Positions 1-33,169 of a DNA stretch of 33,169 nt are shown one piece after another. The stretch lies in the NCBI RefSeq assembly GCF_005144475.1, contig NZ_SWJZ01000104.1, positions 1 through 33,169 of the forward strand, given 5' to 3'. Position numbers and translations under genes: made by a program. This DNA comes from Rhodobacter capsulatus. GTDB taxonomy: Bacteria > Pseudomonadota > Alphaproteobacteria > Rhodobacterales > Rhodobacteraceae. The notes beneath the pieces were generated by a model. The model ran no database searches and was not told the origin of the DNA. It was given only the letters and a program-made list of their open reading frames with translations. Position 1 is the stretch's first letter. Each line of letters begins with the position of its first letter.

Positions 1-209
1 TGATCTTCCAGCATCGCCTCGGTCGCGGTGAAATTGGGATGCTCGCGCAAGATCGCATGGCGGCGCTGCTTCAGGGTGACGTCGTAGTAATCCGTCATCC
101 CGTCATAGCCCTGCACCCGGAACCCCTCGGCCAGCAGCTGCCGCGCAAGGTGAAAGCCGATGAACCCGGCGGTGCCGGTGATCAGGATGCGGGGAAGGTC
201 TGCGCTCAA
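1..209 (-). CDS. NAD-dependent epimerase/dehydratase, N-terminal part (UDP-glucuronate epimerase-like)
   Basis: The first ~69 residues of a nucleotide-sugar epimerase; the gene runs off the left edge. Residues 6-20 form a Rossmann dinucleotide-binding loop reading [15 protein letters not shown], followed by a region containing [10 protein letters not shown] and LKQRR, as in the extended SDR family that includes UDP-glucuronate 4-epimerases. There is no ATG in frame near the start. A TTG at 209-207 lies 8 bases behind GGAG, so TTG is the chosen start. Such enzymes make uronic-acid sugar nucleotides for capsule or exopolysaccharide, which fits the wza/wzc/yjb cluster about 1.3 kb away. Family membership is clear; substrate is inferred. 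Confidence 0.8.
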
Positions 210-408
210 GGCAATGTCTCCGTTCTTGGACAAAGGGCGTCGCGCCCCGGCGCGGATCGACGGAAGCTTCGCGCTCTTTGCCTTCGGTGCGATCTTGCCA
301 ATGCCATCCGCCGAGAGCGCCGTCAATTCCGGCCCGCCCGCGGTCAGGCGGCGATCGGTCGTGCGGATCCCGGGGACAGGACCGGGCCGCCCGGGACGAC
401 AGCCCCCC

Positions 409-588
409 TCAGGCCCGGGTCACCCGCGCCTCCGGCGGATCGGCCTCGGCGACCGGATCCGCCGCGGGCGGCGCCGGATCATCCTCGTCATAGTGCGGCG
501 GCTGGTCCCGCACGAGCCCGAGCCTCGCGTTGAGCGCCATCCACAGGATCGCACAAACCGGGAAGATGAGAAGGAAAAGCGCCGACAT
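409..588 (-). CDS. Small single-pass membrane protein, unknown function
   Basis: A 59-residue protein with one hydrophobic segment at residues 2-19 ([17 protein letters not shown]) followed by a short basic stretch and then an acidic, Pro/Ala-rich tail ([12 protein letters not shown]). The arrangement suggests an N-terminal anchor with a cytoplasmic or periplasmic disordered tail. The ATG at 588 is preceded by a weak AAAAAGG; an in-frame GTG at 621 would add 11 residues. I do not recognise a family. It could be a chance reading frame, but the clean hydrophobic segment and charged tail argue for a real gene. Confidence 0.5.
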
Positions 589-912
589 CAGTCCGATACC
601 TTTTTCAGAAGGGCCTAGCACAGGATGCGCAGGAAATCACTACCGATCCGTTAAGCATGTTCGGGAGCCGACTGTGCGCCCGACTGTGCGCCCGAGCATG
701 CGGCGGACCGGCGCGGGACACCGCCCGCCAAGGCCAGGCCGCCGGAAAATCCGGTCCATTCGCCTCAAGTTTGACACGAAGAACCGCGCCCCGGCCCGGG
801 CCCTGCTCACCACTCCTTAAGATCCTTGCTGTCTGCTGGTTTTCGGGTGTCGGGGAAGCATGATGGTGAGGGCCATCCCCCCGACGTGAAGTGGGAACGA
901 AGGGGTAATCTT
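589..912. other. Intergenic stretch, 324 bp
   Basis: No gene is evident here. It holds an exact 12-bp tandem duplication (CGACTGTGCGCC at 669-680 and 681-692) and a TTGACA at 771-776 on the plus strand without a recognisable -10 at the usual distance. It separates a minus-strand small membrane gene from a plus-strand secreted protein gene, so promoters for both should lie in it. Confidence 0.4.
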
Positions 913-1410
913 ATGTGGGAACAGGCAACCCGCCTGCGGGCCCTGCCGCGCTTTGCCGCGCGCAGGATCGCAGGCGCTCTCGTGGTCTTTGGATTGATCG
1001 GCGTGCCGCCGGAGACGCCACGGGCGCAAGAGCTTTATCTGGCCGCCAATCCGATCATCGTCACCGCGGACCGGGGCGGTTATCTTGGCAAACGCAGCGA
1101 TCAGATCGACCGGATGCGCTCGATCGGGCAGCGTGTGGAGCTGCGCGGCACCTGCCTGTCGGCCTGCACCATGTATCTGAGCCTGCCCAATGTCTGCGTT
1201 GCGCCGAATGCGGTTCTGGGCTTTCACGGCCCGAGCAAGAACGGCATTCCGTTGCCGGAGCGCGATTTCGACTATTGGTCGCAGGTGATGGCCCGCAATT
1301 ACAGCGAGCCGCTGCGCTCGTGGTTCATGACGAAGGCGCGCTTCATCACCAACGGCTACTACAAGGTCAGCGGCGCAGAGCTGATCCGGATGGGCTATCC
1401 GCAATGCTGA
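913..1410 (+). CDS. Secreted/periplasmic protein with ClpP-fold-like core
   Basis: A 165-residue protein. The ATG at 913 follows AAGGGG at 7 bases; a longer frame from 826 has no such site. The N-terminus is basic (RRIAG) followed by a hydrophobic run and an Ala-x-Ala-like end (TPRAQ) near residue 39, consistent with a signal peptide or anchor. The core GTCLSACTMYLS and VLGFHGPS resembles the Ser- and His-bearing segments of ClpP/crotonase-fold proteases, as in short secreted alphaproteobacterial proteins annotated as Clp-like. Cysteines in GTCLSAC and NVCVAP may form a disulfide. The resemblance is by motif only; protease activity is not shown. It converges on the yjbE-like gene. Confidence 0.7.
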   Translation: MWEQATRLRALPRFAARRIAGALVVFGLIGVPPETPRAQELYLAANPIIVTADRGGYLGKRSDQIDRMRSIGQRVELRGTCLSACTMYLSLPNVCVAPNAVLGFHGPSKNGIPLPERDFDYWSQVMARNYSEPLRSWFMTKARFITNGYYKVSGAELIRMGYPQC

Positions 1411-1426
1411 GCCGCCACTGAACACC

Positions 1427-1452
1427 CCGGCGGACCCTGTCGGATCCGCCGG
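1427..1452. terminator. Candidate bidirectional terminator hairpin between convergent genes
   Basis: Perfect 8-bp arms (CCGGCGGA / TCCGCCGG) around a 10-base loop, 16 bases after one stop codon and 18 bases after the convergent one. There is no T-run on either side, so termination is inferred from position and stem strength only. Confidence 0.45.
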
Positions 1453-1470
1453 AACCGTCGTGTTCGGCGC

Positions 1471-1767
1471 TTATTGCGTGTCGGTGGTGGCCCCGCCGCC
1501 GCCGCCCGCCACGGCCGCGGCCACGACACCGGCCGCCGCCACACCGCCAAGGGCACCAAGACCGCCCAGAAGCGGCAGGAAACCGGTGGCTTCAGGGTCG
1601 ACACCGGCGTCTTTCGCGGCATCGGCAGCCCCGCCCGGGGCGGGCTGGGCCGCAGGCGCCTGCGCGGCCGGCGCCTTGGCCGAGACCCGCGCCGCGCCCG
1701 GAACTTGCTGCGCCTGGGCCGCAAAAGGCAGGGCGCACAGAAGGCATGCAAGACAGATTTTCTTCAT
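1471..1767 (-). CDS. YjbE-like small secreted protein
   Basis: A 98-residue protein starting at ATG 1767. Residues 1-20 (MKKICLACLLCALPFAAQAQ) are a textbook signal peptide with an AQA cleavage site. The mature part is Ala/Pro/Gly-rich, has a hydrophobic Gly/Ala stretch (residues ~65-90, including GGLGALGGVAAAG) and ends GGGGGATTDTQ. Enterobacterial YjbE/GfcA are also short, secreted, low-complexity proteins that open an operon encoding YjbF, YjbG and YjbH; this gene sits beside YjbF and YjbH here, though last rather than first. The assignment rests on composition plus neighbourhood, because low-complexity sequence gives little homology. Confidence 0.65.
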   Translation of the reverse strand: MKKICLACLLCALPFAAQAQQVPGAARVSAKAPAAQAPAAQPAPGGAADAAKDAGVDPEATGFLPLLGGLGALGGVAAAGVVAAAVAGGGGGATTDTQ

Positions 1768-1847
1768 GATCGTCTCCCGAATAATTTGCTTCAAGATATC
1801 ATGCGGCGCCTTGTGTGCAAAGCGTGTCAGCCCGCATGAGGGGCATT

Positions 1848-2450
1848 TCAGCCGCTTCTGCCGGGCATTGCGGCAGTTTCGCCCAGGTTGAACGGCCCGA
1901 CATCGACATATCCCACCGCGGGAGAGAGCCATTGCCGGGATTTTGCCACCCTCCCGGCCGAATCAAGCTCGAAGACATTGGTGAAGGCGTGGTTGCGCGC
2001 GCGGCAGCTTTCCTCGAACCGGCGCAGCCCGTTTTCGCCCCCCAGAGCCCGCATCACACAGCCCGCGGTCAGCCAGGTCGAGTGGTTGTCACCGGTCAGA
2101 TAGCGCAGCTTGCGCCGGTAGACCCCCTCCGCCTGCCCGGCCAGCGCGGCGCGGGTGGGGGCGGCATCGGCCCCCATCAGATCGTCGCCCAGACCGCGGC
2201 TGGCGACCAGAATGCCGTCATCGAAGGAGAGCGTGATCCGGTCGATCGTCTGCCAGGTGCTGACCGTGCCATTCTGCCCCACCGGGCGCAGCACCGCCCG
2301 GGCCTTGCGCGCGGGCAGATCGGCGTGGATCAGCGGCGCGGTCAGAAACGGCTGCGCGGCGGCGGTCAGCTCGGCCTGCTGCCGCGGCGAGGGCCCGCAA
2401 CCGGCCAGAGCCGCGGCGCAGGCAAGCAGAACAAGCGCTTTCGTCGTCAT
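1848..2450 (-). CDS. yjbF: YjbF/GfcB family outer-membrane lipoprotein
   Basis: A 200-residue protein with a lipoprotein signal: hydrophobic run then LAGC, lipidation expected at Cys18. The mature domain has the YjbF-type features ITLSFDDGILVASRGLGDDLMG and a later YVDVGPFNLG. The two copies of Cys at GCVMRAL and EESCRAR may pair. YjbF and its paralog GfcB belong to operons for exopolysaccharide or group 4 capsule in enterobacteria, where they are envelope lipoproteins of unclear biochemical role. The ATG overlaps the yjbH stop by four bases (ATGA), indicating translational coupling. Family call is confident; function is by analogy. Confidence 0.85.
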   Translation of the reverse strand: MTTKALVLLACAAALAGCGPSPRQQAELTAAAQPFLTAPLIHADLPARKARAVLRPVGQNGTVSTWQTIDRITLSFDDGILVASRGLGDDLMGADAAPTRAALAGQAEGVYRRKLRYLTGDNHSTWLTAGCVMRALGGENGLRRFEESCRARNHAFTNVFELDSAGRVAKSRQWLSPAVGYVDVGPFNLGETAAMPGRSG

Positions 2451-4567
2451 TTCCAGAACCGCCCCCAGGATGCATCCAGCGCCGAGGCCTGCTGGCCGCG
2501 CACGGTTTCGTAAAGCCGCCCCGGCACGGAAAGCCGCGCGCCGCCGTCACGCTGCACCGGGCGGATCGTGGTGTTGATCGCCCGCCGTTCCGGCTTGCCG
2601 GTGATCCAGTCGATCGGGATCGTCAGCGAAATGCCCTTGTCGAAAGAGCCCTCGCCGAAATCCTCGGAGGAGACATTGGTGCGGGTGGCGAAAGCGCCGA
2701 TCTTCCAGCCGTTGTCGAATTCGCGCGCCAGCGTCAGGGTCGCCCCGGTGTCGCCCGCCAGATAGCGGCCAAGGTCAAGCTGGGCCGTGTAGCCGCGGTC
2801 GAACTGGTAATAGGCCGAGACATGCCCGGTCACGACATCGTAATCGCGAAAGCCGAACATGTCGTCAAAGGCGCGCTGCTTGGCCCAGTTCACCTCGGCC
2901 CCCAGCGCAAGGCGGCTGTTTTGCGGCTTCCAGAGCAGTTCCGAGGACACCCCGCCATACATCTGTTCCAGAAGCCCAAGCGTCACCCGGCCATAAAGAT
3001 CCTGCCCGGGCCGGACATACCAGGCGGCGGTCAGCTCGGTCAGGCTGGTGTCGCTGCCCTTGGCGTAAAGATAGCCGTCCGAGCGCACATGCGGCAGCAC
3101 CGAGGTCGAGGGGCGGATGGTCTTGTCAAGGTTGCCGACCAGTTTCTGTTGCAGCCGCCCCGAAAAGACCAGGCCCGCCCTCGGCTCATAGCGGGCCGTG
3201 GCCGCCGCCCCGGCATCGAGGCGCAACGGCGAATCCGGGTCGAAGAAGCTTGGCGTCAGATAGGGTTCCAGCGCCGCGGTGAAGGCCGGAAAATGACCGC
3301 CGTTCAGCGGCAGCGACTGCGGCGCATCGGTGATCCGGGTGCGGGCGCGCATCAGATCGGAGGCGACGGGGTGGAATTCCAGCGCCTCCAGATCGGCGCG
3401 GCGAACCAGCACCGAGCTGACCGGCATCCCCTTTTCCGTGAGCCGGATCTCGAAGCGTTCGACATGGGCGGGGGCAAGGCCGGTCAGCGCGCGGGCGGCG
3501 CGGCCGGTGGCCTGGGCTGCGATCGGATAGCGGTCGTTGCCGATCTGGATGCGCAGGGTGTCGCCGTCGCGGGCAAGCCCGTGCAGGCTCAGCCCTTCGC
3601 GCGCCAGCGCCGTCCGGGCGGCGGCGATCAGCGCGCTGTCGTCCAGATCGGGGCTTGGCCCGGCCTGCGCCGCGCGCGGCACGACGGGCGGCGGCGCCGC
3701 ATCCAGCCCCGAGCCCATGCGCGGCTGTTTCGGGTTCAGCGCATAGGTGAGTTGCAGCCCGAGTTCCGCACCATAAAGATAGCGCGCAGAAACCGTGGTG
3801 CGGTCGTTGTAGCGATAATCGACGCCGAAGTTGAGCGGTGACTTGCGGTCGAAGGCGGCGCCGTCCTCGCGGGCGTAATCGTCCGAGGAATATTCGGCGA
3901 TCAGCCGCCAGCGGTCGTTCGGGCGCCATTCCACCCCGCCAAAGACGGCGGCATCGCCGCGAAACCAGGTGTTGGCCTGAAAACCACCCCCAAGGCCGGA
4001 ACTGGCCATGGGCCGATATTTGAACGAATTCTTCAAGACGCCCAGCGGGTTGGTGAAGCCGCCATGAGAGCCGAGCCGCCCCCAGCCCAGCCCGAGCGTC
4101 GCCCGAAACCGCGGCGAGAAGGTCTTGCTCGCCACCACATATTCGCCGCCGTAAACGCCGGTGCCGGCGATGTCATTGACCCCGACGGCAAAGGCCGGGC
4201 GGTAAATGCCCTCCTCGAGGAAGCGATACTGCAGCGAAAAGCTGCGGTCGTAGCGATAGGGCTCGACCGGGCCGCCGGGATTGCGGCGGATGTCGTAAAG
4301 CAGCGCATAGCGGAACGAGGCCGAGAGCCGCTCGGAGATCTGGAAGGTCAGCGCATGCCGGGTCTGGTTCTGGAAATGGCTGACCGCATAGCCCAGCTCG
4401 CCGTCGTCCCGGCCGAAGGCGCCGGGCATGTCGATCAGACCGGGCACGCCGTAGCTGTTGTAGCCCCAGGCGGTGCCCTCGGGCCCGGCCGCGGCCGGAC
4501 CAGCCGACAGTCCCGCGATCACGCAGGCGGAAGAGATCAGAAAAAGTGCTTTCGACGGTCTCGACAT
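2447..4567 (-). CDS. yjbH: YjbH-type outer-membrane beta-barrel protein of exopolysaccharide system
   Basis: A 706-residue protein close to the usual length of YjbH/GfcD. Residues 1-27 form a signal peptide ending AGPAAA. The first part begins YGVPGLIDMPGAFGRDDG, the opening typical of this family, and continues with many short alternating hydrophobic/polar strands (RYALLYD, FSLQYRF, RATLGLGWG, VSARYLYG), ending each half with aromatic girdle residues. A non-barrel stretch at about 300-400 separates two barrel-like halves. The protein probably forms a pore or scaffold in the outer membrane for polysaccharide. It is 144 bases downstream of wzc and coupled to yjbF. Confidence 0.88.
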   Translation of the reverse strand: MSRPSKALFLISSACVIAGLSAGPAAAGPEGTAWGYNSYGVPGLIDMPGAFGRDDGELGYAVSHFQNQTRHALTFQISERLSASFRYALLYDIRRNPGGPVEPYRYDRSFSLQYRFLEEGIYRPAFAVGVNDIAGTGVYGGEYVVASKTFSPRFRATLGLGWGRLGSHGGFTNPLGVLKNSFKYRPMASSGLGGGFQANTWFRGDAAVFGGVEWRPNDRWRLIAEYSSDDYAREDGAAFDRKSPLNFGVDYRYNDRTTVSARYLYGAELGLQLTYALNPKQPRMGSGLDAAPPPVVPRAAQAGPSPDLDDSALIAAARTALAREGLSLHGLARDGDTLRIQIGNDRYPIAAQATGRAARALTGLAPAHVERFEIRLTEKGMPVSSVLVRRADLEALEFHPVASDLMRARTRITDAPQSLPLNGGHFPAFTAALEPYLTPSFFDPDSPLRLDAGAAATARYEPRAGLVFSGRLQQKLVGNLDKTIRPSTSVLPHVRSDGYLYAKGSDTSLTELTAAWYVRPGQDLYGRVTLGLLEQMYGGVSSELLWKPQNSRLALGAEVNWAKQRAFDDMFGFRDYDVVTGHVSAYYQFDRGYTAQLDLGRYLAGDTGATLTLAREFDNGWKIGAFATRTNVSSEDFGEGSFDKGISLTIPIDWITGKPERRAINTTIRPVQRDGGARLSVPGRLYETVRGQQASALDASWGRFWK

Positions 4568-4711
4568 TCTGTCACTGCCCTGCCGCTACTATACCTTGAA
4601 CTTTCGCCCAACCTGCTGTGTCCGTCCGGCGCAGTCAACCAAAAGCAGAACGAAACCGACACGTTATCACCTCGGCGTGTCAGGCCTGCCGCAACGATGC
4701 CGCCGCGCCCG

Positions 4712-6904
4712 TCAGCGTCGATCGGATTTGTAGTCATAGCGGTAGTTGTAATAATGATGGGCGCCGCCATAGCGGGCCCCCTCCTCGACCCGGTAGCCGT
4801 TCAGGATCGCCCCGGTGATCGTGCTGCCCGCGGTCTCGAAGGCGCGTTTGACCGCCTCGACCTCGCCCGCCATGGTTTCCAGATGCCGCGCGATGACGAT
4901 CCGCGCCCCGGTGAAGCGGCCGATCACCACCGGATCGGTCACCGCCAGCGCCGGCGGGCTGTCGATGATCACCAGATCGAAGCGCTCCGACAGAAGCTGC
5001 AGCAACGCCTCGAACTCGGCCCGCATCAAAAGCTCGGAGGGGTTGGGCGGAAACCGCCCCGAGGTGATCACCGACAGCCCCGCGACCGGGCCGTCAAGCA
5101 GCACCTCCTCCAGCGTGCGTTCCCGCGCCAGATATTCCGACAGCCCCGGCTGGCTTTTCTCCTTGCCGAAATAGCGCCGCAGATAGCCCTTGCGCAGGTC
5201 GGCGTCGATCAGGCAGACCCGCTGCCCCGCCTGCGCCACCACCGCGGCGAAATTGACCGAGGTGAAGCTCTTGCCCGCCCCCGGCGCGGCCGAGGTGATC
5301 AGGATCGTGTTCGTCCGCGCATCCAGCATGCCGAAATGCAGCGAGGTGCGCAGGCTGCGCAACGCCTCGATCACCAGATCGTCCGGGTTGCTCAGCGCCA
5401 TGATCGGCAAGGCCCCCTTGCGGCGGCGATGATTGGCCGCCTCGGGCGAGAAATTCACCGTGGCAAAGACCGGCAGACCGAGCTTTTCCAGCTCCTGCGC
5501 GCCGCGGATGCCGCGGTTCAGCAACCGCCGCCCGAACACTGCCGCCGCCCCCAGCACCAGCCCCAGCAGCAGCGACACCGTCAGGATCCGCCCCGCCCGC
5601 GGCGAGACCTTGGTGTCGCTCGCATAGGCGGTGTCGATGATCCGCACCGAGCCCACGGTCGAGGCCTGCACCACCCGCAATTCCTGCTGCCGGTTCAGAA
5701 GCTGCACATAGACCTGCTGCGCGACTTCCAGATTGCGGCTGAGGTTGAAGATTTCCTTTTGCGTTTCCGGCAGGTTGCCGGTCGCCTTGCGCAGATCGGC
5801 CAGCTGCGCCTGCAGCGTGGCGCGGTTTTGCACCAGCGCCTGATAGACCGGGTGATTGACCGTGAAGCGGTCCTTCAGCTCTTCTTCCTTCAGCGAAAGC
5901 GCGTTCAGCTCGGTCTCGATCTGCGTCGCGCGCTCCAAAAGCGCCTTGGTCTCGTAATCGACATCCACCGATTGCTGCGCCTGCCGATAGGCGTTCAGCG
6001 CATCCTGCGCCGCCGCCACCGCCACCGCGGCCTTGGGCAGCTGCGCATCGATGAAGTCCAACGAATTGCGCGCCTCGGCGGCAGAGCGGCTGACGTTCTG
6101 GCTCACATAGGCCTGGGCGATCGCATCCAGAATCCGCTCGGCGCGTTCGGGCACCGGATCCTGATAGCTGACCTTCAGGATCGAAGACCCCTTCGGCGCC
6201 TCGGAGACGGCGAAGTTTTTCTGCACCTCCTGCACCCTCTCGGGCAGCGCCTGTTTCGACACCAGAAATTCGCGCCCCACCGGCCCTTCGAGCCGGTCGA
6301 CAAGGATCGTGCCCCCCGCCCCGGGCAGGTTCAGCCGCCGCCGCACCGGCCCCTCCAGCACCGCGCCGTCGGGCAGCGTCAGGCGAAAGATCCCCGGCGC
6401 GATGATCCGCACCACCAGATCTTCCCCCAGCAGCGTCTCGGGCAGATCGAGTTGGCTGACCGCGATCGCCTCGTTGCCATGCTGATAGGCCGGAAACAGC
6501 AGATCGGGCACCCCCAGCCGCACCGGCAGCATGCCGAGCCCAGGCCAGGGCCGCGGCTCGGCGACGATCTGCAGGTTCAGCCCCTGCACCACCTCGCCCA
6601 TCACCATCCGCGATTTCATGATCGCCATCTCGGCCTCGCCGGGGGATTTCGTCCCGACATCGCCGCGAAGCAGTTCCTGCATCCCCTCGGGCAGCGCCAG
6701 CGCCCCCGATTTCGCCTCCAGCTGCAGCAGCCCCTCGGCCCGATAGACCGGCGTCGCGCGCAAGATCGCGACCGCCCCCAGCGCCAGCGTCGCCGCGGTG
6801 ATCGCGGCAATCCAGAGCTTGCCCGCCCAAAGATGCGCCGCAAGCTCCATCAGATCGATCTCGTCGGTCTGTTCCGGGGTCGGACGGGGGGCGTTGGGCT
6901 TCAT
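4712..6904 (-). CDS. wzc: Wzc-like polysaccharide copolymerase / bacterial tyrosine autokinase
   Basis: A 730-residue inner-membrane protein. Transmembrane segments lie near residues 30-50 and 438-458, bracketing a Wzz-type periplasmic domain with coiled-coil (about 275-400) and the conserved proline-rich approach to TM2. The cytoplasmic kinase has Walker A SAAPGAGKS (538-546), Walker A' LIDADLR (565-571) and Walker B DLVIIDSPP (643-651), the BY-kinase pattern. The C-terminus carries six tyrosines between 712 and 725, the usual autophosphorylation cluster. The family controls chain length and export of Wzy-dependent capsule or EPS and is dephosphorylated by a Wzb partner, encoded next door. 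The ATG at 6904 follows AGGAAA. Confidence 0.93.
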   Translation of the reverse strand: MKPNAPRPTPEQTDEIDLMELAAHLWAGKLWIAAITAATLALGAVAILRATPVYRAEGLLQLEAKSGALALPEGMQELLRGDVGTKSPGEAEMAIMKSRMVMGEVVQGLNLQIVAEPRPWPGLGMLPVRLGVPDLLFPAYQHGNEAIAVSQLDLPETLLGEDLVVRIIAPGIFRLTLPDGAVLEGPVRRRLNLPGAGGTILVDRLEGPVGREFLVSKQALPERVQEVQKNFAVSEAPKGSSILKVSYQDPVPERAERILDAIAQAYVSQNVSRSAAEARNSLDFIDAQLPKAAVAVAAAQDALNAYRQAQQSVDVDYETKALLERATQIETELNALSLKEEELKDRFTVNHPVYQALVQNRATLQAQLADLRKATGNLPETQKEIFNLSRNLEVAQQVYVQLLNRQQELRVVQASTVGSVRIIDTAYASDTKVSPRAGRILTVSLLLGLVLGAAAVFGRRLLNRGIRGAQELEKLGLPVFATVNFSPEAANHRRRKGALPIMALSNPDDLVIEALRSLRTSLHFGMLDARTNTILITSAAPGAGKSFTSVNFAAVVAQAGQRVCLIDADLRKGYLRRYFGKEKSQPGLSEYLARERTLEEVLLDGPVAGLSVITSGRFPPNPSELLMRAEFEALLQLLSERFDLVIIDSPPALAVTDPVVIGRFTGARIVIARHLETMAGEVEAVKRAFETAGSTITGAILNGYRVEEGARYGGAHHYYNYRYDYKSDRR

Positions 6905-6981
6905 CGCAATTTCCTGTCAATCATTCAAACATCAGATCGGGACAAATGGTCCCGGAATGCGCCCCCCCGCCCGGCAAAGGA

Positions 6982-7440
6982 TCAGGAGGAGGCGCCCTTT
7001 TCGTCGGGGCGGCCAAGCCGCGCAATCCAGGGTTCGGCCGCGGCGAGGATGCGGTCGCGCGTCGCACGGTGCACGGCCAGATCGCGGCGGAACGGGTCGG
7101 CGATGCCCTGCCCGCCGGTCCAGTGGTCAAACAGCATCACCCGGCCCGAAAGCGCCGGAAAGCGGCGGAAGATCTCGGCGCGGTGGCCGGGCTCCATCAC
7201 CAGGATCAGATCCTGCGCCGCGCCGATCTCGGCGGTCAGCTGCCGCGCGACATGGCCCGACAGATCCAGCCCGACCTCGGCCGCGGCCCGCGCCGCATCG
7301 GCATCGGCGCCATGCCCCACCACCGCCGCCAGCCCCGCCGAGGACAGCCGCAGCCCCGGCAAAGCCCGGGCCAGAACGGCTTCCCCCAGCGGAGAGCGGC
7401 AGATATTGCCGACACAGACGACCAGAACCGAACGGAACAT
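6982..7440 (-). CDS. wzb: Low-molecular-weight protein-tyrosine phosphatase (Wzb-like)
   Basis: A 152-residue cytoplasmic phosphatase. The P-loop CVGNICR (Cys9-x5-Arg15) followed by SPLGEAVL is the signature of the family, and DPF at 115-117 supplies the general acid. The protein removes phosphate from the tyrosine cluster of Wzc-type kinases, cycling copolymerase activity. It starts 5 bases after the wza stop and ends 77 bases before wzc, matching the wza-wzb-wzc order known from capsule loci. Confidence 0.93.
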   Translation of the reverse strand: MFRSVLVVCVGNICRSPLGEAVLARALPGLRLSSAGLAAVVGHGADADAARAAAEVGLDLSGHVARQLTAEIGAAQDLILVMEPGHRAEIFRRFPALSGRVMLFDHWTGGQGIADPFRRDLAVHRATRDRILAAAEPWIARLGRPDEKGASS

Positions 7441-7445
7441 GGCGC

Positions 7446-8522
7446 TCAATCCGTGCTGATGTCGCCGGTGGTCTTCACCACCGTCACCGTCGGCAGGATG
7501 CTCGAAATCAGCCGGTTCCAGCGATAGACCGGGGCCGAGGTCACATAGATCACGTCTTGCGGCCACAAAACGAAGCGGGTGCCGATCAGATAGGCGGTCG
7601 GGTTCGAGGCGTCGAGCTGATAGACGGTGATCCCCATCGGCTCGTCGCGGAAGACGAAGATGCCGCGGGCATCGGCCTTGTCCTCGGCCAGCCCGCCGAC
7701 CCGGGTCAGCGCCTGGGTCAGGGTGATGTTCTCCTCTGTCAGGTCGATCGTCGAGGGCTTGACGATCTGCCCCAGCAGATAGGCCTCCTGCACCTCCTGC
7801 CGCCCGACGCTGACGACATCGCCGTTTTGCAACACCGGGTTGTTGGCGCCGATGCCCTGTTCGAGGAACGCCTTCATGTCGACGTGATGGCTGCGCCCGC
7901 CGCGCCGGATGGTGACGGCGCGCGGATCGGCCGTGTCGGTCAGCCCGCCCGCCGCGTCGATCGCATCGAGCAGCGTCAAGGGCACATCGGTCAGCGGCTG
8001 GCGGCTGGGGCTGTCCACCTCGCCCGTCACCGAGACCGACTGGCTCTTGTAGCTCGCCACCCGCACCTCGACCTGCGGATCGGGGATGAAGGCGGCAAGC
8101 TTCTTGCGCAGATCGTCGCGGATCGCCTCGGGCGTCTTGCCGCGCGCGGGCACCTGCCCGACGTAAGGATAAAAGAACGTGCCATCGGCCTGCACGCGCT
8201 GCCCCGCCTGCTCGACCGTGCGCCCGGTGCCCGCCGCTTGCGTCAGCTCGGGGTGATCCCAGACCGTGACATCCAGCACGTCGCCCACGCCGACCCGGTA
8301 ATCCCAGGCCCCGGAGGACAAGGAGGCCCGGCTGCCCGAAAGATCCCGCGGCGTGTTGAACGCCTCGATATTGTCGGCCGTCAGCTTGACCACGATGACA
8401 TTGGTGGACATTTCCTCGACCTCGGCCCGGACGGCCTCGGTGCGGACCGGAAAATCGGTCTTGGTCACGTCGCAGGCCCCCAAAAACAGGGCAGACGACG
8501 CCGCAAAAACAGCGAATCGCAT
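7446..8522 (-). CDS. wza: Wza-like polysaccharide export lipoprotein
   Basis: A 358-residue outer-membrane lipoprotein with lipobox LGAC (Cys17). Residues ~72-165 form the polysaccharide export domain (YRVGVGDVLDVTVWDHPEL, then PYVGQVPARGKTPEAIRDDL), followed by two SLBB-type domains (VTGEVDSPSRQPL and AYLLGQIVKPSTIDL). The C-terminal residues include an amphipathic WNRLISSIL segment, consistent with the helical outer-membrane barrel of Wza. It is the first gene of the wza-wzb-wzc run, so a promoter should lie in 8523-8624, where I see no clear -35/-10 pair. Confidence 0.93.
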   Translation of the reverse strand: MRFAVFAASSALFLGACDVTKTDFPVRTEAVRAEVEEMSTNVIVVKLTADNIEAFNTPRDLSGSRASLSSGAWDYRVGVGDVLDVTVWDHPELTQAAGTGRTVEQAGQRVQADGTFFYPYVGQVPARGKTPEAIRDDLRKKLAAFIPDPQVEVRVASYKSQSVSVTGEVDSPSRQPLTDVPLTLLDAIDAAGGLTDTADPRAVTIRRGGRSHHVDMKAFLEQGIGANNPVLQNGDVVSVGRQEVQEAYLLGQIVKPSTIDLTEENITLTQALTRVGGLAEDKADARGIFVFRDEPMGITVYQLDASNPTAYLIGTRFVLWPQDVIYVTSAPVYRWNRLISSILPTVTVVKTTGDISTD

Positions 8523-8624
8523 GAATTCCTCGCAAACTGCTTGGCAAACAGTGGGGTTTTCATACGCGATGCCAGAGGAAAATCCAACCGCCGGTTGCGG
8601 CGACAGGACCCGACACGCCGCGAT

Positions 8625-9461
8625 CTAAAGACCGATCAGACGGCGGAGATCGGCGGGCGTGGCCCCCTCGGCGCGGTATTTCGCCAGCGCCCGGGCGTCG
8701 TCGCGCTTCGCCAGACGCTTGCCCGCGGCGTCGCGGATCAGGCCATGGTGGTGATAGACCGGCACCGGCAGACCGAGCAGCCGTTGCAGCGTGACATGGA
8801 TGCAGGTCGCCTCGAACAGATCTTCGCCGCGGGTGACATGGGTCACGCCCTGCGCCGCATCATCCAGCACCACCGCAAGATGATAAGATGTGCCCATCTC
8901 GCGCCGGGCCAGGACGACATCGCCGACGGCGCGGATCATCGTTTCGGGGCGGATCTCGTGCCAGCCGCGATGGGCGGGGCCGGTTTCGTCAAAGCCGGTG
9001 TCGGTCGCGGCAAGGTCCATGCGCAGGCGCAGCGCGGTTTCGGGCAGCGGCTGGCCCGGCTGCGGACGGCCCCTGTCGCGGCAGGTGCCCGGATAGACGA
9101 TGCCGTCGGGACCAAGGGGCACCCCCTCCTGCGGCGCCGAGGCCGCCTGTTCGATGTCGCGCCGACTGCAGGCGCAGCTGTAGATAAGCCCCCGTTGCCA
9201 CAGCGTTTCAAGGGCCTGGCGATAGGCGGGCAGACGGTCGGACTGCCGCAGCACCGGCCCGTCCCAGGTCAGGCCGAGCCAGCGCAGATCGTCCAGAAGC
9301 TGCGCCTCCCACTGCGGTTTCGCACGCGCGCGGTCGATATCCTCGATGCGCAGCAAAAACCGCCCGCCCGCCGCCCGCGCCATGTCATGCGCCAGGATCG
9401 CCGCATAGGCATGACCCAGATGCAGCGGGCCGGTGGGCGAAGGCGCAAACCGGGTGATCAC
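8625..9461 (-). CDS. gluQ: Glutamyl-Q tRNA(Asp) synthetase
   Basis: A 278-residue truncated relative of glutamyl-tRNA synthetase, lacking the anticodon-binding domain, as expected for GluQ-RS (YadB). The class I motif is HLGH at 14-17 and the KMSKS equivalent is KRLAKRD near residue 250. CACSRRDI with a later Cys (GTCRDR) matches the zinc-site region. The enzyme attaches glutamate to queuosine at position 34 of tRNA-Asp. Its ATG overlaps the trmFO stop (9458-9461), so the two tRNA modification genes are coupled. Confidence 0.92.
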
Positions 9462-10798
9462 GCCTGATCGGCGAGCCAGGCGGTGAAGACCTCCTTGGCG
9501 CGGTCGGTGTAGCCCTTGTAGCGGTCCTTGCGGCCGCGCCGCCCGCCCCGCGCGTCGTCGAGCGGCGGAAACAGGCCGAAATTCACGTTCATCGGCTGGA
9601 AGGTCTTGGCCACCGCGCCGCCGGTGATGTGGTGCACCAGCGAGCCCATCGCGGTCTCATGGCCCGGGGCGGGCAGGCTTGCGCCCTTGATCTCGGCCGC
9701 CGCCATCCGCCCCGCCAAAAGCCCCATCGCGGCGCTTTCGACATAGCCCTCGACCCCGGTGACCTGGCCCGCAAAGCGCAGGTTCGGGCGCGCGCGCAGC
9801 CGCATCTGATCATCCAGCAGTGTGGGCGAATTCAGGAAGGTGTTGCGGTGAATGCCGCCCAGACGCGCGAAAGACGCCTGCTCAAGCCCGGGAATCATCC
9901 TGAAAACAGCGGCTTGCGCGCCATACTTCATCTTGGTCTGAAAGCCGACGATGTTGTAGAGCGTGCCAAGCGCATTGTCGCGGCGCAGCTGCACCACGGC
10001 ATAGGCCTTGGTCGCCGGATCATGGGCATTCGTCAGCCCCACAGGCTTCATCGGCCCGTGGCGCAGCGTCTCGCGGCCGCGTTCCGCCATCACCTCGATC
10101 GGCAGGCAGCCGTCGAAATACCCCGCCGTTTCGCCCGCGTGAAACTCGGTCTTTTCGGCCGCCAACAGCGCGTCGATGAAGGCCTCATACTGAGCCTTGG
10201 TCATCGGGCAGTTGATATAGGCGGTGCGTTCTTCCTCGGTCTCGCCCTTGTCATAGCGGCTTTGCCGCCAGGCGACGGACATGTCGATCGTCTCGGCATG
10301 CACGATCGGCGCGATCGCGTCGAAGAACGCCAGGCTTTCCGCCCCGGTCACGGCACGGATGCTCTCGGCCAGCGCGCCCGAGGTCAGCGGCCCGGTGGCG
10401 ATGATCCAATGCCCGTCGGTGGGCAGCTCGGTGATCTCTTCTTCCGCGACGGAAATCAGCGGATGCGCCCGCAGGGTCGCGGTGACGGCGGCCGAGAACG
10501 CCTCGCGGTCAACGGCCAGCGCCCCGCCCGCGGGCAGCGCATGGCGGTCGGCCGTGGCCATGATCAGCCCGCCCGCCGCGCGCATTTCCCAATGCAGAAG
10601 GCCGACGGCGTTCCTTTCGTCGTCATCCGACCGGAAGGAATTCGAGCAGACCATTTCGGCGAAATCGCCGGAACGATGCGCAAAGGTGCCGATGCGGGGA
10701 CGCATTTCGTGCAGCACCACGGACACGCCCGCCTGTGCCGCCTGCCACGCCGCTTCCGAGCCGGCCAGACCGGCGCCGATGATGTGTAATCTGTCCAT
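9458..10798 (-). CDS. trmFO: Methylenetetrahydrofolate-tRNA (uracil-54-C5) methyltransferase TrmFO
   Basis: A 446-residue flavoprotein of the GidA-related TrmFO family; length is typical. The FAD-binding motif [14 protein letters not shown] starts at residue 6. Cysteines in [11 protein letters not shown] (~51) and [13 protein letters not shown] (~196) correspond to residues discussed in catalysis for the family. It makes ribothymidine at position 54 of tRNA using methylene-THF and FADH2. Upstream is a 14-bp tandem repeat (10833-10888) that separates it from the next gene. Confidence 0.95.
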
Positions 10799-10832
10799 GC
10801 CGCCTGATACCGCCCCAAAGCGCAGCGCGCAA

Positions 10833-10888
10833 CGGGATCAGATCGGCGGGATCAGATCGGCGGGATCAGATCGGCGGGATCAGATCAG
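10833..10888. repeat. Four tandem copies of a 14-bp unit
   Basis: CGGGATCAGATCGG is repeated four times without gaps; the fourth copy ends CAG instead of CGG. The array spans the stop codon of the upstream small gene (10880-10882) and reaches to 34 bases before the trmFO start. It looks like a slippage-prone minisatellite. Confidence 0.9.
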
Positions 10889-11230
10889 CGCCACGCGCTC
10901 GCGCCGTTCGGCATCGGGGAAGGGCCGGTAAAGCCCGACCGAGTAAGAGGCGATCATCGCATGCATCAGCTCGTAATGCCGCATCTCGCCCTCGGTGAAT
11001 TGCGCGACCGAGCGGAACGCCTTTTCCAGCGCGGCCATGTTTTCGAATTCGACTTCCAGGATGAACCCGGTATGCGGCCCCGAGGCCAGCCCCATCTTGC
11101 GCCGCATCAGCCGCCAGCCGCCGATCAGGCCTTCCTGCTTCAGCTCGCTCATCCATTGTTCGACCGAGGCGGCAAAGGCCAGGGCCTTGGCATCGCTCTT
11201 CAGCTCGATCATGCAGTGGTAAAGATCCAT
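10880..11230 (-). CDS. Conserved small protein, DUF6614-like
   Basis: A 116-residue soluble protein beginning MDLYHCMIELKSDAKALAF. It has alternating strand and helix segments (HTGFILEVEFENMAALEKAF, then FTEGEMRHYELMHAMIASYSVGLYRPFPD) that suggest a ferredoxin-like dimeric alpha-beta fold; I recall similar alphaproteobacterial proteins under DUF6614 but cannot verify this. The ATG at 11230 has GAGGGAG upstream. An in-frame ATG at 11263 would add 11 residues. Both ATGs fall within the arms of the perfect inverted repeat 11225-11267, so translation may be controlled by structure. Downstream of an OMP gene on the same strand. Confidence 0.75.
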   Translation of the reverse strand: MDLYHCMIELKSDAKALAFAASVEQWMSELKQEGLIGGWRLMRRKMGLASGPHTGFILEVEFENMAALEKAFRSVAQFTEGEMRHYELMHAMIASYSVGLYRPFPDAERRERVALI

Positions 11231-11267
11231 GCTTTTCTCCCTCGGGCAGAGACAGAAAAGCATGGAT
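11225..11267 (-). promoter_or_regulatory. 14-bp perfect inverted repeat burying a start codon
   Basis: Arms ATCCATGCTTTTCT (11225-11238) and AGAAAAGCATGGAT (11254-11267) around a 15-base loop. In the minus-strand mRNA the ATG at 11230-11228 is inside the 3' arm and the GAGGG of its ribosome site is in the loop. It could act as a translational switch, an attenuator between the OMP gene and this one, or a protein operator. Confidence 0.7.
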
Positions 11268-11290
11268 GTCTTGAGAATGGCTTAAGCGGC

Positions 11291-11995
11291 TCAGTTGCCG
11301 ATGATCGACTGCGACAGCCCGCGCTTGCCGAAGGTGACGCCATTGCCGCCCATCAAGAGCTTCACGCCCAGCCCCAGGGTCAGCTCGCGGTCCGACTGGT
11401 TGCCATCGACCAGCCCGAGCGAGCCGTCGATCTTCACCCCCGAGGGCATCGCATAGCCCACCGTCGCGTCAAAGGCGGTGGTGTCCGAGCCGTGATCGGC
11501 ATTGACCGTCTCCACCCGGCCGCCCAGCGACAGCGCGTCGGTCAGCGCATAGCGGCCATCAAGGCCAAGGATCGTCGCGTCATTGCCGTCGTTCTTCAGC
11601 AGCGTCGCATTGCCCTCGACGGTCAGCAGGCCGAAGTCATGCGTGGCCTCCAGCCCGTAATGCTCCATGTGATTGCCGCCGACCCATTCGTGGCCCAGAA
11701 AGCCGCCGACCGCGAAGCCGTCGTTCACATGGCCGATCGCATGCAGGGTGACGTTCGTCGCCTCGTCGTTGCTGTTGGTGAAATGGTGCTGCGCGACATC
11801 CAGCTGCGCGGCAAAGCCCGGGGTGAAGCCATATTCCACCGCGCCTTCGAGCGCGAGATTGTTCTTGTGCCGCTGCTGGCCCTCGGCCAGCCCCGACCAG
11901 CTGAAACCAAGCTCCGCGCCGCGCACCGAGCCCTCGGCCAGGACGCTGACGGGAAGCAGCGCCGCAACCAGCGCCAGCGGGACAATCTTCTGCAT
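11291..11995 (-). CDS. Outer-membrane beta-barrel (porin-like) protein
   Basis: A 234-residue exported protein. From ATG 11995 (behind ATGAGG) the signal peptide is MQKIVPLALVAALLPVSVLA; ATG 12007 would add four residues but has no ribosome site. The mature part is a run of short amphipathic strands separated by Gly/Asn/Asp turns (ALEGAVEYGFTPGFAAQLDVAQHH, HYGLEATHDFGLLTVEGNATLL, TVGYAMPSGVKIDGSLGL), typical of small barrels. It resembles alphaproteobacterial porin-like proteins, but the specific solute is not predictable. It begins 29 bases behind the gyrA stop with no terminator between, so it may be partly cotranscribed with gyrA. Confidence 0.75.
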   Translation of the reverse strand: MQKIVPLALVAALLPVSVLAEGSVRGAELGFSWSGLAEGQQRHKNNLALEGAVEYGFTPGFAAQLDVAQHHFTNSNDEATNVTLHAIGHVNDGFAVGGFLGHEWVGGNHMEHYGLEATHDFGLLTVEGNATLLKNDGNDATILGLDGRYALTDALSLGGRVETVNADHGSDTTAFDATVGYAMPSGVKIDGSLGLVDGNQSDRELTLGLGVKLLMGGNGVTFGKRGLSQSIIGN

Positions 11996-12024
11996 CTTCA
12001 ACCTCATGGAGTTTGTTCTTGGTC

Positions 12025-14766
12025 TTACGCTTCGGCCTCGTCATCGCCCGGATCGGCCACGCGGGCGACCGAGACGACCTCTTCTTCGGCGCCGGTGTTG
12101 AACACCTTCACCCCCCCGGCCGCGCGGGAGCGGAAGGAGATCCCCGCCACCGGGCAGCGGATCGATTGCCCGGTCGAGGTCGCCAGCATCACCTGATCGG
12201 TCGGCTCGACCGGGAAGGAGGCCACCAGCGCCCCGCCCCGCATCGATTTTTCAAACGCCGTGACGCCCTGACCGCCGCGGCCGCGCACCGGATAGCTGTG
12301 GCTCGAGGAAATCTTGCCCAGCCCCTTGGCGGTGATCGTCAGGATCAGATCCTGCGCCGCCAGCATTTCGGCATAACGGGCGTCAGACAGCACGCCTTCG
12401 GTGCCCTCGGCCTCGTCCTCGGCATCGCGTTCGGTCTCAAGCTCATCCTCGGTCTCGCCGCCCAGTTCGGCGCGGTAGCGCTTGACGAAGGCTTCGCGTT
12501 CCCAGGGTTCGGCCTCGAAATGGCGGATCACCGACATCGAAACGACCTTGTCGCCCGCGGCCAGCCGCACGCCGCGCACGCCGGTCGAGGAGCGGCCCTT
12601 GAAGATCCGCACCTCCGGCACCGGGAAGCGGATGGCCCGGCCCGAGGCCGTCACCAGCATGATGTCGTCGTCCTCGTGGCACATCCGCGTATCAACCAGC
12701 GTCACGCCTTCGGGCAGCTCCATCGCGCGTTTGCCGTTCCGCATCACCTTGGCGAAGTCCGACAGCGCGTTGCGGCGCACGTCGCCATCCGAGGTGGCGA
12801 AGAAGACCTGGAACTCCTCCCAGGTTTCCTCGGGCTCGTCGACCGGCATCAGCGAGGCGACGCTGACCCCTTGCGGGATCGGCAGGATATTGACGATCGC
12901 CTTGCCCTTCGAGGTGCGGCCCGCCAGCGGCAGACGCCAGCATTTCAGGCTGTAGACCATGCCATCGGTGGTGAAGAACAACAGCTGCGTATGGGTGTTG
13001 GCGACGAAAAGCGTGGTGACGACATCGTCTTCCTTCGTCGCCATCGAGGCCAGCCCCTTGCCGCCGCGGCGCTGCGCGCGGAATTCGGCCAAAGGCGTGC
13101 GCTTGATGTAGCCGCCCGAGGTGATGGTCACCACCATGTCCTCGCGCTCGATCAGGTCTTCGTCGTCCAGATCGCCCGCCCAGTCGACGATTTCGGTGCG
13201 GCGCGGCACGGCATGGGCGGCGCGGACCTCGCGCAGCTCATTGGCGATGATCTCCATGATCCGCTCGCGCGAGGCCAGAATCGCCAGATAATCGCGGATC
13301 TTGCCCGCGAGTTCGGCGAGTTCCTCGGTGACTTCCTGCACCCCCATCGCGGTCAGGCGCTGCAGCCGCAGATCAAGGATCGCGCGGGCCTGCACTTCCG
13401 ACAGGTTGTAGGTGCCGTCGTCGTTGACCGGATGCAGCGGATCGTCGATCAGCCGCAGATATTCGACGATCTCATGCGCGGGCCAGCGCCGTTCCATCAG
13501 CCGGTCGCGGGCCTCGGCCGGATCCTTCGAGGAGCGGATCGTCGCGACAACCTCGTCGACGTTCGACACGGCCACGGCCAGACCGCACAGGATATGGCTG
13601 CGTTCGCGCGCCTTGCGCAGCTCGTAAGCCGTGCGCCGCGCCACGACTTCCTCGCGGAAGGTGATGAAATGGCTCAGGAAATCGCGAAGCGTCAGCTGCT
13701 CCGGCCGCCCCCCGTTCAAGGCCAGCATGTTGCAGCCGAAGGACGTTTGCAGCGCGGTGAAGCGGTAAAGCTGGTTCAGCACGACATCGGCCGTGGCATC
13801 GCGCTTCAGCTCGATCACCACCCGCACGCCGACGCGGTCGCTTTCGTCGGCGATCGAGGCGATGCCCTCCAGCTTCTTCTCGCGGACCAGATCGGCCATC
13901 TTCTCGATCATCGTCGCCTTGTTCACCTGATAGGGAATCTCGTCGACGATGATGGCGAAGCGGTCCTTGCGGATCTCCTCGATCCGGGTTTTCGCCCGGA
14001 TGATCACCGAGCCGCGGCCTTCCAGATAGGCCTTGCGGGCGCCGCCGCGGCCCATGATCTGCGCGCCGGTCGGGAAATCGGGGCCGGGCACATAGTCCAT
14101 CAGCCCTTCCGAGGTCAGATCCGGGTTCTCGATCAGCGCCAGCGTCGCGTCGATCACCTCGCCCAGATTGTGCGGCGGGATGTTCGTGGCCATGCCGACG
14201 GCGATGCCGCCCGCGCCATTGACCAGCATGTTCGGGAACCGCGCCGGCAGAACCGTGGGTTCGCGGTCCTTGCCGTCATAGTTGTCCTGGAAATCGACCG
14301 TGTCCTTTTCGATGTCGGCCAGCAGGAACGAGGCGGGCTTGTCCATCCGCACTTCGGTGTAGCGCATCGCCGCGGCGCTGTCGCCGTCCATCGAGCCGAA
14401 GTTGCCCTGCCCGTCCAGAAGCGGTAGCGACATCGAGAAGTCCTGCGCCATCCGCACCAGCGCGTCATAGATCGCGGCGTCGCCATGCGGGTGGTATTTC
14501 CCCATCACGTCGCCCACCGGACGCGCCGATTTGCGATAGGGCTTGTCATGCGTGTTGCCGGTTTCATGCATCGCATAAAGGATGCGCCGGTGCACGGGTT
14601 TGAGCCCGTCGCGCAGGTCGGGAATGGCGCGGCTCACGATCACGCTCATCGCGTAATCGAGATAGGCGGTCTTCATTTCCTCGGCGATGGAAACCACCGG
14701 GCCCGCATGGTGGGCACGTTTCGGGGTGTCGCCGGAGGGGTCCGAGGTGTCGATGATATCGGTCAC
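12025..14766 (-). CDS. gyrA: DNA gyrase subunit A
   Basis: A 913-residue type II topoisomerase subunit. Catalytic Tyr is in [10 protein letters not shown] (residue 136 from the GTG start), the GyrA box is QRRGGKG, and the C-terminal beta-pinwheel blades continue to about residue 900 with an acidic insertion ([19 protein letters not shown]). The GTG at 14766 is preferred to the ATG at 14817 because a purine-rich AGAAGAAG precedes it and the ATG lacks a site; this is not certain. The quinolone region reads [10 protein letters not shown], with Ala at the position of E. coli Ser83. Together with GyrB it introduces negative supercoils. Confidence 0.96.
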
Positions 14767-14867
14767 GCGGGGCTTCTTCTGCCAGATTTTGTTGTCCCGC
14801 CTTATATCGCAACCCATGGCTTGGGTGCAACGGCGAATGGCGCGCCTGGGGGCAAAGGTCTGATTTT

Positions 14868-14889
14868 GCGTATTTGGACCAAGAAGAAA
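14868..14889 (+). repeat. Solo tail of a REP-like element
   Basis: TATTTGGACCAAGAAGAAA matches the tail of the REP-like copy at 28359-28436 (ATATTTGGACCAAGGTGAAA) apart from a few bases. The G/C-rich hairpin body is absent, so this may be a decayed copy that has been recruited as part of the dsbB terminator. Confidence 0.5.
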
Positions 14890-14901
14890 CCGCGGCTTCT
14901 T
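14884..14901 (-). terminator. Candidate terminator downstream of dsbB
   Basis: On the minus strand AAGAAGC CGCG GTTTCTT forms a 7-bp stem with one G-U pair, followed by CTTGG. It lies 27-44 bases beyond the dsbB stop. The G-U pair supports action as RNA from the minus strand. Stem is short and the T-tract is weak. Confidence 0.4.
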
Positions 14902-14927
14902 CCTGGCTCAAAGACGCCCTTGCGCGC

Positions 14928-15413
14928 TCAGCGGCGGGCGCGACGATCGCCCAGGGCCGCGGCGATCCAGAGGCCGGCGAAGATCAGCGAGACGACCGCG
15001 TTCAGGTTCGGCATGGTGATGCCCAGGACCTGCCAGGCGATCTCGTCGCAGCGCACCAGCGGCGCGGCGGAAATCTGCGCCATCAGATCCTGCGCCGAGA
15101 GGCTTGAAATCGGGTTCGAGGTGCAGCTGTCGGGACCGGCGAAGATGTGGCGCTCGACGCCGGAATGATAAAGGCCGAAGCCGCTTGTGGTCAGCGCCGC
15201 CAGCGCGCCGAAACCGGCAAAGGCCATCGGCAGCCGGAAGAGCAGCATCAGCGCCCCCAGAATGGCCGCGACCAGATGCGGCCAGCGCTGCAGCACGCAC
15301 AGATCGCAGGGCGGAAATCCCAGCGCTTGAAACACCAGCGCCGCGATCAGCACCGCGGCCGAACCGGCGGCGGCAAGCGCGACAAGCCCGCGCGGGGTCA
15401 GGATCGGGGGCAT
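14928..15413 (-). CDS. dsbB: Disulfide bond formation protein B
   Basis: A 161-residue inner-membrane protein with four hydrophobic segments (about 8-30, 42-60, 64-80, 128-152). The periplasmic redox pairs are present: CDLC at 36-39 and Cys97/Cys122 (DSCTS and VRCDE). DsbB reoxidises DsbA and passes electrons to quinone. It starts two bases before the stop of the YqaA-type gene (15416), so they are likely cotranscribed; no dsbA is in view. Confidence 0.92.
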   Translation of the reverse strand: MPPILTPRGLVALAAAGSAAVLIAALVFQALGFPPCDLCVLQRWPHLVAAILGALMLLFRLPMAFAGFGALAALTTSGFGLYHSGVERHIFAGPDSCTSNPISSLSAQDLMAQISAAPLVRCDEIAWQVLGITMPNLNAVVSLIFAGLWIAAALGDRRARR

Positions 15414-15415
15414 GT

Positions 15416-16000
15416 TCAGGCTCCTTTCAGGACAAACCAGGCCGCGGCGAGCACAAGCAGCACCCCGCCCGCAACCCAGGCCAGACGGCGCTCGACAAAG
15501 GTGGCGATGCGTTCGCCGAATCGCGCCAGCAGCCAGCCAAGGCCGTAAAACCGCGCCGAGCGCGCGACGATGGCCGAGAGGATGAACAGCACCGGATCGA
15601 AGCTGAGCACCCCGGCCAGGATCGTCACCACCTTCATTGGCGGCATATGCGCCAGCCCCGAGGTGACCAGCATGAGCAGGATCGCCCAGGTGCCCGCGCC
15701 GTCGCGCAAGGCGTCAAAGGTCGCGATCTTGCCCGTGGCCTCCAGGAAAGGCCGCGCCAGCAGGTCGAAGGCGTAATGGCCGATGCACCAGCCGAAGATG
15801 CCGCCCAGAACCGAGGTGACCGAGGCGATCAGCGCATAGCGCCAGATCCTGTCGGGCCGCGCCAGCCCCATCGGCACGAAAAGCACGTCGGCCGGGATCG
15901 GAAAGAACGAGCTTTCGGTGAAGGAAATGACCCCAAGCGCCCATTCCGCGCGCCGATGCCGGGCAAGGCCGAGGGTCCAGCGGTAAAGTCGATCGAACAT
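15416..16000 (-). CDS. YqaA/DedA-type (VTT domain) inner-membrane protein
   Basis: A 194-residue membrane protein. It begins MFDRLYRWTLGLARHRRAEW, followed by FTESSFFPIPADVLFVPMGLA, the family-defining re-entrant segment with its F-x-x-x-PxPxD core, and GGIFGWCIGHYAFD. Further hydrophobic helices lie at about 75-98, 125-145 and 165-190. DedA/YqaA proteins belong to the SNARE-associated VTT family, some members of which flip undecaprenyl phosphate or phospholipids. The ATG at 16000 has GGGGG behind it. A longer frame extends upstream but is basic and lacks a site. Role here is unknown. Confidence 0.85.
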   Translation of the reverse strand: MFDRLYRWTLGLARHRRAEWALGVISFTESSFFPIPADVLFVPMGLARPDRIWRYALIASVTSVLGGIFGWCIGHYAFDLLARPFLEATGKIATFDALRDGAGTWAILLMLVTSGLAHMPPMKVVTILAGVLSFDPVLFILSAIVARSARFYGLGWLLARFGERIATFVERRLAWVAGGVLLVLAAAWFVLKGA

Positions 16001-16107
16001 GGGCCCCCGCGGCTGTTCCGGCGTCTGGCCGTGCATCGCAAGGCGGGGGGGCGACGTCAAGCCGGGGCGCGTCGTTTTTCCCCTGTCCGGGGCGGCTTTG
16101 CGGGGCT

Positions 16108-16403
16108 GATTTCGAAACCGTGATCGCGAGGGGCGCGGGCGGGCGCGGCCGGGGCGCAGGCGCTTTCGGCGCGGCTCGAGTGGCAGGCGGAGTGTTTTGC
16201 CGGGGTCCGGGCGCATCCTGCCGCCGCGGACCCCGGCACGTTCGAGCGCGGCGGCGCGGATCGGCGACGACATGCTGGCGCGCCGCCCGATGCCCGACAG
16301 CTTTACCCATGGCAGTCCGGATCAGCGCCAGGTCCGGTTCGCCCGGGGCTGCAAGACCGGCCGGGTCGCGGCCTGCGACAGCTTTGCCCGGATCGCGCCT
16401 TGA
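16108..16403 (+). pseudogene. Remnant of a YpfJ-type neutral zinc metallopeptidase
   Basis: Two reading frames carry pieces of one family. From 16160 the frame reads ALSARLEWQAECFAGVRAH, matching the family segment RLELQADCFAGVWA; after a frame change near 16230-16250 it reads ARIGDDMLARRPMPDSFTHGS followed by PDQRQVRFARGCKTGRVAACD, matching the C-terminal DSFTHGSxxQR and GDxxQCD segments. Upstream, DFETVIAR (16108-16131) looks like the beginning of the DFSxxYVIAHEVGHH zinc site, but the His-Glu-x-x-His is lost. So the gene is deleted, frameshifted and has no start. It ends with TGA at 16403. Confidence 0.75.
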
Positions 16404-16459
16404 ACCTGCCGCGCCGTTTGCTCTTGTCAGATCCGGCGCGCGAGGGTAGATGCGAAGAA

Positions 16460-16492
16460 CCGGTGGGGGCGGATCGGATCCGCCCCCACCGG
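16460..16492. repeat. 33-bp perfect palindrome
   Basis: CCGGTGGGGGCGGATC, a central G, then the exact complement. It sits between the YpfJ remnant and tRNA-Leu. There is no T-run, so it may be a bidirectional terminator of the rho-independent-like GC-hairpin kind or a protein-binding site. It has no resemblance to tRNA or REP elements seen here. Confidence 0.8.
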
Positions 16493-16554
16493 CAACCAGA
16501 AGACCCCCCGCGGCCCGGCGTCGACCCGGCTCTACCTTGCGGGCGGTGCAATGT

Positions 16555-16638
16555 GCGGGTGTGGCGGAATGGTAGACGCGACAGACTCAAACTCTGTTTC
16601 CGCAAGGAGTGTCGGTTCGAGTCCGACCACCCGCACCA
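16555..16638 (+). tRNA. tRNA-Leu (anticodon CAA)
   Basis: Acceptor stem GCGGGTG (16555-16561) pairs with CACCCGC (16628-16634), followed by discriminator A and an encoded CCA. The anticodon stem ACAGA/TCTGT encloses CTCAAAC, giving anticodon CAA, which reads UUG. A long variable arm (TTCCGCAAGGAGT region) is the class II form expected for tRNA-Leu, and GTTCGAGTCC supplies the T-loop. No integrase or duplicated 3' end is near it. Confidence 0.95.
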
Positions 16639-16791
16639 TCTGACCCGCCGCCAGCCCGTGCCGCCCCCTGCCCCGACCTGCCCGCGGACGACAGCCTGTC
16701 TGGACGAATCTTTTCGATCTTTCTGCCCCGCCGGGACCGGAAACGGCCCGGAAAAGCCGTTCGGCACCCGATCGGGCTGCGGCTTTTCACC

Positions 16792-16820
16792 TTGCCAGCA
16801 AGGTCGCCAGCCCCTAGAAG
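16792..16820 (+). promoter_or_regulatory. Promoter of tig
   Basis: TTGCCA (16792-16797), 17 bases, TAGAAG (16815-16820), ending about 58 bases before the tig start. The same -10 hexamer TAGAAG occurs with 17-base spacing ahead of rpsF (20130-20158). Confidence 0.5.
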
Positions 16821-16878
16821 GGCGGCTGAAATTTGCCTGAGCGCGCCCGCGGGGTGCGCCCGAACCAGAGGAAACCCC

Positions 16879-18213
16879 ATGCAGGTCACCCAGACCCTCA
16901 ACGAAGGCCTCAAGCGCGGCTACACGATCACGCTGACCGGCGCCGAACTTGACGCGAAAGTCACCGAGAAGCTGATCGAAGTGCAGCCCGAAGTCGAGAT
17001 CAAGGGCTTCCGCAAGGGCAAGGTGCCGATGGCGATGCTGCGCAAGAACTTCGGCGACCGCGTTCTGGGCGATGTCCTGAACGAAGCCGTCGATGGCGCG
17101 ATCAAGGATCTGCTTGATCAATCGGGCGACCGTCCGGCGCTGCAGCCGAAGGTCGAGATGGAAAACGGCAAGGACTGGAAGCCGGGCACCGACGCCGTCT
17201 TCACCGTGTCCTACGAAGCCCTGCCGCCGATCCCGGCCTTCGACCGCGCCACCGTGACGCTGGAGCGTCTGGTGGTGAAGGCCGACGAGGCTTCGGTGAC
17301 CGAGGCGCTGGAAAACCTGGCGAAATCGGCGCAAGCCTTCGAGGATCGCAAGAAAGGCAGCAAGGCCAAGGATGGCGATCAGGTCGTGATCGACTTCGAA
17401 GGCTTCCTCGGCGACGAGGCGTTCGAAGGCGGCAAGGGCGAGGAATACCCGCTCGTGCTCGGCTCGGGCTCGTTCATCCCGGGCTTTGAAGAGCAACTCG
17501 TCGGCGCGAAAGCGGGCGAAGATGTGGAAGTGAAAGTGTCCTTCCCGGCCGAATACGGTGCGGCGCATCTGGCGGGCAAGGAAGCCACCTTCAAATGCCA
17601 CGTCCATGCGGTGAAGGCCCCGAAACCGGCCGAGATCGACGACGAGCTGGCGAAGAAATTCGGCGCCGCCGATCTGGAGGCCCTGAAGGGTCAGGTCGCC
17701 TCGCGTCTGGAAGCGGAATTCAAGGGCGCCTCGCGGGCGATCCTGAAACGCGCCCTGCTCGACATCCTCGATGCGCAAGTGAAATTCGACCTGCCGCCGA
17801 CGCTGGTCGAGGCCGAAGCCGGTCAGATCGCGCACCAGCTCTGGCACGAGGAAAACCCGGATCACCACGGCCATGACCACGGCGCGGTGGAACCGACCGA
17901 AGAGCACAAGACGCTGGCCGAGCGCCGCGTGCGTCTGGGCCTGCTGCTGGCCGAGCTGGGTCGCAACGAGAAGATCGAAGTGACCGACGCCGAGATGACC
18001 CAGGCGGTTCTGGCCGCGGCGCGTCAATACCCGGGCCACGAGCGCGAATTCTTTGAATTCGTGAAAGGCAACGCGCAGATGCAACAGCAGATCCGCGCGC
18101 CGCTTTACGAAGAAAAGGTGATCGATTTCATCGTCGCGGGTGCCACCGTGACCGAGAAAGAGGTCAGCAAGGAAGAGCTGCAGAAAGCCATCGAAGCGCT
18201 TGACGAGCTTTGA
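16879..18213 (+). CDS. tig: Trigger factor (ribosome-associated chaperone, PPIase)
   Basis: A 444-residue protein of usual length. The N-terminal ribosome-binding domain holds [20 protein letters not shown], with the GFRxGKxP signature at residues ~44-51. The FKBP-type domain follows at ~160-245 ([20 protein letters not shown] ... [13 protein letters not shown]). The C-terminal chaperone domain is interrupted by a His-rich loop (HHGHDHG). It binds nascent chains at the ribosome exit and catalyses prolyl isomerisation. The ATG at 16879 follows AGAGGAAA. It has its own promoter and terminator, so it appears monocistronic. Confidence 0.96.
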
Positions 18214-18233
18214 GCGTCACCGGACAGTGACAG

Positions 18234-18263
18234 CAAAGGCCGCCCCTGGGGGCGGTCTTTTTC
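18234..18263 (+). terminator. Intrinsic terminator of tig
   Basis: CCGCCCC TG GGGGCGG stem followed by TCTTTTTC, beginning about 25 bases after the tig stop; a textbook rho-independent terminator. Confidence 0.85.
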
Positions 18264-18285
18264 ATTGCGGGCCTTGCGGCGGGCC

Positions 18286-18519
18286 TTAGTCGGCGCGGAC
18301 GAATCGGGGCGATCCGGCCGGGGGAAAGATCGGGGGAGCGGGCAGCGCCACCGGGTCGAAGCCTGAGCGCGCACTTTCGGGGCTGGCGGAGATCTGCACC
18401 AGCGCGCGCGGGCCAAGATCGGGCCAGAACCGATCCAGCGCCCCCAGCTGATCGCCTTCGGCATGCAGAATTCCCAGCGTCATCCCGAAAAGCACCATGG
18501 CCGCAATTCTGAATTCCAT
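18286..18519 (-). CDS. Small secreted protein, unknown
   Basis: A 77-residue protein with a signal peptide (MEFRIAAMVLFGMTLGILHA, cleavage likely before EGDQLG). The mature part is Pro-rich at its end (ALPAPPIFPPAGSPRF) and has no recognised domain. The ATG at 18519 follows AAGGAGA at 6 bases, a strong ribosome site, which is the main reason to believe the gene. Its leader contains three hairpins (18545-18617). Confidence 0.6.
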   Translation of the reverse strand: MEFRIAAMVLFGMTLGILHAEGDQLGALDRFWPDLGPRALVQISASPESARSGFDPVALPAPPIFPPAGSPRFVRAD

Positions 18520-18544
18520 CGCGTTCTCCTTGCAGGTGCCGCAG

Positions 18545-18617
18545 CGCCCGATCCGGAAACCGGGCGCGCGAACCTGTCACTCGTGACCAACTTGAACAGG
18601 CCCCCGACCGGGGGCCT
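18545..18617 (-). promoter_or_regulatory. Three-hairpin leader upstream of the small secreted protein
   Basis: CGCCCG/CGGGCG (18545-18566), GTCAC-TC-GTGAC (18576-18587) and AGGCCCCC-GACC-GGGGGCCT (18598-18617) lie in succession, ending 26 bases before the start codon at 18519. The first formed in the transcript (18598-18617) is the strongest, but only a GTTCAAG follows it, not a T-tract. Possible attenuator or structured leader. Confidence 0.4.
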
Positions 18618-18706
18618 TGCAACCCTGCGGTGTAATTCAGGCAGGAATGGGAAACAGTTTCGTCAAATTTGGCGCATTTTTCGCGGCCGCGTGAAAACCA
18701 TGCGGC

Positions 18707-18738
18707 CAAAACAAAACCGCGCCCCGAAGGGCGCGGTT
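18707..18738 (-). terminator. Intrinsic terminator of the rpsF-rpsR-rplI operon
   Basis: On the minus strand AACCGCGCCC TTCG GGGCGCGGTT followed by TTGTTTT, starting about 24 bases after the rplI stop. The UUCG loop and T-run make it a strong terminator. Confidence 0.88.
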
Positions 18739-18762
18739 GCAACACTTCCCGGGGGAAGGGTC

Positions 18763-19338
18763 TTATTCGTCGTCGTCGTTCGCCGCGGCGCCGACTTCGT
18801 CGAACAGCTCGGCGATTTCGAATTCCGCCGCCGCATCGGCTTCCGCCGCCAGCTGCTGGATCGATTTGCCGGCCGCCTGGATGGCAGCTTCTTCGGCCGA
18901 ACGGGCGACGTTGATGGTGATCGTCGCCTGGACTTCCGGGTGCAGGATCACGTGCACCTCGTGCAGGCCGAGCTCCTTGATCGGGGCTTTCAGCGCCACC
19001 TGACGCTTGTCGACCGAGAAACCGCCCGCGGTGGCCGCATCGGCGGCGTCGCGCGGCGTGACCGAGCCGTAAAGCGCCCCGGCGTCCGAAGCGGAGCGGA
19101 TGACCACGAACTGTTGACCTTCAAGCTTGGCGGCGGCCGCTTCGGCTTCTTTCTTGGTCTCGAGGTTGCGGATTTCCAGCTGCGCCTTGCGGGCTTCGAA
19201 GCTCTTGATGTTGGCGTCGTTCGCGCGCAGCGCCTTGCCTTGCGGCAAGAGGAAGTTGCGGGCGTAGCCGTCGCGCACTTTCACCACGTCGCCCATTTGG
19301 CCAAGCTTGGCCACACGTTCCAGAAGGATGACTTGCAT
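18763..19338 (-). CDS. rplI: 50S ribosomal protein L9
   Basis: A 191-residue protein. The N-domain begins [36 protein letters not shown], the L9 signature region, then a long connecting helix and the C-terminal rRNA-binding domain. It ends with an acidic Ala/Asp/Glu-rich extension ([11 protein letters not shown]), making it longer than the ~149-residue E. coli protein, as in other alphaproteobacteria. It is the last gene of the rpsF operon. Confidence 0.96.
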
Positions 19339-19350
19339 GTTCAGGTCTCC

Positions 19351-19578
19351 TTACTTCACGGCATAGGGAAGCAGGGCGAGGAAGCGGGCGCGTTTGATCG
19401 CCTGCGCCAGTTCGCGCTGTTTCTTGGCCGAGACGGCGGTGATGCGGGCGGGAACGATCTTGCCGCGCTCGCTGATGTAGCGTTGCAGCAGACGGACGTC
19501 CTTGTAGTCGATCTTCGGCGCGTTATCGCCCGAGAACGGGCAGACCTTGCGACGACGGAAGAAGGGTTTGGTAGCCAT
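19351..19578 (-). CDS. rpsR: 30S ribosomal protein S18
   Basis: A 75-residue protein of typical length. It contains [34 protein letters not shown] and [22 protein letters not shown], both diagnostic of S18. It binds S6 in the 30S platform; rpsF lies 17 bases upstream. Confidence 0.96.
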
Positions 19579-19595
19579 GGGTCACTCTCCTCGGA

Positions 19596-20030
19596 TCAAC
19601 GACGCTCGGGACGCGGGCCGCGATCTTCGCGGGGGCCACGGTCGCCACGCGGGCCACGGTCGCCACGATCACCGCGATCGCCACGGTCTTCGCGGTCGCC
19701 ACGGTCGTCACGCTTCTGCATCTGCACCGAGGGGCCTTCGTCATGGCCGTCGACCTTGATGGTCAGCACGCGCATCACGTCGTCATGCAGACGGGCGAGA
19801 CGCTCCATCTCCTGCACGGCGGCCGAGGGCGCGTCGGTGCGCAGGAAGCCGTAATGGCCCTTGCGGTTCTTGTTGATCTTGTAGGCCATGGTCTTCACGC
19901 CCCAGTATTCGGACCCGAGGACCTTGCCCCCGTTGTCGCCGATCACGGTCGAGAAGTGTTCGATCAGGCCTTCGGCCTGCGCGTTGGAAAGGTCCTGACG
20001 CGCAATGAGGACATGCTCGTAAAGCGGCAT
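19596..20030 (-). CDS. rpsF: 30S ribosomal protein S6 with Arg/Gly/Asp-rich tail
   Basis: A 144-residue protein. The start [15 protein letters not shown] at 20030 follows CAGGAGCC; the longer frame has no site. The core (to ~107) has [23 protein letters not shown] and [21 protein letters not shown] as in S6. Beyond it lies a tail of alternating R-G-D/R-E-D-R-G-P units ([20 protein letters not shown]) of about 38 residues, absent from E. coli S6 which instead has a short Glu tail. The tail is probably disordered. First gene of the operon; S6 with S18 can bind its own mRNA leader. Confidence 0.95.
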
Positions 20031-20071
20031 GTAGGCTCCTGTTTCACAAGGCGGCTTCATAGGGGGCAAGG

Positions 20072-20123
20072 ACTTCCGCAGCCCACCACGAGAGGCGTCG
20101 CCGGTTCATATCATCGCGGAAGT
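20072..20123 (-). promoter_or_regulatory. Structured 5' leader of rpsF (candidate S6:S18 autoregulatory element)
   Basis: ACTTCCGC (minus strand, 20123-20116) pairs perfectly with GCGGAAGT (20079-20072), closing a 36-base region that contains CCGGCGACGCC, including a bulge-adjacent CCG and a small GGC/GCC hairpin. It begins near the expected transcription start and ends about 42 bases before the rpsF ATG. S6:S18 leader motifs known from other bacteria contain a CCG recognised by the protein pair; the correspondence here is by eye. Confidence 0.4.
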
Positions 20124-20129
20124 AGGGGG

Positions 20130-20158
20130 CTTCTAGGCGGTCGGCCCCCGCGATGCAA
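20130..20158 (-). promoter_or_regulatory. Promoter of rpsF-rpsR-rplI
   Basis: On the minus strand TTGCAT (20158-20153), a 17-base spacer, then TAGAAG (20135-20130). It sits just ahead of the structured leader and 100 bases before the rpsF ATG. Confidence 0.55.
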
Positions 20159-20183
20159 GCGAAATCCCCGAAACGGGCCCGGG

Positions 20184-21074
20184 CTATTTCCGCCCCGCCA
20201 GCACGATGCCGGTCAGGATCAGCCCGAAACCGGCGGCATGGTAAAGATGAAGCGGCTCATGCAGCAAAGCCGCCGACAGGATCGCGCCATAGACCGGCAG
20301 CAGGTGGATGAACTGCCCTGCCCGCGCCGGGCCCGCCATCTCGACGGCCTTGGTGTAGAAAAGATAGGCCAGAACCGAGGGCACGATGCCGATATAGACC
20401 AGCGCCGCGATCGAAGGCGGGGTCCAGACCGGCACCCGGCCCGAGGCGATTTCGAAGGCCAGAAACGGCGCCAGGATCGGCAGGGCCAGCGCGATCTGCA
20501 CCGCCAGCAGGCCGATGCGGTTCACCTCGGGCGGGAAGGTCTTCAGCCCCATCGTGTAAAGCGCCCAGGCCACCATCGCGGCGAAGATGATCAGATCGCC
20601 GCGCGCGAAATCAAGGGCCGCCGCCCGTTCCCACGAGCCCTGCAAGATGACGACCGCCACCCCAAGCGTCGAGACGATCAGCCCGAGGATCGCCCAAAGC
20701 CCAAGCCTTTGCCCCCAGAAGAGCGCCCCCAGCGCCATGATCAGCAAAGGAATGGTGGAATTCAGAAGCATCCCGTTCGTCGCTGTCGAGGTCTGCAGCC
20801 CCCAATAGACAAGCGAATTGAAGGCCGCGACGCCGGGCAGCGTCAGAAGCAGGATGCGGAGGAAATACCGCCGGTAAAGCGGCCAGTCCCGGCGCAGATA
20901 GGGCCAGGCAAAGGGTAAAAGCGCCACAAGCGCGATCGACCAGCGGCCAAAGGACAGCGCGACGGGCGGCCATTCCCCGCGCGAGGCGCGGGCAACGATG
21001 AAGTTGCCCGCCCAGAACAGCGGCGGCAAGGCCAATACCGCCCAAAGCTTCCAGCCGCCCTTCGTCTCGCCCAT
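20184..21074 (-). CDS. EamA/DMT family transporter
   Basis: A 296-residue membrane protein with ten hydrophobic segments in two similar halves, the EamA duplication. The first half begins WAVLALPPLFWAGNFIVARA, and the second GDLIIFAAMVAWALYTMGLK; the end HEPLHLYHAAGFGLILTGIVLAGRK is the usual last two helices. Members export amino acids, metabolites or nucleotide sugars; the substrate is not predictable. ATG 21074 follows GGAGGCGGGC. Lies 62 bases after the patatin-like gene on the same strand, so may be cotranscribed. Confidence 0.88.
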   Translation of the reverse strand: MGETKGGWKLWAVLALPPLFWAGNFIVARASRGEWPPVALSFGRWSIALVALLPFAWPYLRRDWPLYRRYFLRILLLTLPGVAAFNSLVYWGLQTSTATNGMLLNSTIPLLIMALGALFWGQRLGLWAILGLIVSTLGVAVVILQGSWERAAALDFARGDLIIFAAMVAWALYTMGLKTFPPEVNRIGLLAVQIALALPILAPFLAFEIASGRVPVWTPPSIAALVYIGIVPSVLAYLFYTKAVEMAGPARAGQFIHLLPVYGAILSAALLHEPLHLYHAAGFGLILTGIVLAGRK

Positions 21075-21136
21075 GCCCGCCTCCCGCGCTTTCGCCTTGG
21101 TTTGGGCCGAAACCGCGGCGGGGGCAAGGGGGCGCG

Positions 21137-22642
21137 CTATTCGGCCGGGGCCAGCCCGCCCGAAAACGCGTCGCGCGCCAGCGCCCGGGCGTTCTCGAAC
21201 ACCTCCATGCTTTCAAAGACATAGTCAAAGAAGCTGCGCTGCGTCTCGATCTCGATCTCATAGATCTCGATCGGGGCGAAGCGCGGATCGCGCAGGATCC
21301 CCGCCGCGATCCAGCGGTTGACCATCAGCATCCGGTCACGCTCGGCGGCATAGATGCCGTTGAACGCGACCTCGGTCTTCATGTCCTCGAGCGCGAGCTT
21401 GCTGTCGGGCAAGGCCCCGAGCCATTTGCGGTTCACCGGCCGCACCACATGGATGGTGCGCGCGCCGGAGAGTTCCGACAAAAGCACCGGCCGGTAATAG
21501 GCGCCATCGAGCGCGCCAAAGCCGCCCTCCTGCCCGCCCTCGAAGCCGTATTCGTAAAGCCAAAGCCCGTCGCGCACCGCCTGCGGCGTGATTTCGGTAT
21601 AGATCGTGCGGCTGCGCCAGTTTTTCCGCCCGCCGGGCGCGATGCCCAGCTGTGCCAGCGCCGAGGGGTTGGCATGGACATATTCCAGCCCCTCGCGCGG
21701 GTCATAGGCGTTGAAGAGGATGCCGATGCCGGTCTCGTTGAAGGCCTGCGCGATCTCGGCAAAGAAGCTGTCGGGGAAGAGCGACACCAAAGTGCGCGCC
21801 GGGGTCAGGCTCATCATCTCCTTGAGCCAGAACACGTTTCCGCCCGCGCGCGAGACCGCGTCAAGGCTGCGCACGACGTTTTGCATGACGTCGAAGGGCC
21901 ATTCGAACAGCGACGGCCGGAACACCCCGCTTTTGCCGAACAGCGCCATATGCATCAGATCGGCGTCGCGCTGGCCAAAGGGCTGCACGGTCTCGATCTG
22001 CTCGGCCAGATGGGTTTCCAGGCTCTCGCCACCGGCCAGCGCCTGCAGATAGCGCCAGACCCAATAGATCTGCCCCGAGGTGCAGGAAATCATCCGCGGA
22101 TGCACGCCGCCCTCAAGCGCCGCCTGCAGGAACCCCGCCCCATGGGCGTTGTTGCCCGCAAGCCCGCCAAGCGCAAAGGCCACATCGGTTTCCGAGGTGC
22201 GCGTGACCTTTTCCACGACCGGCTCGGCGGCGGGTTCGGCAGCGGATTTCGGGTTGGATTTCGGGCCGGAGGCCGGTTTCGGCGCCGTGGCGGGCTTCGG
22301 CCTGGCGGCCGTTTCCCGGGCGGCGGCCTTCGCGGCCTCCTCCTTCGCGGCGGCCTCGCGGGCTGCCTCTGCGGCGGCGGCTTCCTGCGCGGCGGCTTCC
22401 TTGGCCGCAGCCTCCTTAGCCGCAGCCTCCTTCGCGGCGGCCTCCTTGACAGCGGCTTCCTTGGCTTCAGCCTCTTTCGCGGCGGCTTCCTTGGCCTCAG
22501 CCTCCCGCGCGGCGGCCTCCTTCTCGGCCGCCTCTTTCGCGGCGGCCTCCCTGGCGGCCAGCTCGGCTTGGGCCGTGTTTGGTGCGGCCTCTTTGGCGGC
22601 CGCCTCCTGCTGCGTCTGATCCTTCGGTGTCGGCTCTTTCAT
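21137..22642 (-). CDS. Patatin-like protein with EAAAK-type helical N-terminus
   Basis: A 501-residue protein. Residues ~12-112 are almost only Glu, Ala and Lys in pentads of the EAAAK type (18-90 most regular), predicting one long rigid helix; 113-147 are Pro/Lys-rich linker. From 153 a patatin-like domain follows: FALGGLAGNNAHGAGFLQAALE (oxyanion-loop-like), SCTSGQ with nucleophile Ser189, and LDGAYY with Asp379 for the catalytic dyad. The usual GGGxxG and GxSxG are loosened, so activity is uncertain. Start ATG 22642 follows AGGGGGA. Localisation to a polymer granule or membrane would fit the helix, but is inference. Confidence 0.75.
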   Translation of the reverse strand: MKEPTPKDQTQQEAAAKEAAPNTAQAELAAREAAAKEAAEKEAAAREAEAKEAAAKEAEAKEAAVKEAAAKEAAAKEAAAKEAAAQEAAAAEAAREAAAKEEAAKAAARETAARPKPATAPKPASGPKSNPKSAAEPAAEPVVEKVTRTSETDVAFALGGLAGNNAHGAGFLQAALEGGVHPRMISCTSGQIYWVWRYLQALAGGESLETHLAEQIETVQPFGQRDADLMHMALFGKSGVFRPSLFEWPFDVMQNVVRSLDAVSRAGGNVFWLKEMMSLTPARTLVSLFPDSFFAEIAQAFNETGIGILFNAYDPREGLEYVHANPSALAQLGIAPGGRKNWRSRTIYTEITPQAVRDGLWLYEYGFEGGQEGGFGALDGAYYRPVLLSELSGARTIHVVRPVNRKWLGALPDSKLALEDMKTEVAFNGIYAAERDRMLMVNRWIAAGILRDPRFAPIEIYEIEIETQRSFFDYVFESMEVFENARALARDAFSGGLAPAE

Positions 22643-22724
22643 CGAGTCCCCCTGCAGGCATGCACACCCAGTTTCACCCGCGTGCCGCGCCGATTCCGGT
22701 CCGGCAGCGGTATCGCATAAGTTG

Positions 22725-22753
22725 AGTGTAGCGCTGCTTTGCAGCAAAGTCAC
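22725..22753 (-). promoter_or_regulatory. Promoter of the patatin-like gene with PhaR-type palindrome in the spacer
   Basis: Minus strand: GTGACT (22753-22748), 17-base spacer, TACACT (22730-22725). The spacer contains GCTGCAAAGCAGC (22745-22733), i.e. CTGC-N3-GCAG, the sequence bound by PhaR repressors of polyhydroxybutyrate genes in Paracoccus and Rhodobacter. Further TGC-rich sequence (AATGCTGCAACTGCG) lies just upstream. Placement inside the spacer fits repression. Confidence 0.55.
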
Positions 22754-22783
22754 CTTCGCAGTTGCAGCATTTTCAGCACGAAC

Positions 22784-24181
22784 TCAGCCGACCAGCGCCT
22801 GCACGATCCGCGCCAGCCGGGTGGCAAGCGGGCCATAGGGCGGCATCAACGGTTCCAGCACGGCAAAGCGGTTCTCAAGCACCGGTTTTTCATGCGAAAA
22901 CGCCGCAAAGCCCCAGCGCCCATGCGCCGCGCCCAGCCCCGATTGCCCGATCCCGCCAAACGGCAGGTTGAGGTGCAGGAAATGCGCCAGCGTCACATTC
23001 ACCCCCACCGCGCCCGAGGTCGTGGCGGCGCAGATCCGCGAAATCAGCCGCCGGTCGCGGGCAAAGACATAAAGCGCCAGCGGCTTTTCCCCCGCCTCGA
23101 TCCCCGCCAGCACGGCATCCAGATCGTCATAGGCGATCACCGGCAGGACGGGGCCGAAGATCTCCTCGCGCATCAGCGCTGCGTTTTCGGGCACATTCGT
23201 CAGCACGGTGGGCGCAAGGTAACGACTGGCCGCCTCGGCCTCGCCGCCCGCGATCAGGGTGGCGCCATGGCCGACAGCCTCGGTCACCATGCCGCGCAGC
23301 CGCTCGAAATGTTTCGCGCCGATCAGCCGGGCGAAACTGCGCGAGGCCTGCGGGGTGGCGCCATACATCCGCGCGATCTCGGCGCGCAGCGCCCTGGTGA
23401 AGGCCTCTTCCTGCGCGCGGGGCACGAAGACATGATCGGGGGCGATGCAGGTCTGCCCGGCGTTCTGAAACTTGCCCCAGGCCACCATCCGCGCCGCCTG
23501 TTTCAGATCGGCATCAGGGCCAAGGATGACGGGCGACTTGCCGCCCAGCTCCAGCGTGACCGAGGCGAGCGTCTTTGCCGCCGCCGCCATCACCACCTTG
23601 CCCACGGCGGGCGAGCCGGTGAAGAAGATATGATCGAAGGGCTGCGCCAGAAGCTCGGTCGACGTTTCGATGCCGCCTTCGACGACGGCGACCAGATCTT
23701 CGGGCAGGCAGGCCGCAACGATCTTTGCCACCAGCGCCGAGGTGGCGGGGGCCAGTTCCGAAGGCTTCACCACCGCCGCATTGCCCGCCGCAATCGCGCT
23801 GACCAAAGGCCCCAGCGCCAGACACAGGGGATAGTTCCAGGGCGCGATGATCAGCACCGTGCCTTTGGGTTCGGGCCGGATCGTCGCGCGGGTGCCCAGC
23901 ATCGAGAGCGTCGGGCGCACCCGCCGCACCCCGGCCCAAGCCTTCAGATGCCGCGACGTATGGCGGATTTCCGACAGGATCGGGATGATTTCCGAAATCC
24001 GCACCTCGACCGCGGGCTTGCCCAGATCGGCAGCCAAGGCCGCCATGATCTCGGCCTCGCGGGCGCGGATCTCGGCGGCCAGCCGCTTGAGCACCACGCG
24101 GCGCTTGGACACGGTGAATTCGGTCCGCCGCCGGGCATCGCCCGCCCTCAGACGCGCAAAGGCCTCGGCGGCGGGGCTCAT
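22784..24181 (-). CDS. Aldehyde dehydrogenase (class 3/coniferyl aldehyde type)
   Basis: A 465-residue NAD(P)-dependent aldehyde dehydrogenase. Motifs: WNYP with Asn115, FFTGSPAVGK (cofactor binding, 187-195), LELGGKSP with Glu211, and GQTCIAPDH with catalytic Cys245. The short N-terminus and wide spacing match the class 3-like coniferyl/fatty aldehyde family. In this operon the substrate is probably an aldehyde formed from a sugar or sugar acid such as lactaldehyde; that is inference. Its ATG overlaps the stop of the FAH gene (24178-24181). Confidence 0.9.
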   Translation of the reverse strand: MSPAAEAFARLRAGDARRRTEFTVSKRRVVLKRLAAEIRAREAEIMAALAADLGKPAVEVRISEIIPILSEIRHTSRHLKAWAGVRRVRPTLSMLGTRATIRPEPKGTVLIIAPWNYPLCLALGPLVSAIAAGNAAVVKPSELAPATSALVAKIVAACLPEDLVAVVEGGIETSTELLAQPFDHIFFTGSPAVGKVVMAAAAKTLASVTLELGGKSPVILGPDADLKQAARMVAWGKFQNAGQTCIAPDHVFVPRAQEEAFTRALRAEIARMYGATPQASRSFARLIGAKHFERLRGMVTEAVGHGATLIAGGEAEAASRYLAPTVLTNVPENAALMREEIFGPVLPVIAYDDLDAVLAGIEAGEKPLALYVFARDRRLISRICAATTSGAVGVNVTLAHFLHLNLPFGGIGQSGLGAAHGRWGFAAFSHEKPVLENRFAVLEPLMPPYGPLATRLARIVQALVG

Positions 24182-25020
24182 GCCTGCACCACGACTTGCC
24201 GCTGCGATCCCAGCCCGGTGATGCCAAGCTCGATCACATCGCCCGGATGCAGGAATTTCGGCGGCTTCAGCCCCATGCCGACGCCGGGCGGCGTGCCGGT
24301 GGTGATGATGTCACCGGGTTCCAAGGTCATGAACTGGCTGAGGTAATGCACAAGGAAGGCCACGCCATAGACCATCGTCGCCGTGGTCCCGGTCTGCCGC
24401 CGCACGCCGTTCACATTCAGCCACAGATCCAGCGCCTGCGGATCGCGGATCTCGTCCTTCGTCACCAGCCAGGGGCCAAGCGGCGCGAAAGTGTCATGGC
24501 TCTTGCCCTTGACCCATTGCCCGGACCGCTCGATCTGGAAGCCACGTTCCGACACGTCGTTGCAGATCATGTAGCCCGCGACATGGTCCATCGCCTCTTC
24601 CAGCGCCACATATTTCGCCCGCGTGCCGATCACGAAGGCCAGCTCCACCTCCCAGTCGAGCTTCTCCGAGCCGCGCGGCGCCTCGACATCGTCATCGGGC
24701 CCGCAGATCGCCGAGGTCGCCTTCATGAAGACGACGGGCTCCGGCGGCACGGTCAGCCCGGCCTCCTCGGCGTGATCGGCATAGTTCAGCCCGATCGCGA
24801 TCAGCTTGCCCGTCCCGGCAACCGGGGCGCCCAGACGCACCCCTTCGGGAATGATCGGCAGCTTGCCCGCATCGGTCCAGAACAGTTTCGACAGGCCTTC
24901 GTCGCCCAGCGCCCTGCCGTCGATATCACGCACCACGCGCGACAGATCACGGATCGTGCCGTCAACGTGCAGGAGACCGGGTTTCTCGGCGCCCTTCTCT
25001 CCATAGCGAACCAGTTTCAT
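24178..25020 (-). CDS. Fumarylacetoacetate hydrolase family protein
   Basis: A 280-residue protein. The C-terminal domain has the family core: IAIGLNYADHAEEAG (75-87), VEAPRGSEKLDWEVELAFVIG with metal ligands Glu124 and Glu126, NDVSERGFQ with Asp155, and IITTGTPPGVGMGL. The family includes 2,4-diketo-3-deoxy-L-fuconate hydrolase, ureidoglycolate lyase and homoprotocatechuate enzymes. The adjacent sugar ABC transporter and aldehyde dehydrogenase favour a 2,4-diketo-3-deoxy sugar acid substrate, but the window has no dehydratase or dehydrogenase to complete the pathway. ATG 25020 follows GGGAG. Confidence 0.85.
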   Translation of the reverse strand: MKLVRYGEKGAEKPGLLHVDGTIRDLSRVVRDIDGRALGDEGLSKLFWTDAGKLPIIPEGVRLGAPVAGTGKLIAIGLNYADHAEEAGLTVPPEPVVFMKATSAICGPDDDVEAPRGSEKLDWEVELAFVIGTRAKYVALEEAMDHVAGYMICNDVSERGFQIERSGQWVKGKSHDTFAPLGPWLVTKDEIRDPQALDLWLNVNGVRRQTGTTATMVYGVAFLVHYLSQFMTLEPGDIITTGTPPGVGMGLKPPKFLHPGDVIELGITGLGSQRQVVVQA

Positions 25021-25098
25021 TCCAACTCCCGATATTCCAATCTGCCGTCTCGTCGCTTCGGCCAGACGCACAATCTGCGATAGTGTGCCGGGCCAGAG

Positions 25099-25127
25099 CA
25101 AGAGAAAGCCCGGGGCAGCCCCCGGGC
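25099..25127 (-). terminator. Candidate terminator after frcA
   Basis: On the minus strand an 8-bp stem (GCCCGGGG / CCCCGGGC, 4-base loop) is followed by TTTCTCTTGC. It lies about 28 bases after the frcA stop and before the FAH gene, so the transporter and the two enzymes may be separable units. Confidence 0.6.
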
Positions 25128-25154
25128 AAGGTCCGATGCTTTTTGTCGCAGGGC

Positions 25155-25931
25155 TCAGGCGGCGGCCGCCTCGGGCGCCTTGGCCCCGGTCATCAGCGCC
25201 ACCGCGTCCGACATCGAATGGGTTTTCGGGTCGATCACGCACAACCGCCGCCCCAGACGGTGGACATGGATGCGGTCGGCAACCTCGAAGACATGCGGCA
25301 TGTTGTGGGAAATCAAGATGATGGGAATACCGCGGGCGCGCACGTCAAGGATCAGCTCCAGCACGCGGCGGCTTTCCTTCACCCCCAGCGCGGCGGTGGG
25401 TTCATCCAGAATGATCACCTTCGAGCCGAAGGCCGCCGCCCGCGCCACCGCGACGCCCTGTCGCTGCCCGCCCGAGAGCGTTTCCACCGTCTGATCGATG
25501 TTCTGGATCGTCATCAGGCCAAGTTCCGAGAGTTTTTCGCGCGCGAAAGCCCGCATCCGGTCGTGATCGAGCGCGCGAAACAGGCTGCCCGCGATGCCGG
25601 GCTTGCGCAGCTCGCGGCCCATGAACATGTTGTCGACGATCGAGAGCGCGGGCGACAGCGCCAGCGACTGATAGACGGTGGCGATCCCGGCCTCTTGCGC
25701 CTGCATCGGCGCGGAAAAGCGGACCGGGGCACTATCCAGCCGGATCTCTCCGGCATCTGGTTGAACTGCGCCGCACAAGGCCTTGATCAGCGTCGATTTT
25801 CCGGCGCCGTTATCGCCGATGACGGCGAGGATTTCTCCCGGCATCAGATCGAAATCGGCCTGATCCAGCGCGGTGACCTTGCCATAGCGCTTGACCAGCC
25901 CGCGCGCGCTCAGAATGGGTTCTGGGCTCAT
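25155..25931 (-). CDS. frcA: Sugar ABC transporter ATP-binding protein (FrcA-like)
   Basis: A 258-residue single-domain ATPase, unlike the double-domain RbsA/XylG type. Walker A GDNGAGKST (39-47), Q-loop YQSLAL, signature LSGGQRQG and Walker B IILDEPTAAL are present. It has the small size of FrcA from rhizobial fructose/mannose transport. Its ATG overlaps the permease stop (ATGA). It powers uptake by FrcC and FrcB. Confidence 0.88.
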   Translation of the reverse strand: MSPEPILSARGLVKRYGKVTALDQADFDLMPGEILAVIGDNGAGKSTLIKALCGAVQPDAGEIRLDSAPVRFSAPMQAQEAGIATVYQSLALSPALSIVDNMFMGRELRKPGIAGSLFRALDHDRMRAFAREKLSELGLMTIQNIDQTVETLSGGQRQGVAVARAAAFGSKVIILDEPTAALGVKESRRVLELILDVRARGIPIILISHNMPHVFEVADRIHVHRLGRRLCVIDPKTHSMSDAVALMTGAKAPEAAAA

Positions 25932-27001
25932 TGTGACACCTTCCGGATCCATTGGTCGATCGCGACGGCGACGATGATCAGCCAGCCGATGGCGAAGACC
26001 TGCCAGAGCACATCGACATTGGCGAGCCGCAGCCCCGATTGAAACACCCCCACGATCAGGGCGCCAAACAGCGCCCCCAGGATCGAGCCGCGCCCGCCGA
26101 AAAGCGAAATCCCCCCCACGACGACCGCGGTGATCGATTGCAGATTGCCCTCGTAAAACGATTGCGGGCTGATCGAGCCGACCCGCCCGATCGAGGCCCA
26201 GGCGGCAATGGCGCAGATGAAGCCCGCAAGCCCATAGACCGACAGAAGCACCCGGTCGGCCTGAATGCCCGCGAGTTCGGCGGCCTCCTTGTCGTCGCCC
26301 ACCGCATAGACATGGCGGCCCCAGGCGGTCTTGTTCAGCATGTACCACAGACCCAGAAAGACCGCGATCATCAGAAGCGAGCCATAGGTGATCTTCGCGC
26401 CCGCAAAGGCGAAGCCCTCGCCCCAGAACTTGAGCAGCGGCGCCGCCTTGTCGATGTCCTGGCTGCGGATCGATTGCGCACCCGAAAGCCAAAGATTGAG
26501 CGCGAAAAAGATCGACCAGGTGCCCAAGGTGGTGATGAAGGGCGGCAGCTTGATCTTGGTGATCAGAAAGCCGTTCGCCAGCCCCGCCGCCGCGCCGCCC
26601 GCAAAGGCGACCGCCAGCGCCAGCACCGAGGGCACGCCCATGTAAACCGCCAGATTGCCCGCGATCACCGACATCAGCACCATGATCGCCGCCACCGACA
26701 GGTCGATCCCCGCCGTCAGCACGATCAGCGATTGCGCCGCCGCCAGAATGCCGATGATCGAGACCTGCTGCAGGATCAGCGACAGGTTCAGCGCCGAAAA
26801 GAACCGCCCCCCCGCGATGATGCCGAAAACCGCGATCGCCGCCACCAGCACGATCACCGGCACCAGCGTCGGATTGCCGTGCAACAGATGCTGCAGCCGC
26901 TCGACCGGGCCGCGCGTCGCCACCTCGAACTGCGCCACGCGCCGGTCGCTGGCCTCCAGCCCCTGTTCGAACGCCTGCCCCTTGCGGGCCGTTTCGGTCA
27001 T
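25928..27001 (-). CDS. frcC: Sugar ABC transporter permease (FrcC-like)
   Basis: A 357-residue membrane protein with about 9-10 hydrophobic segments from residue 47. LTAGIDLSVAAIMVL and GVFQSGLRLANVDVLWQ are hallmarks of RbsC/FrcC permeases. A charged 45-residue N-terminal extension (MTETARKGQAFEQGLEASDR) precedes the first segment, as in rhizobial FrcC. ATG 27001 follows GGAGGGAGA. Forms the membrane channel with FrcA. Confidence 0.9.
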   Translation of the reverse strand: MTETARKGQAFEQGLEASDRRVAQFEVATRGPVERLQHLLHGNPTLVPVIVLVAAIAVFGIIAGGRFFSALNLSLILQQVSIIGILAAAQSLIVLTAGIDLSVAAIMVLMSVIAGNLAVYMGVPSVLALAVAFAGGAAAGLANGFLITKIKLPPFITTLGTWSIFFALNLWLSGAQSIRSQDIDKAAPLLKFWGEGFAFAGAKITYGSLLMIAVFLGLWYMLNKTAWGRHVYAVGDDKEAAELAGIQADRVLLSVYGLAGFICAIAAWASIGRVGSISPQSFYEGNLQSITAVVVGGISLFGGRGSILGALFGALIVGVFQSGLRLANVDVLWQVFAIGWLIIVAVAIDQWIRKVSQ

Positions 27002-27069
27002 GCTCGTCTCCCTCCCCCGGATGCGAGAGAGGCGGTGCCCCGCCCCCCTCTCGTCTCAGCCGACCTGTC

Positions 27070-28086
27070 TCAGCCCCAGCACTGTTTCAGCGCCTCTTCC
27101 GAGGTTATCGAGGGGATGCCCCCGATCGGGCTGTCGGTGACCAGCGTGACGCCGGTGTTGACGAAATCGAGCCCTTCGGTATTGGCGGGCTTGGTGCCGT
27201 CCTTGGCATAGGCCGCGATCGCCTCGATGCCCTTGGACGCCATCAGAAGCGGGAACTGCATCGAGGTGGCGCCGATCACGCCGTCCTTGACGTTCTGCAC
27301 GCCCGGGCAGCCGCCATCGATCGAGACGATCAGCGCCTGTTTTTCCAGCCCCACCGCCTTGAGCGCCTCATAGGCGCCCGCCGCGGCGGGTTCGTTGATC
27401 GTGTAGACGACGTTGATGCCGCTGTCCTTTTGCAGCAGGTTCTCCATCGCGGTGCGGCCGCCTTCCTCGTTGCCGTTCGTCACGTCATTGCCGACGATGC
27501 GGGCGTCGTCCTCGTCGCCGATGTCTTTCGGGTCCTTGATGTCGATGCCGAAGCCCCGCAGGAAGCCGTTGTCGCGCAGATAATCGACCGAGATTTCCGA
27601 GGCGTTCAGATCCAGCAGCGCGATCTTCGCCGCCGCGGTGTCGCCCATCTTCGCCGCCGCCCATTTGCCGATCAGCTCGCCCGCCAGGAAATTGTCGGTG
27701 GCAAAGGTCGCATCGGCCGCATCGGCGGGTTCGAACGGCGTATCGAGCGCGATCACCAGCACCCCCGCCTCGCGCGCCTTGCCCACCACCGGCGCCAGGG
27801 CGCGGCTGTCGGACGGCGTGATCAGGATCCCCTTCGCCCCGCCCGCGATGCAGCTTTCGACGGCGGCGATCTGTGTTTCCACATCGCCATCGATCTTGCC
27901 CGCATAGGTCGAGAGCGTGATCCCCATCTCGGTCGCCTTCGCCGTGGCGCCTTCCTTCATCTTGACGAAAAAGGGGTTGGTGTCGGTCTTGGTGATCAGA
28001 CAGGCCCCGGTCTCGGCGGCGGCGGACTGGCCAAGGGCGGCAAAGGCAAGGGCAGAGGCCCCCAGCAGGGCCAGTTTGCGCATCAT
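27070..28086 (-). CDS. frcB: Sugar ABC transporter periplasmic binding protein (FrcB-like)
   Basis: A 338-residue protein with a signal peptide ending GQSAAAETG. The mature domain is the ribose-binding-protein fold: [45 protein letters not shown], and [16 protein letters not shown] with [17 protein letters not shown]. These segments match FrcB-type fructose/pentose binders. It starts at ATG 28086 behind GGGAGGAGA. First gene of the operon; its promoter lies at 28139-28167. Exact sugar not determined. Confidence 0.9.
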
Positions 28087-28138
28087 CACGGTCTCTCCTC
28101 CCGTTTCACTGTCGGCCCCTCCTCCGGGGCTCGGGCGA

Positions 28139-28167
28139 AGTTTGACCCGAGTCGGCGCCCCGGTCAA
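28139..28167 (-). promoter_or_regulatory. Promoter of the sugar operon
   Basis: Minus strand TTGACC (28167-28162), 17-base spacer, CAAACT (28144-28139), located about 50-80 bases before the frcB ATG. Confidence 0.5.
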
Positions 28168-28195
28168 TATTTAACTCATGTTGATTTATTATTGC
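28166..28195. promoter_or_regulatory. AT-rich operator candidate upstream of frcB
   Basis: A rare AT-rich island in this GC-rich region, containing TTAAC-TCAT-GTTGA (28171-28184), an imperfect 5-bp inverted repeat with one mismatch. It lies directly upstream of the -35, where an activator would bind. No regulator gene is in view. Confidence 0.45.
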
Positions 28196-28262
28196 GCCCT
28201 CCGATGCTGTCCCCCTTTCGCCGCGCGGCGAAGACGTTGGCGTTGCCCGGAAAGGAGCCCCC

Positions 28263-28310
28263 GTGATCGAGCGGATCATCTTCGACGGCGACGGCGTGCT
28301 GATCAACGCA
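28263..28310 (+). pseudogene. Truncated 5' end of a HAD-family phosphatase
   Basis: A GTG start behind AAAGGAG opens a frame reading IERIIFDGDGVLIN, the N-terminal catalytic motif (FDxDGVL) of HAD hydrolases. After about 16 codons similarity ends and the sequence becomes G/C-rich, entering a REP-like element at 28359. The frame continues to 28622 but with Arg/Pro/Gly-rich low-complexity sequence not resembling the family. Presumably the rest was lost. It is divergent from frcB, so it may once have been part of the sugar locus. Confidence 0.6.
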
Positions 28311-28358
28311 GGCGGCGCGCCGCGCGGATCGCCGCGGCGTCCCGGGCCGGGGCGTTTG

Positions 28359-28436
28359 TTTTCGCCGAGGCAGAGCCTCGACGACCCGCCGGGGGCTCCG
28401 CCCCCGGACCCCCGGGATATTTGGACCAAGGTGAAA
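28359..28436 (+). repeat. REP-like element, copy 1
   Basis: Two hairpins (CGAGGC/GCCTCG and GGGGGCTCCGCCCCC) followed by GGACCCCCGGGATATTTGGACCAAGG. It aligns through its length with copy 2 at 28470-28546 in the opposite orientation, with paired changes in the first stem. Confidence 0.85.
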
Positions 28437-28469
28437 GGCCGCGCGGGGCAAACAGCAAAGCCGATCCCA

Positions 28470-28546
28470 TTTCTCCTTGGAAAAATACGCCGGGGGTGCG
28501 GGGGCGGAGCCCCCGCCCGGGTCGCCTCGGCACCGCCGAGGCGAAA
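28470..28546 (-). repeat. REP-like element, copy 2 (inverted)
   Basis: On the minus strand GCCTCGGC-GGT-GCCGAGGC, then GGGGGCTCCGCCCCC, then CCCCCGGCGTATTTTTCCAAGG. It faces copy 1 across 33 bases, so the pair could form one long cruciform. Confidence 0.85.
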
Positions 28547-28618
28547 CCCCCTCGCCGCCTCGGGCAGACTTGCGACGGCCTGTCGCGCAAAAGCCCGGCC
28601 AAGCATGGCGGCTATAAC

Positions 28619-28647
28619 TTGACCCTTCGGACCGGAGTGGGAATGAT
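28619..28647 (+). promoter_or_regulatory. Promoter of feoAB
   Basis: TTGACC (28619-28624), 17-base spacer, AATGAT (28642-28647), 50 bases before the feoA start. No clear iron-regulator operator is recognised. Confidence 0.5.
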
Positions 28648-28697
28648 CGCCCGACGCAAGGCGGGATCTTCCCGACTCAGTCCCAAGGACCGCAGTG

Positions 28698-28997
28698 ATG
28701 CTGAACACGCCCGATCTTCCGCGCCAGACGGCGGTTCCGCTGGCCCAGCATCGGCCGCTTGGCGCGCTGCACAAGGGCTATTCGGGCCATGTCTTCCATA
28801 TCGCCGCCGCCGATCATTCCGTGACCCTGCCCGCCGCCGAAATGGAACGACGCCTGATCGAACTGGGCTTCATCGAGGGCGCCAGGGTCACGATCCTGCA
28901 CGAGGGGCTTTTCGGGCGTGACCCGATCGCGGTAAGGGTGAATGGCACCACTGTCGCGCTGCGTCGCCGCGAGGCGATGGCCATCCTCGTTTCCTGA
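28698..28997 (+). CDS. feoA: Ferrous iron transport protein A
   Basis: A 99-residue protein with an SH3-like FeoA domain (from ~40: PAAEMERRLIELGFIEGARVTILHEG, then VRVNGTTVALRRREAMAILV). The domain is preceded by a ~35-residue extension (YSGHVFHIA). ATG 28698 lies 7 bases after AAGGA; a GTG directly before it is less likely. FeoA is a small cytoplasmic partner of FeoB. It ends 6 bases before feoB. Confidence 0.92.
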   Translation: MLNTPDLPRQTAVPLAQHRPLGALHKGYSGHVFHIAAADHSVTLPAAEMERRLIELGFIEGARVTILHEGLFGRDPIAVRVNGTTVALRRREAMAILVS

Positions 28998-29003
28998 GCC
29001 TCG

Positions 29004-30875
29004 ATGCCCGAACCCGATCCCTATCGTCTTGCCCTCGTCGGCCCGCCGAACTGCGGCAAGACCTCGCTTTTCAATGCGTTGACCGGGGCCCGGCAAAAGG
29101 TCGGCAACTATGCCGGCGTCACCGTCGAGCGCAAGCTGGGCCTGTTCACCACCCCCGCGGCCAGGCGCATCGCGCTGATCGACCTGCCCGGCACGCACAG
29201 CCTGCGCGCGCGCTCGCCCGACGAGGCGGTGACGCGCGATGTCGTGCTGGGCCGTCATCCGGCCGAACCCGCGCCGCAACTGATGCTGGTCGTCGTCGAT
29301 GCCGTCGCTCCGCGCTCGGGGCTGCGGCTGGCGATGGAACTGGTCGCCACCGGCCTGCCGATGATCGTCGTTCTGAACATGATCGACATCGCCCGGCACC
29401 GGAAGATCGAGATCGACCGGGCCAGGCTGCAGGAAGAGCTGGGCGTGCCCGTCGTCACCTCGACCGCGGTGCGCAAGGGCGGGCTCGACGCGCTGTTGCG
29501 CACGCTTGACGAAACGCTGGCCGAGGGCGTGCCCGAGGCCGGGCCGAACCTCTGGGCGCCGCCCGACGCGGCCGATCTGCGCCTCAGCCACCGTGCCGCC
29601 GACCGGCTGATCACCCGCGCCGTGACGCAGCCGCCCGAGCATGACACGCTGACGCATCGCATCGACCGGCTGCTGCTGCATCCGGTCTTCGGGCTGATCT
29701 TCCTGCTCGGGCTTCTGTTCGTGATGTTTCAGGCGGTGTTCAGCGGCGCCGCGCCGGTGATGGATCTGATCGACGGCAGTTTCGCCGCGCTTTCGGATCT
29801 GATCCGCGCCCATGTCCCCGAGGGGCTGGTGCAAAGCTTCCTTGTCGATGCGGTGATCGGCGGCGTCGGCGGGGTGGTGATCTTCCTGCCGCAAATCGTA
29901 ATCCTGTTCCTGTTCATCCTGCTGCTGGAGGATCTGGGCTACATGGCGCGCGCGGCGTTTCTGATGGACCGGATCATGGGCGGGGCGGGGCTGCATGGCC
30001 GCGCCTTCATCCCGCTTCTGTCCTCCTTTGCCTGCGCCATTCCGGGCATCATGGCGACGCGGGTCATCGACAATCCGCGCGACCGGCTGACCACCATCCT
30101 TGTCGCGCCGCTGATGACCTGTTCGGCGCGGATCCCGGTCTATACGCTGATCGTCTCGGCCTTCATCCCGGCGCGCGCGATCCTGGGCATCTTCAGTCTG
30201 CAAGGGCTTGTGATGTTTGGACTTTACGGCGCGGGCATCGTTTCGGCCCTGGCCGTATCGGCGGTGAGCAAATTCCTGTTCGCGCGCGGCGAACCCTCGC
30301 CGCCCTTCATGCTCGATCTGCCCGATTACAAGATACCGCAGCCGCGCTCGGTGGGGATCGGGCTTTTCACCCGGGCCTCGGCCTTCCTCAAGCGCGCGGG
30401 CACGACGATCTTCACCATGACCGTGGTGATCTGGGTGCTTGCGACCTTCCCGCAGCCGCCCGAGGGGGCCACCGAACCGGCGATCCTTTACAGCTTCGCC
30501 GCCGGGATCGGGAAAATGCTGGAACCGATCCTGGCGCCGATCGGCTTCAACTGGCAGATGGCGGTGGCGATCGTCCCCGCCATGGCCGCGCGCGAGATCG
30601 CCGTGGCCGGGCTGGCCACCGTTTACGCGGTGTCGGACGGCGGCGGCGAGGCGGTTCTGGGCACGCTTCTGTCGGCGCAATGGAGCCTGGCGACGGCGCT
30701 GTCCTTCCTCGTGTGGTTCATCTTCGCGCCGCAATGCCTCTCGACGCTCGCGGTGATCAAGCGCGAGACCGGATCGGGCAAATGGATGTGGGTGACGGTG
30801 GGATACATGTTCGCGCTGGCCTGGGTCGCGTGTTTCCTGACCTATCATCTGGCGGTGGCTCTCGGCTGGGGCTGA
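29004..30875 (+). CDS. feoB: Ferrous iron transport protein B
   Basis: A 623-residue protein, shorter than the 773-residue E. coli form. The N-terminal GTPase has G1 GPPNCGKTS (13-21), switch I Thr40 in NYAGVTVERK, G3 DLPG (60-63) and G4 NMID (125-128). It is followed by the membrane domain with two gate motifs: IPLLSSFACAIPGIMATR and VAIVPAMAAREIAVAGLATVYAV, and LVWFIFAPQCLSTLAVIKRETGS. The family moves Fe2+ into the cytoplasm. Unusual: G1 has Pro instead of the common Asn/Ser at its second position. Cotranscribed with feoA. Confidence 0.95.
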   Translation: MPEPDPYRLALVGPPNCGKTSLFNALTGARQKVGNYAGVTVERKLGLFTTPAARRIALIDLPGTHSLRARSPDEAVTRDVVLGRHPAEPAPQLMLVVVDAVAPRSGLRLAMELVATGLPMIVVLNMIDIARHRKIEIDRARLQEELGVPVVTSTAVRKGGLDALLRTLDETLAEGVPEAGPNLWAPPDAADLRLSHRAADRLITRAVTQPPEHDTLTHRIDRLLLHPVFGLIFLLGLLFVMFQAVFSGAAPVMDLIDGSFAALSDLIRAHVPEGLVQSFLVDAVIGGVGGVVIFLPQIVILFLFILLLEDLGYMARAAFLMDRIMGGAGLHGRAFIPLLSSFACAIPGIMATRVIDNPRDRLTTILVAPLMTCSARIPVYTLIVSAFIPARAILGIFSLQGLVMFGLYGAGIVSALAVSAVSKFLFARGEPSPPFMLDLPDYKIPQPRSVGIGLFTRASAFLKRAGTTIFTMTVVIWVLATFPQPPEGATEPAILYSFAAGIGKMLEPILAPIGFNWQMAVAIVPAMAAREIAVAGLATVYAVSDGGGEAVLGTLLSAQWSLATALSFLVWFIFAPQCLSTLAVIKRETGSGKWMWVTVGYMFALAWVACFLTYHLAVALGWG

Positions 30876-30883
30876 GCCGGTTT

Positions 30884-31091
30884 CGGGCGGAGAAGGAAAG
30901 GCACCGCCTTTCCCCGCCCGGGTCGGCCGTGCGTTGGCAAGACCGCATCCCCAAGCACAGCAGAGGCCGGCGCCCGTCCTGGCGGGCGAGAAGCGCCCGC
31001 CATGGGCGGGGCGGGCGCTGGCCGAGGGCCTTCGGGCCCCCGGCGGTCATGGGGCATCTGTTTCGCATGGCCTCGGCGATGGCCGAGGCCA
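30884..31091 (+). repeat. Hairpin-rich two-copy element, copy A (candidate structured RNA)
   Basis: A chain of stems: CGGGCGG/CCGCCCG enclosing GGAAAGGC-ACC-GCCTTTCC; a conserved box GGCAAGACCGCATCCCCAAG; a long hairpin with loop AGAAG (30965-31023); GGGCC-TTCG-GGCCC; and CCTCGGC-GATG-GCCGAGG ending at 31089. It fills the space between feoB and allA. Copy B at 32973-33169, inverted, keeps the same order of stems with paired base changes. Confidence 0.8.
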
Positions 31092-31097
31092 AGACCT

Positions 31098-31583
31098 TTA
31101 GCCCTCGACCCGCAGCGGCACCGGCAGCGGATATTCCTCAAGATTCGCCCCCGGCCCGATCCGGTCCACCACCGCATAGCGCCCGGGCGCGCCGATCGGC
31201 GCCAGCACCCCGTGCCAGACATTGCGCAGGATGTTCACCCCCTGCCCCGGCGCCGTCAGAAACGCCCGGACCCGCACCGGCACGCCGCCCGCATCCTCGG
31301 CCACACAGACCAGAAACGGCACGCCATCGAGCGGCAAAAACGCCTGTGACCCCAGCGGATGACGCTCGACCAGATCGAGCACATAGGGCAAAGCCCGCGC
31401 CTGGGCCTCGAAGAGCGAAATCCCCGCCCGGCCTTCATCGTCAAACGAGAGCCGCGCCAGATCGTGATGGCGCCCGCAGAGCCCCGCGTTGATCAGCTTC
31501 GTCGGGGCCCCGAGCACGTCGATCAGATCGCCGAAGGGCCGAAAGGCCTCGGCCGTCAGGGGCTCTATCCGCAGCCGTTCCAT
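31098..31583 (-). CDS. allA: Ureidoglycolate lyase
   Basis: A 161-residue protein of AllA size. It begins MERLRIEPLTAEAFRPFGDLIDV, and has HPLGSQAFLPLDGVPFLVCVAEDAGG and GVNILRNVWHGVLAPIG, the conserved cupin-barrel segments of AllA that hold metal/substrate His residues. It cleaves ureidoglycolate to glyoxylate and urea in allantoin degradation. The ATG at 31583 follows GGAGGACGGG; a longer frame upstream has no good site. Divergent from puuD over 133 bases. Confidence 0.93.
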   Translation of the reverse strand: MERLRIEPLTAEAFRPFGDLIDVLGAPTKLINAGLCGRHHDLARLSFDDEGRAGISLFEAQARALPYVLDLVERHPLGSQAFLPLDGVPFLVCVAEDAGGVPVRVRAFLTAPGQGVNILRNVWHGVLAPIGAPGRYAVVDRIGPGANLEEYPLPVPLRVEG

Positions 31584-31716
31584 CCCGTCCTCCGCCGCCA
31601 TCCCCGCCCAAGAAAGGCGCAAAATCGGGCAAGTGCAAGGGGGCGACGCCGCCCCGTCGCTTTTGCGCTGGAGGCCGCGTCCCCGCCCCGCTAGCCTGAG
31701 CCCAAAGGAGACGCGC
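31584..31716. promoter_or_regulatory. Divergent allA-puuD intergenic region
   Basis: 133 bp separating the two start codons, so promoters for both genes must lie here. No convincing -35/-10 pair was recognised. The puuD ribosome site is AAAGGAG (31705-31711). Confidence 0.5.
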
Positions 31717-32955
31717 ATGGATGCTGCACTGATCTGGGACTGGGCCACTTTTGCGATGCGCTGGCTGCATGTCGTGACCGCGATCGCCTGGATCGGCTCG
31801 TCCTTTTACTTCATCGTGCTCGATCTGGGGCTGCGATCCGCGCCCGATCTGCCCAAGGGCGCGGCGGGCGAGGAATGGCAGGTGCATGGCGGCGGTTTCT
31901 ATCACATCCGCAAATATCTGGTCGCGCCGGAGCGCATGCCGGAGCATCTGACCTGGTTCAAATGGGAAAGCTACGCGACCTGGCTGTCGGGTGCGGCGAT
32001 GCTCATCCTGGTCTATTGGCACCGGGCGGATCTGTTCCTGATCGACCCGGCCAAGGTCGCCTGGGCGCCCTGGCAGGGCATGGCGATTTCGGCGGCCTCG
32101 CTCACCCTGGGCTGGCTGATCTATGATGCCGCCTGCAAATCGCCCCTGGGCAATTATCCGGCGGCCTTCATGGCGCTGCTGCTCGTGGCGCTGACCGCGA
32201 TGGCCTGGGGCTACGGGCAGATCTTCACCGACCGCGCGGCCTTCCTGCATCTGGGCGCCTATACTGCCACGATCATGACGGCGAATGTGTTCCTGATCAT
32301 CATTCCGAACCAGAAGATCGTGGTGGCCGATCTGCGCGCGGGCCGGGCGCCCGATCCGAAATACGGCAAGATCGCCAAGCTGCGCTCGATGCACAACAAC
32401 TACCTGACGCTGCCGGTGGTGTTCTTCATGCTGTCGAACCACGCGCCCCTGGCCTTTGCGACGACCTGGGCCTGGGTCATCGCGGCGCTGGTCTTCCTGA
32501 TGGGGGTGACGATCCGGCACTGGTTCAACAGCCGCCATGCCCGCAAGCCCGCGCCATACTGGACGATCCCGGCGACTTTGCTGCTCTTTGGCCTTTGCGT
32601 CTGGCTCTCGATGCAGGGCACGCGCGAGGCGCCGGAGGAAGAGGCGGCACTTTCGGGCACCGCTTTGCAATTTGCGCAGGCCCCGGGATTTGACGAGGTC
32701 GCAAGCCTTGTCACCGCCAATTGCGCGATGTGCCACACCCGCGAGCCCGCCTATGAGGGGATCGGGGCGGCACCGAAGGGGCTGCTCCTCGACACGCCCG
32801 AGGCCGTCGCGCGGGCGGCCGAACCGGTCTTCATCTTTGCCGGGCTGACGGCGGCGATGCCGCCCGGGGCGGCGAATTTCATGACGCCCGAGGACCGCGC
32901 GGCGATCCGCGCCTGGTATCGTGCCGGGGCAGAAGCAGAGCTTGCGCAGAACTGA
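31717..32955 (+). CDS. puuD: Membrane urate oxidase PuuD with cytochrome c domain
   Basis: A 412-residue protein. The N-terminal ~300 residues form a membrane domain with about eight hydrophobic segments (WLHVVTAIAWIGSSFYFIVLDLGLR at 16-40, then WLSGAAMLILVYW, and others) of the urate oxidase N-terminal type. The C-terminus is a cytochrome c domain with CAMCH at 336-340 and a likely Met ligand in TAAMPP (~381). The enzyme oxidises urate with electrons going to a respiratory chain rather than making peroxide, as known for this family. ATG 31717 follows AAAGGAG. Confidence 0.93.
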   Translation: MDAALIWDWATFAMRWLHVVTAIAWIGSSFYFIVLDLGLRSAPDLPKGAAGEEWQVHGGGFYHIRKYLVAPERMPEHLTWFKWESYATWLSGAAMLILVYWHRADLFLIDPAKVAWAPWQGMAISAASLTLGWLIYDAACKSPLGNYPAAFMALLLVALTAMAWGYGQIFTDRAAFLHLGAYTATIMTANVFLIIIPNQKIVVADLRAGRAPDPKYGKIAKLRSMHNNYLTLPVVFFMLSNHAPLAFATTWAWVIAALVFLMGVTIRHWFNSRHARKPAPYWTIPATLLLFGLCVWLSMQGTREAPEEEAALSGTALQFAQAPGFDEVASLVTANCAMCHTREPAYEGIGAAPKGLLLDTPEAVARAAEPVFIFAGLTAAMPPGAANFMTPEDRAAIRAWYRAGAEAELAQN

Positions 32956-32972
32956 CGGGGTGTCGGGCGGGC

Positions 32973-33169
32973 TTCCCTGACCGAGGCCATCGCCTCGGTC
33001 ACGCGGACCATGTCCCCTTGTCCGGCCGCGGCCCAAAGGCCGCCGGCCAGCGCCTGCCCCGGCGGGCGCTTCTCGCCCGCCGGGGCAGGCGCTGGCCTTT
33101 GGTGTGCTTGGGGAAGCGGTCTTGGCATCCCCGTGGCTCTGTCGGGCGGGCAAAGGCGGAGCCTTTGCC
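32973..33169 (-). repeat. Hairpin-rich two-copy element, copy B (inverted, cut by the window end)
   Basis: Reading from the right edge on the minus strand: GGCAAAGGC-TCC-GCCTTTGCC, box GCCAAGACCGCTTCCCCAAG, a perfect 24-bp hairpin with 5-base loop (33045-33097), GCGGCC-TTTG-GGCCGC, and GACCGAGG-CGATG-GCCTCGGTC ending near 32979. It is downstream of puuD and inverted relative to copy A. Its 5' outer stem partner would lie beyond 33169. Confidence 0.8.

What the first reader, a model, noticed from the sequence alone, without database searches (positions are those of the whole stretch)
30884..33169. Two inverted copies of a ~200-bp multi-hairpin element flank allA-puuD and show paired stem changes
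Copies A (30884-31091, plus) and B (33169-32973, minus) share order and spacing of at least five stems. Several stems differ between copies in a compensatory way: GGAAAGGC/GCCTTTCC versus GGCAAAGGC/GCCTTTGCC; GGGCC/GGCCC versus GCGGCC/GGCCGC; CCTCGGC/GCCGAGG versus GACCGAGG/GCCTCGGTC. A near-identical unpaired box (24 bases, two differences) sits between them. Copy A has a C(UUCG)G tetraloop on the plus strand, suggesting the RNA polarity. Base-pair conservation with sequence change points to selection on RNA (or hairpin DNA) structure. I do not recognise the family.
Basis: partly seen in the sequence, partly recalled or inferred. Interest (0 to 1): 0.75.

Follow-up and report, generated by a model that had tools for sequence, protein, structure and literature searches.

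The report
Hairpin repeats filling gene-end sockets
The two hairpin-rich stretches belong to a family of roughly 41-50 copies per genome that sit against the ends of genes and keep their folded shape while their letters change; in related strains the places stay the same, but the copy found at a place is often a different one facing the other way.

Summary
Each copy is ~213 bp with hairpins P1, P3, P4 and P5. Stem changes are compensatory: 123 double-changed cells in 60 copies versus 40 in shuffles and at most 15 when slid; the four top-ranked column pairs under a tree-aware null are stem pairs. No Rfam match, Y1 transposase, correlated reverse transcriptase, target duplication or U-tract. The full element or its P3 core occurs in Rhodobacteraceae.

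Copies abut stop codons (within 25 bp in 137 of 145) and mostly fill the gap between convergent genes (102 convergent, 43 codirectional, 2 divergent). Four related genomes share 44 of 54 sites, yet of 160 orthologous site pairs 80 are same-orientation and 80 inverted; inverted residents are only paralogue-like. Sites persist while residents are swapped.

Best reading: a non-autonomous mobile repeat, selected for structure, that occupies terminator positions and probably forms 3' ends for both genes; how residents are replaced is unknown.

The parts
30882..31094 (+). Element copy A, complete, between feoB (stop at 30875) and the convergent allA (stop at 31098)
   Evidence: R1 match 216.8 bits, model 1-213; gene ends from the ORF list and the gene finder
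30884..30920 (+). P1 of copy A: outer CGGGCGG/CCGCCCG stem, 4-nt bulge, inner GGAAAGGC/GCCTTTCC stem
   Evidence: Alignment A1 columns 3-41; column pair 19-29 is GC 45, CG 9, AU 5 of 60; first-ranked covarying pair
30938..30961 (+). Conserved, mostly unpaired 24-base box of copy A
   Evidence: Sequence and alignment
30965..31023 (+). P3 of copy A, long two-part hairpin; inner hairpin GGCGGGCG-AGAAG-CGCCCGCC at 30981-31001
   Evidence: Alignment and pair counts; the inner hairpin as an exact pattern hits at least 112 stretches in genome contigs
31024..31041 (+). P4 of copy A, can extend into the base of P3 (alternative pairing)
   Evidence: Pairs 167-177 and 168-176 with both sides changed in 10 and 9 of 60; columns 98/160/184 read CGC in 44 and GCG in 7 of 60
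31068..31091 (+). P5 of copy A, terminal hairpin; perfect here, but with a two-base mismatch in 40 of 60 copies
   Evidence: Pair counts
32975..33169 (-). Element copy B, 5' end cut by the contig end, behind the stop of puuD (32955)
   Evidence: R1 match 159.5 bits, model 13-213, cut off at 5'
33149..33169 (-). Inner P1 hairpin of copy B (GGCAAAGGC/GCCTTTGCC)
   Evidence: Sequence, fold
33046..33097 (-). P3 of copy B, without the 3-base bulge arm seen in A
   Evidence: Sequence and fold, alignment
32978..33001 (-). P5 of copy B, perfect but different from P5 of A (GACCGAGGC/GCCTCGGTC)
   Evidence: Sequence and alignment

Best explanation
A family of non-autonomous, dispersed, multi-hairpin DNA elements (~213 bp; 41, 43 and 50 strong copies in three genomes) of Rhodobacteraceae. 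Shown here: copies sit directly behind stop codons, chiefly as the whole spacer between two convergent genes; base pairing is under selection across the family and in copies inherited in place; sites are empty in congeners; between related strains the sites are kept while the resident is exchanged for another copy, more often in the opposite orientation. Inferred: the element is an orientation-indifferent 3'-end module, whose hairpins end or protect the mRNAs of both neighbours so that a separate terminator becomes dispensable; and it spreads as mobile DNA that lands beside or over existing copies. Direct doubles would persist as arrays or recombine into chimeras; inverted doubles would be large unstable palindromes that lose one member, which would give an inverted replacement. 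The enzyme is unknown.
For: Copy number and spread. Covariation and constraint in place. Stop codon within 25 bp in 137 of 145; 102 convergent, 43 codirectional, 2 divergent (102:2 p = 5e-28). At the L193 site G010 has the element where G000, G012 and G009 have a terminator-like hairpin with A- and T-rich flanks between the same convergent genes. Empty sites at the window's own locus in G005, G002, G017 and at the L217 locus in G000 and six congeners. 44 of 54 sites shared, 80 same and 80 inverted of 160 pairs, 0 of 80 inverted at identity >= 0.87. Unrelated residents: 71 inverted, 24 same-way of 145 pairs. Chimeric same-way pairs. 28 of 28 neighbouring copies in other species are direct.
Against: No U-tract, so it is not a canonical intrinsic terminator, and no expression data were at hand: termination is inferred. 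Of 127 single changes in paired positions of in-place pairs only 29 leave a standard pair in both copies, so structure is not strictly kept in every copy. No double occupancy in the four genomes' lists and no remnant of a second copy in 75 spacers of 30 bp or more, although the model predicts transient doubles. No candidate enzyme: Y1 transposase in 0 of 15 genomes, reverse transcriptase absent from two copy-rich genomes. The flip bias is not significant in one of the three main genome pairs (12 to 6, p = 0.24).
Confidence: 0.5

Rival explanations
1. Purely selfish REP- or MITE-like repeat. It collects behind stop codons only because insertions elsewhere are harmful; pairing is kept because the hairpins are the substrate for mobility, not because of a host role.
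For: Dispersed, absent from most congeners by DNA search (13 of 41 genomes match, four of them with many copies), empty sites, arrays.
Against: Paired columns are constrained in copies inherited in place (3.0% vs 12.1%); the sites are kept in relatives at 89-95% flank identity; at one site the element stands in place of a terminator-like hairpin.
Confidence: 0.25
2. Independent insertions: each strain was colonised separately at the same preferred gene ends, so shared sites carry unrelated copies in random orientation.
For: Inverted residents are at paralogue level (0.774 vs 0.752-0.761).
Against: It predicts equal numbers of unrelated same-way and inverted residents, but 24 vs 71 were found, 2 vs 17 for G000-G012. 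44 of 54 sites are shared, and the empty sites read look unremarkable.
Confidence: 0.12
3. In-place inversion by a site-specific recombinase, with gene conversion between copies scrambling the sequence afterwards.
For: 80:80 orientation at shared sites; chimeric same-way pairs.
Against: The same copy flipped was not seen: 0 of 80 inverted pairs reach 0.87, while 42 of 80 same-way pairs do; the variable stretch is related in 2 of 73 inverted pairs, no more than the 5.9% of random pairs.
Confidence: 0.08
4. A family of structured RNA genes or of 3'-UTR-derived small RNAs acting in trans (near the reader's view).
For: Strong, covarying RNA-like fold.
Against: Orientation is not kept at sites, wobble polarity differs between stems, the UUCG loop is in 1 of 60.
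Confidence: 0.05

Closest known systems
Br-REP1 / Br-REP2 of Bradyrhizobium (PMC5082802, passages read)
   Same: Alphaproteobacterial dispersed palindromic repeats in 3'-UTRs; Br-REP1 was found with two flanking palindromes in the overlapping 3'-UTRs of a convergent gene pair.
   Different: Other sequence as printed in the passages, named repeat unit of ~20-40 nt, other families of bacteria; the passages I saw report no exchange or inversion of residents at conserved sites. No direct comparison of sequences was run.
REP/BIME elements with RAYT (Y1) transposases (recalled)
   Same: Many extragenic hairpin copies, often behind stop codons; direct arrays.
   Different: ~213 bp with several hairpins; no Y1 transposase domain in 15 Rhodobacter genomes.
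MITEs (recalled)
   Same: Short, dispersed, non-coding, mobile by the evidence of empty sites.
   Different: No target-duplication signal and, by eye, no terminal inverted repeats.
Bidirectional intrinsic terminators (recalled)
   Same: Same position, between convergent stop codons; one terminator-like hairpin replaced by the element in G010.
   Different: No U-tract, several hairpins, member of a dispersed family.

Membership tests
REP/RAYT system | Y1 (TnpA-REP) transposase in the genome | tested here: not met
   PF01797 in 0 of 15 genomes, among them the four copy-rich ones; control genomes ring in 5 of 14
REP/RAYT system | Short single palindrome of ~20-40 nt (recalled definition) | tested here: not met
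   Unit of ~213 bp with P1, P3, P4, P5
MITE | Target-site duplication | tested here: not met
   Longest shared word of the two flanks 4.43 bp vs 4.41 shuffled
MITE | Terminal inverted repeats | tested here: not met
   By eye only: 5' end TTCGGGCGGA and 3' end GGYCARR are not inverted repeats
Intrinsic terminator | GC-rich hairpin followed by a U-tract | tested here: not met
   Hairpins present, no U-tract behind P4 or P5 in the consensus and end profiles
Intrinsic terminator | Position directly behind a stop codon | tested here: met
   Within 25 bp in 137 of 145 copies
Intrinsic terminator | Ends transcription | not testable with these tools
   No expression data
Structured RNA family | Covariation supporting a conserved fold | tested here: met
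Structured RNA family | Discrete transcript of fixed polarity | tested here: inconclusive
   Transcript not testable; polarity not indicated by wobbles or orientation
Any Rfam 15 family | Match at the gathering score | tested here: not met
   Only a tRNA in the window; permissive scan of copy A gave 7 matches, all far below their gathering scores
Retron or group II intron derivative | Reverse transcriptase present in copy-rich genomes | tested here: not met
   PF00078 absent from G009 (19 copies listed) and G059 (14 matches), present in 7 of 12 with no link to copy number
Dispersed extragenic palindromic repeat (broad class) | Many intergenic copies with palindromic structure | tested here: met

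The most novel reading that the evidence does not exclude
These genomes hold about 50 fixed 'sockets' at gene ends whose resident element is repeatedly replaced by an unrelated family member, preferentially in the opposite orientation, by a homing or exchange process that involves neither a Y1 transposase nor a reverse transcriptase and leaves no target duplication: a new mode of repeat turnover, with the element acting as an orientation-indifferent 3'-end module.
Probability: 0.4. Interest if true: 0.9.

Novelty: new variant of a known kind. Interest (0 to 1): 0.7.

Why it matters
As I recall the field, relatives usually share an intergenic repeat in one orientation by descent, or lack it. 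Here the place is inherited and the occupant is not. That makes two questions testable in Rhodobacter capsulatus, a laboratory species: how such repeats move, and whether they have become host parts for making mRNA 3' ends. The family also supplies over 200 related sequences (228 model matches) for structure work, and it warns against reading covariation in intergenic repeats as proof of an RNA gene.

Tried and rejected
Rfam, strict on the whole window and permissive on copy A: nothing. Link to RAYT: rejected. Link to reverse transcriptase: rejected. Carriage on plasmids or phages: no blastn match at E <= 1e-5 in 72,556 plasmid and 50,697 phage records (records near the window's own genome may be left out). 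Composite transposon made of A and B: rejected, since the two sites flip independently in relatives. Orientation by replication direction: looked at the strand list of G010 by eye, no pattern seen, not tested. Remnants of a second copy in spacers: none in 75. An ad hoc terminator finder (positive in 7 of 147) was not validated, and as I read its criteria it would miss the hairpin at the L193 site, so it is not used. My local background of convergent pairs (11 of 247) is biased downward because loci are centred on convergent pairs; I use convergent against divergent instead. One weak model match in G009 about 1 kb from the allA end (L409, 20.4 bits) was not followed. Literature: eight searches showed no paper on this repeat; four of them returned no listing or a single paper, and the library holds open-licence PMC papers only.

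Rows dropped: of 67 located copies 60 went into A1; left out were two partial views at locus ends, L021, L031 (97% like A), L034, L061 (damaged) and L065 (275 nt). Searches used 190 distinct sequences of 200-225 nt out of 228 matches. One search used 38 of 41 strong copies of G000 (left out: B, L061, and one never fetched), 50 of 53 matches of G010 (three weakest left out), 43 of 43 of G012, and the 19 of G009 listed, a capped list. The fingerprint test used 145 of 160 pairs (elements of 195-225 nt). Searches searched chosen loci, not every locus held.

Full report
Check of the observation. Copies A (30882-31094, +) and B (32975-33169, -) are real and fold far better than shuffles. B is cut by the end of the contig. 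A DNA search with A gives 41 rows in the window's own genome. A covariance model R1 built from 60 copies gives 45 rows there, 41 with E < 1e-20; 53 in G010, 50 of them with E < 1e-28 and every listed row on contig C1; and 43 in G012.

Anatomy. The consensus has P1 (outer CGGGCGG stem, 4-nt bulge, inner GGAAAGGC-type stem), a variable stretch, a conserved box, the long P3 with the inner hairpin GGCGGGCG-AGAAG-CGCCCGCC, then P4 and the terminal P5. In 40 of 60 copies P5 has a two-base TC/TC mismatch; the others have matched but differing stems. Columns 98, 160 and 184 read CGC in 44 and GCG in 7 of 60 copies (CAC 4, GCC 3, two singles), so P4 may extend into the base of P3: possibly two alternative folds.

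Covariation. On the 60 copies 93.4% of cells pair against 89.5% in shuffles; 123 cells are changed on both sides against 39.8 (0 of 500 shuffles), and at most 15 when partners are slid. On 190 sequences from several genera the four best column pairs under a tree-based null are stem pairs of P1, P5 and P4. Within the Rhodobacter set (87) 11 column pairs have an expected number of false positives below 1, of which I count 7 as stem pairs (P1, P3, P4, P5; one of them, 193-206, is mostly the P5 mismatch); in the other set (103) 6, of which 4 are stem pairs. The remainder are neighbours or linked haplotypes. In 42 same-orientation pairs inherited in place, paired columns differ at 3.0% and unpaired at 12.1%; of 6 double changes 5 keep the pair, but of 127 single changes only 29 do. 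So pairing is constrained in residents, not strictly. Which molecule folds is open: G.U wobbles favour the plus strand in P3 and the other strand in P4 and P5.

Distribution. Most of the 80 listed rows are Rhodobacteraceae (Rhodobacter, Frigidibacter, Pseudorhodobacter, Tabrizicola, MAGs); two are a planctomycete and a polyangiacean. Many are full-length elements whose P1 and P5 changed in a pairing-preserving way. In 149 genomes of the family 50 match R1 at E <= 0.001; most of the listed rows from genomes other than G000, G045 and G059 are weak, many covering the P3 core only. Cores with P4 stand alone as short elements in several genera. In 190 genomes across the class two match at E <= 1e-5, the own genome and one of the same family. 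No match on plasmids or phages.

Place in the genome. Of 147 copies with both neighbours called, 102 lie between convergent genes, 43 between codirectional and 2 between divergent genes. Convergent and divergent pairs are equally many in a circular chromosome, so 102:2 is far from chance (p = 5e-28). A stop codon lies within 25 bp in 137 of 145 copies; in 80 of 102 convergent cases both gaps are 25 bp or less. Genes were called with my own codon-usage script, which recovered feoB, allA and puuD. At the site of L193 three relatives (G000, G012, G009) carry a terminator-like hairpin with A- and T-rich flanks between the same two genes, and so does G005 by eye, where G010 has the element. At the window's own A site G005, G002 and G017 have the two genes end to end within a few to several tens of bp and no element; G009 has another gene there. 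At the L217 site G000 and six congeners match continuously, that is, are empty. So the element can be gained or lost at gene ends and can stand in for a terminator. It has no U-tract; termination is inferred.

Sites stay, residents change. For 150 copies in four genomes, matching both 1-kb flanks (mean identity 89.7-94.5% by genome pair) gives 54 sites, 44 shared by two or more genomes, and 160 orthologous pairs: 80 with the element in the same orientation, 80 inverted (sample alignments). Same-way residents are often the same copy (42 of 80 at 0.87 or more); inverted residents never reach that (0 of 80), and in an earlier subset averaged 0.774 against 0.752-0.761 for paralogues. With the variable stretch as fingerprint, 145 pairs split into 48 same-way related, 24 same-way unrelated, 71 inverted unrelated and 2 inverted related; 5.9% of random pairs look related. 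Unrelated residents are inverted against same-way 17 to 2 for G000-G012 (p = 0.0007), 20 to 5 for G010-G012 (p = 0.004) and 12 to 6 for G000-G010 (p = 0.24); the three comparisons share genomes, and pooled pairs are not independent. Several same-way pairs below 0.87 are chimeras. The window's own sites show it: A is inverted in G010 and same in G012, B is same in G010 and inverted in G012. Mis-assembly is unlikely as the sole cause, because G010 is held in two contigs and copies differ by about 24%.

Mechanism. In loci of other species neighbouring copies form arrays; 28 of 28 neighbours within 300 bp are direct, 20 of the 28 spacers are 23-27 bp. I propose that new copies land beside residents; direct doubles persist or recombine to chimeras, inverted doubles are unstable palindromes that lose one member, leaving an inverted replacement. 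This is inference: no remnant of a second copy was found in 75 spacers, and no enzyme: Y1 transposase in 0 of 15 genomes, reverse transcriptase missing from two copy-rich genomes, no target duplication.

Comparison. In kind it is a dispersed extragenic palindromic repeat. The nearest description found is Br-REP1 of Bradyrhizobium, seen with flanking palindromes in the overlapping 3'-UTRs of convergent genes (PMC5082802, passages). It fails the tests for RAYT-linked REPs, MITEs and canonical intrinsic terminators. Eight literature searches showed no description of this family. PMC8632094, on structured RNAs including Rhodobacterales motifs, was seen in 12 passages; those do not describe it, and the rest was not read.

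Verdict. The fold is under selection, a sense-strand RNA gene is not indicated, and the most surprising fact is that the sites are inherited while the orientation and identity of the resident are not.

Noticed in passing
L036, L046, L052, L380-L385 (G020); L387-L389 (G078); L390 (G172): In other genera the P3 hairpin carries roughly 60-80 nt of extra sequence in its apical part, different from copy to copy in G020 and alike in G078: a hairpin with a variable cargo.
   Followed up: partly
L091, L155, L184 (Frigidibacter and a related locus); similar in other orientation in L162, L167: A second hairpin-rich insert, with a text like GGTGATGAGCGA...GAAACCTTCC...GGAAGGTTTCC...GAACGCCCGGCC, stands inside P3, perhaps another repeat family nested in this one.
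   Followed up: no
L178, L092, L090, L140, L170 and others: Direct arrays of two to four elements at a period of about 240 bp, with spacers that resemble each other in some MAGs.
   Followed up: partly
L206 (G010) against L266 (G012): The resident is 99% identical while its flanks are 91-92% identical, which suggests recent exchange between strains; the end of the right-hand gene differs at the junction.
   Followed up: no
L419 1682-2887 (-) (G009): Between feoB and allA, where the window has copy A, G009 has a ~1.2-kb reading frame that by eye looks like an RTX-type calcium-binding repeat protein; no family search was run.
   Followed up: no
L228, L231, L233 (three genera): The P3-P4 core sits at what reads by eye as the same cysS-cimA junction in three genera, which hints at one long-kept site.
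   Followed up: no
window 16555-16635 (+): A tRNA gene, the one Rfam match of the window at gathering score.
   Followed up: no
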